Assembly: GCF_025153525.1 (NCBI RefSeq)
Contig: NZ_JANZNR010000004.1
Span: 248,001-312,000, forward strand
DNA: 64,000 nt
Direction of reading: 5' to 3'
From: Psychroserpens sp. SPM9
GTDB lineage: Bacteria > Bacteroidota > Bacteroidia > Flavobacteriales > Flavobacteriaceae
Part shown: one piece after another, positions 1-64,000 of the stretch
Layout: every line of letters begins with the position of its first letter
Numbering within the stretch: position 1 is the stretch's first letter
Notes under the pieces: generated by a model
What the model was told of the DNA's origin: nothing
The model's input: only the letters and a program-made list of their open reading frames with translations
Databases searched by the model: none
Translations under genes and position numbers: made by a program

Positions 1-621
1 GTCGCCATAGAAAACACGACCAATAAAGGTGGTGGTGCTTGTTGGGATTTTGAAGCGTTGAAATCTATTAGAAACGTTTGTGACACCCATGATTTAGGCT
101 ATCATCTGGATGGCGCGCGATTATGGAATGCTTTGGCTAATACGAAAGAAACGGCAAAGGATTACGGACAATTATTTGATACCATATCAGTGTGTTTTAG
201 TAAAGGGCTAGGATGTCCAATTGGTTCGGTGTTGATAGGTGACAAAGACCTTATGAAAGGTGCGATTCGCGTACGAAAAATATTAGGAGGAGGTATGCGA
301 CAAGCGGGTTATTTGGCAGCAGCAGGATTATATGCCTTAGATCACCATTTAGAGCGATTAACCGAAGATCATAATAAGGCTAAAGACATTGGAAAGGTTT
401 TAGAAAGCTTATCAATCATTAAAAAGGTAGAGCCAATTGAAACTAATATTGTGATTTTCGAGCTGGAATCTCACGTTGATGAAGCCGAGTTTTTAAAACA
501 GCTATCAGATAAAAACATTTATATCATTGGTATGGGGAGTAATAAGCTACGTATGGTCACGCATTTAGATTATACAAATGACATGCACAACAAACTTTTA
601 GAAGTCTTAAACGATTTCTAA
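1..621 (+). CDS. L-threonine aldolase family protein (5' end outside window)
   Basis: The reading frame is open from base 1, so the N-terminus lies upstream of the window. The visible 206 residues belong to the PLP-dependent fold-type I threonine aldolases, which cleave threonine or allo-threonine to glycine and acetaldehyde in the cytosol. Visible family marks are ENTTNKGGG at the first residues, the HLDGARLWNA segment with the PLP-contacting Asp, and SVCFSKGLGCPIGS with the Schiff-base lysine. The C-terminal small domain is complete and ends at a TAA. Substrate stereospecificity cannot be judged. Family assignment is secure. Confidence 0.9.
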   Translation, partial: VAIENTTNKGGGACWDFEALKSIRNVCDTHDLGYHLDGARLWNALANTKETAKDYGQLFDTISVCFSKGLGCPIGSVLIGDKDLMKGAIRVRKILGGGMRQAGYLAAAGLYALDHHLERLTEDHNKAKDIGKVLESLSIIKKVEPIETNIVIFELESHVDEAEFLKQLSDKNIYIIGMGSNKLRMVTHLDYTNDMHNKLLEVLNDF

Positions 622-632
622 GCCTCTAGATT

Positions 633-956
633 TTACTTAAACAAATCCATACCAGGAATATTTGGCATTCCGGCTTTTGCAACTGCAGCAACTTCAGTTT
701 CATGAACCGTTGTGGCGCGTTCGATGGCTTTATTGAGTGTCAAGATTAAATAATCTTCAAGCATCTCTTTGTCTTGGAGTAACTCGTCATCAATAGCGAT
801 AGATTTAATTGTACGGTTGGCAGTGATTGTAACTTTTAGCTTGTCATCACTACTGGTTTCATCAATTAAAACACTGTGTAAGCGCTCTTTAGTTTCTTCA
901 ACTTTTTTCTGGGTTTCTTTTAGCTTGCCCATCATTCCCATCATATCTCCAAACAT
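633..956 (-). CDS. ybaB: YbaB/EbfC family nucleoid-associated protein
   Basis: A 107-residue protein of the YbaB/EbfC family, small dimeric DNA-binding proteins. It starts [12 protein letters not shown], the usual Met/Gly-rich helix, followed by a charged coiled helix ([14 protein letters not shown]) and a beta segment with [19 protein letters not shown], as in the family. An in-frame start 30 bases further upstream exists, but a TAATTTTG promoter element at 984-991 would place transcription near 977 and exclude it; the chosen start also gives the usual family length. It is convergent with the preceding aldolase gene and divergent from the protease gene. No neighbouring recR or dnaX is seen. 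Confidence 0.85.
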
Positions 957-983
957 ATTGTTAAGTATTAATATTATAAGTTG

Positions 984-991
984 CAAAATTA
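984..991 (-). promoter_or_regulatory. TAnnTTTG promoter element for ybaB
   Basis: On the minus strand this reads TAATTTTG, an exact match to the Bacteroidota -7 element. It lies 28 bases before the chosen ybaB start codon and supports that start. No clear -33 TTTG was found. Confidence 0.5.
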
Positions 992-1019
992 CTAAATTGC
1001 CAGACTTTTAAAAAGAAAA

Positions 1020-3080
1020 ATGAAGACGACTATTGAAGCTCCTGTCGCAAGACAAATCCCTAAGGAATTAGAAATTCACAACGATAAAAGGATTGATAAT
1101 TATTTTTGGTTAAATCAACGAGAAGACCAAAATGTTCTGGATTATCTCAATGCCGAAAACGACTTCTATCAGAGAGAAACTGCGCATACCAAAGAGTTTG
1201 AAACTTCTCTTTTTGAAGAAATGAAAGCGAGAATTAAGGAAGATGATGCATCTGTGCCTTACAAATACAATGGCTATTGGTACATTGTACGCTATGAAAA
1301 AGGAAAAGATTACCCCATTTATACACGTAAAAAGGAAAGTTTAGAAGCTAAAGAGGAATTGCTTTTTGACTGCAATCAAATGGCTGAAACGCATAGCTAT
1401 TTTAGATTAGTGGGTTTAAGCGTCAGTCCAGATAATTCGATGATTGCTTTTGGAATTGATACTGTTGGGAGACGCCAATACACACTGCAAATTAAAAGTT
1501 TAATTACAGGTCAAGTGTTTTCTGATGCCATCAAAAACACCACGGGATCTTCTACTTGGGCGAATGATAATTCTACATTATTCTATACCAAAAAGGACGA
1601 ACAAACGTTGCGGTCTAACGAAATTTACAAGCATAAGATTGGTGATTCCGAAGAACAAGACACGCTGATTTATACAGAAGACGATGATACATTTGGCGTG
1701 GCAGTATATAAATCTAAATCTCGAAAGTATATTATAATTGCTTGTTACAGCACATTAACCAACGAATTTCATGTTCTAGATGCAGATACACCTGACGCTA
1801 ATTTTAAATTATTTCAACGACGTATTCGCGGATTAGAATATAGTATTTCTCATTTTGAAGAGGCATTTTATATGCTCACTAATTATAACGATGCTATCAA
1901 TTTCAAGTTGATGAAAACACCCGAAAACAATACCGAAATTGAACATTGGGTTGAGGTTATCGGTCATCGGGATGATGTGCTGCTTGAAGACATAGATATT
2001 TTTAAAGATTATCTGGTCATTAGTGAACGTTCTAACGGATTAAACCAAATTAGAATCAAACGATGGGATGGTTCAGCCGATTATTATTTACCATTCGATA
2101 ACGAAACCTACACCGTAAATACAGGAACTAATGTTGATTTTGATACCGAAATTTTACGCTACAGTTATAACTCGCTAACGCATCCGGCTTCTGTTATTGA
2201 TTTCAATATGAAAACCAAGACAAAAGTTATCAAAAAAGAACAGGAAGTACTCGATCCTAATTTTGATAAAAATAATTACACATCCGAACGTATATGGGCA
2301 ACAGCTCAAGATGGCACGAAAATCCCCATGTCCTTAGTGAGACGAAAAGACACTAAGCTTGATGAAAATACGCCCTTACTTCAGTATGCCTATGGAAGTT
2401 ATGGTTCTACTATTGACCCTTATTTTTCAACCATACGATTGAGTCTTTTGGATCGCGGATTTATATATGTCATCGCACATGTAAGAGGTGGCGAATATCT
2501 AGGCAGGCACTGGTATGAAGACGGAAAGCTTCTGAAAAAGAAAAATACATTTACAGATTTTATAGACTGTTCTAAACATCTTATTGCTCATAAATATACC
2601 AGTCCTAAACATTTATATGCGATGGGCGGAAGTGCAGGAGGCTTGCTTATGGGCGTGATTATTAATGAAGCACCTCAATTGTACCATGGTGTTATTGCAG
2701 CAGTTCCTTTTGTTGATGTGGTTACAACAATGTTAGATGACTCTATTCCGTTAACAACAGGAGAATATGATGAATGGGGAAATCCTAACGATAAAACCTT
2801 CTACGACTATATTAAAAGCTATTCGCCCTACGATAATATCAAGAAGCAATCATATCCAAACTTACTGATAACTGCAGGTTTACATGATTCACAAGTTCAG
2901 TATTGGGAACCCGCAAAATGGGCATCTAAGTTAAGAACTTTTAAACAAGATACTAACAAGTTGTACTTGGTGACTAACATGGAAGCCGGTCATGGCGGAG
3001 CTTCCGGGCGATTTGAAGCGCTAAAAGAAGATGCGCAGGAATTTGCATTTTTACTAGACTTAGAAGGAATTATTAGCTAA
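1020..3080 (+). CDS. Oligopeptidase B-like S9 family peptidase
   Basis: A 686-residue cytosolic serine peptidase of family S9A (prolyl oligopeptidase clan), closest in layout to oligopeptidase B (protease II), which cuts short peptides after basic residues. The first ~400 residues form the beta-propeller domain that limits access to short peptides. The C-terminal alpha/beta hydrolase domain contains GGSAGG with the nucleophile Ser538, Asp623 in AGLHDSQV and His658 in EAGHGG, so the triad is intact. No signal peptide is visible. Length fits the family (about 680-710). It stands alone between a divergent ybaB and the next gene's own promoter. Specificity for basic residues is inferred from family membership. 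Confidence 0.85.
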   Translation: MKTTIEAPVARQIPKELEIHNDKRIDNYFWLNQREDQNVLDYLNAENDFYQRETAHTKEFETSLFEEMKARIKEDDASVPYKYNGYWYIVRYEKGKDYPIYTRKKESLEAKEELLFDCNQMAETHSYFRLVGLSVSPDNSMIAFGIDTVGRRQYTLQIKSLITGQVFSDAIKNTTGSSTWANDNSTLFYTKKDEQTLRSNEIYKHKIGDSEEQDTLIYTEDDDTFGVAVYKSKSRKYIIIACYSTLTNEFHVLDADTPDANFKLFQRRIRGLEYSISHFEEAFYMLTNYNDAINFKLMKTPENNTEIEHWVEVIGHRDDVLLEDIDIFKDYLVISERSNGLNQIRIKRWDGSADYYLPFDNETYTVNTGTNVDFDTEILRYSYNSLTHPASVIDFNMKTKTKVIKKEQEVLDPNFDKNNYTSERIWATAQDGTKIPMSLVRRKDTKLDENTPLLQYAYGSYGSTIDPYFSTIRLSLLDRGFIYVIAHVRGGEYLGRHWYEDGKLLKKKNTFTDFIDCSKHLIAHKYTSPKHLYAMGGSAGGLLMGVIINEAPQLYHGVIAAVPFVDVVTTMLDDSIPLTTGEYDEWGNPNDKTFYDYIKSYSPYDNIKKQSYPNLLITAGLHDSQVQYWEPAKWASKLRTFKQDTNKLYLVTNMEAGHGGASGRFEALKEDAQEFAFLLDLEGIIS

Positions 3081-3095
3081 TTAAAAAAAAAGCCT

Positions 3096-3103
3096 TAATT
3101 TTG
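3096..3103 (+). promoter_or_regulatory. TAnnTTTG promoter element before the cysteine synthase-like gene
   Basis: TAATTTTG lies 51 bases before the ATG at 3155, in the 74-base gap after the peptidase gene. The downstream gene thus probably has its own transcript, ended by the hairpin at 4218-4247. Confidence 0.5.
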
Positions 3104-3154
3104 CAAGGTTTTACGTTTCAGATTTTAAAAGTAGGAAACTGATAAATAGCATTT

Positions 3155-4192
3155 ATGAAAAAAGACATACAAGTATTTGATAATGTTTTACAATTAATAG
3201 GTAAAACGCCACTTATCAAATTAAACAAAATGACTCAAGATTTTGATGGAGACTTTTTTGCTAAAGTTGAAGCATTTAATCCAGGTCATTCGTCAAAAGA
3301 CAGAATTGCACTTCATATTATTGAAGAAGCCGAAAGAAGAGGCATCTTAACTCCCGGAGATACAATTATAGAAACGACTTCTGGTAATACAGGATTTAGT
3401 ATTGCTATGGTGAGTATTATCAAAGGCTATGAGTGTATTTTGGCTGTAAGTTCAAAATCATCTGCAGATAAAATAGACATGCTTAAGTCGATGGGAGCAC
3501 AAGTATATGTGTGTCCGGCAAACGTGAGCGCAGATGATCCACGATCATATTACCAAGTCGCTAAGCGTTTACATGACGAGATTAAAGGTTCTATTTATAT
3601 TAACCAGTATTTTAATGAGCTTAATTTAGATGCTCATTATCACAGTACAGGTCCTGAAATCTGGGAACAAACAGAAGGTCAAATTACACACTTAATTGCT
3701 TGTAGTGGTACAGGAGGCACCATTTCTGGAATTTCTAAATACTTAAAAGAGCAAAACCCTGAAGTTAAAGTCATTGGTGTTGATGCTTTTGGATCGGTAT
3801 TAAAAAAATATCACGAAACACGTGAATTTGATGAGAAAGAGATTTATCCTTACCGAATTGAAGGCTTAGGAAAAAACTTGATTCCAACAGCTACAGATTT
3901 TGATTTGATAGACAAATTTGTAAAAGTAACCGACGAAGAAAGTGCGCATACAGCTCGTGAGATTTCTAGAACCGAAGGTTTGTTTGTTGGTTATACAAGT
4001 GGAGCAGCGATGCAAGCCTTAAAACAACTTAATGAAAGCGGAGAATTTAAAAGAGGCGATAAGGTTGTTGTTATTTTTCCAGATCATGGGTCGCGATACA
4101 TGAGTAAAGTATACAGCGATAAATGGATGGAAGATCAAGGGTTCTTTGATAGTAAGACTGCCATTGCTGAAAAAATTCAATATATAAAGTAA
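3155..4192 (+). CDS. PLP-dependent cysteine synthase/CBS-like enzyme; candidate cysteate synthase
   Basis: A 345-residue fold-type II PLP enzyme. The active lysine is in [12 protein letters not shown], and the phosphate- and substrate-binding loops are ETTSGNTGF and [11 protein letters not shown]. The C-terminal [18 protein letters not shown] resembles the cystathionine beta-synthase core more than classical CysK, and no CBS or haem domain is present. The next gene is an alpha-oxoamine synthase, and the window also carries serA and serC. In sulfonolipid-making Bacteroidota, CapA is a CysK/CBS-like enzyme that makes cysteate from O-phosphoserine and sulfite, and CapB is an alpha-oxoamine synthase, so I favour CapA. 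Ordinary cysteine synthase or cystathionine beta-synthase remains possible. The enzyme class is certain; the substrate is inferred from context. Confidence 0.8.
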
Positions 4193-4217
4193 CCATATAA
4201 CATTAGTTTATAAGATT

Positions 4218-4247
4218 CCTATCACGTGTTTTCGTGGTAGGTTTTTT
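4218..4247 (+). terminator. Rho-independent terminator after the cysteine synthase-like gene
   Basis: CCTATCACG (4218-4226) pairs with CGTGGTAGG (4233-4241) with one G-U pair and a six-base loop, followed by TTTTTT. It separates this gene from the downstream oxoamine synthase gene. Confidence 0.8.
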
Positions 4248-4309
4248 ATGTTTAAAAGGGATATGAACATTGGTTTATAAAAATATTATGCCATCATAAT
4301 AATATTAAC

Positions 4310-4317
4310 TAATTTTG
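4310..4317 (+). promoter_or_regulatory. TAnnTTTG promoter element before the oxoamine synthase gene
   Basis: TAATTTTG sits 66 bases upstream of the ATG at 4384 and downstream of a terminator, so the two candidate sulfonolipid genes appear to be transcribed separately. Confidence 0.5.
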
Positions 4318-4383
4318 TGTCGTGTATGTCTTGATTTTTTATAGATATATACAACTAACTAATAAGACTAAAAACTCGCTTTA

Positions 4384-5643
4384 ATGAAGGATTTATTTGA
4401 GAAGATCTATAAAGACAAAGGACCATTAGGAAAATGGGCTTCTCAAGCTGAAGGATATTTTGTGTTTCCTAAGCTGGAAGGAGAGATTTCTAATAGAATG
4501 AAATTTCAAGGGAAAGAAGTGATTACTTGGAGTATTAATGATTACCTTGGATTAGCTAATCACCCTGAAGTACGTAAAGTAGATGCAGAAGCTGCTGCAC
4601 AATACGGTTCTGCGTACCCAATGGGAGCACGTATGATGTCAGGTCATACCGAACTTCACGAACAATTACAAAAAGAACTTGCCGAATTTGTAAGCAAAGA
4701 AGCTGCTTACTTATTAAATTTTGGATATCAAGGTATGGTGTCTACTGTAGATGCTTTGGTATCTAAAGATGATATCATCGTGTATGATGTTGATGCACAC
4801 GCTTGTATTATTGACGGTGTTCGTCTTCATATGGGGAAACGCTTTACCTATAAGCATAACGATGTTGAAAGTTTAGAAAAAAACTTAGAGCGTGCTACTA
4901 AAATGGCCGAACAGACAGGTGGAGGAATTCTTGTGATTTCTGAAGGTGTCTTCGGAATGCGTGGTGAACAAGGACGTTTAAAAGAAATTGTTGCGCTTAA
5001 AAAGAAATTTAACTTCAGATTATTTGTTGATGATGCTCACGGTTTTGGAACCTTAGGAAAAACAGGCGCAGGCGCTGGTGAGGAGCAAGGTGTACAAGAT
5101 GAAATTGATGTGTATTTTGCAACGTTTGCTAAATCATTGGCGAGTACAGGCGCATTTATTGCTGCAGATCAAGAGATTATCGATTACTTAAAATATAACT
5201 TACGTTCTCAAATGTTTGCTAAATCGTTACAAATGCAACTTGTTGTAGGGGCTTTGAAGCGTTTAGATATGCTGAGAACAATGCCAGAATTAAAAGAAAA
5301 TCTCTGGACGATTGTTAACGCTTTACAATCTGGATTAAAAGAACGTGGTTTCGATATTGGAACAACGCAAAGCTGTGTTACTCCAGTGTATTTAAAAGGA
5401 AGTATTCCTGAAGCGATGGCGCTTGTTCGTGATTTGCGAGAAAACTACGGAATTTTCTGTTCTATCGTTGTGTATCCAGTCATACCAAAAGGTTTAATTC
5501 TTTTAAGAATGATTCCAACGGCGACGCATACGCTACAAGATGTATCTGATACACTTGATGCCTTTGACGCCATTAGAGAACGCTTAGTCAACGGAACTTA
5601 TAAACGCTTATCTGCCGCAGTTATGGCTGCCATGGGAGAGTAA
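4384..5643 (+). CDS. Alpha-oxoamine synthase (serine palmitoyltransferase-like); candidate cysteate C-acyltransferase
   Basis: A 419-residue PLP enzyme of the alpha-oxoamine synthase family (serine palmitoyltransferase, KBL, BioF), which condenses an amino acid with an acyl thioester and releases CO2. Visible features are WSINDYLGLANHP, DVDAHACIIDG with the PLP-stacking His, FVDDAHGFGTLG with the cofactor Asp, and TFAKSLASTG with the Schiff-base lysine. It is cytosolic, with no membrane segment. The neighbours are a cysteine synthase-like enzyme and a convergent GNAT acyltransferase, with no biotin or threonine-catabolism genes, which argues for lipid synthesis. Flavobacteria use this family for capnine (cysteate plus acyl-CoA, CapB) or for sphingoid bases (SPT). 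I favour CapB because of the neighbour, but sequence reading alone cannot settle the amino-acid substrate. Confidence 0.82.
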   Translation: MKDLFEKIYKDKGPLGKWASQAEGYFVFPKLEGEISNRMKFQGKEVITWSINDYLGLANHPEVRKVDAEAAAQYGSAYPMGARMMSGHTELHEQLQKELAEFVSKEAAYLLNFGYQGMVSTVDALVSKDDIIVYDVDAHACIIDGVRLHMGKRFTYKHNDVESLEKNLERATKMAEQTGGGILVISEGVFGMRGEQGRLKEIVALKKKFNFRLFVDDAHGFGTLGKTGAGAGEEQGVQDEIDVYFATFAKSLASTGAFIAADQEIIDYLKYNLRSQMFAKSLQMQLVVGALKRLDMLRTMPELKENLWTIVNALQSGLKERGFDIGTTQSCVTPVYLKGSIPEAMALVRDLRENYGIFCSIVVYPVIPKGLILLRMIPTATHTLQDVSDTLDAFDAIRERLVNGTYKRLSAAVMAAMGE

Positions 5644-5670
5644 GTATAACATACATAATTCAATAAAAAA

Positions 5671-5702
5671 AATCCGATTCATCATTTGAACCGGATTTTT
5701 TT
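5671..5702. terminator. Bidirectional terminator between convergent genes
   Basis: AATCCG (5671-5676) pairs with CGGATT (5692-5697) and further inner pairs form with one mismatch. The hairpin has an A-run on the left and a T-run on the right, so it can serve both the oxoamine synthase gene and the convergent GNAT gene. Confidence 0.7.
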
Positions 5703-6822
5703 ATATCAAAGATTTTCTAAAGGTCTTACGACGCTTATAAACTTCTGGATCAAAATGCTTCCATATTTTATGAATGGCTTCATTATCTTCTAATTCTGGT
5801 GTTCTAAAACAGGTTTGGATGCCTTTTTCAGTAAATGTTTCGTAATATTCATTAAAAATTACGGCATGAACTCCTTTGTTCTGGTACTTAGGGTGAATAC
5901 CAATTAAATAGAAAATAACATCTTTACTGTGTTTTCTGGCTTTTAAGATATGGCTTATTCCGAAGGGAAATAGTTTACCATTAGCTTTTTGAAGGGCTTT
6001 AGCAAATGCGGGCATCACAATGGCAAACCCAACTAATTCATCATCTTTATCAACTACAAATTTGATATATTCGGGATTGACAAAACTGATAAATTTTTTC
6101 TTAAAATATTCTTTCTGAATATCTGTAATGGCTACAAATGATGAGAGTGAAGCATAACTTTCGTTAAACAAATCAAACATCTTATCAGCATAAGGCATTA
6201 CTTCAGAGGTTTTAGTGAATTTAAGTGCTGTTAAATTATAACGACGCTTAATCAGTTCTTGTGCCTTTTTAAAGAATTCGGGTTTTACGTTTTCAAAAGG
6301 AAACTTGCTTTCTGAGTAATGTTTTTCAACAGCATAGCCCGAAGATTCATAGTGCTTGATGTAATAGGGATGATTGTACCAGGTAATCATTGGTGCGATG
6401 CTATCAAAACCTTCAGTCATAACACCAACCTTATCTAAATTTGAAAAGCCTACAGGGCCTTCAGTGTATTCCAGATTGTGCTCTTTTCCTATACGTTCAA
6501 CTTCTGCTAACAGCGCTTTTGAAACCTCTTGGTCATCAATGAAGTCAAACCATCCAAAACGCATTTTCTTTTGATTCTGATCGTTCACTTCTAGCCAATT
6601 AATAATAGCAGCGATACGACCTACAATATTATTATTTTTATAAGCTAAGAAAAAACGAGCTTCGGCATCTTTAAAAATAGGATTTTTATCCTTATTAAAA
6701 GTTTCTAGTTCTTGTTTAATAATAGGAGGAACCCAGTATTTTGAATCTTTATAAAGTTTAAAAGGAAACTTAACAAACGCTTTTAAATCTTTCTTAGAAT
6801 GTATTTCTTTAACAACAATCAT
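5701..6822 (-). CDS. Long GNAT-fold acyltransferase; candidate lipid N-acyltransferase
   Basis: A 373-residue soluble protein, much longer than a typical 150-180 residue GNAT enzyme. The N-terminal half carries SKYWVPPIIKQE, a pattern of the long GNAT-like family. The C-terminal half has a GNAT core: the acyl-CoA loop is IHPKYQNKGVH (QNKG at 314-317). It is tail to tail with the candidate CapB gene and starts 12 bases after an outer-membrane barrel gene on the same strand, so those two are probably co-transcribed. The bacterial ceramide synthase of Caulobacter is a GNAT-like protein of similar size, so N-acylation of capnine or a sphingoid base is a reasonable guess. The fold is clear; the substrate is inference. 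Confidence 0.7.
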   Translation of the reverse strand: MIVVKEIHSKKDLKAFVKFPFKLYKDSKYWVPPIIKQELETFNKDKNPIFKDAEARFFLAYKNNNIVGRIAAIINWLEVNDQNQKKMRFGWFDFIDDQEVSKALLAEVERIGKEHNLEYTEGPVGFSNLDKVGVMTEGFDSIAPMITWYNHPYYIKHYESSGYAVEKHYSESKFPFENVKPEFFKKAQELIKRRYNLTALKFTKTSEVMPYADKMFDLFNESYASLSSFVAITDIQKEYFKKKFISFVNPEYIKFVVDKDDELVGFAIVMPAFAKALQKANGKLFPFGISHILKARKHSKDVIFYLIGIHPKYQNKGVHAVIFNEYYETFTEKGIQTCFRTPELEDNEAIHKIWKHFDPEVYKRRKTFRKSLI

Positions 6823-6834
6823 ACAGTATACGGC

Positions 6835-7812
6835 TTAAAGACTTCCGTCATCATCAAAATCATCAGTTCGCTTCTTTTTGTCTTTTTTAGGCTTTCGTTT
6901 GTCGGCATCATCTCGAGAGTTTCCGTTATCTGTTTCTTTATCGACATGGAAATCGAAACGGTAAGACATTCCGAAGTTAACTCCAAAAACCGAAGGTGTA
7001 TCTTTTGCATTAAATGTGACTGCAGCATCTAACTGAAAATCTTTACTCCATAAATATCCGCCTCCAAACCGAAAGAGGTTATCAGCATAGAAATCACTTT
7101 GAATCCCTTGGGTTTCTCCAAAAACGACCCATTGCGGATTGAACGAGTGGGTTAAGGTAATGATGTATTGAAAATCTGAATAATCGGTCCCAATTCGGTC
7201 CTTGATTAAGTTTAGCACCAAGACCCAGCCGCCAGAAAAGTTGTTTTGCGTTGCGACCATAATTTTAGGGCTAAAACCTTCGATGCCAGGTGGCGTAAAC
7301 GGATTGTTTTTAGAATCAAAATTAGCACCAGCATACACTGCAACGGCAGGAATTAATGATTTCCATTTAAACGAACGATTGGCATGATAACTATATAAAT
7401 TGGGTTTGTCGTCTTCTTCAGAATTTTTATAAGGATCATACACCAAATATTTAGCACCTAATGTGAAGTTTTTAAAGTTAGAACGTTTGTCTTCTAAAGC
7501 AATAGCAGAACGATAGTCTGTAAAAGTGTCATTTTGGTAAACACCTTCTAAGTTAATTTCTAATTGCTCAAATAATAGTCCGTAACGAACCGTAAAATCG
7601 GCACCAAAGCCAGAGACTTCATACATGAGAGGCGTGTGTTCTTCTTTTATAATATAAGGACCAACTTCTATCTGTGCAACGTTGGTACCTACAGAAAAAG
7701 CACTTTTAGAAACACCTGGTCTGTTGGAGTTGATCACTTCGGTGTATTGAGCAAAAGTGATTTGGGATAGTAATAATAAGGTGAAAAACAATAGTGTTTT
7801 GATCGGAGTCAT
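6835..7812 (-). CDS. Outer-membrane beta-barrel protein, transporter-like
   Basis: A 325-residue exported protein. Residues 1-21 form a signal peptide ending at a TFAQ-type cleavage site. The body has alternating aromatic and polar beta strands of a MetA-pathway/transporter-like outer-membrane barrel, starting with NSNRPGVSKSAFSVGTNVAQ and ending with a strand GMSYRFDF. After the barrel comes a highly charged tail rich in Lys and Asp (about residues 288-325), unusual after a barrel and perhaps periplasmic. It probably forms a two-gene operon with the long GNAT gene, which suggests an envelope-lipid role. Substrate unknown. Confidence 0.65.
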   Translation of the reverse strand: MTPIKTLLFFTLLLLSQITFAQYTEVINSNRPGVSKSAFSVGTNVAQIEVGPYIIKEEHTPLMYEVSGFGADFTVRYGLLFEQLEINLEGVYQNDTFTDYRSAIALEDKRSNFKNFTLGAKYLVYDPYKNSEEDDKPNLYSYHANRSFKWKSLIPAVAVYAGANFDSKNNPFTPPGIEGFSPKIMVATQNNFSGGWVLVLNLIKDRIGTDYSDFQYIITLTHSFNPQWVVFGETQGIQSDFYADNLFRFGGGYLWSKDFQLDAAVTFNAKDTPSVFGVNFGMSYRFDFHVDKETDNGNSRDDADKRKPKKDKKKRTDDFDDDGSL

Positions 7813-7922
7813 AGGTTAACGATTTAAGCCAAATATAGATATTTTATACGATTTATTTATCGAGATATTAGTATTAAGATTTTTTTAAGTAACGAAAGCC
7901 GTTTTTTAAATACATATAATTG

Positions 7923-7930
7923 TATTTTTG
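7923..7930 (+). promoter_or_regulatory. TAnnTTTG promoter element before the DUF4834 gene
   Basis: TATTTTTG overlaps a possible TTG start codon at 7928. Transcription would begin near 7937, so the ATG at 7946 is the more likely start, with a very short leader. Confidence 0.45.
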
Positions 7931-7945
7931 AAAAAAATTCACGCA

Positions 7946-8227
7946 ATGTTACAGGAAGCATCTGTATATGGTTTCTTTAGAACCATTCTTATTATTCTTT
8001 TGGTATACTACGGAATCAAAATTCTGTCACGCTTTTTTGCGCCTTATCTTGTAAGGTATATGTCTAAAAAGGTGCAACAAAAGTTTGAAGGTCAATTTCA
8101 ACAGCAACAAAATCAAAGACAAACACAACAAAAAGAAGGTGAAACGGTCATCGATAAAATGCCTGAAAATAATTCGGCTTCAAATAAAAAAGTAGGAGAG
8201 TACATAGATTACGAAGAAATTGACTAA
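7946..8227 (+). CDS. DUF4834 family small membrane protein
   Basis: A 93-residue protein with one hydrophobic helix near the N-terminus (FFRTILIILLVYYGIKIL) followed by a basic segment and a Gln-rich stretch (QQQQNQRQTQQ) ending in an acidic tail. This layout matches DUF4834, a Bacteroidota single-pass membrane family of unknown function. A TTG 18 bases upstream would add six residues, but it lies inside a TAnnTTTG promoter element. The gene sits 30 bases ahead of the YfhO gene on the same strand, a plausible operon. Confidence 0.7.
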   Translation: MLQEASVYGFFRTILIILLVYYGIKILSRFFAPYLVRYMSKKVQQKFEGQFQQQQNQRQTQQKEGETVIDKMPENNSASNKKVGEYIDYEEID

Positions 8228-8257
8228 TTTTCGAGTCTATTGAAAGTCTTATAATTT

Positions 8258-10687
8258 ATGCCGTTTTCATTTAAAAAATTCTTACCACATCTTCTCGTTT
8301 TAGTTGGCTTTGTGGTAATTTCGTTAGCTTATTTTAGTCCTGTTTTACAAGGAAAGCAAATCTTTCAAAGTGATATCATGCACTATATTGGCATGTCAAA
8401 ACAACAAAAAGATTTCAAAGCAGAAACGGGTGAAGAAACGTATTGGACCAATAGTGCTTTTGGTGGGATGCCTACCTATCAGTTAGGTGCTCGTTATCCG
8501 CATAATTATGTAAAAAAACTCGATACTGCGCTGCGGTTTTTACCACGACCTGCAGATTATCTATTTATCTATTTTCTAGGGTTTTATGTATTGCTATTAG
8601 TCTTAAAAATAGACTATAAACTCGCTGCTCTTGGTGCATTAGCATTTGGTTTTTCTACTTATCTCATTATAATTCTAGGTGTTGGCCACAACAGTAAAGC
8701 ACATGCTATTGCTTATATGCCTTTGGTGTTAAGTGGTATTGTACTCACCTTTAGAAAAAAGTACATACTTGGCTTTTTACTCACAGCTATAGCCTTGGCT
8801 TTAGAGATTGGCGCTAACCACTTTCAAATGACTTATTATTTGATGCTATTAGTGGTGGTACTAGGTGTTGCTTATCTCATAGATGCTTATAAAAAGAAAA
8901 TGTTGCCTCATTTTTTTAAGTCTGTAGGGATTATGGTCGTCGCTTTAGTACTAGCCATTGGTCTTAACGCTACGAATATTTTAGCAACTCAAGAATATGT
9001 TAGCGAAAGTACACGTGGCCCAAGTGAATTAACCATAAACCCTGACGGTTCACCGAAAGAAATTACCTCAGGATTAAGCAAAGAATACATTACTGAATAC
9101 AGTTACGGATTTACAGAAACCTTTAACCTTTACATCCCAAGATTTATGGGTGGCGGTAGTGGTGAAGATGTTGGGAAAGACTCTAATATTTATGAGTTTT
9201 TTAGAAAAATTGGCGCGACACCAACTCAAGCGTTGCAAGAAGCCCAAAATACACCAACATATTGGGGAGAACAAACCATCGTTGAAGCTCCTGCCTATGT
9301 TGGAGCCGTCGTGATTTTCTTATTTATTTTCGCGCTCTTTTTGGTGAGAGGCCGACTCAAATGGTGGCTCGTAGGCGGAACAATTTTGTCGTTGTTATTA
9401 TCGTACGGAAAGCATCTCGGATTTCTAACCGATTTCTTTATCGATTACGTTCCCTTATACAATAAATTCAGAGCCGTAAGTTCGATACAAGTTATTTTAG
9501 AATTATGCATCCCTATCCTCGCGATTTTTGGTTTATCCAAACTATTCAACGATTTTGATCATGATGAACGTAAACTGAAAGCCCTTAAGATTTCAACAGC
9601 AATTGCAGGTGGCTTGGCTTTACTGTTTCTACTTTTTGGAGCTTCGATATTTGAATTTGTAGGCGCTAATGATGGGTATTACAGACAAGCTTATGGCGAA
9701 TATGGCCAAGGGTATATTGATGCTTTACGTGATGACCGACAAGCCTTTTTCACCCAAGACACGCTACGAACACTCATTCTGGTTGTATTAGCTGCAGGAA
9801 CTATTTTTATGTTTTTGAAAAAGAAGCTTTCTGAAACCTTAGTTATTGGGATATTCGCTGTTTTAATCCTATTTGATTTAGTAGGTGTTGATCGTCGTTA
9901 TGTAAATACCGATAATTTTATCGCAGGTATTAGAGTTGAAAAACCTTATCAGGCAAATCCTGCAGATAAAGAAATTATGCAAGATGAAACGCATTTTAGA
10001 GTGTTTGATATTTCTACAGAAGGAAGTAGAGCACCAGCAAGAGCGGCTTATTTTCATAATTCGCTAAGCGGATATCATGCTGCAAAATTGAAGCGTTTTG
10101 ATGAGTTATACGATTTTCATATTTCTAGAAATAATATGAACGTTCTTAATATGCTTAACACCAAGTATATTATTGCCGAAGAACAAGGTCAAGTATTTCC
10201 TTATGTTAATGAAGACGCCAATGGTAATGCTTGGTTTGTTAGTGAATTAGAGAAAAAAGCGTCGGCTAATGATGAAATTAAAGCCTTAGATAGTTTGCAA
10301 ACAGCTATTAAAGCAGTAACTACGGTTTCAGAACTGAAAACGCAAGGTTTTGTGGTAGATTCTACGGCACGAATTACACTAACCGAATACAAACCAAATC
10401 GTTTAAAATATAAATCGGTTAACTCAAATGATGGTTTTGCTGTATTTTCTGAAATGTATTACGGTAACGGCTGGACAGCGACTATCGATGGAAAAGATGC
10501 ACCAATTCATCGTGTCGATTATGTGCTTCGCGGACTCCAAATTCCTGCTGGAGAACACGAGATTGAATTTACATTTGATCCAGAAGTAGTGAAAACTGGA
10601 AGTACTATTGCACTGGGAAGTTCAATACTCTTCGGATTATTATTGATTGGCGGTTTATGGTTTGGCTTTAAGTCCGAAGAAAAGTAA
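8258..10687 (+). CDS. YfhO family multi-spanning membrane protein
   Basis: An 809-residue integral membrane protein. The N-terminus has a hydrophobic helix (LLVLVGFVVISLAYF) and then a conserved loop with FQSDIMHYIGMSKQQ, followed by about ten further hydrophobic segments up to residue ~570. After these come a large extracytoplasmic region with mixed alpha/beta character and a last helix near residues 780-800. This is the YfhO pattern of GT-C-like membrane proteins; Bacillus YfhO is implicated in glycosylating teichoic or lipoteichoic acid. The next genes are a GT4 glycosyltransferase and a flippase, so a role in surface glycan decoration is inferred. The precise substrate is unknown. Confidence 0.75.
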   Translation: MPFSFKKFLPHLLVLVGFVVISLAYFSPVLQGKQIFQSDIMHYIGMSKQQKDFKAETGEETYWTNSAFGGMPTYQLGARYPHNYVKKLDTALRFLPRPADYLFIYFLGFYVLLLVLKIDYKLAALGALAFGFSTYLIIILGVGHNSKAHAIAYMPLVLSGIVLTFRKKYILGFLLTAIALALEIGANHFQMTYYLMLLVVVLGVAYLIDAYKKKMLPHFFKSVGIMVVALVLAIGLNATNILATQEYVSESTRGPSELTINPDGSPKEITSGLSKEYITEYSYGFTETFNLYIPRFMGGGSGEDVGKDSNIYEFFRKIGATPTQALQEAQNTPTYWGEQTIVEAPAYVGAVVIFLFIFALFLVRGRLKWWLVGGTILSLLLSYGKHLGFLTDFFIDYVPLYNKFRAVSSIQVILELCIPILAIFGLSKLFNDFDHDERKLKALKISTAIAGGLALLFLLFGASIFEFVGANDGYYRQAYGEYGQGYIDALRDDRQAFFTQDTLRTLILVVLAAGTIFMFLKKKLSETLVIGIFAVLILFDLVGVDRRYVNTDNFIAGIRVEKPYQANPADKEIMQDETHFRVFDISTEGSRAPARAAYFHNSLSGYHAAKLKRFDELYDFHISRNNMNVLNMLNTKYIIAEEQGQVFPYVNEDANGNAWFVSELEKKASANDEIKALDSLQTAIKAVTTVSELKTQGFVVDSTARITLTEYKPNRLKYKSVNSNDGFAVFSEMYYGNGWTATIDGKDAPIHRVDYVLRGLQIPAGEHEIEFTFDPEVVKTGSTIALGSSILFGLLLIGGLWFGFKSEEK

Positions 10688-10763
10688 AGGTCTTTCTTGT
10701 GCAGATAAAAATTCAGAGGTTATAAAATACTAAGAGAATCTTAGTTTTCTAAGACAGACAATC

Positions 10764-12044
10764 ATGGGTAAATCAAAGGTGCTTATCATCACATACTATT
10801 GGCCACCAGCTGGAGGTCCAGGGGTTCAACGATGGTTAAAGTTTGTAAAATATTTACCCGAATTTGGTATTGAACCTATTGTTTATTGCCCTGAAAATCC
10901 GAGTTACCCAATTATTGATGACAGTTTACTACAAACGATTCCAGCAGATGTCAAGGTGATAAAACAACCAATTAACGAACCCTATCGCTTTGCCAATTTA
11001 GTGTCTAAAAAAAGCTCGAAGCAAATTAGTTCTGGCATCATTCCGAAGCAAAAAAAGCAATCTTTTATCCAAAAACTAATGCTGTATATACGTGGAAATT
11101 TCTTTATTCCCGATGCGCGAAAAAACTGGGTAAAACCTTCAGTTAGCTTTCTTTCTAATTATATCAAAACACATCAAATAGAGACCATCATTACGACTGG
11201 ACCACCACATAGTTTGCATTTAATAGGTTTGCAACTCAAGGCACAGATGGGTGTGAAGTGGCTTGCCGATTTTAGAGATCCCTGGACAACTATAGGTTAT
11301 CACAAAGCATTAAAATTAACAACAGCTTCGGCAGCAAAGCATAAAGATTTAGAAGCGAAAGTTTTACGCACTGCCGATGAAATTATTGTTACAAGTGCAC
11401 ATACAAAACGTGAGTTTCGGTCTAAAACTGAACAGCCCATTACCGTTGTCACCAATGGTTATGACAGTCATTATATACAACGGCCTGAAAAAGATGCTAA
11501 ATTCACTTTAGCGCATATTGGTTCGTTGTTGTCTGAGAGAAATCCGAAGCAATTATGGGAAGCATTACAAGAACTGATTCGTGACAATGAGGCGTTTAGA
11601 AATGCTTTTCAGTTACAACTTATAGGTGTCGTTAGTGAAGATGTTTTACAAACAATGAATTCGTATGGTTTAGAGATTTACACTAATAATATAGGTTATG
11701 TGTCTCACGATGAAGCGATACAAGCACAAATGGCATCACGAGTGCTTTTGATGGTTGAAATTGATTCTGAAGACACCAAAGTTATTATTCCGGGAAAACT
11801 ATTTGAATATATGGCTTCCGGAACACCAATACTTGCTGTTGGTCCCGAAGATTCTGATGTCGAATCGATTTTAAAAACAACCAATGCAGGTCACTATTTT
11901 TACTATAACGATAAGACGCGTATCAAATCGCAAATTTTGTCGTATTTTGAAGCGTACAAAACTAATTCGTTATCAGTAAATGCTATCGGATTAGAGCAGT
12001 ATAGTAGAAGATCACTAACCAAACGTTTGTCTGAAATTATCTAA
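10764..12044 (+). CDS. Glycosyltransferase family 4 protein
   Basis: A 426-residue GT-B fold glycosyltransferase. The N-terminal domain starts with VLIITYYWPPAGGPGVQR, the glycine-rich loop typical of this GT4 subgroup, and contains TGPPHSLHLIG and DFRDPWTT. The C-terminal nucleotide-sugar domain has HIGSLLSERNPKQL and KLFEYMASGTPILAVGPEDS with the donor-binding Glu. No signal or membrane segment is present, so it acts at the inner membrane face. Its stop overlaps the start of the flippase gene (TAATG), so the two are translationally coupled. Probable exopolysaccharide or O-antigen-type assembly; sugar unknown. Confidence 0.82.
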   Translation: MGKSKVLIITYYWPPAGGPGVQRWLKFVKYLPEFGIEPIVYCPENPSYPIIDDSLLQTIPADVKVIKQPINEPYRFANLVSKKSSKQISSGIIPKQKKQSFIQKLMLYIRGNFFIPDARKNWVKPSVSFLSNYIKTHQIETIITTGPPHSLHLIGLQLKAQMGVKWLADFRDPWTTIGYHKALKLTTASAAKHKDLEAKVLRTADEIIVTSAHTKREFRSKTEQPITVVTNGYDSHYIQRPEKDAKFTLAHIGSLLSERNPKQLWEALQELIRDNEAFRNAFQLQLIGVVSEDVLQTMNSYGLEIYTNNIGYVSHDEAIQAQMASRVLLMVEIDSEDTKVIIPGKLFEYMASGTPILAVGPEDSDVESILKTTNAGHYFYYNDKTRIKSQILSYFEAYKTNSLSVNAIGLEQYSRRSLTKRLSEII

Positions 12045-13504
12045 TGGGAATTGTTATTCATCAATCCTTAAGAAACACCATCACCACGTATTTAGGTTTC
12101 GGTATTGGAGCCATTAATGCGCTGTTTTTATACACTAATTTTATTACTGATGAATACTACGGGCTGGTAGCTTATATATTATCGGCTGCCAATATCATGA
12201 TGCCCTTAATGGCTTTTGGTGTTCATAATACTATTGTGAAATTTTATTCGACGTTTAAAACCAAGAATTCGCTTAATAGTTTTTTAACACTTATGTTGTT
12301 TTTGCCGCTTTTGCTGGCATTTCCGGTGGCTATTGTTGGTTATATTGCCCACGATTTTATTGCTGATATCTTGTCACAAAAAAATACGATTGTTAGAGGT
12401 TATTTGTGGTATATCTTTTTTACAGCATTTTCTATGGCTTATTTTGAAGTCTTTTATGCTTGGGTCAAAGTGCAAATGCAGACTGTTTTTGGCAACTTTA
12501 TGAAAGAGGTATTTCATCGTGTTGGCGCCATGATATTACTGTTTCTGGTGTTTTTTGAAGTGATTACTATTGATCAGTTTTTAAAATCTATTGTTGGTGT
12601 TTATGTGCTAAGAGCATTTATTATGATGTTGTATGCTTTTGGAAAACGACTGCCTGTGTTTAGATTTAATAAAATAGATAAGCTGGGTTCTATTTTGAAA
12701 TATTCAGCATTGATAATTCTTGCAGGCTCTGTGGCAACTATCATTTTGGATTTAGATAAGTTTATGCTCAATAATTATTTAGATATTGAAAAAGTAGCAT
12801 ATTACAGTGTCGCCGTATTTATTGCCACCGTAATTGCGGTTCCGCAACGCGCAATGCATCAAATTTTATTGCCTTTAACCGCCAAATTTTTAAATGATAA
12901 TAACAAAGCAGAACTCAAAGATTTATACCAGCGAAGTTCATTAACGCTATTTGTAATTAGCGGATTTATTTTCTTATTAATTGTTTCAAACATCAATGCG
13001 CTGTATGACATTATTCCACAGGAATTTAGTGGCGGACTGATAGTTGTGTTTTTAATAAGTATCGCAAAACTCTACGATAATCTTTTAGGAAATAATAATG
13101 CGATTTTATTTAATAGCGATTATTATAGAATGGTACTGGTATTTGGTGTCGTTTTAGCAGTTTTGGCTATTATTCTTAATATGATATTGATTCCAATGTA
13201 CGGCATAAATGGTTCTGCTATGGCCACGTTTATTGCTATTGTGGTTTATAATACGATTAAGGTTTATTTTGTAAAACTGAAATTTAAAATGCAACCCTTT
13301 ACTTCGGAAACTTTTAAGGTTTCAGTCCTGTTAATCGTTCTGGTAATTGGCTTTTATTTTTGGGAGTTTCCTTTTAATCCTTATGTGAATATTATACTGA
13401 AATCAATGGCCATTGCTATTGTTTACGGAGTTATGATTTACAAGCTTCATATTTCCGAAGATATTTCAGAAATGATTAAAAAGTATTTGAAGATAAAAAG
13501 TTAG
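12044..13504 (+). CDS. Wzx-like oligosaccharide flippase
   Basis: A 486-residue integral membrane protein with about 12-14 hydrophobic helices and short polar loops, matching the MATE-like polysaccharide export family (RfbX/Wzx), which moves lipid-linked oligosaccharides across the inner membrane. The N-terminus SLRNTITTYLGFGIGAINALFL and the mid-region MATFIAIVVYNTIKVYF are typical. The ATG overlaps the stop of the GT4 gene by one base. There is no Wzy polymerase nearby, so this is a partial glycan locus. No promoter is visible inside; it is probably transcribed with the genes upstream. Confidence 0.82.
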   Translation: MGIVIHQSLRNTITTYLGFGIGAINALFLYTNFITDEYYGLVAYILSAANIMMPLMAFGVHNTIVKFYSTFKTKNSLNSFLTLMLFLPLLLAFPVAIVGYIAHDFIADILSQKNTIVRGYLWYIFFTAFSMAYFEVFYAWVKVQMQTVFGNFMKEVFHRVGAMILLFLVFFEVITIDQFLKSIVGVYVLRAFIMMLYAFGKRLPVFRFNKIDKLGSILKYSALIILAGSVATIILDLDKFMLNNYLDIEKVAYYSVAVFIATVIAVPQRAMHQILLPLTAKFLNDNNKAELKDLYQRSSLTLFVISGFIFLLIVSNINALYDIIPQEFSGGLIVVFLISIAKLYDNLLGNNNAILFNSDYYRMVLVFGVVLAVLAIILNMILIPMYGINGSAMATFIAIVVYNTIKVYFVKLKFKMQPFTSETFKVSVLLIVLVIGFYFWEFPFNPYVNIILKSMAIAIVYGVMIYKLHISEDISEMIKKYLKIKS

Positions 13505-13530
13505 TTTTCACAGGGCTATAAAATGAGAAA

Positions 13531-13568
13531 GTCCCATAAGGTGCTTTGAGGCATACGGCTTACGGGAC
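13531..13568. terminator. Hairpin between convergent genes, possible terminator
   Basis: GTCCCATAAG (13531-13540) can pair with CTTACGGGAC (13559-13568) with one mismatch. No T-run follows on the plus strand, so it is not a canonical intrinsic terminator. It sits between the flippase gene and the convergent exported-protein gene. Confidence 0.35.
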
Positions 13569-13599
13569 ATTCTACTAACCAACCAAAATTATTATAGTT

Positions 13600-14763
13600 T
13601 TAAGATCTAGATCTTGTACTTTTTGTTGTTTTTGTGCTTCTACTTTTAGTAGTACTTCTCGAGCTGGCTTTTTTAGCTTGAGATTGTGTTCGGCTTCTAG
13701 ATTGTGTTGCGTTTCTAGAAGATCGACTACTTTGTTTGCTATTAGATATACGAGTATTAGATGCTTTTGGTTTTTTTATACTTGTATTTTTTCTAACAGA
13801 TCGTGTCGTCGTTTTATTATTAGACACAGTTCTAGGTGTTTTGGTCACATTTCTTGTGCTATTTGCTCTTGGTCTAACCTGTACATTCTGCGTTGAGCGG
13901 TTTGTAGCTCTGGTATTTCGAGATGTAGAAGCGTTAGAATTTGAACGACCTGTAACTCTGCTATTTGATGTATTTGTTCTGGTACTTGTTGCTCTAGTTC
14001 GTGAGTCTCTTGTTGTAGTCGATACATTTCTACCAGTAGAACGCGCTGACGTTGCATCTTGTCTGTAACGCTCATTAATCGAGCTTCCTCTACGACCAGT
14101 AGTTGCTACGGTTCCTCGTCGACTGTTCACTCTAACAGCTTGTCTAACATTGTTTCTGTAAGGTCTGTAATAAGTATGCCTAACAGGTGTGTAGAATTGT
14201 CTGTAAGGTCTTGTATAAACAACACAATAATTTACAGGAGGAACTACATAGTATGTGTGCCATGGTCTATATACATAAGCTCTATTATAAATATTGATAT
14301 AACCTGTATAGTGAGAGAATCTTCTATGACTGTTATAGTAAACATATAATCCACCTAAACGTGTAATGCGCCCGAAAGAATTATAATTAATATTAATATT
14401 ACCAATTTGGGTCACACGACCATAGTAATCATAATATATAGGAGTGTTTTCGATTTGAATGATGGCTCCAAAATCATCATACTGCACATATGGATTGTAA
14501 TCGTATCCTGAATTAAAACTTATAGATACGCCAGGTGTATTAATTGCTACATTAACATCTGGACCATAATTTTGCATAAAAAAATCAAATTGACCATCTG
14601 GAAACACTGAAAACTCAATGCCACCTTCTACAAATATGAAAGAATTACCATAACCTCTAACATAGTTGTTTGATGTGTTTGTTTCTACTGTGTTGGTGGT
14701 TGTCGCTTGAGCTGTTGTTCCAATGAGGAGCAACGCTGTGAAAATTGAAAATAATCTGTTCAT
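13600..14763 (-). CDS. Exported protein with Gly/Tyr repeat domain and Arg/Ser/Thr-rich tail
   Basis: A 387-residue exported protein of unknown function. A signal peptide covers about residues 1-20. Next is a domain with FVEGGIEFSVFPDGQFDF, also present in the protein at 15608-16291 (FIERGVEFLIFPDGSFDF). Two or three short repeats of the form G(R/K)hxxhGNhxINY follow (h = hydrophobic; YGRVTQIGNININYNSFGR). A Tyr-rich stretch (VYRPWHTYYVVPPV) leads to a ~190-residue tail made almost only of Arg, Ser, Thr, Asn and Lys, strongly basic and probably disordered. The gene has a sigma-54-type promoter at 14796-14812. It may be a surface or wall-associated protein; no enzymatic motif is seen. Confidence 0.6.
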   Translation of the reverse strand: MNRLFSIFTALLLIGTTAQATTTNTVETNTSNNYVRGYGNSFIFVEGGIEFSVFPDGQFDFFMQNYGPDVNVAINTPGVSISFNSGYDYNPYVQYDDFGAIIQIENTPIYYDYYGRVTQIGNININYNSFGRITRLGGLYVYYNSHRRFSHYTGYINIYNRAYVYRPWHTYYVVPPVNYCVVYTRPYRQFYTPVRHTYYRPYRNNVRQAVRVNSRRGTVATTGRRGSSINERYRQDATSARSTGRNVSTTTRDSRTRATSTRTNTSNSRVTGRSNSNASTSRNTRATNRSTQNVQVRPRANSTRNVTKTPRTVSNNKTTTRSVRKNTSIKKPKASNTRISNSKQSSRSSRNATQSRSRTQSQAKKASSRSTTKSRSTKTTKSTRSRS

Positions 14764-14795
14764 AATTGTAAGTTTTTTGATTACGCTAACTATAA

Positions 14796-14812
14796 AACAA
14801 TTAGCGTGCCAA
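14796..14812 (-). promoter_or_regulatory. Sigma-54-type (-24/-12) promoter
   Basis: The minus strand reads TTGGCACGCTAATTGTT. The -24 TTGGCACG is an exact consensus match; the GG is followed by ten bases and then GT where the consensus is GC. It lies about 33 bases before the start codon at 14763. The paralogous gene has an equivalent site at 16371-16386. Confidence 0.6.
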
Positions 14813-14932
14813 AAAAAAAGAGTCCATGTTAACTGATTGATATTCAGTAATAAATAAATCAGGTAAATCTACCTATCTCTATATGGAAAGCGATAGCTAT
14901 TTTGCTGATACATAAATTTAGTTGCTTACAAT

Positions 14933-15526
14933 ATGGATGTATTACAAAAAACCAAAACCACAAAGGATCGTGTGAAACTTCCAATTAGTTTTGATGCAGA
15001 AAGGATGTACAAGGAATATTGCGCATTACAGCCTAAAAATTTTGAATATTACAATGTCATACAATTACGAGCTCCAGCCCATTTAATTGATACGACATTG
15101 CCTTTTCCGCCTCCAGTAACAGATTATGCTGATGGTTCTTGGACAGATTGGTTAGATTCTAAAGAATTAGAATCTTCTCCGTATTTAAAAAGTATCATTG
15201 ATTCTTTTAAAGAAATCACAACAGTGACTTTAGTGCGATTATTGCGATTGGCACCACATTCTGAAGTCAAAGCTCATCAAGATCCGACTCTAGGTTTAGA
15301 AGTTGAAAAATCTGTAATTAGATTAACCATTCCTATTATTGATAATGATCATACTACATTTTATTTAAATTCTAAGCCTGTAAATATGCAATTAGGCGAG
15401 TGTTGGTATTTGAAACTTACCGATACGCATAGTGTTGTGAATCATGGAGACACAGAACGAGTCAATCTTACCATAGACATGATTCCTAATAAAAACCTGA
15501 GAACACTCATACAAAATAGTCATTAA
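14933..15526 (+). CDS. Aspartyl/asparaginyl beta-hydroxylase-like protein
   Basis: A 197-residue cytosolic protein with the jelly-roll features of the Asp/Asn beta-hydroxylase family (Fe(II)/2-oxoglutarate oxygenases). EVKAHQDP supplies the first metal His, RLTIPIIDND follows, and DTHSVVNHGDTERVNLTIDM contains the second His and the Arg expected to bind 2-oxoglutarate. The enzyme would hydroxylate a protein or small-molecule side chain; the substrate is unknown. It lies alone between two minus-strand paralogues and ends at a hairpin. No export signal is seen, so it does not obviously act on the exported neighbours. Family call is good; role unknown. Confidence 0.7.
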   Translation: MDVLQKTKTTKDRVKLPISFDAERMYKEYCALQPKNFEYYNVIQLRAPAHLIDTTLPFPPPVTDYADGSWTDWLDSKELESSPYLKSIIDSFKEITTVTLVRLLRLAPHSEVKAHQDPTLGLEVEKSVIRLTIPIIDNDHTTFYLNSKPVNMQLGECWYLKLTDTHSVVNHGDTERVNLTIDMIPNKNLRTLIQNSH

Positions 15527-15565
15527 AAATCCCGGAGGCTTGGGGGAGCGCTTCGGGATTTTATA
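15526..15565. terminator. Terminator hairpin between convergent genes
   Basis: AAAATCCCG (15526-15534) pairs perfectly with CGGGATTTT (15554-15562) around a 19-base loop. The A/T flanks allow use from both sides, ending the hydroxylase gene and the convergent 227-residue gene. Confidence 0.7.
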
Positions 15566-15607
15566 TTTGTTCACTTCATAGTGAACAACCAACTAAAAAA
15601 ATTAAGT

Positions 15608-16291
15608 TTATTTGATTTTACCTATACTTTGTTTTTTGTGTTTTTTGATTTTTCCGTTTTTTCGGTAGTAATAATAATCGTCATCAAAATCGCCATCATA
15701 ATCCTGATATTGGGTTCCTCCATATCCGGAGCCAACACCACAGTTTAATTCAGCATTACTATGATTTACAATGCCGCTAATGTGGACAATTTCTCCCCAA
15801 CGGTTGTAGTTTACTTTGAGTCCGCCAACTTGACGAAGTAAACCGTTTCCTCGCTGGTAACTCATGTAAACAGAGCCAGCACGTTTGATTCGGCCTTGTC
15901 TATCATAATTGATAAAAACATTACCAATTCTTCTAACTTTACCATCGCTATCATGCGTGATGATCACACCTCGAGGTCTAGGTGCAGAATAATGAACTCT
16001 ACTAACTGTTCCAGGAGCACCATAAGTGGTGTTAACTGAGCTTCGGCGTGTTCTTGAATTTCTGTAATAGGTTTCAGAAACCGTTTGATCAATTTCAGTA
16101 TTGAAGTCGAAACTTCCGTCTGGAAAGATTAAAAATTCTACACCACGCTCAATGAACACAATTGGTTCTGCAAAACGATAGCGTGCATTGTTGAAATCTT
16201 CCCCATTAGAAACAGCATCTCCTGCTGTTGTCGCTGTAGCTGATGTAAATCCTAGTAACATCATTGCTAAAAAAAGTACTTGCTTTTTCAT
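15608..16291 (-). CDS. Exported repeat protein, paralogue of the 13600-14763 product
   Basis: A 227-residue exported protein of unknown function. Residues 1-21 are a signal peptide. The following segment FIERGVEFLIFPDGSFDF matches the paralogue. Three or four ~20-residue repeats then occur with the pattern G(K/R)(V/I)xxhGxhxhxY, for example SDGKVRRIGNVFINYDRQGR and RWGEIVHISG; they recall YD/MORN-like beta repeats. The end carries an acidic-Tyr cluster (DFDDDYYYYRK) and a basic tail. It lacks the long Arg/Ser tail of its relative. The sigma-54-type promoter at 16371-16386 suggests shared regulation with that gene. Confidence 0.6.
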   Translation of the reverse strand: MKKQVLFLAMMLLGFTSATATTAGDAVSNGEDFNNARYRFAEPIVFIERGVEFLIFPDGSFDFNTEIDQTVSETYYRNSRTRRSSVNTTYGAPGTVSRVHYSAPRPRGVIITHDSDGKVRRIGNVFINYDRQGRIKRAGSVYMSYQRGNGLLRQVGGLKVNYNRWGEIVHISGIVNHSNAELNCGVGSGYGGTQYQDYDGDFDDDYYYYRKNGKIKKHKKQSIGKIK

Positions 16292-16370
16292 AATTTATAG
16301 GTTTTTAGATTTGCCTTTGTCTCTAACTCGTTTAGAAACTTATCGGCTTACGCTATTTGTTTAGAATAAA

Positions 16371-16386
16371 CCAACTTGCGTGCCAA
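16371..16386 (-). promoter_or_regulatory. Sigma-54-type (-24/-12) promoter
   Basis: The minus strand reads TTGGCACGCAAGTTGG: exact -24 TTGGCACG, ten bases between the GG and the -12 G, with GG where the consensus is GC. It lies about 80 bases before the ATG at 16291. A perfect palindrome ACAATTTAATTGT at 16416-16428 lies upstream and could be an enhancer-binding-protein site. Confidence 0.6.
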
Positions 16387-16512
16387 ACTTTCAAAAACTT
16401 GATTATTAGAATGTTACAATTTAATTGTTTGAGGTCTACGAGTTTTCGAATTAATTTTTTATAAGGTTAAATCAATATTTTTACTACTTTTATATGACCA
16501 ACCCATCCGTTT

Positions 16513-17613
16513 ATGGAAGATCAAAAGTTTAAGTGTCTTAACTGCGAATCTGAATCAAAAGAGCAGTATAAATTTTGTCCAAATTGCGGACAAAAATCAG
16601 ATGAAGATTTAACCTTAGGCGTCTTATTCTATAACACCATTAGCAATTATTTTTCATTTGATGCTCGTTTCCTCAAAGGGTTTGTACCCTTAATGTTTAA
16701 GCCTGGATTTTTACCTAAAAAATTTGTTGAAGGTAAGCGCTTATTGTATTTACATCCAGGACAGATGTATTTATTTGTCGCCTTTATTTTCTTTTTTATT
16801 TTTTCATTTACGGCAAGACAGCAAACCGAAAGTCTCAATAGAGAACTACGTAAAACCTTAAACGATAAAAAGGTAACGGTCTTAGATTCGGTTAGTAAAA
16901 AAGAAACAGATTCTATACGAGTTGTAGATTCTTTAAAACAGGTTAAAGCAGATTCTATCTCAAAGGCAGAATTGCGAAATGCGCTGGAAAAAAACAAATT
17001 CATCACAGGATTTTCTGAAAAGCAGATAGATTCCTTGGTTAATAATGTTAATATGAAGGACGCAGATTTAAATTTTGGTTACAACGAGAAAAAAATTGAT
17101 TCGCTACTTGATGCAGGAGCCGATGATGCTGAAATTTATAAAGCCATGGGAATGGAAGACGATGACGGATGGATTACTAAAAAGTTTTACGCACAAGCTC
17201 TTAAATTTTATAAATCTAGAGATGGTGGCAATATTTTACAAGCTTTTTACGACACGATACCAATTGCCTTATTCTTTTTGTTGCCATTATTTGCCTTGAT
17301 ATTAAAAATACTTTATTATAATCGCGGACGTTATGCTCACCACTTGGTGTTTAGCTTTTATTACTTTTCGTTTTTGTTTACTGTCTTTAGTTTTATCTTC
17401 GGAATCAATTTATTTTGGGATATTCCAGATTGGATCGATTGGTTAATTGCAATGTCGACATTCTTTTATCTACTAATAGCACTAATACGTTTTTACCGAC
17501 AAAACTGGTTCTGGAGTTTCTTTAAAGCTTGTGTAGCTTCATTTTCGTTTTTAATGGTGGTGATACCAACAGCAACCATCATTTTGATACTCTTTGCGTT
17601 TATGTTTTATTAG
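16513..17613 (+). CDS. DUF3667 domain membrane protein with N-terminal zinc ribbon
   Basis: A 366-residue protein. The N-terminus carries a zinc ribbon (CLNCESESKEQYKFCPNCGQ). The DUF3667 region follows, with FKPGFLPKKFVEGKRLLYLHP before the first membrane helix at about residues 90-105. A long charged coiled-coil-like region rich in Asp-Ser-Lys repeats (about 110-225) precedes four membrane helices in the last 130 residues. The function of DUF3667 proteins is unknown. The 3' end overlaps the convergent uvrA gene by four bases. No TAnnTTTG promoter was found upstream. Confidence 0.8.
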   Translation: MEDQKFKCLNCESESKEQYKFCPNCGQKSDEDLTLGVLFYNTISNYFSFDARFLKGFVPLMFKPGFLPKKFVEGKRLLYLHPGQMYLFVAFIFFFIFSFTARQQTESLNRELRKTLNDKKVTVLDSVSKKETDSIRVVDSLKQVKADSISKAELRNALEKNKFITGFSEKQIDSLVNNVNMKDADLNFGYNEKKIDSLLDAGADDAEIYKAMGMEDDDGWITKKFYAQALKFYKSRDGGNILQAFYDTIPIALFFLLPLFALILKILYYNRGRYAHHLVFSFYYFSFLFTVFSFIFGINLFWDIPDWIDWLIAMSTFFYLLIALIRFYRQNWFWSFFKACVASFSFLMVVIPTATIILILFAFMFY

Positions 17614-20393
17614 AGTTTTTCCTTAAGATATTGTCCTGTAATTGAGGCTTTATTTTTTACCAACTCTTCAGGTGTACCTTGTGCAATCAATTGTCCGCCA
17701 CGATTTCCGCCTTCCGGACCTAAATCGATAACATAATCGGCACATTTTATTAAATCGAGATTATGTTCAATAACGATAATAGAATGTCCTTTTGCAATTA
17801 AGGCCTGAAACGATTTCAGTAATTTCTTAATATCGTGGAAATGCAAACCTGTGGTTGGTTCATCAAAAATAAAGAGCGCGTTATCACTTTTGCTCCCTTT
17901 TCCGAGGAAAGATGCTAACTTAATACGTTGCGCTTCACCTCCTGAAAGGGTAGAAGAACTTTGTCCTAAAGCGACATAACCCAATCCTACGTCTTGAAGT
18001 GGTTGTAATTTATTTTTAATCTTGGTGACTTTGTGTTGCTCAAAAAATACAATAGCATCATCGATAGTCATCGTTAAAATATCATCAATGTTTTTACCTT
18101 CAAAAGTGACTTCTAGAACATCCTTTTTAAAGCGTTTTCCATTACAGGTTTCACAGGTTAAATGCACATCGGCCATAAACTGCATTTCGATAGTTACTTC
18201 ACCATCACCTTTACACGTTTCACAGCGTCCGCCATCAACATTGAAACTAAAATGCTTGGCTTGGTAATTTCTGATTTTGCTTAATTTCTGATTGGCAAAC
18301 AGAGCTCTAATATCATCATAAGCTTTAATATAGGTCACAGGATTAGAACGAGAGGAACGCCCAATCGGATTTTGATCTACAAACTCAATATGTTTGATGT
18401 TTTTATAATTCCCTTTAAGTTCTGTGAATTGACCTGGCTTATCTCCAAAACCAGTTAGTTGCTTTTGTACTGCAGGAAAGAGAATCTTTTTAACCAAGGT
18501 ACTTTTTCCGCTACCTGAAACACCAGTTACCACAGTTAGCATCTCCAGAGGAAAAACCACATCAATATTTTGAAGGTTATGAGCTCGGGCTCCAATGACT
18601 TCAATTTGGTATTTTGATGTTCTTCGTTGTTTAGGCAGCTCTATTTCGAGCGTTTCATTAAGGTATTGAGCTGTTAATGAATTAGATTTTAAGATGGTTT
18701 CAAAGGTTCCTGTAGCCACCACTTCACCACCAAAGGTACCAGCTTCTGGACCAATATCTATGATTTCGTCGGCAGCTTTCATAATGTCTTCATCATGCTC
18801 AACAACAATCACTGTATTACCTAAATCACGTAAGGCTTGCAATACTTTAATGAGTTTTTCAGTGTCTTTAGGGTGCAGGCCAATACTGGGTTCGTCAAGA
18901 ATATACATCGAACCTACTAAGCTACTTCCTAAGGAAGTGGCGAGATTAATACGCTGACTTTCACCTCCGGAAAGGGTATTAGATTTCCGATTTAAAGTGA
19001 GGTAGTCTAAACCTACATTGCTTAAAAAAGACAAACGGTTATTAATCTCCTTAAGCAGACGCTTGGCAATGGTTGTGTCATAATCGTCTAATTCTAACTG
19101 TTTGAAAAATCGAGATAATTCATCTAGCGGCATCTCTACTAAATCTGTAATGGTAACGCCAGCTATTTTTACGTAATTGGCTTCTTCTCGAAGCCGTTTG
19201 CCTTTACAAACGCTGCATTTTGTTTTTCCGCGATAACGTGATAGCATCACCCGATTCTGAATTTTATAAGCTTTCGATTCTAATTCAGCAAAGAACGAAT
19301 TTAAGCCTTCAAAGTATTGATTGCCATCCCAGATTAATTGTTTTTGAGCTGCTGTTAACTCAAAATAAGGTTTATGAATTGGAAAATCAAACTTATGCGA
19401 ATGATTGACCAGTTGGTCACGATACCAACTCATACTTTCGCCACGCCAAGGAAAAATAGCATTATCATAAACCGATAACGCTGTATTTGGGATCACTAAA
19501 TCATCGTCAATACCAATAACATCTCCGTAGCCTTCACATTTTGGGCAAGCGCCATACGGATTGTTAAAGCTGAATAAATGCGGATTTGGTTCTAAAAACG
19601 TCATGCCGTCTAATTCGAAGCGGTTATTAAATTCGGTACGTTTCTGATTAGAGAGTGCTTCAATAAAGCAAGTGCCTTTGCCTTCAAAAAATGCTGTTTC
19701 TATCGCATCTGCAAGTCGGTTATAGAAATCTTCTTCGTGTTTGACAACAATTCTGTCGACAACTAAAAATAAATTGTTTTTGCTGTTTTTTTCCATCGCA
19801 TCATCAATTCGTAAAACCTCTTCTTGGTGCTGAACCCTTGCGTAACCTTGCTGCTTTAAGACTTTTAGCTTGTCTTCCATAGTACGTCCTTCTTCCAAAA
19901 TAATAGGAGCGAGGAGGAGTAGTTTTTCACGCTCTTCAAACGATTTCACTAAATCTAAGACATCTTTAGTACGGTGTTTTTTGACTAAATTTCCAGAGAC
20001 AGGTGAATAGGTTTTTCCTATTCGTGCGAATAAAAGTTTTAAATAATCATAAATTTCAGTAGTAGTTCCTACGGTCGAACGCGGATTGGTGCTATTTACT
20101 TTTTGTTCGATAGCAATAGCAGGAGCAATACCTTTGATGATATCAACCTTAGGCTTGTTGAGTCGTCCTAAAAATTGTCGTGCATAACTCGATAAGCTCT
20201 CTACGTAGCGACGTTGACCTTCTGCATACAAGGTGTCAAAAGCTAAACTAGACTTGCCAGAACCTGATAAGCCTGTAATAACGACAAGCTTATTTCGAGG
20301 AATGACAACATCAATATTTTTTAAGTTGTGCAATTTAGCACCTTTAATGATGATGTTTTCTTTAGGATTAAGGTCTAGGATGTTACTGCTCAT
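17610..20393 (-). CDS. uvrA: Excinuclease ABC subunit A
   Basis: A 927-residue UvrA, the damage-sensing ATPase of nucleotide excision repair, which loads UvrB at bulky lesions. Two ABC ATPase modules are complete: Walker A GLSGSGKSSLAFDT near the N-terminus and GVSGSGKSTLVKKI in the second half, with signatures LSGGESQRINLA and LSGGEAQRIKLA. Zinc-binding cysteine pairs are seen in CPKCEGYGD, CSVCKGKR, CETCKGDGE and CETCNGKR. Length is normal for the family. The gene is monocistronic, with a TATCTTTG element just upstream. No uvrB or uvrC is nearby. Confidence 0.97.
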   Translation of the reverse strand: MSSNILDLNPKENIIIKGAKLHNLKNIDVVIPRNKLVVITGLSGSGKSSLAFDTLYAEGQRRYVESLSSYARQFLGRLNKPKVDIIKGIAPAIAIEQKVNSTNPRSTVGTTTEIYDYLKLLFARIGKTYSPVSGNLVKKHRTKDVLDLVKSFEEREKLLLLAPIILEEGRTMEDKLKVLKQQGYARVQHQEEVLRIDDAMEKNSKNNLFLVVDRIVVKHEEDFYNRLADAIETAFFEGKGTCFIEALSNQKRTEFNNRFELDGMTFLEPNPHLFSFNNPYGACPKCEGYGDVIGIDDDLVIPNTALSVYDNAIFPWRGESMSWYRDQLVNHSHKFDFPIHKPYFELTAAQKQLIWDGNQYFEGLNSFFAELESKAYKIQNRVMLSRYRGKTKCSVCKGKRLREEANYVKIAGVTITDLVEMPLDELSRFFKQLELDDYDTTIAKRLLKEINNRLSFLSNVGLDYLTLNRKSNTLSGGESQRINLATSLGSSLVGSMYILDEPSIGLHPKDTEKLIKVLQALRDLGNTVIVVEHDEDIMKAADEIIDIGPEAGTFGGEVVATGTFETILKSNSLTAQYLNETLEIELPKQRRTSKYQIEVIGARAHNLQNIDVVFPLEMLTVVTGVSGSGKSTLVKKILFPAVQKQLTGFGDKPGQFTELKGNYKNIKHIEFVDQNPIGRSSRSNPVTYIKAYDDIRALFANQKLSKIRNYQAKHFSFNVDGGRCETCKGDGEVTIEMQFMADVHLTCETCNGKRFKKDVLEVTFEGKNIDDILTMTIDDAIVFFEQHKVTKIKNKLQPLQDVGLGYVALGQSSSTLSGGEAQRIKLASFLGKGSKSDNALFIFDEPTTGLHFHDIKKLLKSFQALIAKGHSIIVIEHNLDLIKCADYVIDLGPEGGNRGGQLIAQGTPEELVKNKASITGQYLKEKL

Positions 20394-20418
20394 GGGTGTT
20401 TTAGAGAATAAGAATGTG

Positions 20419-20426
20419 CAAAGATA
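20419..20426 (-). promoter_or_regulatory. TAnnTTTG promoter element for uvrA
   Basis: The minus strand reads TATCTTTG 26 bases before the uvrA start codon. No SOS-type palindrome was recognised beside it. Confidence 0.5.
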
Positions 20427-20491
20427 GGTCTTTTATTGAAGCTTAAAAAATGGATTATTGTTCATTAAAATGTTAAAGTTTGTTACTTTTT

Positions 20492-20524
20492 TTTGGAATT
20501 TCGGAATGATTGTTGTTATATTTG
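20492..20524 (+). promoter_or_regulatory. Full Bacteroidota promoter (TTTG-N21-TATATTTG) for the sigma factor gene
   Basis: TTTG at 20492-20495 and TATATTTG at 20517-20524 are separated by 21 bases, within the usual spacing of the -33 and -7 elements. Transcription near 20531 would give a leader of about 95 bases before the ATG at 20625, longer than for most genes here. Confidence 0.65.
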
Positions 20525-20624
20525 AGAACATAAACAGTTAAAACCGAGTTGCCTATATCATAATATTACTTTAAAAGTTTAACCCCAAGCTAAGATTAAA
20601 TTCTTTGCCATTAAAGTAATAATT

Positions 20625-21209
20625 ATGAGACACGAACTTATCACGGACGCTGTTTTAGTTAAGAACTACATGAATGGAGACGAAAGCGCTCTATCCGTCC
20701 TTATCCACCGACACAAGCAAAAGATTTACAGTTTTATTTATTCTAAAGTTTTCGATAGAGATATCACAGAAGACATTTTTCAAGATGCTTTTATTAAAGT
20801 TATTAAGAACCTAAAACTTGGTAAATATAACGAAGAAGGTAAGTTTTTACCTTGGGTGATGCGTATCTCTCATAATTTGGTTATCGATCATTTTAGAAAG
20901 AATAACAGAATGCCAAAATTTGACAATTCTGGTGAATTTAGTATTTTTTCAGTATTAGGGGATACGGCTTTAAATGCCGAAAAACGATTAATTAAAGATC
21001 AGGTCGAATGTGATTTAAGACGTCTCATTGAAGAATTACCAGAAGACCAAAAAGAAGTACTGGTGATGCGTATGTATAAGGATATGAGTTTTAAGGAAAT
21101 ATCGGAGCGTACAGGTGTAAGTATTAATACTGCATTAGGACGAATGCGTTACGCTCTCATTAATCTGAGAAAAGTAATTGATAAAAATAATATCATTTTA
21201 ACGAATTAA
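20625..21209 (+). CDS. RNA polymerase sigma factor, sigma-70 family (ECF-like)
   Basis: A 194-residue sigma factor with region 2 (YSFIYSKVFDRDITEDIFQDAFIKVIKNL, the core- and -10-binding helices) and region 4 (LPEDQKEVLVMRMYKDMSFKEISERTGVS, a helix-turn-helix) but no regions 1 or 3, the ECF layout. It has no anti-sigma gene beside it. Instead, a 47-residue ORF follows after 57 bases, before a strong terminator. The leader is unusually long. The gene is likely constitutive or growth-linked, since it stands in a housekeeping context between uvrA and nth. Its regulon cannot be inferred from this window. Confidence 0.88.
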   Translation: MRHELITDAVLVKNYMNGDESALSVLIHRHKQKIYSFIYSKVFDRDITEDIFQDAFIKVIKNLKLGKYNEEGKFLPWVMRISHNLVIDHFRKNNRMPKFDNSGEFSIFSVLGDTALNAEKRLIKDQVECDLRRLIEELPEDQKEVLVMRMYKDMSFKEISERTGVSINTALGRMRYALINLRKVIDKNNIILTN

Positions 21210-21266
21210 TACAATAAGTTAGGTTTTGTTGCGTTTATTGAATTATAACAAACTAAAAAACGTAAA

Positions 21267-21410
21267 ATGGCAAAACTTTACTCAGAATGTCCCCAAAAAC
21301 AAAACAACCTAAATCCAAAAGAAGAAACTATTGACTTTCTTTTGAATTATTCCAAGGCTTTAAGTGTTATACATTGTAATAATTTGAAGTTTGAAGCACT
21401 TCAAAACTAA
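21267..21410 (+). CDS. 47-residue protein co-transcribed with the sigma factor
   Basis: A short ORF starting MAKLYSECPQKQNN and ending KFEALQN, preceded by an A-rich leader typical of this genome's starts. It lies between the sigma factor gene (57-base gap) and a strong hairpin terminator at 21416-21450, so it is inside the same transcript. Composition is protein-like: a polar Cys-containing N-terminus, then an amphipathic stretch ETIDFLLNYSKALSVIH. From memory, similar small ORFs follow this sigma factor in related flavobacteria, but I could not check. Possible roles are a sigma-binding regulator or a peptide unrelated to it. No signal peptide or membrane helix. Confidence 0.6.
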   Translation: MAKLYSECPQKQNNLNPKEETIDFLLNYSKALSVIHCNNLKFEALQN

Positions 21411-21415
21411 ATTTG

Positions 21416-21453
21416 AAAAAGTCCCGAATCGTTAGTCTTCGGGACTTTTTTTT
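21416..21453. terminator. Strong bidirectional terminator
   Basis: A 13-base perfect stem, AAAAAGTCCCGAA (21416-21428) with its complement at 21438-21450 around a nine-base loop, ends in a T-run. It ends the sigma factor transcript and also lies at the end of the convergent nth gene. Confidence 0.9.
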
Positions 21454-22108
21454 ACTTCTTTTTTGAATAGTAATCTTTTAAAACAGAGGCTCTGCCAATT
21501 GTTTTGGTTATAATGTCTTTTTCTAAATCCCAACCTCTGGCAGGTGAGTATTCACGTCCGTACCAAATAATTTGTAAATGTAAGTCGTTCCAGAGTTCCT
21601 TCGGAAATAAACGCTTCGCATCCTTTTCAGTTTGAACCACATTTTTGCCATTGGTGAGATTCCATCGGTACATTAAACGATGAATGTGAGTATCAACAGG
21701 AAATGCAGGAATTCCAAATGCTTGCGACAAGACCACAGCAGCCGTTTTATGTCCAACAGCAGGAAGCGCTTCTAATGCTTCATAAGTTTTTGGGACTTCT
21801 CCGTTGTGTTTATCAATTAAAATTTGTGATAATCCATGAATCCCTTTGCTTTTCATTGGTGATAAACCCACAGGTTTGATAATCTCGCGAATCTCTTCTA
21901 CTGAAAGCTTAATCATATCATAGGGATTGTCAGCTTTTTCAAATAAAAGTGGTGTGATTTGATTAACACGAACATCTGTACTTTGTGCAGACATCAGTAC
22001 AGCAATTAATAAAGTATAGGGATCTTTATGTTCTAAGGGAATTGGAATAGTAGGATACAATTCGTTTAACGTACTTATAACAAAATCTACTTTCTCTTGT
22101 TTAGTCAT
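21452..22108 (-). CDS. nth: Endonuclease III homologue lacking the iron-sulfur cluster
   Basis: A 218-residue HhH-GPD DNA glycosylase/AP lyase for oxidised pyrimidines in base excision repair. The helix-hairpin-helix LPAVGHKTAAVVL provides the catalytic lysine (Lys121), and PVDTHIHR gives the catalytic Asp (Asp139). The usual C-terminal CX6CX2CX5C loop for the [4Fe-4S] cluster is absent; in its place is YGREYSPARGWDLEKDIITK, and the whole protein has no cysteine. The start at 22108 is chosen because the longer frame would run through the bcp promoter and into bcp. It is divergent from bcp, with overlapping promoters. Confidence 0.88.
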   Translation of the reverse strand: MTKQEKVDFVISTLNELYPTIPIPLEHKDPYTLLIAVLMSAQSTDVRVNQITPLLFEKADNPYDMIKLSVEEIREIIKPVGLSPMKSKGIHGLSQILIDKHNGEVPKTYEALEALPAVGHKTAAVVLSQAFGIPAFPVDTHIHRLMYRWNLTNGKNVVQTEKDAKRLFPKELWNDLHLQIIWYGREYSPARGWDLEKDIITKTIGRASVLKDYYSKKK

Positions 22109-22113
22109 TGTCG

Positions 22114-22121
22114 TATATTTG
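22114..22121 (+). promoter_or_regulatory. TAnnTTTG promoter element for bcp
   Basis: TATATTTG lies 31 bases before the bcp ATG. It faces the nth promoter element at 22139-22146, so the two transcription starts would overlap. Confidence 0.55.
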
Positions 22122-22138
22122 ATGAACTCATTTAAAAG

Positions 22139-22146
22139 CAAAAATA
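22139..22146 (-). promoter_or_regulatory. TAnnTTTG promoter element for nth
   Basis: The minus strand reads TATTTTTG 30 bases before the nth start codon at 22108, interlocked with the bcp promoter. Confidence 0.5.
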
Positions 22147-22152
22147 AGCAAT

Positions 22153-22608
22153 ATGAATACATTACAAGCAGGAGATAAAGTACCAAATTTTACAGTTAAT
22201 GATCAAGATGGTAATCCGGTATCACTTTCAGATTATAAAGGAAAAAAATTAGTTGTTTTCTTTTATCCGAAAGCGAATACACCAACATGTACGGTAGAAG
22301 CCTGTAATTTAGGAGAAAATTATGAGGCGTTACAAAAAGCAGGTTATGAAATATTAGGTGTTAGTGCCGATTCTGAAAAACGTCAATCTAATTTTAAAAC
22401 CAAATTTAAGTTTCCGTATCCTTTACTCGCAGATACAGAGAAGGACGTGATTAATGCGTTTGGAGTTTGGGGACCAAAGAAATTTATGGGACGGGAGTTT
22501 GATGGCATTCATCGTATAACGTTTATTGTTAACGAAGAAGGTGTCGTAGAACGTGTTATTGATAAAGTAAAAGCAAAAATACATACCGAACAAATCTTGT
22601 CTGAATAA
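22153..22608 (+). CDS. bcp: Thioredoxin-dependent thiol peroxidase (peroxiredoxin, BCP family)
   Basis: A 151-residue cytosolic peroxiredoxin that reduces hydrogen peroxide and organic peroxides with thioredoxin. The active-site motif TPTCTVEAC places the peroxidatic Cys46 and the resolving Cys51 five residues apart, typical of the alpha-helical-disulfide BCP/PrxQ group. NFTVNDQDGNPVSLSDYKGK is the usual N-terminal strand region. It is divergent from the nth gene, pairing peroxide defence with oxidised-base repair. It is followed by a palindromic terminator at 22708-22737. Confidence 0.95.
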   Translation: MNTLQAGDKVPNFTVNDQDGNPVSLSDYKGKKLVVFFYPKANTPTCTVEACNLGENYEALQKAGYEILGVSADSEKRQSNFKTKFKFPYPLLADTEKDVINAFGVWGPKKFMGREFDGIHRITFIVNEEGVVERVIDKVKAKIHTEQILSE

Positions 22609-22707
22609 AGCTTCTTTTGCGTTTTATGGAATTTTTCAACATTTCATTATTAAAAAGATGAGAGATTCAAAACCAAGTCAAGAATAACCAGACAGTAATA
22701 ATAAAAC

Positions 22708-22737
22708 AAAAAGCCGCATCAATTGATGCGGCTTTTT
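22708..22737. terminator. Perfect palindromic terminator
   Basis: A 30-base perfect inverted repeat centred at 22722/22723, with a GCCGCATC stem, an A-run before and a T-run after. It can serve bcp and the convergent gene ending at 22756. Confidence 0.88.
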
Positions 22738-22755
22738 TGTATGTGATTTTAGGTT

Positions 22756-24207
22756 TTATTCTCCTAAATGAACTTGTTCGGTTTCACAGCCAAAAAGGCT
22801 TTTCTCTTTAATAAGGTTTGAAACCCCTTCCGGCAACATGGCTTCCCATCCATCTTCGTTATTAGCAATCATTCTTAGTACAGTTCTCGAAAACACAGAA
22901 AGTGTAGTTTCATTAAAATCTGTAATATCAACTACTTTTCCGTTGTACTTAAAGAATTTATATAATTCTTTCATTCTTGGATGTACTTTCAAGTTTTCAC
23001 TATCGGTTATGGTTCCATCCTCATTCTGCATTGGGTATAAGTAGACTCTTAAATCTTTAAAGAAGAGTTTTCCGAAGGCTTCCAAAATCCCACCACTTAA
23101 GTGACGGTAATATTTCTCATCAAAAATATCTACCAGATTGTTAACTCCCATAGCTAATCCCATACGGGCTTTTGTATACTGAGAGAAGTATTCTACAAGT
23201 TTGTAATATTCTTGGAAGTTTGAGATTAATACGGTTTGCCCAAGCGAACATAAAAGTCGGGCACGATCCATAAAATCCTGCTCGTCAATTTCACCTTCGG
23301 CTCTTAGATTTGAAAGTGTAATTTCAAAAATAACTTGAGTTTTATCGGTATCAACTTTATTTTCTTTGATGAACATTTCATAAGATTTCTTATACATGTC
23401 CATATTCACTTTAGTCACAGGTCTAAAACTACCACGCAATGCTAGAATATTCTTTTTGTATAAAACTCTAGCTGGTAATACGTTGTTTCCGTCGGGAGCA
23501 AACATGACCGCATCGGTCATTCCATTTTTAACCAGTTGCAGACTCATTAATCGGTTATCTACATCTTCAAATACTGGTCCGGCAAAATTTATAGTATCAA
23601 TTTCTACTTGGTCTTTATCCAAATGATCATATAAGTAGCGCAGTAATTTTTTAGGCTCGTTATATTTATAGAAGGCACCATAAATCAAGTTTGTACCAAG
23701 AATACCTAGTGTTTCTTGCTGTAATCTTGCGTCATTTTCTTTAAAACGTAAGTGTAGTACAATTTCGTTATAACCTTGTGTTGGATCGACTTGATATTTA
23801 ATTCCGACCCAACCATGACCTTTATATTTTTTTGCAAAGTCAATAGTTGCAACGGTATTTGCATACGCAAAGAACATTTTATTAGGATGTGATTCCCTTA
23901 AAATTCGCTCTTCAACCAGATTGACCTCATGATCTAACATTTTTCTAAGTCGGGCTTCAGTGACGTAACGTTTATCGTCTTCAATGCCATAAATAGCATC
24001 ACTAAAGGCTTTATCATAAGCAGACATTGCTTTTGCTATGGTTCCTGAAGCACCACCAGCTCTAAAGAACTGTCTTACAGTTTCTTGTCCGGCACCAATT
24101 TCAGCAAATGTTCCGTAGATGTTTTCATTTAAGTTGATGCGTAAACATTTCGTTCTTAACGACGGAATCTCATCAAACTCTTTATCTCCTTTTAAGGTTA
24201 TTTCCAT
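22756..24207 (-). CDS. Conserved cytosolic protein of unknown function (~483 residues)
   Basis: A soluble protein without signal peptide or membrane segments, beginning MEITLKGDKEFDEIPSLRTK. I recall similar proteins in Bacteroidota, sometimes called nicotinate-nucleotide adenylyltransferase, but I do not see the HxGH nucleotidyltransferase signature and keep it unassigned. It contains AGGASGTIAKAMSAYDKAFSD and a series of Asp/Glu-rich loops with a mixed alpha/beta pattern. An ATG 21 bases further upstream (24228) is also possible. The TACCTTTG element at 24234-24241 would put the transcript start close to 24228, so I prefer 24207. It is divergent from the MBL hydrolase gene. Confidence 0.6.
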   Translation of the reverse strand: MEITLKGDKEFDEIPSLRTKCLRINLNENIYGTFAEIGAGQETVRQFFRAGGASGTIAKAMSAYDKAFSDAIYGIEDDKRYVTEARLRKMLDHEVNLVEERILRESHPNKMFFAYANTVATIDFAKKYKGHGWVGIKYQVDPTQGYNEIVLHLRFKENDARLQQETLGILGTNLIYGAFYKYNEPKKLLRYLYDHLDKDQVEIDTINFAGPVFEDVDNRLMSLQLVKNGMTDAVMFAPDGNNVLPARVLYKKNILALRGSFRPVTKVNMDMYKKSYEMFIKENKVDTDKTQVIFEITLSNLRAEGEIDEQDFMDRARLLCSLGQTVLISNFQEYYKLVEYFSQYTKARMGLAMGVNNLVDIFDEKYYRHLSGGILEAFGKLFFKDLRVYLYPMQNEDGTITDSENLKVHPRMKELYKFFKYNGKVVDITDFNETTLSVFSRTVLRMIANNEDGWEAMLPEGVSNLIKEKSLFGCETEQVHLGE

Positions 24208-24233
24208 TTTATATTTTGGGTTTGTCAACTATA

Positions 24234-24241
24234 CAAAGGTA
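24234..24241 (-). promoter_or_regulatory. TAnnTTTG promoter element for the 483-residue protein
   Basis: The minus strand reads TACCTTTG 27 bases before the chosen start. It lies 34 bases from the opposing promoter at 24276-24283. Confidence 0.5.
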
Positions 24242-24275
24242 TTAAAATAGCAGGTCAAACTAAAAAAATAAGTTC

Positions 24276-24283
24276 TATTTTTG
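24276..24283 (+). promoter_or_regulatory. TAnnTTTG promoter element for the MBL hydrolase gene
   Basis: TATTTTTG lies 19 bases before the TTG start at 24303, giving a leader of about a dozen bases. A second match at 24298-24305 overlaps the start codon and is probably chance. Confidence 0.45.
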
Positions 24284-24302
24284 CGTTAAACTAAATATAC
24301 TT

Positions 24303-25064
24303 TTGAAAGTTACTTTTTTAGGCACTGGTACATCTCAAGGCATTCCTGTTATTGGAAGTGACCATCCTGTGTGTTTAAGTAACAATCCTAAAGACAAGCG
24401 TTTACGAGTTTCGGTGTTGATTGAATGGGACGATTATGTTTATGTGATTGATTGCGGACCAGATTTTAGACAGCAAATGTTACGTGCCAATTGCCGTAAA
24501 CTTGATGGCGTTGTTTTTACGCATGAGCATGCCGATCACACTGCAGGATTGGATGACATCAGACCCTTTTACTTTAGACAGGGTGATATTCCGTTTTATG
24601 CGCATAAGCGTGTGTTGGGCGAATTATCAAAGCGCTTTAATTATATTTTCACTACTGAAGAGAAGTATCCTGGGGTTCCATCGGTGATTCAGCATGAAAT
24701 TAAGAATGAACCTTTTTTTCTCGGAAATTTAAAAGTCATACCTATAAATGGCTACCATCATAAATTGCAGGTTTTCGGATTCCGTTTTGGCGATTTTGCC
24801 TATTTAACAGATATGAAAACTATTGCCGAAGATGAAATTAAAAAATTGAATGGTGTTAAGGTTTTAGTCGTGAATGCTTTACGGGAAAAAGAACATATTT
24901 CGCATTTTAATCTTGATGAAGCTTTGCATTTTATTTCTGAAGTAAAGCCTGAAACGGCATATTTAACACATATAAGTCATTACTTAGGTTTTCATGATGA
25001 CGTGCAACAAAAATTACCAGAAAACGTTTATTTAGCTTACGATAACTTACAAATACAACTCTAA
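24303..25064 (+). CDS. MBL-fold metallo-hydrolase (PhnP-like)
   Basis: A 253-residue metallo-beta-lactamase-fold hydrolase. It begins MKVTFLGTGTSQGIPVIGS, typical of PhnP/tRNase Z-like members that cut phosphodiesters. The metal-binding motif FTHEHADHTAG (His74, His76, Asp78, His79) is intact, with further ligands in NGYHH, YLTDM and THISHY. The start is a TTG: no earlier in-frame ATG exists and the first strand would be lost otherwise. In several Bacteroidota this family is annotated as a phosphoribosyl cyclic phosphodiesterase or a lipoate-linked protein; the substrate is not settled. The downstream gene begins one base after its stop. Confidence 0.82.
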   Translation: MKVTFLGTGTSQGIPVIGSDHPVCLSNNPKDKRLRVSVLIEWDDYVYVIDCGPDFRQQMLRANCRKLDGVVFTHEHADHTAGLDDIRPFYFRQGDIPFYAHKRVLGELSKRFNYIFTTEEKYPGVPSVIQHEIKNEPFFLGNLKVIPINGYHHKLQVFGFRFGDFAYLTDMKTIAEDEIKKLNGVKVLVVNALREKEHISHFNLDEALHFISEVKPETAYLTHISHYLGFHDDVQQKLPENVYLAYDNLQIQL

Positions 25065-25065
25065 G

Positions 25066-25566
25066 ATGAAGCAAAGAATTTTTATGTACCTGTTTATTTT
25101 TACACTGTTATTAGTGATTTTCCAATTTGTAAACTCAAAAAACATCATAGAAGACTATGATCAGAAGTTGACCAATTCTATGGAAGAAAATACGCAACTT
25201 AAAGATTCAATACGGATGATCGCTGATGATAAAGCTTCAGATATTTATACCTTTCGTTTTGATACGAATGATGATGCGATGACCCATTGGGAAAAAAAAG
25301 GTTTCAGAATTTCAGAATTTGTACCCTTAATCAAAGACGGATTAATGAGTCTTAATGAATATGAAACTGAAGACCATCCTTTAGTACCATTTGCGTCTAT
25401 GTCTGGAAACAAAATGCGAATCGATCAGATTAGAATGTTAAATCATAAGTGGATTATTATCAGTTTTACTGATGGCACTTATTGGGGAGAAATGCTTCTG
25501 AATTATGATATGAATAACGGAAATGTCACTTTTAAAGAGTTGAGTTCTTTATTGTATCAGCCTTAA
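25066..25566 (+). CDS. Membrane-anchored hypothetical protein
   Basis: A 166-residue protein not recognised by family. The first ~20 residues are a membrane anchor (IFMYLFIFTLLLVIFQFV) followed by a short coiled stretch (NIIEDYDQKLTNSMEENTQLKDSIRMI). The rest is a small mixed domain ending in a strand-rich segment (IDQIRMLNHKWIIISFTDGTYWGE). It would sit in the periplasm, anchored to the inner membrane. It starts one base after the MBL hydrolase gene, so it is almost certainly co-transcribed. I cannot propose a function. Confidence 0.7.
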   Translation: MKQRIFMYLFIFTLLLVIFQFVNSKNIIEDYDQKLTNSMEENTQLKDSIRMIADDKASDIYTFRFDTNDDAMTHWEKKGFRISEFVPLIKDGLMSLNEYETEDHPLVPFASMSGNKMRIDQIRMLNHKWIIISFTDGTYWGEMLLNYDMNNGNVTFKELSSLLYQP

Positions 25567-25695
25567 TCTTTTTGATGAGCAAAGTTATAGCTATCAAGGT
25601 TCCAATACTTGAACCTATATATCCAAAAAGATTTATCCAATTCACCGAATGATAGCCAGCAGACCAAAGAACATAAGCGCATAGGCTCGATTCAT
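25532..25695 (-). pseudogene. Possible decayed two-helix membrane protein gene
   Basis: Directly after the GNAT gene on the minus strand, an ATG overlaps its stop (ATGA) and starts MNRAYALMFFGLLAII, then reaches a TGA. In the next frame a very protein-like membrane segment continues: NWINLFGYIGSSIGTLIA followed by LLIKKIK, to a stop at 25532. Joined by one frameshift, the product would be about 55 residues with two membrane helices. It overlaps the 3' end of the convergent 166-residue gene by ~35 bases. It may be a frameshifted remnant or chance; evidence is modest. Confidence 0.3.
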
Positions 25696-26225
25696 AATTT
25701 TGATTTTAACCAAGTAGATCGCGTAATACTAAAGACTTTAAATTCGTCAACCTGCTTTTCGAAAGTCATTCCGTTTTTTATAGCGACAATTTCAGAACCA
25801 ATATTATCGACGTGCATCATAGATATTAGATTGTCATAGAGTTTATGCTTAAAGCAAAATTCTTTACAGTGTATGGCTGCTTCTTGTGCGTAGCCTTTTC
25901 CCCAGTATTCAGGAAGGATAGAATATCCAATTTCTAAGCGTTCTTCATCCTCAACGGTTTGAATGAGGAGTCCGCACTGACCAATAAACGCCCCAGAGTG
26001 TTTATCGATAAGCGCATTCATTCCACCTAGTTTATTCTCGTAGCGATGAAATACTTTATCAAACCAAAACTCGCATTGCTCTACCTGAGTTAGGCCTTCT
26101 GGCATTCCAAGAAACTTAGCGACATTTTCTTCTTTAAACAATGGCATCCATGATTCAAAATCATCTTTGGAGACGATTCTAAAGTGTAAACGTTTGGTTT
26201 CTTCGCCTGTGAGAAGGTAGCTCAT
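25692..26225 (-). CDS. GNAT family N-acetyltransferase (RimJ/RimL-like)
   Basis: A 177-residue GNAT enzyme of the RimJ/RimL-like type. It begins TKRLHFRIVSKDDFESWMPL, the usual N-terminal strand and helix, and carries the acetyl-CoA binding loop YWGKGYAQEA after EIGYSILPE. Substrates of this type include ribosomal protein N-termini, amino acids and antibiotics; nothing here decides which. It is the last intact gene of a minus-strand series, but a 91-base gap separates it from the esterase gene, so it may have its own promoter. Confidence 0.8.
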   Translation of the reverse strand: MSYLLTGEETKRLHFRIVSKDDFESWMPLFKEENVAKFLGMPEGLTQVEQCEFWFDKVFHRYENKLGGMNALIDKHSGAFIGQCGLLIQTVEDEERLEIGYSILPEYWGKGYAQEAAIHCKEFCFKHKLYDNLISMMHVDNIGSEIVAIKNGMTFEKQVDEFKVFSITRSTWLKSKL

Positions 26226-26316
26226 GAGTTTGATATCTAATCGTTATTATTCAGAAGTAATAAAGATAAAAGCAATTATTTTGTAATGTGCTGATATACT
26301 TACAGTCTTTATAGTT

Positions 26317-26964
26317 TTAAATCCGTTTTTCAAGCCAGCTTCTAAATTCATAAAAATTTTGTGGTGCAACACCATGGCCGACAGGAAATTCAGAATAGGT
26401 ATTTTTAATATGAAGCGCATTTAAAAACTGAGGTGCTTTTCTGGCCCAATCGACTGGAATCACCTGATCGACGCTTCCATGAGAGCAATAAAAATCTAAA
26501 TGGGAATAGTCTTTGTCTTGTAAGTTTTTAGGAAGCATATCTTCACTTACATAACCACTTAAGGCAATAATATTCTTTACTTTTTCAGGATAAGTCAGTG
26601 CCACTGCATAGCTTAAAATAGTCCCTTGACTAAAGCCTAAAAGATTTACATTGGATTGGTCAACAGAATATTCGGCACAAGCCTGATCGATAAAACGCGC
26701 AATAGCATCTCGAGATTCAATCGCTTGATCGACATCATTCCATTTATTTTGATTGGCATCAAAATTTATGGCATACCATGCATTTCCGTAAGGTTGCATC
26801 GGGTGAGGCGCTCTAACGGAAATGATAAATAATTCTTCAGGTAATTCTTGAGCAAAAGAAAACAAATCGTTTTCGTCGCTACCATAACCGTGGCACATAA
26901 TGAGTAATGGCGCGTTTTCTTTTAAAGACGACGGTCTGGTGATATGATGTAAATCTAAATTCAT
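26317..26964 (-). CDS. Phospholipase/carboxylesterase family alpha/beta hydrolase
   Basis: A 215-residue cytosolic serine esterase of the phospholipase/carboxylesterase (YpfH, acyl-protein thioesterase-like) family. Visible elements are the oxyanion segment MCHGYGSDENDLF, the nucleophile elbow GFSQG (Ser112), Asp166 in SHGSVDQVIPV and His197 in PVGHGVAP. All three catalytic residues are present. It starts one base after the DUF4870 gene and belongs to the operon that begins with the BatA/vWA gene. Natural substrate unknown; short acyl esters are likely. Confidence 0.83.
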   Translation of the reverse strand: MNLDLHHITRPSSLKENAPLLIMCHGYGSDENDLFSFAQELPEELFIISVRAPHPMQPYGNAWYAINFDANQNKWNDVDQAIESRDAIARFIDQACAEYSVDQSNVNLLGFSQGTILSYAVALTYPEKVKNIIALSGYVSEDMLPKNLQDKDYSHLDFYCSHGSVDQVIPVDWARKAPQFLNALHIKNTYSEFPVGHGVAPQNFYEFRSWLEKRI

Positions 26965-26965
26965 A

Positions 26966-27298
26966 TTAGTTACCTATTGAAGAAAATAATTTTTGAAAAA
27001 ACGGACCAAGAATTGGGACTTCATTCATTTTTTTTCCGACAGCACCAAAAATTCCGTAGAGGAAAAGCGCAATAAAGAATACCCAAAATGAAGTTGAAAT
27101 CATCCAGCTATCAAAGGCACCTACAAAATAACCTAAGAGCATTTGCAACAACCATAAGCCCAGGGCTTGCCTAACATGAAAGGATACCAAAGGATTTCGA
27201 ACATCGCGATTTAAGAAAAAGGCGATAACAGTACCAATTAGTGTGATATAGGCGACAATTGCTAGACTGTCATTATTAGAGTCTGGTGTATTTTGCAT
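26966..27298 (-). CDS. DUF4870 domain membrane protein
   Basis: A 110-residue protein with three hydrophobic helices (about residues 12-28, 46-62, 66-84) and the family-like segment RNPLVSFHVRQALGLWL between the first two. It matches the DUF4870 family of small inner-membrane proteins with no known function. It is placed between the dihydroorotase-like gene (9-base gap) and the esterase gene (1-base gap), so the three are one transcription unit. Confidence 0.78.
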   Translation of the reverse strand: MQNTPDSNNDSLAIVAYITLIGTVIAFFLNRDVRNPLVSFHVRQALGLWLLQMLLGYFVGAFDSWMISTSFWVFFIALFLYGIFGAVGKKMNEVPILGPFFQKLFSSIGN

Positions 27299-27307
27299 GC
27301 GAATATT

Positions 27308-28561
27308 TTAGTTTAAAATCAATTGGTTATTGGCTATAATTCCATAAACCTGTCCTTTAAGTTCCCGACCTTCAAACATTGAGTTTTTAGAAGTAGAAAG
27401 GATGTTTTCTTTGGAAAATGTATAGGCTGTATTTGGATTGAAAAGTGATAAATCAGCAGAATTTCCTACTGCAATAGGCGAGTTTTTAAATCCGAAACGC
27501 GCTTTACCTTTGGTTAGTAATTCTATGGTTTTCTTTATGGTAAATATTGAATTCAATGCGCCAAATGCACTTTCTAACCCGATAGTACCATACTTGGCAT
27601 GATCAAACTCTATTTTTTTTCCTTCGATATCAATCGGATTGTGATCACTCGTTACCATATCAATGGTTCCGTCTTTTAAGCCGTTAATTAAAGCTTCAAT
27701 ATCATTTTGTGTTCGTAGTGGTGGTAAGACCTTGAAATTTGTATCAAAGGTGTTCACATGTTGATCGGTAAATATCAAATTGTGAATAGCTACACTACAG
27801 GTAACATCTAAATTTTTCTGTTTTGCCGCTTTAATTAATTCCACAGATTTGGCGGTTGAAATGGTTGGAATATGAAGTTTACCTTCAGTATATTCTAAAA
27901 TAAACAGATCTCTGGCGATTTGTAGTTCTTCGGCTAAAGCAGGATTGCCTTTTAAACCTAATGAGGTACTCATGACATGTTCGTTCATCACACCTAATCC
28001 GCTAATTTTTGATTCCTGCGGAAACGAGCATACCAAACCATCAAAATTACTAGCATACTGTAAGGCGAGCTTCATCAAGTTAGGGTTTGCTATAGGATGC
28101 TGATAATCGTAAAAAGCAACAGCTCCAGCAGAAGTCATGTCGTATAATTCGGCCAATTCTTGACCCTTACTATTTTTAGTTAAAGCACCAATAGGAGAGA
28201 GGCTTACAGCATGCTTTTCTGCTTTCGATTTTAATAATGAAATATCGGCATACGAATCAATAACAGGATTGGTGTTTGCATTAACTGCAACTGAAGTGAA
28301 ACCAGATTTTGACGCTGTAGTGAGTCCGTTTTCAATAGTCTCACGTTCTTCAAATCCAGGTTCACCAAAACTCACACTAGAATCAAACCAGCCTTGCGAT
28401 ACATGGAGGTTGTCTTGTCTGATTTCTTTATAGTTTTTCGGATTTTGAATGCGTTTTGAAATCTGAGAGATGGTTCCTTTTTCAATTAAAATATCTACGG
28501 TTTGATTGTGAAAATCGCTTTTAGGGTCAACTATTGTGGCAGATTTTACAAGTACGTTCAT
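27308..28561 (-). CDS. Dihydroorotase-like amidohydrolase lacking metal-binding histidines
   Basis: A 417-residue protein with the overall dihydroorotase layout: a beta-sandwich start (LVKSATIVDPKSDFHNQTVD), then a TIM-barrel. The normal DxHVHxREPG metal motif is replaced by FDSSVSFGEPG, so both His (positions 62 and 64) are Ser and the substrate Arg (66) is Gly. The later segment VTCSVAIHNLIFT keeps one His and TSDHNPID keeps Asp and His. Catalysis as a normal zinc dihydroorotase is unlikely; it resembles the non-catalytic PyrC' partners of aspartate transcarbamoylase. It overlaps the BatA gene by four bases (ATGA). Many flavobacteria seem to carry this variant, but I am relying on memory. 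Confidence 0.8.
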   Translation of the reverse strand: MNVLVKSATIVDPKSDFHNQTVDILIEKGTISQISKRIQNPKNYKEIRQDNLHVSQGWFDSSVSFGEPGFEERETIENGLTTASKSGFTSVAVNANTNPVIDSYADISLLKSKAEKHAVSLSPIGALTKNSKGQELAELYDMTSAGAVAFYDYQHPIANPNLMKLALQYASNFDGLVCSFPQESKISGLGVMNEHVMSTSLGLKGNPALAEELQIARDLFILEYTEGKLHIPTISTAKSVELIKAAKQKNLDVTCSVAIHNLIFTDQHVNTFDTNFKVLPPLRTQNDIEALINGLKDGTIDMVTSDHNPIDIEGKKIEFDHAKYGTIGLESAFGALNSIFTIKKTIELLTKGKARFGFKNSPIAVGNSADLSLFNPNTAYTFSKENILSTSKNSMFEGRELKGQVYGIIANNQLILN

Positions 28562-30483
28562 TTCAGAAATTTTAAGATGAGCATTTCAATGATTAAGAAA
28601 ATCACTGCAAAAATAACAAACCATTTCCATAGTTCGTTAACATTTGTTGCACTTTTGATGTCACTTATTGCAGATGAAAGCGAATTATTAATACTTGTAT
28701 TGCTAATGCTTTGTATATCAAAATACTTAAGAAGGCTTTCATTTCTGTCAAAATTAAAACTCAGATTTTTCAAAAAGGCATCTTTATTTTGAACCGCAAT
28801 GATTCCAGCGGCATCAGGATAGATATTCGTAATGAGTTCTACCTTATTATCATAGGTTTGTTGTAATGGAATAACCGAATTTTCGCCATTCACCAAAGTA
28901 AGAATGTCATCTTGTTGTAGTTGCGTTGCAATATCGATGGTGTTTTCTTTTCCTATGGTATAAAACAAATCACCCGTTTTTAAACTTTGTTTTCCAATAT
29001 TATACAGAATCGGAACAATAAGAGGCGAGTTTTTAAAATTAGAGTTTTCGGTGTATAATGCTGCGGAAAAACGGTAGGCATTTCCAGATTGGGAAAGGAA
29101 TGAACTTCCATCTTCAAAACTTAAAATCGAGGCGACTAAATTATAACTGTTACTATAGAATGAATTTACTTTTGGATACTGAAAATTAGTAACACGCTTA
29201 TCAAAAACATTGGTTAATAATGGATGGGAAAAATTAATTGTTGTAATTTTCTTTTCTACAGGATTTAATGAACTGAAATTAGATAAATTATAGGTTGCAA
29301 ACAACTGATTGTAAGTATCTATTCTAATATTACTTGAAGGAATAATTAATAGGTTTCCGCCGTTGTCAGTAAATGATTTTAAAGCAGTAATTAGCGAGTT
29401 TGGAACCGTATTCAGTTCATTTAAAACAATTAAATTTTGCTGGTCTATACTGTTATAATTCAAAGCATTAAAATCTACAGATGTATATTCAAATTCATCA
29501 CTAGTATATATTTTTTTAAGGAAGCTATCATCAGTTTCATTAATCGCTAATACATTTATTTTCTCTCGTCGGTCAATATTAAAATACAAGGTATTGTCAT
29601 ATTGAAGATTGCTGTCTTCTACGAGAAGTTTTCCGTTAAAAACAGCATTGGCAGGAATGGTAAAATTTGTAGTAGCGTCATCTGTAATAGTAACCGCAGT
29701 CTTCGCCATTAACTTATTGTCATTATATAATGAAACAGGTAAGGTTTCAATGGGTTCTCCTTGATTTTTCAGGGTTACAGTCAGTTCGATGTTTTCTACT
29801 GTAGTTTTAGAAACATAAACACTATCAACAGCAACATTGCTTTGATTGGACGGTTTTAACTGCACCAGTTTTAAGGAGATAAGGCTGTCTGTTGTAGCGG
29901 TTAGAGCATCGTTTTTTTGTTGAAAATCTGAGACCAGTACTAAATTTTTAATAGAACTAGCATCATCAGAAAATAGCTGTTTTCCTTTTAGTACTGCAGC
30001 ATCGTAAGCGAGTTGATTAGGCGAATGTTTTATCTGAATTAAATCATTTTTAATAGCCTTTATCGACGTGTTATTAAACGTAGCATCATTTGTAAAAATT
30101 GAAACCGATTCATTTTCATCAATATGTTCGATTATATCTTGAATGGCTGTATTGAGTAGACTTCCGTTGTTACTAGGCGCTTGCATACTAAACGAATTGT
30201 CTAAATAAATAACCGTTTCACTCTTGGTATTAAAACTATCAGAATTTGATAAATAAGGTTGTGCAAATGCAAAAATCACACAAGCTAAAAGCAGTAGTCG
30301 AGTGATTAAGGTTAGCCATTTTTTGAGCTGCGAACTCTTACGTGTTTGAATGGTCAATTCTTTTAAAAATTGCACATTGGTAAAAGGCACACTTTTAAAT
30401 TTCCGAAGTTGAAATAAGTGAACAATAATAGGAATAGCGAGCAGAAGTAAAGCGTATAGAAGTTCTGGGTGTTTAAACTGCAT
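28558..30483 (-). CDS. BatA-type membrane protein with vWA domain
   Basis: A 641-residue protein. It starts with the BatA N-terminal region (FKHPELLYALLLLAIPIIVH, a membrane helix, then LRKFKSVPFTNVQFL) and a second helix near 60-75. A von Willebrand A domain follows with the MIDAS motif YLDNSFSMQ, so a metal-dependent adhesion site is intact. A large extracytoplasmic region of beta-sandwich character follows, and a final helix lies at 620-640. Such proteins belong to the Bat/aerotolerance group but no MoxR or other bat gene is adjacent. It heads an operon with the dihydroorotase-like, DUF4870 and esterase genes. Confidence 0.8.
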   Translation of the reverse strand: MQFKHPELLYALLLLAIPIIVHLFQLRKFKSVPFTNVQFLKELTIQTRKSSQLKKWLTLITRLLLLACVIFAFAQPYLSNSDSFNTKSETVIYLDNSFSMQAPSNNGSLLNTAIQDIIEHIDENESVSIFTNDATFNNTSIKAIKNDLIQIKHSPNQLAYDAAVLKGKQLFSDDASSIKNLVLVSDFQQKNDALTATTDSLISLKLVQLKPSNQSNVAVDSVYVSKTTVENIELTVTLKNQGEPIETLPVSLYNDNKLMAKTAVTITDDATTNFTIPANAVFNGKLLVEDSNLQYDNTLYFNIDRREKINVLAINETDDSFLKKIYTSDEFEYTSVDFNALNYNSIDQQNLIVLNELNTVPNSLITALKSFTDNGGNLLIIPSSNIRIDTYNQLFATYNLSNFSSLNPVEKKITTINFSHPLLTNVFDKRVTNFQYPKVNSFYSNSYNLVASILSFEDGSSFLSQSGNAYRFSAALYTENSNFKNSPLIVPILYNIGKQSLKTGDLFYTIGKENTIDIATQLQQDDILTLVNGENSVIPLQQTYDNKVELITNIYPDAAGIIAVQNKDAFLKNLSFNFDRNESLLKYFDIQSISNTSINNSLSSAISDIKSATNVNELWKWFVIFAVIFLIIEMLILKFLK

Positions 30484-30514
30484 TCCTGTTTTTGGGATTG
30501 TTTTTGTTAAAAAT

Positions 30515-30522
30515 CAAATATA
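30515..30522 (-). promoter_or_regulatory. TAnnTTTG promoter element for the BatA operon
   Basis: The minus strand reads TATATTTG 32 bases before the BatA start codon, at the head of a four-gene minus-strand operon. Confidence 0.5.
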
Positions 30523-30570
30523 GAAAATGATATGGGATTTGTTGCTTTTGCTTTTGAGAATTTTAACGTT

Positions 30571-31578
30571 TTAGCAAAAGAAAAAATAATCGGTCATGGC
30601 TTTCATATCTTGTGTTTTAAAATAGGCTTTAATTTCTACTTGTGCATCTGGATTAGCAACCGTTACAATACTTTGCGGATTCTCTAAAACTTTAAGATAT
30701 TCGAAACTTAAAAGAAGTTCATCATAGATATGCTTTCCTATTTTTTTAGGGTTATCACAAATCCAATAAAAAGACACCTGTTTGGCCTTTAAAAGACGTG
30801 CGACTTTCTTTCCTTTTTGTCCGGCACCCCAAACCGTTAAAGGTCTTGAGGCATTATAGTTGAGCTTTAAGAAATAGTTGAGCTTAAGTTCCAAAAAATG
30901 ATTTTCGGCATAATGTTCATGAGTTCTTGAGGTTCGGGAGCTGTAATCTCTCCAGTAATGTAATATAGTATGACTTGGAATACATGTCATCTTATTTTGA
31001 TAAAACCGAAAGGCTAAATCATAATCTTCGGGATAGCGGTTGGGCGTAAATGCCTCACAAGTAATAAAATCGTCACGATGTATCATCCAGCAAGGCGACG
31101 GAATAACACATTCTTTATAAATTTCAGTATAGTTTTGGCCTTGTTGTGTTAAGCCGTTTAGCCAGGACTCGTACTTTGCAAAACCATCACCAATTCCATC
31201 TTTGCTAAAATAGCTTACTAAGCCCAGTGCGATATGCTTTTTTCCGTGGGATATTAAATCGTAAAGCATGGTATGTAGCTTTTCTGGATGCATAATATCA
31301 TCACTATCCATTCTAGTGATATAGTCGCCTTTACTTTCAATAAACGCCAATTGCAAAGCATTGATGATGCCTTGTCCTAGATTTGTAAAAAGTTTGATGC
31401 GTTTATCTTTTTCCGCGTAAGCACTAACAATATTAAAACTGGAGTCTGTAGAATGATCATTTACAATAATTAACTCCCAGTGCTCATAACTTTGGTCTCG
31501 AATAGAATCTAAGCATTCGGGAAGAAATTGCTCCGTATTTTTAAAAGGAATTAGGATACTTATCAAAGGGTTTTGCAT
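30571..31578 (-). CDS. Glycosyltransferase family 2 protein
   Basis: A 335-residue GT-A fold glycosyltransferase. It starts MQNPLISILIPFKNTEQFL, then QSYEHWELIIVNDHSTD, and has the metal- and sugar-nucleotide site ITRMDSDDIM (DxD-like). About 200 residues form the catalytic domain; the C-terminal ~90 residues contain TVWGAGQKGKKVARLLKAK, a Rossmann-like glycine-rich nucleotide fold seen in some fused glycosyltransferases. The upstream in-frame start at 31602 adds eight poor residues and is rejected. The gene stands alone. Acceptor and sugar are unknown. The WGAG domain could modify or check the sugar donor. Confidence 0.8.
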   Translation of the reverse strand: MQNPLISILIPFKNTEQFLPECLDSIRDQSYEHWELIIVNDHSTDSSFNIVSAYAEKDKRIKLFTNLGQGIINALQLAFIESKGDYITRMDSDDIMHPEKLHTMLYDLISHGKKHIALGLVSYFSKDGIGDGFAKYESWLNGLTQQGQNYTEIYKECVIPSPCWMIHRDDFITCEAFTPNRYPEDYDLAFRFYQNKMTCIPSHTILHYWRDYSSRTSRTHEHYAENHFLELKLNYFLKLNYNASRPLTVWGAGQKGKKVARLLKAKQVSFYWICDNPKKIGKHIYDELLLSFEYLKVLENPQSIVTVANPDAQVEIKAYFKTQDMKAMTDYFFFC

Positions 31579-31632
31579 GTTACAAAAGTACCATTTTAAC
31601 AAAACCTTAGCTAAATTACTGGTAACAGATTG

Positions 31633-31640
31633 TAGTTTTG
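31633..31640 (+). promoter_or_regulatory. TAnnTTTG promoter element for the M61 peptidase gene
   Basis: TAGTTTTG lies 42 bases before the ATG at 31682, in the divergent gap to the glycosyltransferase gene. Confidence 0.5.
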
Positions 31641-31681
31641 TGCGTCAGATGAAAAAATCTGAAAATAATTAACATCATAAA

Positions 31682-33571
31682 ATGAAAAGAATTCTATCAA
31701 CTTTTGCCCTAAGTGCTTTGCTTGTGGCTTGTGGTTCTTCTAAACCCACAGTAAACGATTTAGCGACTGCTAATCCAATTTCAACGTCTATCAATTTGTC
31801 GGCAGTGACCGATGACAAAGCTCCGGTAACTATAAATCCTGGACGTTTTACACAAGAGACTGTAACTTACAGATTGCCAAAAGTTGTGCAAGGGACTTAT
31901 TCGGTTAGTGATTTTGGAAAATATATTGATGATTTTAAAGCTTTTGACTATAGTGGTAATGAAATGCCAGTTGTAAAAGCCGATGTCAATACCTGGACGA
32001 TTGCCAATGCTAAAGAATTAGATAAAATTGAATATTTAGTTAATGATACTTTTGACCAAGAAGCTTCTGGTGGCATTGGAGGAGAAGTACCTTTTTCTCC
32101 ATCTGGAACTAATATAGAACCTGATAACTATGTATTAAACTTACATGGTTTTATTGGTTATTTTGATTCGTTAAAAGATGCGCAGTATACTTTAGATGTG
32201 ACAGCTCCAGCAAATTTTGAACGCACGTCTGCATTACAGAATACGAATACCAAATCAAGTGCAGATGGCACACAAATTACAAGCTCTTATTTTGCACCAC
32301 GTTATTTTGATATCACAGATAATCCGATGATGTATGGAAAGCTGGATGTCGAAGAATTTATGGTTGGCGATATTAAAATAGTTTTGAGTGTTTATTCGCC
32401 AAATAAAGTGCATTCTGCAGCAAGTATGAAAGAGACCGTTTTTAAAATGATGGAAGCTCAAAAAGCCTACTTAGGCGATATTGATTCTACGCCACGTTAT
32501 GATATTTACTTGTATTTATCTGACGGAAGCGAAGGTTCTCCAAAAGGGTTTGGCGCTTTAGAACACCATACATCTACTGTCGTTGTATTAAGAGAACAGT
32601 CTTCTAAAGAACAATTAGCAGCTTCAGTAATTGATGTTGTTGCTCATGAGTTTTTTCATATTGTAACGCCATTATCGGTACATTCAGAAGATGTACACTA
32701 CTTTGATTATAACGATCCAACATTTTCTAAGCATTTATGGATGTACGAAGGTGTGACCGAATATTTCGCACAGCATTTTCAAGTTTATAAAGGTTTGGTT
32801 GATGCAGATACTTATTATAATACGATCAATCAGCAAATTCAAGTGTCAAAAAATATGGATGACGCAATGAGTTTTACGGTTATGAGTGAGAATGTTTTAG
32901 AAGAGCCGTATGCATCAAACTATTATAATGTGTATATGAAAGGTGCATTAATCGGAATGTGTATTGATATTTTAATGCGAGAAGAAAGCGATGGTAACAG
33001 AAGTATGTTGTCACTTATGAAAGAATTATCGGCTAAATATGGTAAAGAAAAACCTTTTGTTGATGATAACCTTATTGCTGAAATTACTGCAATGACGTAT
33101 CCTTCAGTAGGCGAGTTTTTAAATACTCATGTTGTTGGTGGTACACCAATTGACTACAACAAGTTTTTTGAAAAAGTAGGCTTAACTATTGGAGATAAAA
33201 GAGTGCCAACAAGTTATATTCAGAATGGTTCTGGTTTTATTTTTGGAGCAAATCAAGAAAAAGGTCAGATTTTCTTTTCTGAAGGTGTTAACGGTAATAG
33301 CTTTTGGGTAGAGCAAGGTGTTTTGCCAAATGATGTGATTAAAACTGTAAATGGCGAAGCATTAACCATGCAAAATGCGCAAGCGATGTTAGGCAAAATG
33401 TACCAGTGGAAAGAAGGAGAGGCTATTAATGTGGTTCTGGAACGCGACGGAAAAGAAGTAATTATTGAAACTACTTTAACACCAACATTTACAACTGCTA
33501 ATACCTTAATGGAGCATGAAAATGCGACAGCAAAACAAATAGGGACAAGAAAAGCTTGGTTGAAAGGCTAA
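31682..33571 (+). CDS. M61 family peptidase lipoprotein with PDZ domain
   Basis: A 629-residue lipoprotein. The signal ends in a lipobox (LLVACGSS, Cys at position 17). An N-terminal beta-rich domain (about 35-250) is followed by a gluzincin peptidase domain with the zinc motif HEFFH (His322, Glu323, His326) and the third ligand in YEGVTEYF (Glu356). The C-terminal PDZ region (about 525-600) contains LPNDVIKTVNGEALTMQNA. This is the M61 (glycyl aminopeptidase-like) layout; these enzymes cut peptides at the outer face of the cell. Residues needed for catalysis are intact. It stands alone, ended by a terminator. Confidence 0.85.
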   Translation: MKRILSTFALSALLVACGSSKPTVNDLATANPISTSINLSAVTDDKAPVTINPGRFTQETVTYRLPKVVQGTYSVSDFGKYIDDFKAFDYSGNEMPVVKADVNTWTIANAKELDKIEYLVNDTFDQEASGGIGGEVPFSPSGTNIEPDNYVLNLHGFIGYFDSLKDAQYTLDVTAPANFERTSALQNTNTKSSADGTQITSSYFAPRYFDITDNPMMYGKLDVEEFMVGDIKIVLSVYSPNKVHSAASMKETVFKMMEAQKAYLGDIDSTPRYDIYLYLSDGSEGSPKGFGALEHHTSTVVVLREQSSKEQLAASVIDVVAHEFFHIVTPLSVHSEDVHYFDYNDPTFSKHLWMYEGVTEYFAQHFQVYKGLVDADTYYNTINQQIQVSKNMDDAMSFTVMSENVLEEPYASNYYNVYMKGALIGMCIDILMREESDGNRSMLSLMKELSAKYGKEKPFVDDNLIAEITAMTYPSVGEFLNTHVVGGTPIDYNKFFEKVGLTIGDKRVPTSYIQNGSGFIFGANQEKGQIFFSEGVNGNSFWVEQGVLPNDVIKTVNGEALTMQNAQAMLGKMYQWKEGEAINVVLERDGKEVIIETTLTPTFTTANTLMEHENATAKQIGTRKAWLKG

Positions 33572-33593
33572 GCAATAACCAATTAATAAAATT

Positions 33594-33635
33594 TATAAAA
33601 CCTGTTATAATTAATTTATGACAGGTTTTTTTATA
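33594..33635. terminator. Bidirectional terminator between M61 peptidase and histidine kinase genes
   Basis: AAAACCTGT (33597-33605) pairs with ACAGGTTTT (33621-33629), and inner bases extend the stem with one wobble; a T-run follows. The convergent genes on both sides can use it. Confidence 0.82.
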
Positions 33636-34866
33636 CCAATTCACAAGTTGTCATAGACTCCGATTTATAAAACTCACTCGTTTTAGCTAAAGTAAAATGA
33701 AAGGTACTTCCTTGTCCTGTTTTTGAGGACACCGAAATTTCGCCTCCTAGTTTTTCTACAAGATTTTTAACGGTACTTAATCCAATACCTGTACTTGACT
33801 TTCCGTAGTCATTCTTTATTGTTTTAAAGATTTCAAAAATGTACTGCTGTTTGTCCTGCGGAATACCAATGCCATTATCACTCACACTAAATATATGATT
33901 AAACAAATCAGAATCGTAAGTTAAGGTCACTAAGCGCTCAGGTTTGTCGTTGTATTTCAGGGCATTATCAATTAAATTAATTAATATTTGTGATAAAGCC
34001 GATTTGTTTATGCTTTTTATGACGGTGTTTTCTGGGAATATAAAGCGGTCGTTTTTACCGATAAGGATTTGTTTTAAATCTTCGGAAAGCTCGTCCAGAC
34101 TAACATCTTCATAATTCGATTTTAATAATTCATCAGATTTGTAGTACAATAAAATTCCGTCGATATAATCTTTTAAGACTGTTGTAGATTCTTCGATATA
34201 ATTTAAATATTCATTTGAATCTTCCGAAAGCTGTTCTGTATTATCATCACGTAATAAATTGGTTAGTGAAATAATATTTGCTAGAGGTGATTTTAAATCA
34301 TGTGATACATGACTTGCAAATGTTTTTAACTGTTGGTTTCGTTTTTCTAATTCTAAAGTTGCCTTTTCTAAAACCGCATTTTTCTTACGTAATTCGAATA
34401 GATTCACAACCTGCTCTCCTAAGGTTTTTAAAGCCTCTATCTGTGTATTATTAAGTTGTCTTGGCTTGTGATCAAAAACACAAATGGTTCCTAAGGAGTA
34501 TCCTTCGGGATTAATTAAAGGCACTCCTGCGTAGAAAATAGCTTGCAGACTAGTAATTAACGGATTGCCTTTAAAACGGCTGTCTTGTCGTGCATCTGGC
34601 ACAATTAAAAGGTCGTCTTCCAAAATGGCATGACCACAGAACGAAATATCTCTGGGTGATTCATTAAACGGGATACCATAATGTGATTTGAAATAATTAC
34701 GATCCTGATCTAAAACAGTTATTAGTGCAATAGGAACTTCACAAATAGTTGCTATGAGTTTGGTGATTTTATCGTAATCCTTTTCTGGAAGACTGTCTAA
34801 TATCGCATAGGATTTGACAGCATTTAAACGCTGCAACTCGTTTTTTGGGAATTTTGGGCTTTGCAT
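33631..34866 (-). CDS. Cytosolic GAF-domain sensor histidine kinase
   Basis: A 411-residue histidine kinase without membrane segments. A GAF domain covers about residues 25-160 (LIATICEVPIALITVLDQDR; DISFCGHAIL; AIFYAGVPLINPEGYSLGTI). A coiled linker follows, then the DHp helix with FASHVSHDLKSP (phospho-acceptor His189). The ATPase domain has N box LINLIDNALKYND, G1 DNGIGIP and G2 GIGLSTVKNL. All catalytic boxes are present. No partner response regulator is adjacent. It would sense a small soluble ligand or redox state in the cytosol. Confidence 0.87.
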   Translation of the reverse strand: MQSPKFPKNELQRLNAVKSYAILDSLPEKDYDKITKLIATICEVPIALITVLDQDRNYFKSHYGIPFNESPRDISFCGHAILEDDLLIVPDARQDSRFKGNPLITSLQAIFYAGVPLINPEGYSLGTICVFDHKPRQLNNTQIEALKTLGEQVVNLFELRKKNAVLEKATLELEKRNQQLKTFASHVSHDLKSPLANIISLTNLLRDDNTEQLSEDSNEYLNYIEESTTVLKDYIDGILLYYKSDELLKSNYEDVSLDELSEDLKQILIGKNDRFIFPENTVIKSINKSALSQILINLIDNALKYNDKPERLVTLTYDSDLFNHIFSVSDNGIGIPQDKQQYIFEIFKTIKNDYGKSSTGIGLSTVKNLVEKLGGEISVSSKTGQGSTFHFTLAKTSEFYKSESMTTCELV

Positions 34867-34925
34867 AATTCAATGATTTGGGGTAAAATAGATACGAAAA
34901 AATTTAATTAACGGTTTCCGATTCT

Positions 34926-35690
34926 TTAAAAGCCTTCAAAAACACCGAGCCCAAAGAGTGCAAAATCATATTTTACAGGATCCTGCGAATCTAATTTACG
35001 TAAGGCAGTGTCGAGCTCTAGTAAGGCTTTTCCGTCGTTTTGTTTGCGCTTTAGAAGCTTTAATTTTCGGGCGACATTTCCAGAGTGTACATCTAAAGGG
35101 CAGGATAATAAAGCAGGAGAGATACTGTTCCAAATCCCAAAGTCAACACCATTTTGATCCTGTCTAACCATCCAACGTAAATACATATTGATACGCTTAG
35201 CTGCTGAATTTTTTAAGGGATCACTAACATGTTTCTTTGTACGTTCTAGATGTTCGATTTCAAAAAAATGTTGCTTAAACTGATGAATAGATTGTTGAAG
35301 GTTCTTATTCGCTGTGTATTTTGAAAACAGAGCCTCTAAACCGTTATGTGTCGTGTAAATGTGTTTTAAGCTTTTTACAAACTGAATAAAATCATCACCA
35401 TTAAAGGTTCTATGGACAAATGAAGTTAAATCTTTCAAGTCAGATTCTTGATGGTTTATGATGAAATCGTGCGGTGATTGCTGAAGTAAATTCATCATTT
35501 TATAAGCATTTTTGATAATGCTTTTGCGATTTCCCCAAGCAATTGTGGCGGTTAAAAAACCAGCGATTTCGATGTCTTCTTTTTTTGTGAATTCATGAGG
35601 CACCTGTATAGGGTCACTTTCAATAAATCTTGGATGATTGTATTGCTCGACTTTTGTGTCTAGAAATTTTTTAAGTTCTTTGTGGTTCAA
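34926..35690 (-). CDS. TIGR02757 family protein
   Basis: A 254-residue cytosolic protein that matches the TIGR02757 (DUF2400) family of Bacteroidota and a few other phyla. Visible traits are IAGFLTATIAWGNRKSIIKNA near residue 45, RMNMYLRW-like KRINMYLRWMVRQDQNGVDF, and the C-terminal LDSQDPVKYDFALFGLGV. The fold may be related to helix-hairpin-helix DNA glycosylases, but no activity is known. The gene is divergent from a small lipoprotein gene, with a 12-base palindrome TGTAAATTTACA at 35708-35719 between them. Confidence 0.8.
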   Translation of the reverse strand: MNHKELKKFLDTKVEQYNHPRFIESDPIQVPHEFTKKEDIEIAGFLTATIAWGNRKSIIKNAYKMMNLLQQSPHDFIINHQESDLKDLTSFVHRTFNGDDFIQFVKSLKHIYTTHNGLEALFSKYTANKNLQQSIHQFKQHFFEIEHLERTKKHVSDPLKNSAAKRINMYLRWMVRQDQNGVDFGIWNSISPALLSCPLDVHSGNVARKLKLLKRKQNDGKALLELDTALRKLDSQDPVKYDFALFGLGVFEGF

Positions 35691-35765
35691 GAGGGTTGTT
35701 TTACTCTTGTAAATTTACACTTCTTATCGCGTTGTTACAAGGTTTCATTCTAACAAAAAATCTGT

Positions 35766-35773
35766 TATTTTTG
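35766..35773 (+). promoter_or_regulatory. TAnnTTTG promoter element for the small lipoprotein gene
   Basis: TATTTTTG lies 26 bases before the ATG at 35792. This supports starting there rather than at an in-frame codon 96 bases further upstream. Confidence 0.55.
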
Positions 35774-35791
35774 TCTTTAAATTATCATACC

Positions 35792-36247
35792 ATGAAAACA
35801 TCAATCTATATCGTCGTTTTGGCATTATTTACACTTGTATCTTGTGAGCGTGTCAAGACAAAAACGCAGGAAACCATCAATGCTGGCGGAGAAGTAGTAG
35901 GTAAATCGGCAACCGAATTTGTTGAAGGTGTTTCCGAAGGTATAGATAAAACCTTAGAAGCCAAACTCAAGCTGTCTCCAGAACTTCAGAAAAAAGGGGT
36001 GAAAACGGGAAAGTTTACCATTGCAGATAATCCTCAGGGCGGAAATGATAATATGCTCACTTTATATATCATTTTTGACAAGGATTATGATGATATTATG
36101 TTTGTTAAGGTCTTTGATAAAAACGGTCTGGAAACCGGACGCGCTAAACTAGAAGTGAAAGGCGCTAAAGGTGACGCTAATTATTTTGACTTTACCTTTA
36201 ATGAGCGTACCGAAATTGAATACCGAAGTTTGATTGTTATTGAATAG
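35792..36247 (+). CDS. Small lipoprotein of unknown function
   Basis: A 151-residue lipoprotein. The signal runs MKTSIYIVVLALFTLVSC, with the lipobox Cys at 18. An amphipathic helix region follows (TQETINAGGEVVGKSATEFV; SEGIDKTLEAKLKL), then a beta-rich domain with DKDYDDIMFVKVFDKNGLE and a final strand EIEYRSLIVIE. It resembles small periplasmic lipoproteins of flavobacteria but I do not recognise the family. An earlier in-frame start would disrupt the signal peptide and lies before the promoter element. The gene is monocistronic and convergent with the LolD-like gene. Confidence 0.68.
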   Translation: MKTSIYIVVLALFTLVSCERVKTKTQETINAGGEVVGKSATEFVEGVSEGIDKTLEAKLKLSPELQKKGVKTGKFTIADNPQGGNDNMLTLYIIFDKDYDDIMFVKVFDKNGLETGRAKLEVKGAKGDANYFDFTFNERTEIEYRSLIVIE

Positions 36248-36276
36248 CTTATTACTGAACTGACAATCGAATAAAA

Positions 36277-36942
36277 TTACCCAAGAATTTTCCCATCAAC
36301 CATCGTTAATTTGCGGTCGGCCATATCGGCTAATTCTTCATTGTGAGTTACTATGATAAAGGTTTGACCAAATTCATCACGTAGTTTAAAAAAGAGTTGG
36401 TGTAGATTTTCGGCAGATTCACTATCTAAATTTCCAGAAGGTTCATCGGCAAAAATTAAACTCGGATTATTAATCAGTGCTCTGGCTACTGCAACACGTT
36501 GTTGTTCACCTCCTGAAAGCTCATTAGGTTTGTGATGGTGACGATGCGATAACCCTAGAAAGTCTAATAATTCTTTGGCACGTTTTTCGGCTTCTGCCTT
36601 TGTTTTTCCGAAGATAAAAGCAGGAATACATACATTTTCTAAAGCTGTAAACTCTGGAAGCAATTGATGAAACTGAAAAATAAATCCGATATGCTCATTT
36701 CTAAATTTTGCTAAAGCCTTATCGCCCAATTGTGCTATGGATATTCCATTTATAGTAAGTTCACTTGCCGTCTTGCGGTCTATTTGATCTAAGGTTCCAA
36801 GAATTTGAAGTAAGGTTGTTTTTCCTGCTCCTGAAGCACCAACAATAGAAACGATTTCTCCTTTTTTTATGTCTAAATCTACACCTTTTAAAACGTGTAA
36901 ATCACCATAATATTTATGTATGTTTTTTGCTTTAACCATCAC
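36277..36942 (-). CDS. ABC transporter ATP-binding protein, LolD/MacB type
   Basis: A 221-residue ABC ATPase. Walker A is [12 protein letters not shown], the Q-loop lies in [16 protein letters not shown], the signature is [14 protein letters not shown], Walker B is [15 protein letters not shown] and the switch His is in VTHNEELA. The [11 protein letters not shown] segment and length fit the LolD/MacB subfamily used in lipoprotein release or macrolide-type export. No permease gene is adjacent, so the partner is elsewhere, as is common for LolD in this group. A Met-Met start allows 36939 instead. It follows the DUF5916 gene by 41 bases on the same strand. Confidence 0.85.
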
Positions 36943-36983
36943 ATTAAAATGAGATTCGAAAATACTACTTTAATATGAATTAT

Positions 36984-39488
36984 CTAAGATTTATAAAACT
37001 GAGAATTTATTTTTTTAGATACACTGCTTAGCTGATTGCTTTCGTTGTTTTTCTTTTTGAAGATTCTTTTGATATTATTATAATCAATAAAATACTGGAC
37101 TCTCAATGAAAAGGAGTGGAGTATCGGTTGTTCAAAAAGCGTGTTGACACTTTCGCTGTAGGTTTTAGACGCCTCACGGTCACTGTTAAACAATTGATTT
37201 CTATACAAAGCTGTTAAGAAGCTTCCAGGCGCAAATTGCCAGGTGTAATTGAGATCTAAATTCCAGGTGCTAAAATTTACATCAGACGTCTCTAAGCCTA
37301 AGTCGGCGTAAGTAGTATTGGTGTTGAATAAGCGTCCGTTTTCTTGTAAAAAGTAAACGTCGTCTTCATAATCGACTACCGACCAATAATTCCTAAAGGT
37401 TAATCCGAGGGAATGAAAAGGATTAAAACTATAGGTTCCTGTTAATCTATTTACGATGGTACTTTGGTCGCGTTGCCCAAAAACAATCTCATCATCCAAA
37501 CTATTAGAGTTATTTGCATACCCTCTGTCTTTAAAAACTCTGTTGATATCAAAAGAATAGATGAGTGAAAATTTATCGCTTATTCGGGCTCTCGGACTTA
37601 AGCCAATCCAGAATTCTTTGGTGTCTCTTCCGTTTTCAAAAAACAAAACACCTCCAGTATTTATATCATAAGCAAACACTTTGTTGTAATTTGATGAAAA
37701 GTAAACGTTTCCGTTAACCCTGTTTTCATATATAAAAAACCGATTATTTACTCTGGCTTCAAAATAATCATACTGTTTGCCAGCGAGCATATTTATGTTT
37801 CCACCAAAACCATGCAGTTTATCTTTAAGCTGAAAATTAATATTTCCTCCAAAACCAAAACCGGTAAACACGCTGGGATCTGCCAGTCTTGTGTAATTAA
37901 TATAAGTGTTCCAGTTTCTACTGATAAAATTTTTAGTCGGCTCAAATATTCTATGACCAAAATCAACCCCAAAATTATTGTAGTTATTTCTAAAAATAAG
38001 CCCTAAATCATTGATGTCGTATTTAGTATCAGCATAACTATGATCAAAACTATAGCGGTAATTACCATGTATTTTTCTGGCCATAAAAAAGGTGCTAAAC
38101 CCAGTCGAATTGTCATCTATATCATTAATATTACTCATTTTTACTTCACCTAAAAGATTATAAGTATTTCTTTTATTAGTAATGTCGGCTAGTAATGCGG
38201 TTACGTTTCCGTCTCTAAAATGACCGTTTCTAGTAACGTTGGTATTAACTAAGCTAACCGAAGAATTTTGATTGAACTGCTGATCTAATACTAAAATATT
38301 ATAGTTGGATAGCGGCTCAACAAGTTGATCTCTGTATTCGCCAGTGATTGTATCTCTTGTGGTGGCGTATGTTTTTTCAGTAATGGCATTAAAGAAGCCA
38401 ATACCTAAGCCTTTTTTTGTTCTTCCGGAAACTTTTGCAGCATTGAGAACCTTTACCGTATTTGGTCTATCTGTAATCACTTCATTGTCATTAACCGTTA
38501 TTTGACCCGTAGGACGACTTCCAACACGTCTTGAGAAAAAGAGGTTTCCTTTGTTAAATAAATCGACACCTTCAGTAAAAAACTGGCGTTGTTCAGAAAA
38601 GGTTTGTTCAAACGGACCGAGATTTAGCGAAAGGTTATCAAAGCCAGCCTGACTAAAATCTGGGACTAAAGTCATGTCTAATGTGAAATTTTCTGTGATA
38701 CCATATTTAACATCTAAACCAAACTTTAAATCGGTTTCTGTGTCGCCATCAAAACTATTAACGATTCCGGTAGAAAACGGATAAAAAGCTAATCGCGTAG
38801 GAGGTTCGATGTTTTTAAGTCCGGTAATTTCACCATGATACAAACCGATGTTTCCTTTTGTGATATCAATAGCATTCCAGGTGTATTGTGAGCGATAGCG
38901 TCTAAATTGTCTATGAAACTGAACGCCCCAAGTTTGCACTTCTTGATTAGAAAAACGGAGTGCTCGATAGGGGATTTCCATTTCTACAGTCCAACCATCA
39001 TCATTAATTTTCACAGCACTATCCCAAACGGCATTCCAGCCAAAATCTTCACCATTACTTGGTGTTGCAACAGCATCAGCTTGGGTTCCAGAACTAAATA
39101 CGAAAAATTCGGTATCATTTTGAGCGTCGTTATTAGGGTTTAAAATGAGTCCGAAAAAATCGGCTTGACCAAAATTATCGCGACTGGTTAACTGACGCAT
39201 AATTTTTGAGGGATCGTCATATAAGTAGGCTGCGACATAGATAGCCTTATCGTCATAAGTCATTTTAACGATCGTTCGGTTTTCTGTAGAATCTTTGACG
39301 CCTGCATCGGGTCTAAATTGCGTAAAACCTTTGGCTTCCTTAGCTGTTTGCCAAACCGCATCGTCTAATATTCCATCAATTTTTGGAGGTGTGTTTGTGC
39401 GTTCAATTTGTAGTTGTTTTTTTTCCTGGGCATTGGCAAAAAAACTAAAAAGTAATAATAGGGTTATTAGAATTAAGCGAAAAGTCAT
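36984..39488 (-). CDS. DUF5916 family outer-membrane protein
   Basis: An 834-residue exported protein. A signal peptide (to FANAQE) is followed by a carbohydrate-binding CBM9-like domain (RTNTPPKIDGILDDAVWQTA; RFRLL-type segment EMEIPYRALRFSNQE; residues about 25-215). The rest is a long beta-strand-rich region typical of an outer-membrane barrel, ending in aromatic strands (SFSLRVQYFIDYN). This is the DUF5916 pattern, widespread in Bacteroidota and of unknown function. It stands apart from the folE gene, from which it is divergent with a 212-base gap. Confidence 0.8.
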   Translation of the reverse strand: MTFRLILITLLLLFSFFANAQEKKQLQIERTNTPPKIDGILDDAVWQTAKEAKGFTQFRPDAGVKDSTENRTIVKMTYDDKAIYVAAYLYDDPSKIMRQLTSRDNFGQADFFGLILNPNNDAQNDTEFFVFSSGTQADAVATPSNGEDFGWNAVWDSAVKINDDGWTVEMEIPYRALRFSNQEVQTWGVQFHRQFRRYRSQYTWNAIDITKGNIGLYHGEITGLKNIEPPTRLAFYPFSTGIVNSFDGDTETDLKFGLDVKYGITENFTLDMTLVPDFSQAGFDNLSLNLGPFEQTFSEQRQFFTEGVDLFNKGNLFFSRRVGSRPTGQITVNDNEVITDRPNTVKVLNAAKVSGRTKKGLGIGFFNAITEKTYATTRDTITGEYRDQLVEPLSNYNILVLDQQFNQNSSVSLVNTNVTRNGHFRDGNVTALLADITNKRNTYNLLGEVKMSNINDIDDNSTGFSTFFMARKIHGNYRYSFDHSYADTKYDINDLGLIFRNNYNNFGVDFGHRIFEPTKNFISRNWNTYINYTRLADPSVFTGFGFGGNINFQLKDKLHGFGGNINMLAGKQYDYFEARVNNRFFIYENRVNGNVYFSSNYNKVFAYDINTGGVLFFENGRDTKEFWIGLSPRARISDKFSLIYSFDINRVFKDRGYANNSNSLDDEIVFGQRDQSTIVNRLTGTYSFNPFHSLGLTFRNYWSVVDYEDDVYFLQENGRLFNTNTTYADLGLETSDVNFSTWNLDLNYTWQFAPGSFLTALYRNQLFNSDREASKTYSESVNTLFEQPILHSFSLRVQYFIDYNNIKRIFKKKNNESNQLSSVSKKINSQFYKS

Positions 39489-39700
39489 TTGATAATGATT
39501 GATGATTAGTGTCTAGTCATTGTAAAGACACTAAAAATTTTAGTTAGTTACAGTTATATTACAAATCTAATGTCCGTAGCCCTGAATTTTCCCAAGTAAA
39601 CGTTAAAAGTGTTGTTTATGATAACTAATTGCTGTTCATACTAGGGGGTTTTGTCTGAATTTTTTTACTTACATTTATTAAAATTTAATACTTATATAGA

Positions 39701-40297
39701 ATGCCTTACCAAAAATTTGAGGAATATAATATAAAGGTAACCGATGACGTAAAACAGCGTTACAAGAAAATTATTGAAGATTTAGGTGAAGATACCAATC
39801 GTGATGGCTTATTAAAAACGCCTGAACGCGCTTCTAAAGCCATGCAGTTTTTAACGCAAGGCTATTCGCAAGATGCTGCCGATGTTTTAAAAAGTGCCAT
39901 GTTTAAAGAATCTTATAATGAAATGGTAATTGTCAAGGATATTGAACTGTATTCGTTGTGTGAGCATCATATTTTACCTTTTTTTGGCAAAGCTCATATT
40001 GCCTATATTCCTAATGGTCATATTGTTGGTCTAAGTAAAATACCTAGAATTGTAGATATTTTTTCGAGACGCTTGCAAGTGCAAGAGCGTTTAACAGAAC
40101 AGATTTTGAATTGTATTAATGATACACTTAAACCCGAAGGTGTCGCCGTGGTGATTGAAGCCTCTCATATGTGTATGATGATGCGTGGTGTACAGAAGCA
40201 AAACTCGACGACAACCACATCAGGATTTAGAGGCGCGTTTAAAAATATTGAGACCCGTACTGAATTTTTGAAACTTATCAGTGAAAAATTGTCATAG
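39701..40297 (+). CDS. folE: GTP cyclohydrolase I
   Basis: A 198-residue type I GTP cyclohydrolase, the first enzyme of tetrahydrofolate (and possibly queuosine or pterin) synthesis. The zinc ligands are visible: Cys87 and His90 in SLCEHHILP, and Cys158 in [29 protein letters not shown] and [17 protein letters not shown] are the substrate-binding and tunnel segments. Length is normal for the family. A small membrane-protein gene follows 52 bases downstream. No TAnnTTTG element was found in the upstream gap. Confidence 0.95.
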
Positions 40298-40349
40298 CTT
40301 AGGTTTTGGAATGCTATTTGCTTTATAATAAGTAAATTAAATACATACT

Positions 40350-40634
40350 ATGACATTAGAAAACACATCAAAACATAAAAAATTAGTCCTGAGTCTTATA
40401 TTTGACGCTATTGGGATGATTCCGTTTATAGATTTATTATGGGCGCCACTTTCAGGATATTTAATGACTAAACTTTATAAGGGTAAAGTAGGTAAGCTTG
40501 CTGGAATTTTTTCATTTATAGAAGAGATAATTCCGGGAACAGATTTTATTCCTTCGTTTACCATTATGTGGTTGTACACCTATGTTTTTTCTTCAGAAAA
40601 GACAACAGATGAAACCATCATTGATATTAAATAG
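40350..40634 (+). CDS. Small membrane protein, unknown function
   Basis: A 94-residue protein with two hydrophobic helices, about residues 13-38 (LVLSLIFDAIGMIPFIDLLW) and 62-84 (GTDFIPSFTIMWLYTYVF). A short basic loop with KLYKGKVGKLAG lies between them. Similar proteins occur in flavobacteria after folE, but I do not recall a function. It is followed by a strong hairpin at 40662, so it is the last gene of the folE unit. Confidence 0.65.
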   Translation: MTLENTSKHKKLVLSLIFDAIGMIPFIDLLWAPLSGYLMTKLYKGKVGKLAGIFSFIEEIIPGTDFIPSFTIMWLYTYVFSSEKTTDETIIDIK

Positions 40635-40661
40635 TTTAACCTAATTTAAAAGTTTAAAAAA

Positions 40662-40695
40662 TCAGCCTGAATTCTATATTCAGGCTGACTTTTTT
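40662..40695. terminator. Strong bidirectional terminator
   Basis: An 11-base perfect stem, TCAGCCTGAAT (40662-40672) with its complement at 40678-40688, loop TCTAT, then a T-run. It ends the folE unit and the convergent TonB receptor operon. Confidence 0.9.
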
Positions 40696-42950
40696 TATAA
40701 GGTGTAGTTTAGTCCTAGACTAATATTACGTCCTATATTAAAGATGTTATCAGATTTTAATCGTGATAAATGACTAACATAAGTTGTATTGGCTATATTA
40801 TTTGCCGCAATAGTGACTTCCAGGTCATTTTTAAAAAGTTGAAACGTACCACCTAAACCAGCACTCAATAAGCCGTAACCTGCAGTATTGGATTCAAAAT
40901 CACTAACATTATTTTGATCAAAAGTATAGCTGTATTTGATAAATGAATAACTGTTTTGAATCCAGTCTTTATTAAATTCAACTCGCAACGTATTGTGCAA
41001 AGAATTTGCCGGAATTAACGGCAAATGCGTGTCATCATCGAGCTGACCGATTACGGTTTCGAAGCTACTTTCAACATGGAGCCAGTCTAGAGGATGTGGG
41101 TGAAAATGAAATCCAAATTCTCCACCATAAAGTCTGGCATTATCTTGTAGGTATACAAAAACAGGGTCATCGTCAATAAACTCACCATTCGGGCTCAAGA
41201 AAATATAGTCATTAATCTGATTGTAAAATAAGTTGGCAAAGACTTCAACATGCTCATTTTTAAATTCTAAAGCCAAATCTACTTGGAAATTCTGTTCGTT
41301 TTTTAAATCAATATTTCCTATTTCATAGCGGTTTGTACCTTCATGAGTTCCATCTGAAGCTAGTTCAGATAGGTTTGGCGCTCTAAATCCGCTAGCCAAA
41401 TTAAAACGTGCTGTAACTTTATGAAATAGATTTGTTTTGATCCCAAGAGCGCCATTAAAACTATTAAAATCTCTATCAATTTGAGAATTAATATTAATAT
41501 GACGATAATCGTAACGCGCACCAAGTTGAATGTCAATTTTGTCAAAATGAATATGAGAGGTCGCTAATATTCCAATATCATTAGTGATAGCATCAGGAAT
41601 TAAGAGTTCTTCACCATAATTGGTGTTTGCTTGATTCATCCCTTGAACACCAACAATAGTCTCAAATCGTCCAATTTCAGGAAGATTATATCTAACATTA
41701 TAATTAAAAGTTTTAAGTTTCATATGTAGCGCAGGTGCTTCATCTTCACTGTGGACTTCGTCATCATGATCCTCTTCATCGTGATCATCGTCATCATGGT
41801 CTTCATCGTGATCTTCTTCACCATGATGATGATCTTCAAATTCTTTTCTGTCATTATATATATACCCTAAAGTCACATCTAAACTAGAATTGTTAAAGAA
41901 GATTGTAGATTTAGAACTGAAAATATGGTTTGTAATTTCTTGAAACAGTTCAAGAGGTGTTGTATTAGTGTCTTGAATACCAATGGCTTCAGGAATCCCT
42001 AATTTAGAGCGGTTAATATTGTAGCGTAATTCGGTTTTAAACTGATGTTTTTGATAGCCTAAACCTGCTTTAAAATCTTGCTCTCTAAATCGTGTGTTGG
42101 TAACTCTGTAATCTGTAGTTTCATAATCAGAATGTTCAGCAACACTTCCTCTGAATAAAAATTTAAAATGATCACCAGAAGATTTAAAGGCAGCACTCGA
42201 ATTGTACCCTTGTGTGTTACTAAAATAAGTGCCACTAATAGTTGCCTCTGAAGCATTTTCCGTAGCAAAGCGTTCCGGATTTAAATATAAAACACCACCA
42301 AGTGCATCGCTACCATAGAGTAGGGAAGCAGGACCTTTGATAACTTCTACACTTTCAATTCCAGCATCATTAATGCCTAAACCGTGTTCGTCTCCATATT
42401 GCTGATTTTCTAAACGTACACCTTGGGTATACACTAAAACTCGATTAGAACTAAGACCTCTAATTACAGGTTTGCCGATGCTAACACCTGTACTTAAGCT
42501 AGAAACTCCAGCTATATTAGTAATTCCATCAGCTAGGTTAATTGCGCCACGTGATTTTAATTCTTTAACGCTTTGACGTTCTACTTTCATAACGTTCTCA
42601 CTTTGAAGCTTGTGAAATGGAGTAGAAATAATCACTTCTTCCATTTCAATTGCCGAAGGTTGTAGTATGATTTTTAAAACTTCGGAAACTGGAAATGTTA
42701 TATTGATTGAATAAGTTTCAAAGCCAACCGAAGAGACCACAAGTTTGTGTGTTCCGTTAGGAATGTTAGACATTTGAAACTTTCCATTGTCATCGGTAAC
42801 TGTACCTTTTTCTAATTGTGGAAAATAGACATTTACAAATGCAAGTGCTTGATTATTATTTGATTCTATTATTTCGCCTTTTAGTATATTTTGCGAAAAT
42901 ACGCTTTGTGCTATTAATAGAAATAGCACAACAGCAGTTGTTGTTTTCAT
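40695..42950 (-). CDS. TonB-dependent receptor with His/Asp-rich loop (candidate metal receptor)
   Basis: A 751-residue outer-membrane receptor. A signal peptide is followed by a CarboxypepD_reg-like beta-sandwich (LKGEIIESNNNQALAFVNVY), the plug domain (about 100-230, with IGKPVIRGLSSNRVLVYTQG) and a 22-strand-type barrel ending in a Phe/Leu strand. In the barrel, around residues 371-400, is a loop with about 10 His and over 20 Asp/Glu in 32 residues (DHDDDDHDEEDHDD in part). Such loops occur in ZnuD-like zinc receptors. The upstream gene encodes a small His-containing exported protein, so zinc or another divalent metal is the likely substrate, but this is inferred. Confidence 0.82.
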   Translation of the reverse strand: MKTTTAVVLFLLIAQSVFSQNILKGEIIESNNNQALAFVNVYFPQLEKGTVTDDNGKFQMSNIPNGTHKLVVSSVGFETYSINITFPVSEVLKIILQPSAIEMEEVIISTPFHKLQSENVMKVERQSVKELKSRGAINLADGITNIAGVSSLSTGVSIGKPVIRGLSSNRVLVYTQGVRLENQQYGDEHGLGINDAGIESVEVIKGPASLLYGSDALGGVLYLNPERFATENASEATISGTYFSNTQGYNSSAAFKSSGDHFKFLFRGSVAEHSDYETTDYRVTNTRFREQDFKAGLGYQKHQFKTELRYNINRSKLGIPEAIGIQDTNTTPLELFQEITNHIFSSKSTIFFNNSSLDVTLGYIYNDRKEFEDHHHGEEDHDEDHDDDDHDEEDHDDEVHSEDEAPALHMKLKTFNYNVRYNLPEIGRFETIVGVQGMNQANTNYGEELLIPDAITNDIGILATSHIHFDKIDIQLGARYDYRHININSQIDRDFNSFNGALGIKTNLFHKVTARFNLASGFRAPNLSELASDGTHEGTNRYEIGNIDLKNEQNFQVDLALEFKNEHVEVFANLFYNQINDYIFLSPNGEFIDDDPVFVYLQDNARLYGGEFGFHFHPHPLDWLHVESSFETVIGQLDDDTHLPLIPANSLHNTLRVEFNKDWIQNSYSFIKYSYTFDQNNVSDFESNTAGYGLLSAGLGGTFQLFKNDLEVTIAANNIANTTYVSHLSRLKSDNIFNIGRNISLGLNYTL

Positions 42951-43011
42951 GTAATTTGAATTTAATAATTAACGATATGTCTGAGTGTTGTAGCTCAGTT
43001 TTGGACTAATG

Positions 43012-43347
43012 TTAATTATTAAATGGTGGTCCGCGAAGGGAAAAGTGTAAGCGTTGATAATTACTAAGAAAGCTATAATAGTGGTTAATTGTTTTATGGT
43101 TAGCCTCTATAGCATATATATCGTAATCAACGATTACTTTGGTGGTTTGTGTTTGAAGTTTGAATTTATAAAACTCACAATCGAGATCTATTTTATGAAA
43201 ATGGGTTTGATCTTTGTCAAAACAAACTTCGTGTTCGTGATTACTTAAAGCATGTGAAAATTTAACAACAGAAGGCACCAATAAAACAAACGCCAGCACT
43301 AAGCTTGCGAGTTGAATTGAAATATGAGGTTTTTTGATGTCCATCAA
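43012..43347 (-). CDS. Small exported protein with His-rich segment
   Basis: A 111-residue protein with an N-terminal hydrophobic segment (LASLVLAFVLLVPSVVKFSHAL), either a signal peptide or an anchor. The rest contains NHEHEVCFDKDQTHFHKID, with four His, a Cys and acidic residues, and ends in LRGPPF. It precedes the TonB receptor gene by 61 bases and overlaps the upstream membrane gene by four. A small metal-binding periplasmic partner of the receptor is a plausible role. The family is not recognised with certainty; small RGPP-ending proteins are common near metal transporters in Bacteroidota. Confidence 0.65.
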   Translation of the reverse strand: MMDIKKPHISIQLASLVLAFVLLVPSVVKFSHALSNHEHEVCFDKDQTHFHKIDLDCEFYKFKLQTQTTKVIVDYDIYAIEANHKTINHYYSFLSNYQRLHFSLRGPPFNN

Positions 43348-43841
43348 TTGAAAAATTTACCTAATCCAAAGCGTTTCAACATTTTCTTTTCAAATTCCCA
43401 AAAGAATTGAAACTGACCAAAAAGCCAGCCAAACATCACTAATAGGATTTGGTAGAAAATGAGCCCAATAATAATGAATAATACCCAATAAAGTATCGGA
43501 TTTAAGTTTTCTTTAGTAATTCCGATAAACTGCATGATAGGTTTACCTATAAGCATCGAAGAAGAGCCGGTGATTGCAAATACGATAAAAATCCGAATCA
43601 TTTCCCATTTATAATCCACAACCCACTTATTTTCAAGCTTTTTAAAGATAAGGAGTGTCAATTTTAAAAGCACTATAAATAGAAGTATAGCTGAAAGTAC
43701 TGTTACAATTTGAGGCAAAGAATTTGTTAGTAGATATGCTAGTTTGTAAGCAGAATAGCCTAGGCCTAAAAGCCCAAAAACTGGAAACAAGAGTTGCCAG
43801 TTTTGTTGTATGTCCCAACGTGATTTAAAATGATCTAGCAT
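43344..43841 (-). CDS. Inner-membrane protein (DUF6787-like), first gene of the TonB operon
   Basis: A 165-residue protein with four hydrophobic helices (about residues 18-40, 45-65, 85-105, 120-145) and a basic C-terminus. It begins MLDHFKSRWDIQQNWQLLFP. It resembles the DUF6787 membrane family of Bacteroidota, a recognition from memory only. The longer frame starting at TTG 43856 is rejected because TATCTTTG at 43859-43866 gives a start of transcription near 43852. Its stop overlaps the next gene's start (ATGA), coupling it to the His-rich protein and the receptor. Confidence 0.65.
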   Translation of the reverse strand: MLDHFKSRWDIQQNWQLLFPVFGLLGLGYSAYKLAYLLTNSLPQIVTVLSAILLFIVLLKLTLLIFKKLENKWVVDYKWEMIRIFIVFAITGSSSMLIGKPIMQFIGITKENLNPILYWVLFIIIGLIFYQILLVMFGWLFGQFQFFWEFEKKMLKRFGLGKFFN

Positions 43842-43858
43842 CGCGTAAATTTGCAATG

Positions 43859-43866
43859 CAAAGATA
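43859..43866 (-). promoter_or_regulatory. TAnnTTTG promoter element of the TonB receptor operon
   Basis: The minus strand reads TATCTTTG 18 bases before the ATG at 43841, so the leader is about ten bases long. It follows directly on the end of the next upstream gene at 43869. Confidence 0.5.
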
Positions 43867-43868
43867 CT

Positions 43869-44297
43869 TTAAATTCTTGGTTGTAAAGCGGTCAATTTTT
43901 GATTATGTGTTAACTGAAAGTAAATGAAGTAATTATATAATTTATAGTTAACATCATAGCCATAATTTATGTTTGGCTGGTAATCAATTTGCATTTCATA
44001 AAGATTAGGATCAAATCTATTCACTTGTAAAACACGGCTATTCCATTCTTGGACAAATATTTTGTTTCGAGTTTCCATAAACGATTGTGAATAATATCCT
44101 TTAGGTCTTGCTATTGAATTGAGCCAACCATTAAAACCGGGTTCGATGATAATAATTTCATATTCTATATCATCGTTAGCGATTCTAACAACATCTTCTT
44201 CAGGAATGTCTGCTGTTGAATTGTCTACGGTAGTTTGAGAAGCACCACAACTTACAAGAAGTATGGCCATCATTAAAATTTGTGTGATACGTTTCAT
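43869..44297 (-). CDS. DUF6146-like lipoprotein
   Basis: A 142-residue lipoprotein with a lipobox (LLVSCGAS, Cys at 17). After an acidic linker (ADIPEEDVVRIANDD) comes EIIIIEPGFNGWLNSIARPKGYYSQSF and a strand-rich domain with VQEWNSRVLQVNRFDP and YEMQIDYQPNINYGYDV. This pattern I recall as DUF6146, a Bacteroidota family of unknown function. It is on the same strand as the TonB operon but ahead of that operon's promoter. No distinct promoter element was found upstream. Confidence 0.7.
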   Translation of the reverse strand: MKRITQILMMAILLVSCGASQTTVDNSTADIPEEDVVRIANDDIEYEIIIIEPGFNGWLNSIARPKGYYSQSFMETRNKIFVQEWNSRVLQVNRFDPNLYEMQIDYQPNINYGYDVNYKLYNYFIYFQLTHNQKLTALQPRI

Positions 44298-44451
44298 TAC
44301 TTTTTTTTATTTTAAAGTTACAAAAATCATTCCGAAGCTTTAAGCTTGCAAAACTCATTTTTTATTAGTGATGCTCAAAAATATGCAGCAAATACTGATT
44401 GAAAAAGACATAATGAGTGAATAGGACGTATGACTGAGTAAATTGTACAAA

Positions 44452-44476
44452 AAAAGCCAAACACTTGGTTTGGCTT
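44452..44476 (-). terminator. Terminator after the DUF937 gene
   Basis: AAGCCAAAC (44454-44462) pairs perfectly with GTTTGGCTT (44468-44476), loop ACTTG. The plus-strand A-run before it becomes a T-run on the minus strand, so it ends the gene whose stop is at 44501. Confidence 0.85.
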
Positions 44477-44500
44477 ATCATATATAAGGTTTAAAATCGT

Positions 44501-45139
44501 TTATTTTCCTCCAAAAAGTCCGCCTAGCAGTCCGCCAAGACCTCCTTTCTTACTAGCATTTCCTAAGACCATTCCTGCAACATCATCAATAACGCTTCCG
44601 TCACCATCAGCATCTAAAATCTTTTCAAGGAAACTTTGTTCTTCTTTAGCATCATTACCACCAAGTAAACCACCAAGTAGTCCGCCTATATCATTGGAAG
44701 AGCTCACATTGTTTTGTCGTGCTTGCTTTCCTAAAACACCCATTAAAATTGGAGCCGCTACTTTTAGAATATTACCTACCGAACCTGCATCTAAACCAGA
44801 CTTTTCGCCAAGAATTTTTTCAACACCTTGTTGTTTGTTACCTAAAACGTGACCAAGAATTTTACTACCATCTTGTTTTACTTCGTCATCAACGCCACCG
44901 CCAAATAAACCACCTAAGTTATCTAAGATGCTTCCGTCGTGTTTGTTGCTAAGTGCACCCATTAGTCCTTCTGCACCTTGAGGTGTTGAAGCATTTCGCT
45001 CCATTGCTTTCATTAAAACTGGTAAGGCCATCGTTAAAACACTGCTCGTTTTGTTTTGATCTGTTCCAGTAGATCCAGAGACACCACTAATAATTGTTTT
45101 ACCAAGGTCACTGTTTAATAAGTCTAAAATTCCTGACAT
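44501..45139 (-). CDS. DUF937 domain protein, glycine-rich
   Basis: A 212-residue soluble protein. It begins SGILDLLNSDLGKTIISGVS, followed by SSVLTMALPVLMKAMERNAS, the DUF937 helices; then glycine-rich stretches (GGLLGGLLGGND; KGGLGGLLGGLFGGK) separated by helices. A calcium-binding-like loop DADGDGSVIDDVAGM lies at about residue 180, with the spacing of a dockerin/EF-hand loop. No signal peptide is present. Function of the family is unknown. Separate terminators on both sides make it a single-gene unit. Confidence 0.78.
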   Translation of the reverse strand: MSGILDLLNSDLGKTIISGVSGSTGTDQNKTSSVLTMALPVLMKAMERNASTPQGAEGLMGALSNKHDGSILDNLGGLFGGGVDDEVKQDGSKILGHVLGNKQQGVEKILGEKSGLDAGSVGNILKVAAPILMGVLGKQARQNNVSSSNDIGGLLGGLLGGNDAKEEQSFLEKILDADGDGSVIDDVAGMVLGNASKKGGLGGLLGGLFGGK

Positions 45140-45184
45140 AATTTATTTTGAATAAGGTTAATATAATTGGACCTTCAATGTACA

Positions 45185-45211
45185 AAAAAAAGTCCTAACA
45201 TATATAGGACT
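45185..45211 (-). terminator. Terminator after serA
   Basis: AGTCCTA (45191-45197) pairs with TAGGACT (45205-45211). On the minus strand the hairpin is followed by a T-run, ending the serC-serA unit before the DUF937 gene. Confidence 0.8.
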
Positions 45212-45244
45212 CATTTTTTTTGTTTAGGTCACATTTGGTGACAT

Positions 45245-46195
45245 TTATTTTAGAATACTAATGATTTGATCTGCTAATTCAGTACCAATTCTATCTTGTG
45301 CTTCATTGGTTGCTGCGCCAGTATGAGGCGTGAGCGATAAAGCAGGATTCATTAAGAGTTGAATTTCTGGTTGAGGCTCTTTTTCAAAAACGTCTAAAGC
45401 AGCTCTGGCAACTTTACCACTTTCAATAGCTTTAACAAGTGCCACTTCATTTATAACGCCACCTCTGGCTGCATTTGCTATAATGACACCATCTTTCATT
45501 TGCTTAAATTCGGCTTCATCAATTACATAATCTTTTTGAGCAGGAACGTGAAGTGTTAAAAAGTCTGATTGTTTTAAAACCTCTTCTTTAGAAATTGTTT
45601 TAATTTCAAAGTTTACTTTTTGACCATCAAAAAAGTCTAATTCTAAGTTTGCTTTTTCTAAGAAAGGATCAAAAGCAACCACTTTCATTCCGGCTCCTAT
45701 AGCCACTTTTGCTGTAGCTTGACCAATGCGTCCAAAACCTAAAACGCCTAATGTTTTTCCTTTTAATTCTGTGCCTTTAGCATAAGCTTTTTTCAGCCCT
45801 TTAAAATTAGCATCACCTTCTAAAGGCATATCGCGATTAGAATTATGCAAGAAACGAGCAAGTCCGTAAAAATGCCCAAAGACCAATTCGGCAACCGAAT
45901 GTGAAGATGCAGCCGGAGTATTAATGACATGTAGGCCTTTGCTACGCGCATAATCAACATCAATATTATCCATACCAACACCACCACGACCAATGATTTT
46001 TAGGCTAGGGCAGTTGTCAATAATATTTTTTCTAACGGTTGTAGCACTTCGAACTAATAGCACCGAAATTTCATTTTCGTTGATGTAGTTTTCTAATTGT
46101 TCTTGAGCCACAGTTGTTGTAGAAACTTCAAAACCTGCATTTTCTAAGGCATTAATCCCGCTTTGTGAAACACCGTCGTTTGCTAATACTTTCAT
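45245..46195 (-). CDS. serA: D-3-phosphoglycerate dehydrogenase (short form)
   Basis: A 316-residue NAD-dependent D-2-hydroxyacid dehydrogenase. The nucleotide fold contains GVLGFGRIGQATAKVA, the substrate side has LLVRSATTVRKNIID, and the catalytic segment has AARGGVINEVAL and LTPHTGAAT with the active His. It sits directly after serC on the same strand, which supports 3-phosphoglycerate dehydrogenase, the first step of serine synthesis. It ends after the catalytic domain, with no ACT or ASB regulatory domains, so feedback inhibition by serine is not expected. It would supply the phosphoserine pathway together with SerC. Confidence 0.88.
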   Translation of the reverse strand: MKVLANDGVSQSGINALENAGFEVSTTTVAQEQLENYINENEISVLLVRSATTVRKNIIDNCPSLKIIGRGGVGMDNIDVDYARSKGLHVINTPAASSHSVAELVFGHFYGLARFLHNSNRDMPLEGDANFKGLKKAYAKGTELKGKTLGVLGFGRIGQATAKVAIGAGMKVVAFDPFLEKANLELDFFDGQKVNFEIKTISKEEVLKQSDFLTLHVPAQKDYVIDEAEFKQMKDGVIIANAARGGVINEVALVKAIESGKVARAALDVFEKEPQPEIQLLMNPALSLTPHTGAATNEAQDRIGTELADQIISILK

Positions 46196-46263
46196 GATTA
46201 CGTTGTATGTTATTTGTTTTAAGCATTTTGATAATCAACTGTATCAAAATACTATGAATTGTT

Positions 46264-47325
46264 TTATGCTTTTCGTTCTAATTCACTCATCACATCTACT
46301 AAAACACCAACACTTTCCAGTGGTAAGGCATTATACATTGATGCTCTATAGCCGCCAACACTTCTGTGGCCATTTAATCCGTTAATTCCGGCTTCTTTAA
46401 CCATGGTTTCAAAGGTTTCTTTTAAATCTTCATTAACAAGCGTAAAAGTAGCGTTCATTGTTGAGCGATCTGCTTTTGTTGAAAACCCTTTAAACAACGG
46501 ATTTAAATCTATTTCAGAATAAATTAATTGAGCTTTTTTATCGTTTTCTTTTTCAATAGCAGCGATACCTCCAAGGTTTTTAAGCCATTCTAAAGTGAGC
46601 ATTGATGTGTAGACAGCAAATACTGGTGGCGTGTTAAACATACTGCTCTTGCTAATGTGGACTTTATAATCCATCATTGAAGGAATTTTACGAGACACTT
46701 TGCCTAAGACCTCTTCTTTTATGACTACAAGGGTGGTGCCTGCTGGACCCATATTTTTTTGAGCACCTGCATAGATAATATCAAATTTTGAAAAATCTAA
46801 CTGACGAGAAAAAATATCACTACTCATATCACATATCATTGGGATAGGCGAGTTAGGGAATTCTTTCATTTGCGTTCCAAAAATGGTATTATTAGATGTA
46901 CAATGGAAATAATCATAATCTGTAGGAATATCATAACCCTTAGGAATATAATTATAGTTGGCATCTTTGGAAGAAGCGACTTCATAAATATCATCATAAA
47001 GCTGAGCTTCTTTAATCGCTTTATCACTCCAAGTTCCTGTATTTAAGTATCCAGCGCGCTTTTCTAACATGTTTAGTGCGACCATCAAAAATTGTGTGCT
47101 CGCTCCACCTTGTAAGAACAATGCTTTATAACCTTTGCCTTCTAAACCAAGAAGTTCTAAAGCTAGTGCTCTGGCATTTTCCATAACGTCCACAAAAGGT
47201 TTACTTCTATGGGAGATTTCTAATAGTGATAAACCGTTATCAAAATTTATTACAGCTTCTGAAGCTTTTTGAAGGACGCTTCCAGGTAAAATACATGGTC
47301 CTGCGCTAAAATTGTGTCTTTTCAT
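46264..47325 (-). CDS. serC: Phosphoserine aminotransferase
   Basis: A 353-residue PLP enzyme converting 3-phosphohydroxypyruvate and glutamate to O-phosphoserine. It starts KRHNFSAGPCILPGSVL, with the family's N-terminal signature. Substrate residues are in ISHRSKPFVDVM, and the PLP lysine is in IYAGAQKNMGPAG. GHRSVGGYRASMYNALP closes the active site. Length is normal. It is followed by serA on the same strand after 68 bases, an operon-like pair. The product O-phosphoserine is the likely substrate of the candidate cysteate synthase at 3155-4192. Confidence 0.95.
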   Translation of the reverse strand: MKRHNFSAGPCILPGSVLQKASEAVINFDNGLSLLEISHRSKPFVDVMENARALALELLGLEGKGYKALFLQGGASTQFLMVALNMLEKRAGYLNTGTWSDKAIKEAQLYDDIYEVASSKDANYNYIPKGYDIPTDYDYFHCTSNNTIFGTQMKEFPNSPIPMICDMSSDIFSRQLDFSKFDIIYAGAQKNMGPAGTTLVVIKEEVLGKVSRKIPSMMDYKVHISKSSMFNTPPVFAVYTSMLTLEWLKNLGGIAAIEKENDKKAQLIYSEIDLNPLFKGFSTKADRSTMNATFTLVNEDLKETFETMVKEAGINGLNGHRSVGGYRASMYNALPLESVGVLVDVMSELERKA

Positions 47326-47426
47326 GAGCGTTTATGTTTTGTTCCGAGGAATTCGAAACCTTTTAAATTATTCTTCACAAAGGTGGCAAATTCTGTAAAA
47401 AAAAGCATTAAGAATATGATAATTTA

Positions 47427-48488
47427 TTAACAGATTTTCAACGAAAACGTAATAGTATCAACGTTATCAGCATAATCCCATAGATTTGGTAATTGCGTTT
47501 GCCCAAATTTAATTTCACTATCTAAAATTCCGTTTGAAACCACACATTGAATCTGCTCTTTTTTCTCTTCTAATTGAGTTTTTAAATCGGCTTCTGATGT
47601 ATAGTATTCATAAAAAAGTGTAGCAATTGGAGATGCGAAGCTCTTATCTTCTTTCAGCATTAAAAATCCGTTTTCAAGCATTTTAAATTCACTCATTAAA
47701 TACACAGCTTTGTTGTAGTCGTAATTATTGGCATATTTTGCCTGATTGATTATTGGGTGCCAATGGTACATTGCTTTAAAGAAATTGTCAAAATCATAGG
47801 TTTTAGGAACCAGAAGTTTTGATACATTTCTACAACCTAATCCATAATATCTAAAAATATCTTCGGAAAGCGCTTTGAGTTCACTTTCAGTTTCATTGCC
47901 AGTTAAAACGGCTACCGAATTTCGGTTTTTTCTAATAATAGAAGGTTGGTCTTTAAAGTAGTATTCAAAATAACGTGCTGTATTATCGCTACCTGTAGCT
48001 ATAACGGCGTCAAAGTGTTCTAGTTTGGCTTCAGTAAATTTAATTCGGCTTTTAAACTCAGGCTCTACGTACTCTAAATATTTGGCTAAAAAAGGAAGCA
48101 GATGTTGATCATTTGACGACTGTTTGACTAAAACTTTTTGTCCGGAAATGAGCACCGATAAAAAATCATGAAACCCAACTAGAGGAATATTTCCTGCCAT
48201 AATAATGGCAATAGTTTTCAGGTTTTCGGTATTAAATTGATACTTGGACGTCCATTGGCTAATCGTGTTTTGTGTTAATTGATTAGACCAGCCAGTTAAA
48301 GCAAATAGTATATTTTCTTTGGTAAACCAACCATTGTGTTCTTGTGCTAATTTAATTTGATGCTTAAAACCATCGAAAAACAAATCATAGTGAAGAATGT
48401 TTTCTTTTTTTTGAATACCTTCATTAGTAAATTGGCTTAAAAAGTCCCCTAATTTTACAAATGCGTTAATTCTTTGTTGTAAATCCAT
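47427..48488 (-). CDS. LuxC-type acyl-CoA reductase
   Basis: A 353-residue protein of the LuxC/acyl-CoA reductase family, an aldehyde-dehydrogenase-fold enzyme reducing acyl-CoA to fatty aldehyde. It shows IAIIMAGNIPLVGFHDFLSV near residue 95, KVLVKQSSNDQHLLP, and YYGLGCRNVSKLLVP with a cysteine at the expected catalytic place. The longer upstream frame (to 48545) would run through the divergent promoter region, and the TAAATTTG element at 48533-48540 places the start downstream, so 48488 is chosen. It is not near other lux genes; a role in fatty aldehyde or membrane lipid formation is inferred. Divergent from the ferredoxin gene. Confidence 0.82.
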   Translation of the reverse strand: MDLQQRINAFVKLGDFLSQFTNEGIQKKENILHYDLFFDGFKHQIKLAQEHNGWFTKENILFALTGWSNQLTQNTISQWTSKYQFNTENLKTIAIIMAGNIPLVGFHDFLSVLISGQKVLVKQSSNDQHLLPFLAKYLEYVEPEFKSRIKFTEAKLEHFDAVIATGSDNTARYFEYYFKDQPSIIRKNRNSVAVLTGNETESELKALSEDIFRYYGLGCRNVSKLLVPKTYDFDNFFKAMYHWHPIINQAKYANNYDYNKAVYLMSEFKMLENGFLMLKEDKSFASPIATLFYEYYTSEADLKTQLEEKKEQIQCVVSNGILDSEIKFGQTQLPNLWDYADNVDTITFSLKIC

Positions 48489-48518
48489 AATCTGTTTGGT
48501 TATACGATGTTTTGGCTT

Positions 48519-48526
48519 TATTTTTG
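48519..48526 (+). promoter_or_regulatory. TAnnTTTG promoter element for the ferredoxin gene
   Basis: TATTTTTG faces the opposing element at 48533-48540; the two share the palindrome TTTGCAACTGCAAA (48523-48536). A long leader of about 120 bases would precede the ATG at 48653. Confidence 0.5.
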
Positions 48527-48532
48527 CAACTG

Positions 48533-48540
48533 CAAATTTA
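48533..48540 (-). promoter_or_regulatory. TAnnTTTG promoter element for the LuxC-type reductase gene
   Basis: The minus strand reads TAAATTTG 45 bases before the ATG at 48488, interlocked with the ferredoxin promoter. Confidence 0.5.
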
Positions 48541-48652
48541 CGCAAACTATATAAGAAATAAGCTAAGAAAAAGCGTGTTGTTTGTTCGCCAGTTAAAGCG
48601 CATCAAATCTGACTTTTTTTTTAAAGAATATTAACAACAGATTACAATTACT

Positions 48653-49006
48653 ATGGCTATTATAATAACAGACGAATGTATTAACTGTGGAGCATGTGAA
48701 CCAGAATGCCCAAATACAGCGATATACGAAGGTGCTGATGATTGGAGATATAAAGACGGAACAAGTTTGGAAGGTCATATTGTGTTACCTAACGGAAAGG
48801 CGGTAGATGCCGAAGAAGCACAAGAACCAGTAAGTGATGAAATTTACTATATCGTTCCCGATAAATGTACCGAATGTAAAGGCTTCCATGAGGAACCACA
48901 ATGTGCTGCTGTATGTCCTGTAGATTGCTGTGTGCCTGATGATGATCACGTTGAAACCGATGAAGAACTTCTAGGAAAACAACGTTTTATGCATCCAGAT
49001 GATTAG
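48653..49006 (+). CDS. Ferredoxin with two [4Fe-4S] clusters
   Basis: A 117-residue bacterial-type ferredoxin. The first cluster motif is [12 protein letters not shown] (Cys9, 12, 15, 19). The second is [18 protein letters not shown] (Cys72, 75, 84, 88), with a longer loop between the second and third Cys, typical of the Allochromatium/Alvin-type 2[4Fe-4S] ferredoxins. An insertion of about 50 residues separates the clusters. The C-terminus is acidic. It probably carries low-potential electrons; the partner enzyme is not in the window. It is divergent from the LuxC-type reductase gene. Confidence 0.88.
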
Positions 49007-49030
49007 TCGTTTAGCGACATTTAATTATAA

Positions 49031-49059
49031 AAAACCATAAGCTGTTGCTTGGGGTTTTT
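49031..49059 (+). terminator. Terminator after the ferredoxin gene
   Basis: AAAACC (49031-49036) and AAGC pair with GCTT and GGTTTT (to 49058) around a TGTT loop with one mismatch and one wobble, followed by TTTTT. Confidence 0.65.
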
Positions 49060-49195
49060 AATTTCACTTAATTTTTTAAGCTGACAAAAATACGCTAAAA
49101 ATGATCTGTTTTGTTATTTGAGTAGGTGTTGGGTATTAATCTTAATTTGTTGATAGAGGCTTAAAATGATAGTACCTAATAAGAAAGTAAATTCG

Positions 49196-50674
49196 TTATT
49201 TTTCTTCAGCATCAAAAGTCTTTAACTCTGTTGTGGGAGCGAGTGTTTCTTTTCCGGTCCAAACATTAGCATCATACTTGCGTAAGGTTTCAAACGTAAC
49301 GGACTTATGTTCATTAAACGAATCAAAATCTGAAGGCTCTAGTTTGCTGATGTCTGAAAACAATAACTCTTCACGACTAACAGTGTTTCCTTCAATTTTA
49401 AAATTAAAAGCGGTTTTATTTCTATCGGCACTATTCTCAATAAATTTAAGAGGTCTATTCAGATAGAAGTATTCGCCAGATTCACTTTTGATATATCTTG
49501 GTTCGTAGAGGTTTTGGTCGTTTTTTCTGTAGATGATAGTGCCTTGATTGACGTTTTCAATATATTTAATCCCTAAAATGAGTCTTAAATTTACTTTTTC
49601 ACCACGCTTTCCTTTTGCATACCGATAATCGATTTTCAAAATGGCATAGCTGTCTTCTGTAATATAGAGATGTCCGGTAAAGTTGGCTCTTGAGCGTCTT
49701 GGCTTAAATTCTATTAAATAGACCATTTCGTCATTTAATAAGCTTGCATTTTTTAAACTGTATTCGTAGTTGTCTGTATTGAGAACTTTTGTCAACATAC
49801 TAGTGTTGCCTAGTTGTGATTTACTAAGAACAGAAGCCGTGCTTTTTCTTAGATTTTCGGTGTCAACTTCGTTAGGATTTTCATTTTTATCATTTTCATT
49901 GGTTAATGCTAAAGAATCTTCAATTTTAAACAACCCAGTTTTTAGTTTGTAAGTTTGAGTGGTATCCAGATATCTTAAGACGATGTTTTGAGCTTTTTCC
50001 TGGATATTTTCTAATGAAATGTCCTTATTTGAGTTGATGATTTTTGTGGCCTTTTCAATATTTAATTTTTGATGTGCTTTGTCTTTAACGAGGAGATTTC
50101 CGGAGTAATCATTAAAGTAAACAAAATTACCGTTCTTGATGTCGTTAGCCATTCTGCTAAGGCTTTCATTCGCATCTTCAAGTTGCCTCTTTTTAAAATG
50201 AGAAGCTTTATTGACTTTAAAATCCAGATTTTTAAAATCGATATAAGACGTTTCTCTGTAAAAGAAATTATAATTTAAAGAGTCGCTCTTGTAGTTGGTT
50301 TTTAAGTTTCGCCTCGCTCTTGCAATGATAGAATCTACATTAGGTCTGGTATTGGTAAGGTATACTGTATTTAATTCGTTAATGGCAGGCGCTAATAGAA
50401 TCTTATATCCTGAAGATTTGATGTCATCAATACTAATTGTTAAAGTTTGGTAACCAAGACAGGATAACTCGATAGTATTAGCGTCGACATCATCTAAATC
50501 GATGATAAATACACCTTCTTCATTAGAAATGACACCTTTAAATTCGGCGGTTTGAATGGCTACAAATGGAACGGGTTCGCTAGTCGTTTTATCAATTATT
50601 TTGGCAGAAAGTTCTTGAGCGTTGACAAGTGTAGTAAGGATTAATATAAGTCCTAAAAGTATGTTTTGTTTCAT
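49196..50674 (-). CDS. Exported carboxypeptidase-like regulatory-domain protein
   Basis: A 492-residue exported protein. The signal peptide ends near TLVNAQEL. A CarboxypepD_reg-like beta-sandwich (about 22-105, with KTTSEPVPFVAIQTAEFKGV and LSCLGYQTLTISIDD) precedes a long region with helical and beta parts, ending with beta strands (GHLYITEDSYAILKIDYRYA). Proteins of this type are found across flavobacteria in the outer envelope; the function is unknown. The frame continues 30 bases upstream, but MKQNILLGLILI gives a clean signal peptide and is chosen. It is adjacent to a truncated exported gene. Confidence 0.7.
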   Translation of the reverse strand: MKQNILLGLILILTTLVNAQELSAKIIDKTTSEPVPFVAIQTAEFKGVISNEEGVFIIDLDDVDANTIELSCLGYQTLTISIDDIKSSGYKILLAPAINELNTVYLTNTRPNVDSIIARARRNLKTNYKSDSLNYNFFYRETSYIDFKNLDFKVNKASHFKKRQLEDANESLSRMANDIKNGNFVYFNDYSGNLLVKDKAHQKLNIEKATKIINSNKDISLENIQEKAQNIVLRYLDTTQTYKLKTGLFKIEDSLALTNENDKNENPNEVDTENLRKSTASVLSKSQLGNTSMLTKVLNTDNYEYSLKNASLLNDEMVYLIEFKPRRSRANFTGHLYITEDSYAILKIDYRYAKGKRGEKVNLRLILGIKYIENVNQGTIIYRKNDQNLYEPRYIKSESGEYFYLNRPLKFIENSADRNKTAFNFKIEGNTVSREELLFSDISKLEPSDFDSFNEHKSVTFETLRKYDANVWTGKETLAPTTELKTFDAEEK

Positions 50675-50743
50675 GATTGATGGTTTTACAAACACGACGA
50701 ACACTATTAAAAATTGTTACGATGTAAATCTTAATTTAAGTAA

Positions 50744-51004
50744 TCAATCAAATTCGATTTCTTTGCATGTTGGTGTAAGATTCAAATCAAATTGGCGTAA
50801 CGAAATATCGTCGCCTTGGCCAAACCGACCTTCAGCATACAGTAAATAATAACCATTGTCATCTTTTGCAATAATATCTGTAGGAATTTCTCTTTTATCA
50901 TTTTTGAATATACTGCCATATTCAACCTGAAATTGTACAGTGTCTTGAGCATTTAAAGTGTGAAAACAAACAAAAGCGAATAAGCAGGTTATAATTTTTT
51001 TCAT
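50744..51004 (-). pseudogene. Truncated N-terminal fragment of an exported beta-propeller-like protein
   Basis: An 86-residue ORF with a signal peptide ([20 protein letters not shown]) followed by EYGSIFKNDKREIPTDIIAK, DDNGYYLLYAEGRFGQG and DISLRQFDLNLTPTCKEIEF, then a stop. The segment looks like the start of a much longer repeat protein: the strand pattern breaks off in mid-domain. The next gene begins only 69 bases away, so the remainder has been deleted. I judge it a gene remnant. It could also be a small secreted protein, which is less likely. It is divergent from ychF. Confidence 0.5.
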
Positions 51005-51064
51005 TGAAAAGGAATTTGGTATTATTTCTAGCAATAATAACAAGATTTATTCAAATTCTAAGCC

Positions 51065-51072
51065 TATATTTG
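51065..51072 (+). promoter_or_regulatory. TAnnTTTG promoter element for ychF
   Basis: TATATTTG lies 20 bases before the ATG at 51093. Confidence 0.55.
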
Positions 51073-51092
51073 CAATCGCAAAATTAAAACAT

Positions 51093-52187
51093 ATGAAAGC
51101 CGGAATTGTAGGATTACCAAACGTAGGAAAATCAACCTTATTTAATTGTTTGTCTAATGCCAAAGCGCAAAGTGCTAACTTTCCATTTTGTACTATAGAA
51201 CCCAATATTGGTGTTGTTAATGTCCCAGATCCTAGACTTCAAAAACTGGAAGCCTTAGTAAATCCTGAGCGTGTTTTGCCAGCAACAGTAGAAATCGTAG
51301 ATATTGCAGGTTTGGTAAAAGGTGCAAGTAAAGGAGAAGGATTAGGAAATCAGTTTTTAGGAAATATTCGAGAAACCGACGCCATTCTTCATGTATTGCG
51401 TTGTTTTGATAATGATAATATTGTGCATGTTGATGGTAGTGTAAATCCTATTCGCGACAAGGAAACTATCGATATGGAACTCCAGCTTAAAGATTTAGAA
51501 ACCGTCGAAAAAAAGCTAGATAAAGTTAAACGTGCTGCCAAAACAGGGAATAAAGAAGCTCAAAAGGAAGAAGCGGTTTTACTAAAGTTAAAAGCAGGTT
51601 TAGAAGCCGGAAAATCGGTTAGAGCCTTAGAGTTTAGTGAAGAAGATCTAGAAGAATTTGTTAAGCCTGCACAATTAATTACAGCAAAGCCTGTGATGTA
51701 TGTGTGCAATGTAGATGAAGAAAGTGCTGTTTCTGGAAATGGTTATGTAGAGCAAGTACGTGAGAATGTAAAAGATGAAAATGCTGAAGTGTTAGTATTA
51801 GCTGTTGGTACTGAAGCAGATATTAACGAATTAGACGACTATGAGGAACGTCAGTTATTTCTACAGGATATTGGTTTAGACGAGCCTGGTTCGGCTAAAT
51901 TAATTCGCTCAGCTTACAAGCTTTTAAATCAGCAAACCTATTTTACAGCTGGTGTTAAAGAGGTTCGTGCTTGGACCATCAACGTTGGTGCTACAGGACC
52001 ACAAGCTGCAGGCGTGATTCATACCGATTTTGAAAAAGGATTCATTAGAGCCGAAGTAATTGCTTACGAGGATTATATCCACTACGGAAGTGAAGCTAAG
52101 GTTAAAGAAGCTGGTAAAATGCGTGTCGAAGGAAAGAATTACATTGTCAAAGATGGTGATGTGATGCATTTCTTGTTTAATGTTTAA
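51093..52187 (+). CDS. ychF: Ribosome-binding ATPase YchF (Obg family)
   Basis: A 364-residue Obg-family ATPase that binds ribosomes and is redox regulated in other bacteria. The P-loop is [16 protein letters not shown]3 is [20 protein letters not shown], and the coiled-coil arm follows ([17 protein letters not shown]). The C-terminal TGS domain has [17 protein letters not shown] and [15 protein letters not shown]. The expected length and all motifs are present. It is monocistronic, with its own promoter. Confidence 0.95.
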
Positions 52188-52289
52188 ATCCGGTTTATGA
52201 ACGATATTGCTTCTAGAATCGAGAGAATGTCTTTGCGGATTTTCGTTTGATTTTAGATGTAAACATAGGAAGCTCTTTTAAATATAACG

Positions 52290-52754
52290 ATGCCTTTAAT
52301 TGAAATCAAAACCATGATTAATGCCGATATTCAAACATGTTTTGACTTATCGCGTAATATTGATTTTCATAAAGCATCTTTAGCACATTCTAACGAAAAA
52401 GCTGTCGCAGGAACAACGTCTGGGCTTATAGGGTTAGGCGAGTGGGTGACCTGGGAAGCGAAACACTTTGGCATCATACAACAACTCACATCTAAAATTA
52501 CAGCATTTGTGAGCCCGCACTACTTTGTAGATGAAATGGTATCTGGCGCCTTTAAATCGTTTAAGCACGAGCATAGTTTCAAGTCTGTAGATAATGGAAC
52601 GCTTATGGTCGATACCCTTCAATTCGAATCGCCTTATGGGATCTTCGGAACCTTAGCCAATATCTTGGTATTAAAACGCTATATGACCAATTTGCTTAAG
52701 GTTAGAAACACGTTTTTAAAGCAAAAAGCTGAAGAATTATCTAAAATGACTTAA
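52290..52754 (+). CDS. SRPBCC family (START-like) protein
   Basis: A 154-residue protein of the SRPBCC/Bet v 1-like superfamily. It begins IEIKTMINADIQTCFDLSRNID, followed by the long loop GLIGLGEWVTWEAKHFG, strands FVDEMVSGAFKSFKHEHSFK and TLMVDTLQFESPYGIFG, and a long C-terminal helix LKRYMTNLLKVRNTFLKQKA lining the hydrophobic pocket. Such proteins bind hydrophobic ligands; the ligand is not known here. It is located between ychF and parE without clear operon links. Confidence 0.75.
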   Translation: MPLIEIKTMINADIQTCFDLSRNIDFHKASLAHSNEKAVAGTTSGLIGLGEWVTWEAKHFGIIQQLTSKITAFVSPHYFVDEMVSGAFKSFKHEHSFKSVDNGTLMVDTLQFESPYGIFGTLANILVLKRYMTNLLKVRNTFLKQKAEELSKMT

Positions 52755-52871
52755 TTCACTAATGTTCTCAACAACATTGGGTTTTTATTGTTAATTACTT
52801 TGTGTCCTCTCTGTTTTATTTTTTATAACGTTATGTTATATTAGCGTTCTATCTAATTTTTTCACTTATTT

Positions 52872-54731
52872 ATGTCGCAAGAAACCAAATATACCGAAGA
52901 TAATATACGCTCGCTCGATTGGAAAGAACACATCCGAATGCGACCAGGAATGTATATTGGTAAATTAGGTGATGGGTCGTCTCCAGATGACGGAATTTAC
53001 ATCTTACTCAAAGAGGTTTTAGATAACTCTATTGATGAGTATGTCATGGGAGCAGGAAAAACCATTGAGATTTCTATCCAAGGCAATAAAGTGATTGTTC
53101 GTGATTATGGTCGAGGTATTCCCTTAGGAAAAGTTGTAGACGTTGTTTCCAAAATGAATACAGGTGGTAAGTACGATTCGCGCGCCTTTAAAAAATCGGT
53201 AGGATTAAACGGAGTTGGTACCAAAGCGGTGAATGCTTTGTCTAACTATTTTCGTGTTGAATCTACCAGAGATGGAAAATCGGCTTCTGCAGAGTTTGAA
53301 CAAGGAAATCTCACTAACCAAGAGTTATTAGACGACACCTCAAGAAGAAAAGGAACAAAGGTCTCTTTTGTGCCAGATGATTCCATCTTTAAAAATTATA
53401 AATACCGTAATGAGTATGTCTCAAAAATGCTCAAAAATTACGTTTACCTCAACCCAGGACTTACCATCGTTTTTAACGGCGAAAAGTTTTATAGTGAGAA
53501 CGGATTAAAAGATTTATTATCAGATAATATTAACGATACCGACCGTCTCTATGATATCATTCATATTAAAGGAGACGATATCGAAGTAGCATTAACACAT
53601 AGTAAAACGCAGTATAGTGAAGAGTATCATAGTTTTGTAAATGGACAAAACACAACGCAAGGTGGAACACATTTAGCAGCTTTTCGTGAAGGTTTGGTTA
53701 AAACGATTCGTGAGTTCTACGGAAAAAATTACGAGGCATCAGATATTAGAAAATCTGTAGTATCTGCCATTTCTATTAAAGTTATGGAGCCCGTTTTTGA
53801 AAGTCAGACCAAAACAAAATTAGGATCCACAGATATGGGAGGCGATTTACCAACGGTAAGAACCTATATCAATGATTTTATGAAGCGTTATCTGGATAAT
53901 TATTTACATAAACATCCAGATACTGCCGAAAAAATCCAGCGTAAAATCCTTCAGGCCGAACGTGAACGTAAAGAACTTTCGGGTATTAGAAAACTTGCAA
54001 AAGACAGAGCTAAGAAGGCGAATCTTCACAATAAAAAATTAAGAGATTGCCGTGTGCATTTTGGTGATACCAAAAACGAACGCAACCTCGAAACAACCTT
54101 GTTTATTACCGAGGGTGATTCGGCATCTGGTAGTATTACCAAATCACGTGATGTGAATACACAAGCGGTTTTCAGTTTAAAAGGAAAACCTCTTAATTGT
54201 TATGGTTTAAGTAAAAAGATAGTTTACGAAAACGAAGAGTTTAACCTCTTACAAGCGGCATTAAATATCGAAGAATCTTTAGAAGATTTGCGTTATAATA
54301 ATATCGTTATCGCTACCGATGCCGATGTAGATGGTATGCATATTCGATTGCTCTTAATTACTTTCTTTTTGCAGTTTTTTCCTGAAGTGATAAAAGAAGG
54401 ACACTTGTATATCTTGCAAACGCCTTTGTTTAGAGTTCGAAATAAAAAGAAAACCATTTATTGTTATTCCGAAGAAGAAAGACGTGATGCTATTGAAGAA
54501 TTAAAGCCTAAACCAGAGATTACACGATTTAAAGGTCTTGGTGAAATTTCGCCCGATGAATTTGTGCATTTTATTGGTGAAGATATTCGATTAGATCCTG
54601 TGATGCTGGATAAAGACATGTCTATAGAAGAATTATTATCATTCTATATGGGCAAAAATACACCAACGCGTCAGGAGTTTATTATTGAGAATCTTAAAGT
54701 CGAACTGGATATTGTAGAAGACGAAAAGTAG
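52872..54731 (+). CDS. parE: DNA topoisomerase IV subunit B
   Basis: A 619-residue type IIA topoisomerase ATPase subunit. The GHKL ATPase domain has IHIR-type [23 protein letters not shown] and [10 protein letters not shown], then [15 protein letters not shown]. The TOPRIM domain has [12 protein letters not shown] and [16 protein letters not shown]. The size and sequence near EGDSASGS fit ParE rather than GyrB, and parC follows two genes later. It forms the ATP-driven half of the decatenating enzyme. The next gene starts one base after its stop. Confidence 0.92.
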
Positions 54732-54732
54732 A

Positions 54733-55968
54733 ATGAAAATAGCGACTCTCAACACATTTAAAATATTAATTATTACATTTTCGCTTTTTGCTTGTTCTCA
54801 AAATACTAGTTTAAAAAAAGGCAAGGTAGTTTCTAAAAACTACTATGAAGAAATTGCGTTTGAGTTTGAGAAAAACAAAATCATAATACCTGTTGAGATC
54901 GACGGAACAACCTATCGTTTTTTATTAGATACAGGTGCTCCTAATATTGTGTCGCTTGAAGTTCTTAATGCTATAAACCCAAACGTTATTTCTAATATGC
55001 CAACGAATGACGCTAATGGTAAAAAGCAAAACTTAAAAGTTGTTGAGCTAAAAAGCGTAAAGATTGGTGCTGTAGAATTTCAAGGTTATAGCGCACTTGT
55101 TTATGATCTTAACGGAAGTGATATTTTTAAATGCTTTGGTATTGATGGGTTTATTGGTAGTAATATGTTGAAGAATTCAATCATTCAAATTGATGCAGAA
55201 CAACGCTTGCTTAAACTAACCGACAAGCTTAAACATCTTAATGTAAATAAAAAACAATCTGATAAAATTAAACTGGTAGGCAATCAAAGCAGTCCTTATG
55301 TATGGATTAATGTCTCAGGAAAAGATAATGGAAGGGAACGTGTTTTAATAGATACAGGAATGGGAGGTTTGTACGATTTGTCTAGAGCGCATTATGAGGC
55401 ATTCAAAACAAAAACTATTTTTAATGTTATTGGGCAAAGCGACGGAGCGTCTTCGGTGAGCTTATTTGGCGAGGTTCCGGTGAACAATCAAATACGTGTG
55501 CATTTGCCAAAACTTGTGGTTAATAATTTGGTTTTAGAAAATTGTATAACACATACCACTAAAGATGATAATTCTAAAATAGGAGCTGAGCTATTAAATC
55601 ATGGCGTCATGACTATTGATTATAAACATAAACGTTTCTATTTTGAGCCTAAAACCGCCAATATAGATTTGGATAAACCTGTGCTCGGTTTTACATCAAC
55701 TTTAAAAGATAATCGTATCGTGATAGGGTATGTTTGGGATAAGAAATTACAACAACAGCTAAGTTATGGCGATGCTATCTTAGCAATAAATGGAGAGCCT
55801 CTCAAAGAAAAAAGCCTTTGTGATTTTATCGTTAAAGCATCTGTTTTTGAGCCTTTAAACAGTATTGTTTTAAATATTAAGAAAGCCAACGGAGACGTTT
55901 TCGATATTAATGTTACAAAAAAAGAACTGGCTGCAATTTTAACCGATTTCAATATTAGTTTGAACTAA
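54733..55968 (+). CDS. Retropepsin-like aspartyl protease lipoprotein with PDZ domain
   Basis: A 411-residue lipoprotein (lipobox SLFACSQN, Cys21). Two retropepsin-type lobes follow: LLDTGAPN (Asp66) and VLIDTGMGG (Asp207), each with a DTG motif, so both halves of an active site are carried by a single chain. The C-terminal PDZ domain (about 310-385) has LSYGDAILAINGEPLKEK. This is a membrane-anchored periplasmic protease; the substrate is unknown. It lies one base after parE and ahead of a membrane gene and parC, so it is likely co-transcribed with the topoisomerase genes. Confidence 0.8.
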   Translation: MKIATLNTFKILIITFSLFACSQNTSLKKGKVVSKNYYEEIAFEFEKNKIIIPVEIDGTTYRFLLDTGAPNIVSLEVLNAINPNVISNMPTNDANGKKQNLKVVELKSVKIGAVEFQGYSALVYDLNGSDIFKCFGIDGFIGSNMLKNSIIQIDAEQRLLKLTDKLKHLNVNKKQSDKIKLVGNQSSPYVWINVSGKDNGRERVLIDTGMGGLYDLSRAHYEAFKTKTIFNVIGQSDGASSVSLFGEVPVNNQIRVHLPKLVVNNLVLENCITHTTKDDNSKIGAELLNHGVMTIDYKHKRFYFEPKTANIDLDKPVLGFTSTLKDNRIVIGYVWDKKLQQQLSYGDAILAINGEPLKEKSLCDFIVKASVFEPLNSIVLNIKKANGDVFDINVTKKELAAILTDFNISLN

Positions 55969-55996
55969 TAAAAGAGTATTGTAAAAAAGTATAAAA

Positions 55997-56488
55997 GTGA
56001 GAACAAACAATTCTAAAGTTAAAAATACGATCATTTCGATTTATTTCGTGCTGTTAGTCATGGCTATTGCCTTTTTGTTTGTTTTCAGATCGTTTACCTA
56101 TGGCGTTTCTAATCCCTTTTTAGTGTTTGTGGCTATAGCCTTGGGCTTTGCCGTATTGTTTTTTTTAGTGCATTACGTGTCTAAGTATTTTGAATATGAT
56201 AGTGACGGATTAAAAGTAGTAGTCACGAATAAAGGATTGTTGTTTACCGACAAATACAATTACAGAGAACACAAAGTCGAATTTGAAAAAGAACAGTTAT
56301 ACGGTTATAAGTTTACAAACTTTTTTCTATACAAAACACTAAAATTATACCTCAAAGATAGTCGAGGAAAAAAGAAAGTTGAAACCTTCAATGTAACATT
56401 GGTCAATCGAAAAAAGAGGCGTTACATCAGGCAATCTTTAAGTAAAATGGTTAAATCAAATTTAAAAGAAGCAAAGATTAATGAGTGA
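55997..56488 (+). CDS. Small membrane protein between parE and parC
   Basis: A 163-residue protein starting at a GTG. Two hydrophobic helices (about residues 12-32 and 40-60) are followed by a basic, strand-rich cytosolic domain (KLYLKDSRGKKKVETFNVTL; RKKRRYIRQSLSKMVKSN). No other in-frame start precedes the first helix, so the GTG is kept. It overlaps the parC start by eight bases, suggesting translational coupling. I do not recognise the family. Confidence 0.6.
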   Translation: MRTNNSKVKNTIISIYFVLLVMAIAFLFVFRSFTYGVSNPFLVFVAIALGFAVLFFLVHYVSKYFEYDSDGLKVVVTNKGLLFTDKYNYREHKVEFEKEQLYGYKFTNFFLYKTLKLYLKDSRGKKKVETFNVTLVNRKKRRYIRQSLSKMVKSNLKEAKINE

Positions 56489-59159
56489 AGATCACAATGA
56501 TATAATAGATAATCAAGACGAACCTCAAGAAAGCATCACCAGAGTTACTGGGATGTATAAAGATTGGTTTCTTGATTATGCATCTTACGTTATCCTTGAG
56601 CGAGCAGTTCCAGCAATAGAAGACGGATTTAAACCTGTACAACGTCGTATCATGCACTCCATGAAAGACCTTGACGATGGTCGCTATAATAAAGTGGCTA
56701 ATATTGTTGGTCATACCATGCAATACCATCCGCATGGTGATGCCAGTATTGCCGATGCTATGGTGCAAATAGGGCAAAAAGATTTGCTTATAGATACCCA
56801 AGGTAACTGGGGAAATATCCTCACAGGCGATAGCGCTGCCGCATCGCGTTATATCGAAGCCCGAATTTCTAAATTTGGCTTAGATGTCGTTTATAACCCA
56901 AAAATCACGCAATGGCAGGCTAGTTATGATGGCCGACGAAAAGAACCGGTTAATCTTCCTGTTATGTTTCCGTTGTTATTAGCACAAGGAGGAGAAGGGA
57001 TTGCTGTAGGATTATCGACTAAAATATTGCCACATAACTTTATAGAGCTTATCGATGCGTCGATAAAACATCTTAATGGAAAACGTTTCACAATCTATCC
57101 CGATTTTCCAACAGCGGGTATTGCTGATGTGTCTAATTATAATGACGGATTACGAGGTGGAAAAGTTAGAGTGCGTGCTAAAATATCACAGCTCGATAAA
57201 AACACTTTGGTGATTACTGAAATTCCCTACGGAACAAATACATCGTCGTTGATAGATTCAATTCTGAAAGCCAACGATAAAGGTAAAATCAAGATTAAAA
57301 AGATTGAAGATAATACGGCTGCAGATGTCGAAATTTTAGTGCATCTACCTGGCGGAATATCTCCAGACAAGACCATAGATGCCTTATATGCTTTTACGAA
57401 TTGTGAAACCTCAATTTCGCCTTTAGGTTGTGTTATCGAAGATAATAAACCTCTGTTTATAGGTGTTACCGAAATGTTGAGACGTTCAACAGATAATACC
57501 GTTCAGCTTCTAAAAAGCGAATTAGAAATTAAACTGGGGGAGTTTGAAGAACAATGGCATTTTGCGTCTTTAGAACGTATTTTTATTGAAAACAGAATCT
57601 ACCGCGATATTGAAGAAGAAGAAACCTGGGACGGTGTGATTAATGCTATCGACAAGGGTTTAAAACCACATATTAAGCATTTAAAACGTGCGATTACTGT
57701 TGAAGATATTACACGTCTTACCGAAATTAGAATTAAGCGTATTTCAAAATTTGATATAGATAAAGCTCAGCAAAAAATTGAAGCGCTTGAAGATCAAATC
57801 GCTGAGGTTAAGCATCATTTAGCAAATCTGATTGCTTATGCAATTGCCTATTTTCAACGTCTTAAAAAAGAATATGGTGAAGGTCGTGAACGAAAAACTG
57901 AAATCCGAACCTTTGAAGATGTTGATGCAACTAAAGTAATCATCAGAAATACAAAACTATACGTCAATAGAGCCGAAGGTTTTATCGGAACATCACTTAG
58001 AAGAGATGAGTATGTTTGTGATTGTAGTGATATTGATGATATCATTGTGTTTACTAACGACGGAAAAATGATGGTGACAAAAGTGGATAGTAAAACCTTT
58101 GTTGGTAAAGATATTGTTCATGTAGCGGTCTTCAAGAAAAAAGATAAGCGTACCATCTATAATATGATTTATCGCGATGGCGCCAAAGGTCCTTCTTATG
58201 TGAAGCGTTTTGCGGTGACTTCTATTACTCGCGATAAAGAATATGACTTAACTAACGGCAGTAAGAGTTCTAAGCTTTGGTATTTCTCAGCAAATCCTAA
58301 TGGCGAAGCTGAGGTAATCACGATCTACTTACGTCAGGTAGGAAGTATCAAAAAACTAAAATGGGATTTAGATTTTGCAGATATTTTAATTAAAGGTCGT
58401 GCCTCAAAAGGAAATTTGGTAACCAAATACGCGATTAAGAAAATCGAACTCAAAGAAAAAGGGGTTTCTACTTTAAAACCGCGTAAAATCTGGTTTGATG
58501 AAACTGTTCAGCGTCTTAATGTTGACGAAAGAGGCGAGCTTATTGGCGAGTTTAGAGGAGAAGACCGATTGTTGATTATTACACAGTCAGGACACGCTAA
58601 AACGATTTTGCCTGAACTTACGACCCATTTTGACGACGATATGATAGTACTTGAAAAATGGGTGCCTAAAAAGCCGATTTCTGTTATTTATTACAATGGC
58701 GAAAAGGAAATGTATTATGTGAAACGTTTCTTAATTGAAAATGAAGGTCGCGAAGAATTGTTTATTTCTGAACATCCAGATTCTCACCTCGAAATAGTTT
58801 CTACCGATTGGAAGCCGATGGCAGAAATCGAGTTTAAAAAAGAACGTGGTAAAGACCGAAAAGAAAATGAAGAGGTAAACCTTGAAGATTTCATTGCTAT
58901 CAAAGGTATTTCAGCGCTTGGAAATCAGCTTACTAAAGAAAAAATCAACCAGGTTAATCTGTTAGATCCGTTGCCGTACGAAGCGCCAGAAGAAATTCCT
59001 GCTGAAGAGATTGAAGTGGTTGATGAAACAGTTGAGCCTTCTGATTCTGATGATTCTTCCGAAGCGTCTAGCAATGAAGCAACAGAGTCTAAAGCTAAAG
59101 AGGATTCTAAAGACGACAAGTCAGATTTAGATGGTCAAGGTCAGGTATCGTTGTTTTAA
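56481..59159 (+). CDS. parC: DNA topoisomerase IV subunit A
   Basis: An 892-residue type IIA topoisomerase DNA-cleavage subunit. The catalytic tyrosine is Tyr124 in AASRYIEARIS. The winged-helix region has YHPHGDASIADAMV, in which the position equal to E. coli GyrA Ser83 is Ala. The breakage-reunion core extends to about residue 500, then a C-terminal domain of beta-pinwheel type. The last 60 residues are an acidic, Ser-rich tail (EPSDSDDSSEASSNEAT). It pairs with ParE for chromosome decatenation. Its start overlaps the preceding gene by eight bases. Confidence 0.92.
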   Translation: MSEDHNDIIDNQDEPQESITRVTGMYKDWFLDYASYVILERAVPAIEDGFKPVQRRIMHSMKDLDDGRYNKVANIVGHTMQYHPHGDASIADAMVQIGQKDLLIDTQGNWGNILTGDSAAASRYIEARISKFGLDVVYNPKITQWQASYDGRRKEPVNLPVMFPLLLAQGGEGIAVGLSTKILPHNFIELIDASIKHLNGKRFTIYPDFPTAGIADVSNYNDGLRGGKVRVRAKISQLDKNTLVITEIPYGTNTSSLIDSILKANDKGKIKIKKIEDNTAADVEILVHLPGGISPDKTIDALYAFTNCETSISPLGCVIEDNKPLFIGVTEMLRRSTDNTVQLLKSELEIKLGEFEEQWHFASLERIFIENRIYRDIEEEETWDGVINAIDKGLKPHIKHLKRAITVEDITRLTEIRIKRISKFDIDKAQQKIEALEDQIAEVKHHLANLIAYAIAYFQRLKKEYGEGRERKTEIRTFEDVDATKVIIRNTKLYVNRAEGFIGTSLRRDEYVCDCSDIDDIIVFTNDGKMMVTKVDSKTFVGKDIVHVAVFKKKDKRTIYNMIYRDGAKGPSYVKRFAVTSITRDKEYDLTNGSKSSKLWYFSANPNGEAEVITIYLRQVGSIKKLKWDLDFADILIKGRASKGNLVTKYAIKKIELKEKGVSTLKPRKIWFDETVQRLNVDERGELIGEFRGEDRLLIITQSGHAKTILPELTTHFDDDMIVLEKWVPKKPISVIYYNGEKEMYYVKRFLIENEGREELFISEHPDSHLEIVSTDWKPMAEIEFKKERGKDRKENEEVNLEDFIAIKGISALGNQLTKEKINQVNLLDPLPYEAPEEIPAEEIEVVDETVEPSDSDDSSEASSNEATESKAKEDSKDDKSDLDGQGQVSLF

Positions 59160-59174
59160 AAGCCTTTTAAAAGA

Positions 59175-59915
59175 TTAAAATTGCTCACTTTGTAGCAAGG
59201 TTGCCATTTCATGTAAAGCCTTTACGTAGGCACAACCCATAAAATGCGAATGTTCTTTAAGGAGTTTGAATTGTATGGTACTTCCTAATTTATTGGATGC
59301 TGTAATCGTGTTTTCGACACGATAGGCATTAAAGAGTTCGTCGTTTTTACCGTGAATTACGTATAAAGGAACCTTGATTTTTGAAGCCTCATAGGTTCCT
59401 GAAACCGGAAGCGAAGCACAAAATAGTTCAGGATATTTTTGTGCATAATACCAACTGCCAATGGCGCCATTACTATAGCCTGTTATGATGATTTTAGTAG
59501 CGTCAATAGGCCAGTGCTTTTTAATACTGTTAATAAGCTGTTTTAACTTGCTTTCATTTTCTTTTGTAGTCCAATGCAAGCCATGGTCGGAAGGTGCTAC
59601 TATAATACCATTTAAGAAACTTAACGCCGGAAATGCCAGGCAATTGCTATATTCTTTATAAGCGTTTGAATCTCCAGCCCAATGTAGCGCTATAATTAAT
59701 GGTGTTTTTTGGTTGGGTTTGATTTCGGGAATACTAAGACGCGCGTTGATATGTTGTTTGTTGTTTAGTTTTAAAACAACATCATGCTTGCCTTTTTTTA
59801 ATGTGTATTTTTTTACAGTGATACTTTTTGATTGATCTTTAGTCGTCGTCTGCGCGTATACACTAACAGAAAAGCACAATAACAATAGCAAATGAAAAGG
59901 TCTTAGCGTTTTCAT
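59175..59915 (-). CDS. Exported alpha/beta hydrolase (esterase)
   Basis: A 246-residue exported hydrolase. The signal peptide ends near SVSVYAQ. The core has PLIIALHWAGDSNAY (oxyanion loop), ITGYSNGAIGSW (nucleophile Ser148 in GYSNG), and later VIHGKNDELFN with a catalytic Asp and EHSHFMG with the His. It resembles PHB-depolymerase/dienelactone-hydrolase-like esterases. It overlaps the TerC gene by four bases (ATGA), so it is the last gene of that operon. Substrate unknown. Confidence 0.78.
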   Translation of the reverse strand: MKTLRPFHLLLLLCFSVSVYAQTTTKDQSKSITVKKYTLKKGKHDVVLKLNNKQHINARLSIPEIKPNQKTPLIIALHWAGDSNAYKEYSNCLAFPALSFLNGIIVAPSDHGLHWTTKENESKLKQLINSIKKHWPIDATKIIITGYSNGAIGSWYYAQKYPELFCASLPVSGTYEASKIKVPLYVIHGKNDELFNAYRVENTITASNKLGSTIQFKLLKEHSHFMGCAYVKALHEMATLLQSEQF

Positions 59916-60706
59916 TGCGATTTAGATTTCTTACTTATTTTGTAGTTTAAAAACTCCACAAACAATGAGAATGCGATGGCGAAATATAAATACCCTTTTG
60001 GAATCGCGCCCACTTTATTTCCGAAGAATTCAGTATGCGAAAGATGTGCAGCTTCAGTAATTAGCATAAAACCAATTAGAATTAAAAAAGCTAAACCTAG
60101 CATTTGAATACTCGGATTGGTATTAATAAACTTTCGTATCGGATTTGCAAAGCCTATCATAATTACAATAGAAATCATTACAGCAATAATCATGAGTACC
60201 AAGGTGTAATTGTGGTTGGGGTGTAACCCATTAGTCATTCCAACAGCAGTCAGTATAGAGTCAATAGAGAAGATGAAATCAATAATTAATATTTGTACTA
60301 AGGCATTCGATAGAGATGTAATTTTCTTGCCTTTAACTTGTTCTTCATCATGACTTGGATGTGCTACTTTTTCACGTATTTCAGAGGTGCTTTTATAAAT
60401 CAGAAATAAGCCACCAACGAATAAAATCAATGCTTGCCAACTAATATGGAGCTCGAGCCAGTTGGTTTCAATACTGTAGAATGGTTTTGAGAGTCCGATT
60501 AAAAACGATACAAAAAACAATAAGACAATCCGTTGTACCATTGCTAAGAGCAGACCTATGTTTGTTGCTTTTGCGCGTTGGTGTTCAGGAAGTTTATTAG
60601 CTGCAATAGAGATAAATACAATATTATCTATGCCTAAGATAATTTCTAGAAACGTTAAGGTTAACAATGCCATGATGGCTTCACTGGTCAGTAAAAAATC
60701 TAACAT
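59912..60706 (-). CDS. TerC family integral membrane protein
   Basis: A 264-residue protein with about seven hydrophobic helices, matching the TerC family, thought to move metal ions (manganese or calcium) or support tellurite resistance in some bacteria. Conserved acidic residues in membrane helices are visible: TFLEIILGIDNIVFI, VQILIIDFIFSIDSILTAVGM and ALFSLFVEFLNYK-like segments. It starts one base after the preceding lipoprotein gene's stop and overlaps the hydrolase gene. The transported ion is not known. Confidence 0.85.
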   Translation of the reverse strand: MLDFLLTSEAIMALLTLTFLEIILGIDNIVFISIAANKLPEHQRAKATNIGLLLAMVQRIVLLFFVSFLIGLSKPFYSIETNWLELHISWQALILFVGGLFLIYKSTSEIREKVAHPSHDEEQVKGKKITSLSNALVQILIIDFIFSIDSILTAVGMTNGLHPNHNYTLVLMIIAVMISIVIMIGFANPIRKFINTNPSIQMLGLAFLILIGFMLITEAAHLSHTEFFGNKVGAIPKGYLYFAIAFSLFVEFLNYKISKKSKSQ

Positions 60707-60707
60707 A

Positions 60708-61094
60708 TCACTTTATTTTTTTGGCCACACCTTTTTCAACGCGTCGTTGTTGGAAAGCATCTTTAACGGCTAATTGGTATTCAAAAACATAAGCATCTTC
60801 TGTGGTGCTTATTATCTTCATATGAATCGCTTTTTCTTCGTTTTTATGCTTCGGATTTAATTTTTTCAGAACAAATTCACAATCGTTGATCCAGCGAACC
60901 GAAGACGAATCGACTTTATTTTCATAGAAATCAATATTATAATCTTCAGTTCTAACAAACGTTCCAGTTTTCTCTTCGTTGTCTATAGTATAAGTAAATT
61001 CAAAGGTTCCTGTTTTGAAATCGGCACAATGGCGCTCCGTTTGATAACAATTAAAAAAAACTAAGGGAAGTAATAGGGATAGAAGATTTCGCAT
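60708..61094 (-). CDS. Small lipoprotein, first gene of the TerC operon
   Basis: A 128-residue lipoprotein. The signal MRNLLSLLLPLVFFNC has the lipobox Cys at 16. The rest is a strand-rich domain (DFKTGTFEFTYTIDNEEK; NIDFYENKVDSSSVRWINDC) with one helix near the end. In some databases similar proteins are named DNA topoisomerase IV, probably a naming error from gene order; nothing here looks like a topoisomerase. The start at 61094 is supported by the TAAATTTG element at 61110-61117. It is followed by TerC after one base. Confidence 0.65.
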   Translation of the reverse strand: MRNLLSLLLPLVFFNCYQTERHCADFKTGTFEFTYTIDNEEKTGTFVRTEDYNIDFYENKVDSSSVRWINDCEFVLKKLNPKHKNEEKAIHMKIISTTEDAYVFEYQLAVKDAFQQRRVEKGVAKKIK

Positions 61095-61109
61095 ACATAC
61101 GGTTTTATA

Positions 61110-61117
61110 CAAATTTA
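61110..61117 (-). promoter_or_regulatory. TAnnTTTG promoter element of the TerC operon
   Basis: The minus strand reads TAAATTTG 16 bases before the ATG at 61094. Confidence 0.5.
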
Positions 61118-61171
61118 CGAAACCGAAAGTAATTTAATAGCGTTCATGTATTTGAAAATTGAAGAATAAAA

Positions 61172-61558
61172 TTACAGGTGTTCAAAATTTTTAAAGGTCC
61201 CATCTTTATAAAAAATGACAATACGCTCAATTGCTTTACCTTCAGAAGTTGGAAGACTTGAAATTTGAGAGGTTTTAGTGGTGTCAATTTTTTGAGGTTC
61301 CAAAACTGGTGGTTCTAGAGTATTATTTTTTTCAGAAGGGAAATGGCCTTTGCCATTCATCAACCAATATAATTCTACTTCTTGATAGGAGGAAAGTACC
61401 TTTAAAACAAAATCTAAACTCGGCTTATTTCGACCTGATAATATGTGCGAAATACTAGAGCGTTGCACACCTATTTTTTCGGCAAATGAAGATGCAGTTT
61501 CTCCGTAAAATTCGATGACTTTTTGGAGTCGTTTTGTGAAATCTTCGTTGTTTATCAT
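61172..61558 (-). CDS. XRE-type helix-turn-helix transcriptional regulator
   Basis: A 128-residue regulator. The Cro/C1-type HTH is in residues 8-65: RLQKVIEFYGETASSFAEKI, then VQRSSISHILSGRNKPSLDF with the recognition helix. The rest is a variable linker with poly-polar residues and a short hydrophobic end (ERIVIFYKDGTFKNF). It is probably a dimeric repressor. A 16-base palindrome at 61580-61595 lies directly upstream and overlaps the promoter, so autoregulation is likely. It is divergent from the M14 carboxypeptidase gene. Confidence 0.85.
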   Translation of the reverse strand: MINNEDFTKRLQKVIEFYGETASSFAEKIGVQRSSISHILSGRNKPSLDFVLKVLSSYQEVELYWLMNGKGHFPSEKNNTLEPPVLEPQKIDTTKTSQISSLPTSEGKAIERIVIFYKDGTFKNFEHL

Positions 61559-61579
61559 TGTAAACTCAAATTGTATAGT

Positions 61580-61595
61580 TTTGTAACGTTACAAA
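61580..61595. promoter_or_regulatory. Operator palindrome of the XRE regulator gene
   Basis: TTTGTAACGTTACAAA is a perfect 16-base palindrome, 22 bases before the regulator's ATG. It overlaps the minus-strand -7 element TACATTTG (61592-61599), so bound protein would block transcription. Confidence 0.6.
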
Positions 61596-61599
61596 TGTA
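61592..61599 (-). promoter_or_regulatory. TAnnTTTG promoter element of the XRE regulator gene
   Basis: The minus strand reads TACATTTG 34 bases before the ATG at 61558, overlapping the operator palindrome. Confidence 0.5.
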
Positions 61600-61810
61600 A
61601 ACATATTATAAATATAAAGCGATATGTCTTTCGTATATTTAAGTATATATTAAATTATAAGTTTTAGTAGATTAATTTAAAATACTGAAAAACAAATATT
61701 TGATAGCTAAATAATATTTTTATTGCATATTTTTCAATGCCTCTTGAGCTTTTGTTGAGAATGAGTTTACATCAATCACAATTTTAGTCCGTTTTGCTCC
61801 AATTTCAGTG

Positions 61811-61824
61811 TTTACAATTGTAAA
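61811..61824. promoter_or_regulatory. Palindrome in the M14 carboxypeptidase promoter
   Basis: TTTACAATTGTAAA is a perfect 14-base palindrome in the -33 region of the promoter whose -7 element is at 61837-61844. It shares the TGTAA half-site with the operator at 61580-61595. Confidence 0.5.
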
Positions 61825-61836
61825 TAATCAATTGTT

Positions 61837-61844
61837 TACCTTTG
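61837..61844 (+). promoter_or_regulatory. TAnnTTTG promoter element of the M14 carboxypeptidase gene
   Basis: TACCTTTG lies 20 bases before the ATG at 61864. Confidence 0.55.
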
Positions 61845-61863
61845 TCACAGATACTAAAAACTT

Positions 61864-62994
61864 ATGAACGTTGAAACTCTAAAATCGCTGTTTAATTCGT
61901 GTAAAGAAACAGCGCTTTCTGGTCGTTATATTCATCATGAACATATTGCAGATTTGCTTAAAAAACACGATGAAAAATTTACGGTTACACAGGTTGGAAA
62001 ATCTGTAAATGGAATTCCTATTTTTACGATAACTTTAGGAACGGGATTTAAAAAAATATTCATGTGGTCGCAAATGCATGGCAATGAAAGTACGACGACG
62101 AAGGCTGTTTTTGATATATTAAATCTGTTTTCGGGTGATCATAATCTTATATCTTCAATTTTAGATGCATGTACTATACAAATCATTCCAATTCTTAATC
62201 CTGATGGTGCGCTCGCATACACTAGGTTAAATGCTAATCAGGTTGATTTAAATCGTGATGCGCAAGAATTGTCGCAACCAGAAAGTAAAGTCTTGCGCGC
62301 TGTATTTGATGAGTTTAAACCAGATTTTTGCTTTAATCTGCATGGGCAACGTACGATTTTTAGCGCAGGTACGACTAGCAATTCGGCGACTGTCTCGTTT
62401 TTGGCTCCAGCTCAAGATGAAGCGCGTACTGTTACATCTACACGACAAAAAGCTATGGAGCTTATCGTAGCGATGAATTCAGTGCTTCAAAAACAAATCA
62501 AAAATCAGGTTGGTTTGTATGATGACGGATTTAACTTAAACTGCGTCGGTGACACCTTCCAGGCGGCTAATGTACCAACAGTACTGTTTGAGGCTGGGCA
62601 TTATCAAGATGATTATAGACGTGAGCAAACACGTGAATTTATATTTCAGTCTATGCTTGTTGCTTTAAGTTATATTGCAAAGTGTGATGTTGATGGTCAA
62701 AAGAGTGCTGTTTATTTTGAAATACCAAGAAATAAAAAATTGTTTTATGATGTTATTATCAGAAATACGAATGCTTTGGATGTTGGAATACAATATCAGG
62801 AACGATTAGTTGATGGTGTGTTGAAATTTATTCCTAAAATTGAAAAAATTTCTGATCTGAGCAATTTTTACGGACATAAAGAGCTTGATGCCAATGGGTA
62901 TGAAGTGTTTGCTGAAAACGGCAAGGTGATTTCTGAAGGAAACGAAATCGATTTCGTAGTGATTGACAATGTGAAATTTTTATTAAATCTTTGA
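61864..62994 (+). CDS. M14 family zinc carboxypeptidase
   Basis: A 376-residue metallocarboxypeptidase without signal peptide, so cytosolic. Zinc ligands are His72 and Glu75 in SQMHGNES and His160 in CFNLHGQR. Substrate residues are in ILNPDGALAYTRLN and VDLNRDAQ (Asn130-Arg131). The catalytic Glu is probably Glu243 in LFEAGHYQDD. The active site is intact. The C-terminal ~100 residues form an extra beta-rich domain. It may trim peptides or peptidoglycan fragments; the substrate is unknown. Repeated regulatory sites upstream suggest control by the adjacent XRE regulator. Confidence 0.85.
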   Translation: MNVETLKSLFNSCKETALSGRYIHHEHIADLLKKHDEKFTVTQVGKSVNGIPIFTITLGTGFKKIFMWSQMHGNESTTTKAVFDILNLFSGDHNLISSILDACTIQIIPILNPDGALAYTRLNANQVDLNRDAQELSQPESKVLRAVFDEFKPDFCFNLHGQRTIFSAGTTSNSATVSFLAPAQDEARTVTSTRQKAMELIVAMNSVLQKQIKNQVGLYDDGFNLNCVGDTFQAANVPTVLFEAGHYQDDYRREQTREFIFQSMLVALSYIAKCDVDGQKSAVYFEIPRNKKLFYDVIIRNTNALDVGIQYQERLVDGVLKFIPKIEKISDLSNFYGHKELDANGYEVFAENGKVISEGNEIDFVVIDNVKFLLNL

Positions 62995-63035
62995 AAAAGT
63001 TGTTTTTAGATGTGATATCTTCAAAGAAATTGCAT

Positions 63036-63043
63036 TATTTTTG
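63036..63043 (+). promoter_or_regulatory. TAnnTTTG promoter element of the Lrp/AsnC gene
   Basis: TATTTTTG lies 26 bases before the ATG at 63069. Confidence 0.5.
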
Positions 63044-63068
63044 TATTTAATTTACGAAAAACGGAATA

Positions 63069-63548
63069 ATGGCAAAATTTAAATTAGACGAAATCGATCA
63101 CCAAATCCTTGATATGTTAATTGATAATACAAGGATTCCTTTTACTGATATTGCAAAAAAACTAGTAATTTCTGCAGGTACTGTTCATGTAAGAGTTAAG
63201 AAAATGGAAGAGGCTGGAATCATCAAGGGTTCTTCATTAACTTTAGACTATCAAAAACTAGGATATTCTTTTATTGCTTATGTTGGAGTTTTCTTGAATA
63301 ATACCTCGCAAACAAAATTTGTTTTAGAGCGTATCGCAGATATTCCTTATGTGACTGTAGCTCATATTACTACTGGTAAATTCAATATCTTCTGTAAAGT
63401 TAGAGCTAAAAACACGTCGCATGCAAAAGATATTATCTTTATGTTAGATGATATTGAAGGCATTTACAGAACTGAGACTATGATTAGTTTGGAGGAAAGT
63501 ATTAATGATAAGAAGCGTTTAATGCATACGATATTTAACGAGCTTTAA
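63069..63548 (+). CDS. Lrp/AsnC family transcriptional regulator
   Basis: A 159-residue regulator. The N-terminal HTH (residues 5-60) has LDEIDHQILDMLIDNTRIPF and KLVISAGTVHVRVKKMEEAG. The RAM (ligand and oligomerisation) domain follows with FIAYVGVFLNN, VTVAHITTGKFNIFCKVRA and a closing helix. Lrp-type proteins sense amino acids and regulate metabolic genes. It follows the M14 peptidase gene by 74 bases with its own promoter. Effector unknown. Confidence 0.9.
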   Translation: MAKFKLDEIDHQILDMLIDNTRIPFTDIAKKLVISAGTVHVRVKKMEEAGIIKGSSLTLDYQKLGYSFIAYVGVFLNNTSQTKFVLERIADIPYVTVAHITTGKFNIFCKVRAKNTSHAKDIIFMLDDIEGIYRTETMISLEESINDKKRLMHTIFNEL

Positions 63549-63572
63549 ATAGAATTATAGCTAATAATATTT

Positions 63573-63605
63573 AACCCTTTATCTTTTTGGATGAAGGGTT
63601 TTTTG
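63573..63605 (+). terminator. Terminator after the Lrp/AsnC gene
   Basis: AACCCTTTAT (63573-63582) pairs with ATGAAGGGTT (63591-63600) with one G-U pair, followed by a T-run. Confidence 0.8.
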
Positions 63606-63627
63606 TTACTTTTAAACGTAGAAACAA

Positions 63628-64000
63628 ATGAGAAATTTAATGACAAAAGAAGATTTAAAAAAGGATGAATATAATCCGTATTATCAACAATACATTCAAA
63701 AATCAGGTGATGTGACGCTTACTGAAGGCTTAAAAAATAATGGCGATCTTACTATTGCGTTCTTAGAGTCTATTCCAGAAGAAAAATTGGAGTATCGTTA
63801 CGCTGAAGGAAAGTGGACGATTAAAGAGATTATCCAGCATCTAATTGACACCGAACGCGTCTTTACGTACAGAGCGCTGTGTATTGCTAGAGGTGATAAG
63901 ACGTTGTTTCCTGGTTATGATCAAGATGAATATGCTGCTAACTCAGAAGCCAATAAACGTTCTATGTTTAGTCTTATGAACGAATATAAAGCAGTTAGAT
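63628..64000 (+). CDS. DinB family protein (3' end outside window)
   Basis: The frame is open from the ATG at 63628 to the window end, giving 124 residues. It contains the DinB-like four-helix bundle start: KLEYRYAEGKWTIKEIIQHL, with the first metal His, followed by DTERVFTYRALCIARGDK. A second ATG at 63640 is possible. DinB/YfiT-like proteins are metal-dependent and some act as thiol transferases. Function not assigned. The C-terminus lies outside the window. Confidence 0.82.
   Translation, partial: MRNLMTKEDLKKDEYNPYYQQYIQKSGDVTLTEGLKNNGDLTIAFLESIPEEKLEYRYAEGKWTIKEIIQHLIDTERVFTYRALCIARGDKTLFPGYDQDEYAANSEANKRSMFSLMNEYKAVR

Follow-up and report, generated by a model that had tools for sequence, protein, structure and literature searches.

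Organization of the locus

The analyzed window, a stretch of 64,000 nucleotides from Psychroserpens sp. SPM9, contains two neighboring genes on the forward strand. The gene capA (3155..4192, +) encodes a predicted cysteate synthase of 345 aa, named on the basis of its score against the model NF053679 and its clade, and capB (4384..5643, +) encodes a predicted cysteate fatty acyltransferase of 419 aa with the Schiff-base lysine K250 and the diagnostic lysine K280, assigned by scores, residues, and clade. Both open reading frames were recovered where the first-pass annotation had placed them, including the 12-residue motif quoted for CapA and TFAKSLASTG in CapB. Convergent to capB, the reverse strand carries a gene (5701..6822, −) for a tandem-GNAT protein of 373 aa from the CerS/aca (YghO) family. 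Based on Pfam, the homology to YghO, the structure model and its fold, and the linkage of this family to serine palmitoyltransferase (SPT), this protein is a candidate sulfonolipid N-acyltransferase.

The first-pass annotation had also described a terminator between the two genes and a separate promoter for each of them, and both observations held up. The gap contains a terminator-like hairpin at 4218..4241 (+) with nine pairs, five of them G-C, followed by a T tail. Since the number of terminator-like sites within 900-7000 (two, compared with a shuffle mean of 3.5, i.e., no excess) does not exceed that of shuffled sequences, the case for this hairpin is its recurrence across gaps: a hairpin plus T run was present in 54 of 79 capA-capB gaps, the window counted, according to our own scan, in which hairpins had no shuffle control. 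The element TAATTTTG occurs at 3096..3103 (+) upstream of capA and again at 4310..4317 (+) upstream of capB. It is promoter-like and corresponds to TAnnTTTG, which we take to be the −7 promoter motif of Bacteroidetes. This motif was detected in 70 out of 74 homologous capA-capB gaps of at least 60 nt (mononucleotide shuffles: mean 10.7, maximum 19). A search for TTG at a spacing of 17-25 nt ahead of either −7 element of the window gave no hit. Judged by this locus anatomy, a different regulation of the capA and capB steps is possible. Separate units are not universal, however, because the two genes are only about 20 nt apart in 4 of 78 loci (L078, L079, L087, and L088). The loci surveyed were those of the best 80 CapBs by closeness to the protein of the window, drawn from a longer list and thus not a random sample. 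Between the convergent capB and 5701-6822 genes, an inverted repeat (AAATCCG...CGGATTT) with T/A runs was read from the sequence at 5670..5698 and may serve as a shared terminator; it is missing from the terminator scan as its loop exceeds the limit of that scan.

Assignment of CapA and CapB

The 3155-4192 product reached 658.1 bits with NF053679, the NCBI model for the cysteate synthase CapA, and thereby passed the cut-off of 600, whereas it stayed below the cut-offs of the CBS model (395 vs. 510 bits) and of the CysK model (270 vs. 351 bits). Its best solved relative is 9k2p with 520 bits, whose record name reads PLP-dependent protein beta subunit only, and the next one is a CBS with 284 bits. 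In a tree of 27 rows, CapA fell inside a 17-row clade (96/99) that unites capB-linked proteins, L185, and 9k2p, with the CBS-like paralogue L004 of the same genome, CBS, CysK, and CysM outside, the outgroups forming long branches. Because none of the rows is record-named as a characterized cysteate synthase, the name is derived from the NCBIfam model and the linkage to capB.

Among solved structures, CapB is closest in sequence to 28eh, whose deposited name is Cysteate-C-fatty acyltransferase (718 bits; 74% identical across 418 columns), and to 7u7h (580 bits; 61% identity), compared with 238 bits for an SPT structure and 33% identity to serine palmitoyltransferase. The residue numbering of 7u7h fits PMC9304779, and we therefore regard this structure as SulA of Alistipes finegoldii; according to that paper, the active sites of SulA and SPT clearly differ at Lys281, an alanine in SPT. 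In CapB, K280 occupies this diagnostic position, and K250, R375, H139, and N52 align with Lys251, Arg376, His140, and Asn53 of SulA; G255 of SulA corresponds to S254 in CapB, the same residue as in SPT. A tree of 54 rows separated 33 CapB rows from 19 SPT rows at 100/100, with SulA (7u7h) and 28eh on the CapB side. In line with this, the SPT model NF047600 gave only 300.9 bits for CapB at a cut-off of 640. No SPT above this cut-off was detected in the whole genome. Four places matched the model at E ≤0.001, i.e., CapB itself, the glycine C-acetyltransferase L008 (701 bits with its own family's model, cut-off 493), the BioF-like protein L010 (343 bits likewise, cut-off 426), and a stretch of 64 positions just ahead of the window, leaving CapB as the only lipid-type alpha-oxoamine synthase found.

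The CapA-like and CapB-like readings of the first-pass annotation are therefore borne out by the passed CapA cut-off, the two clades, and K280. The placements named there as contradicting them, i.e., of the 3155-4192 product with CBS or CysK and of the 4384-5643 product with serine-using SPTs, did not occur in the trees.

Distribution and gene order

CapA scored over the cut-off in 30 of 296 genomes of the phylum. This set coincides exactly with the window's family, every genome of which contains CapB as well. In the sister family f2, a CapA-type gene is found beside capB in six out of six genomes, scoring 541-552 bits and thus under the cut-off. On class level, CapB is present in 70 of 73 genomes as judged by score band, and CapA was found at 78 of the 80 surveyed loci. 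Within the window's family, capA and capB are no more than 1 kb apart in 12 out of 30 genomes, and in the genus g2 capA lies away from capB in all 17. These counts therefore describe the enzymes as an old and common family trait, with an adjacency that is frequent without being fixed. Relatives share synteny across the entire block surrounding the pair. An Aquimarina locus (L057) hosts capB without other genes of the block within 10 kb on either side.

Two other readings of the pair have to be weighed against these data. As both proteins belong to the respective superfamilies and obtain 395 bits with the CBS model and 301 bits with the SPT model, an ordinary CBS/cysteine synthase next to an SPT, giving cysteine and a sphingoid base, might be considered. 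Both scores are nevertheless far under the cut-offs of 510 and 640, CapA exceeds its own cut-off, and the trees as well as the K280 signature set both proteins apart, so that this combination is rejected on model scores, K280, and trees and receives next to no credence from us. Alternatively, CapB could be a true cysteate acyltransferase supplied with cysteate from elsewhere, while the 3155-4192 product chiefly forms cysteine or some other beta-substituted alanine. CapA is indeed a PLP enzyme related to CBS and distant from its record-named relatives with known activity, and since many genomes with CapB are devoid of an over-cut-off CapA (all 30 that pass, out of 296, being of the window's family), other sources of cysteate exist. 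Against this, CapA passes its cut-off, it adjoins CapB in 12 out of the family's 30 genomes and in all six from the sister family, and a separate CBS-like paralogue (L004) is available in the genome; we consider such a division of labor very improbable.

Proposed capnine pathway

Capnine is a membrane lipid that contains sulfur and that the literature connects with gliding. We assign capA and capB with high confidence as the first two genes of capnine (sulfonolipid) synthesis, an assignment made from family, clade, active-site signature, and the lack of an SPT match over the cut-off in the genome. The first-pass annotation had read the pair as a route toward dehydrocapnine rather than toward cysteine and a sphingoid base, which is supported by the CapA model, the trees, and K280. 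We infer the substrates, the products, and the production of the lipid by this organism from sequence. CapA would convert O-phosphoserine and a sulfite source into L-cysteate, which the PLP enzyme CapB would condense with a fatty acyl thioester, probably acyl-ACP, to 3-ketocapnine under release of CO2. A reductase would then reduce the ketone of 3-ketocapnine, and an N-acyltransferase of the GNAT type, perhaps the 5701-6822 product, would add the amide-linked chain before or after this reduction. Acyl-ACP as donor of CapB fits, since one open reading frame of 1143 aa (L120:2145-5576) combines an AMP-ligase, an ACP, and a CapB-like domain. CapB-like matches were also seen inside open frames of more than 1,100 aa in two further genomes (G219 C210 and G179 C1). 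O-phosphoserine could be supplied by SerC (446 bits, cut-off 253) together with a SerA-like dehydrogenase (297 bits, under its cut-off of 454), both matched at 45245-47325, approximately 40 kb from capA.

In respect to the ketoreductase, a motif scan of the window's open reading frames of at least 100 aa flagged no SDR. A CerR-like epimerase was rejected as candidate, as the genome gave no match at 1e-10 to the query L104:194-1189; of the 22 genomes searched with it, four yielded weak matches, the best at 1.1e-16. At two other loci (G064, L107:4178-7279; G158, L112:4099-7155), an SDR gene, assigned to adh_short in L107, overlaps the start of capB and a glyoxalase-like gene follows after it.

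Compared with published systems, the pair is a well-supported further case of a known pathway. The available text of the literature covers CapA and CapB of Capnocytophaga, the cysteate fatty acyltransferases of Flavobacterium johnsoniae and Chryseobacterium gleum, SulA, and 3-ketocapnine reductases (PMC10191378, PMC11211663, PMC12927429, PMC9304779); further sources bearing on what is known or new are PMC11334938 and PMC9278070. Capnocytophaga ochracea possesses the same kinds of enzymes (ACU93374 and ACU93375; Liu et al. 2022, as cited in the accessible portions of PMC12927429 and PMC10191378), and their consecutive accessions suggest a side-by-side order there, too. In contrast to C. ochracea, a terminator-like hairpin and a promoter-like site part the genes here, and the likeness is one of enzyme kind rather than of measured identity. 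With SulA of A. finegoldii (7u7h; PMC9304779), CapB shares 61% identity, active-site residues, and the diagnostic lysine. Unlike the window, however, Alistipes is described in the available part of a review as obtaining cysteate by an archaeal-type synthase without a CapA homologue (PMC10191378).

The CerS-family protein beside capB

More than the pair itself, its neighbor at 5701-6822 is of importance. The sulfonolipid papers PMC9304779, PMC11211663, and PMC10191378, in their accessible parts, follow the enzymes up to the ketoreductase and name no gene for the N-acylation of capnine, and literature searches showed none either, although one may exist; the order of reduction and acylation is treated as unsettled in the available text of PMC9304779.

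Pfam assigned the 5701-6822 product to GNAT families only, and its AlphaFold model displays a tandem GNAT fold (VIA-align comparison). A PDB sequence search gave one weak match (E 0.013), and NCBIfam none at 0.001. The E. coli protein YghO is homologous over the full length (25%, 3e-37). Among 120 homologue matches listed, 25 of the 42 named rows (P0003, P0012, P0014, and others) nevertheless carry the name GTP cyclohydrolase. Apart from this name, the GNAT-only Pfam result, the missing NCBIfam match, and the tandem GNAT fold speak against such a function, which we dismiss with virtual certainty; GTP cyclohydrolase is suggested to be a wrong database name for a tandem-GNAT protein.

Together with CC_1154, yghO is described in the available text of PMC9386255 as an acyl-CoA N-acyltransferase (aca) for dihydroceramide, termed presumptive. 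A bacterial CerS has been published for Caulobacter (PMC11324152, available in part), and, according to the accessible part of PMC10865984, references from B. fragilis and Caulobacter served to predict CerS in Prevotella. The 5701-6822 product shares with CerS/aca (CC_1154, yghO; PMC9386255, PMC11324152) the full-length homology to YghO and the tandem GNAT fold. It differs in belonging to a separate clade, C, within a genome having CapB and no SPT found.

Linkage of the CerS family to SPT and CapB

The family was surveyed in 55 genomes, at least one for each of the families f12-f50, with the SPT and the adjacent GNAT of G002 (L104) as queries. An SPT-band match (E ≤2.7e-107) was present in 47 genomes, and in 32 of them a GNAT gene is located at most 175 nt downstream of the SPT gene on the same strand, one of these cases (G004) being a piece cut by a contig end; the remaining 15 do not show this arrangement. 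Two of the 32 are fusions of an SPT-type and a CerS-family GNAT protein (L145:1351-3813, 820 aa; L146:1703-4090, 795 aa). The order SPT, GNAT, epimerase-type SDR was read in L094 and L104, whose SPTs both pass NF047600, while two of the five SPT-band proteins put to this model (L097 and L099) remained at 505 bits under the cut-off of 640. One genome (G079) has the GNAT without an SPT match at 1e-70. On Rahnella and E. coli plasmids, the homologue is accompanied by an alpha-oxoamine synthase (AOS) gene, an acyl carrier protein, an NAD-dependent epimerase, and a fatty acyl-AMP ligase, a gene set that is also listed in the available text of PMC9386255. In Pseudomonas veronii the layout around the homologue is the same, most of the genes being unnamed, and no annotated AOS was seen in the Roseomonas stretch carrying a homologue.

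A tree of 71 rows resolved three clades, namely S, with the SPT-adjacent and proteobacterial members, T (27 rows), and C, to which the protein of the window belongs. The window protein is consequently outside clade S, and the SPT-adjacent or proteobacterial members include one clade C exception. In G033 (L093), an SPT and an epimerase-like open reading frame flank a clade C member that shares 40% identity with the window protein. Clade T (E ≤1e-90) was detected in 43 of 296 genomes. Of these, 34 belong to the class and all contain CapB; the other nine are from f23 (304-324 bits) and encode a CapB-like protein with roughly half identity. Since only three genomes of the class are without CapB, the link between clade T and CapB is confounded with phylogeny. 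Within the window's family, clade C is present in 29 of 30 genomes and T in none. The 40 class-level CapB genomes outside this family divide into 34 with T, three with C only, and three with neither (G041, as well as G064 and G158 with only partial CerS-family matches); overall, 66 of 70 CapB genomes contain C or T. Seven genomes with both SPT and CapB possess two or three CerS-family members each, and SPT-only genomes one (G002, G230, and, using the window query, G238). In the survey, clade T members (e.g., L131:2377-3495 and L155:1501-2619) were confined to genomes that encode CapB or a CapB-like protein.

A candidate sulfonolipid N-acyltransferase

We propose the 5701-6822 product as the sulfonolipid N-acyltransferase, a proposal made from sequence with roughly an even chance of being right. 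The broader formulation, in which the protein would be the Flavobacteriaceae sulfonolipid N-acyltransferase recruited from the CerS family and clade T would act likewise in other Bacteroidia, stands on equally balanced ground. If true, ceramide and sulfonolipid synthesis share families of condensing as well as N-acylating enzymes.

Nearly as probable in our estimation, the protein is outside the pathway, acylating another amino lipid or acting elsewhere, with its place by capB reflecting general synteny. Of the 30 genomes in the window's family, 22 have a homologue convergent to capB within 1 kb, and in g2 it was kept by capB in 13 of 17 genomes even though capA has moved in all 17. The downstream block stays too, with the genes beyond the acyltransferase also in place in five of five g2 loci read, just as relatives in general retain synteny over the block that surrounds the pair. 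For this reason, we regard the closeness to capB as synteny rather than proof and do not count it as evidence. An involvement elsewhere is further favored by clade C members in genomes without CapB, accompanied by SPT alone or by SPT plus a clade S member (C, S, and SPT together in G014, G039, G047, G180, and G267), and by the f2 genomes, which carry both C and T. Moreover, 7 of 25 capA/capB genomes gave no CerS-family member, also with a 33-row profile, the 25 having been chosen mostly for an acyltransferase missing beside capB. The seven are isolates of Gramella, Mesonia, Salegentibacter, and Psychroflexus (L036, L043, L063, and L081) and three MAGs of unknown completeness, one of them a Gillisia (L044, L064, and L072), all retaining capA beside capB. 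On the other hand, a role as sulfonolipid N-acyltransferase is favored by the linkage of the CerS family to SPT, including two fusions, and by the clade C member in the SPT operon of L093. In the genome investigated here, the 5701-6822 product is the sole family member and CapB the sole lipid-type alpha-oxoamine synthase found; this single-copy candidate beside capB, with no SPT found, renders both the gene for N-acylation and the order of steps testable.
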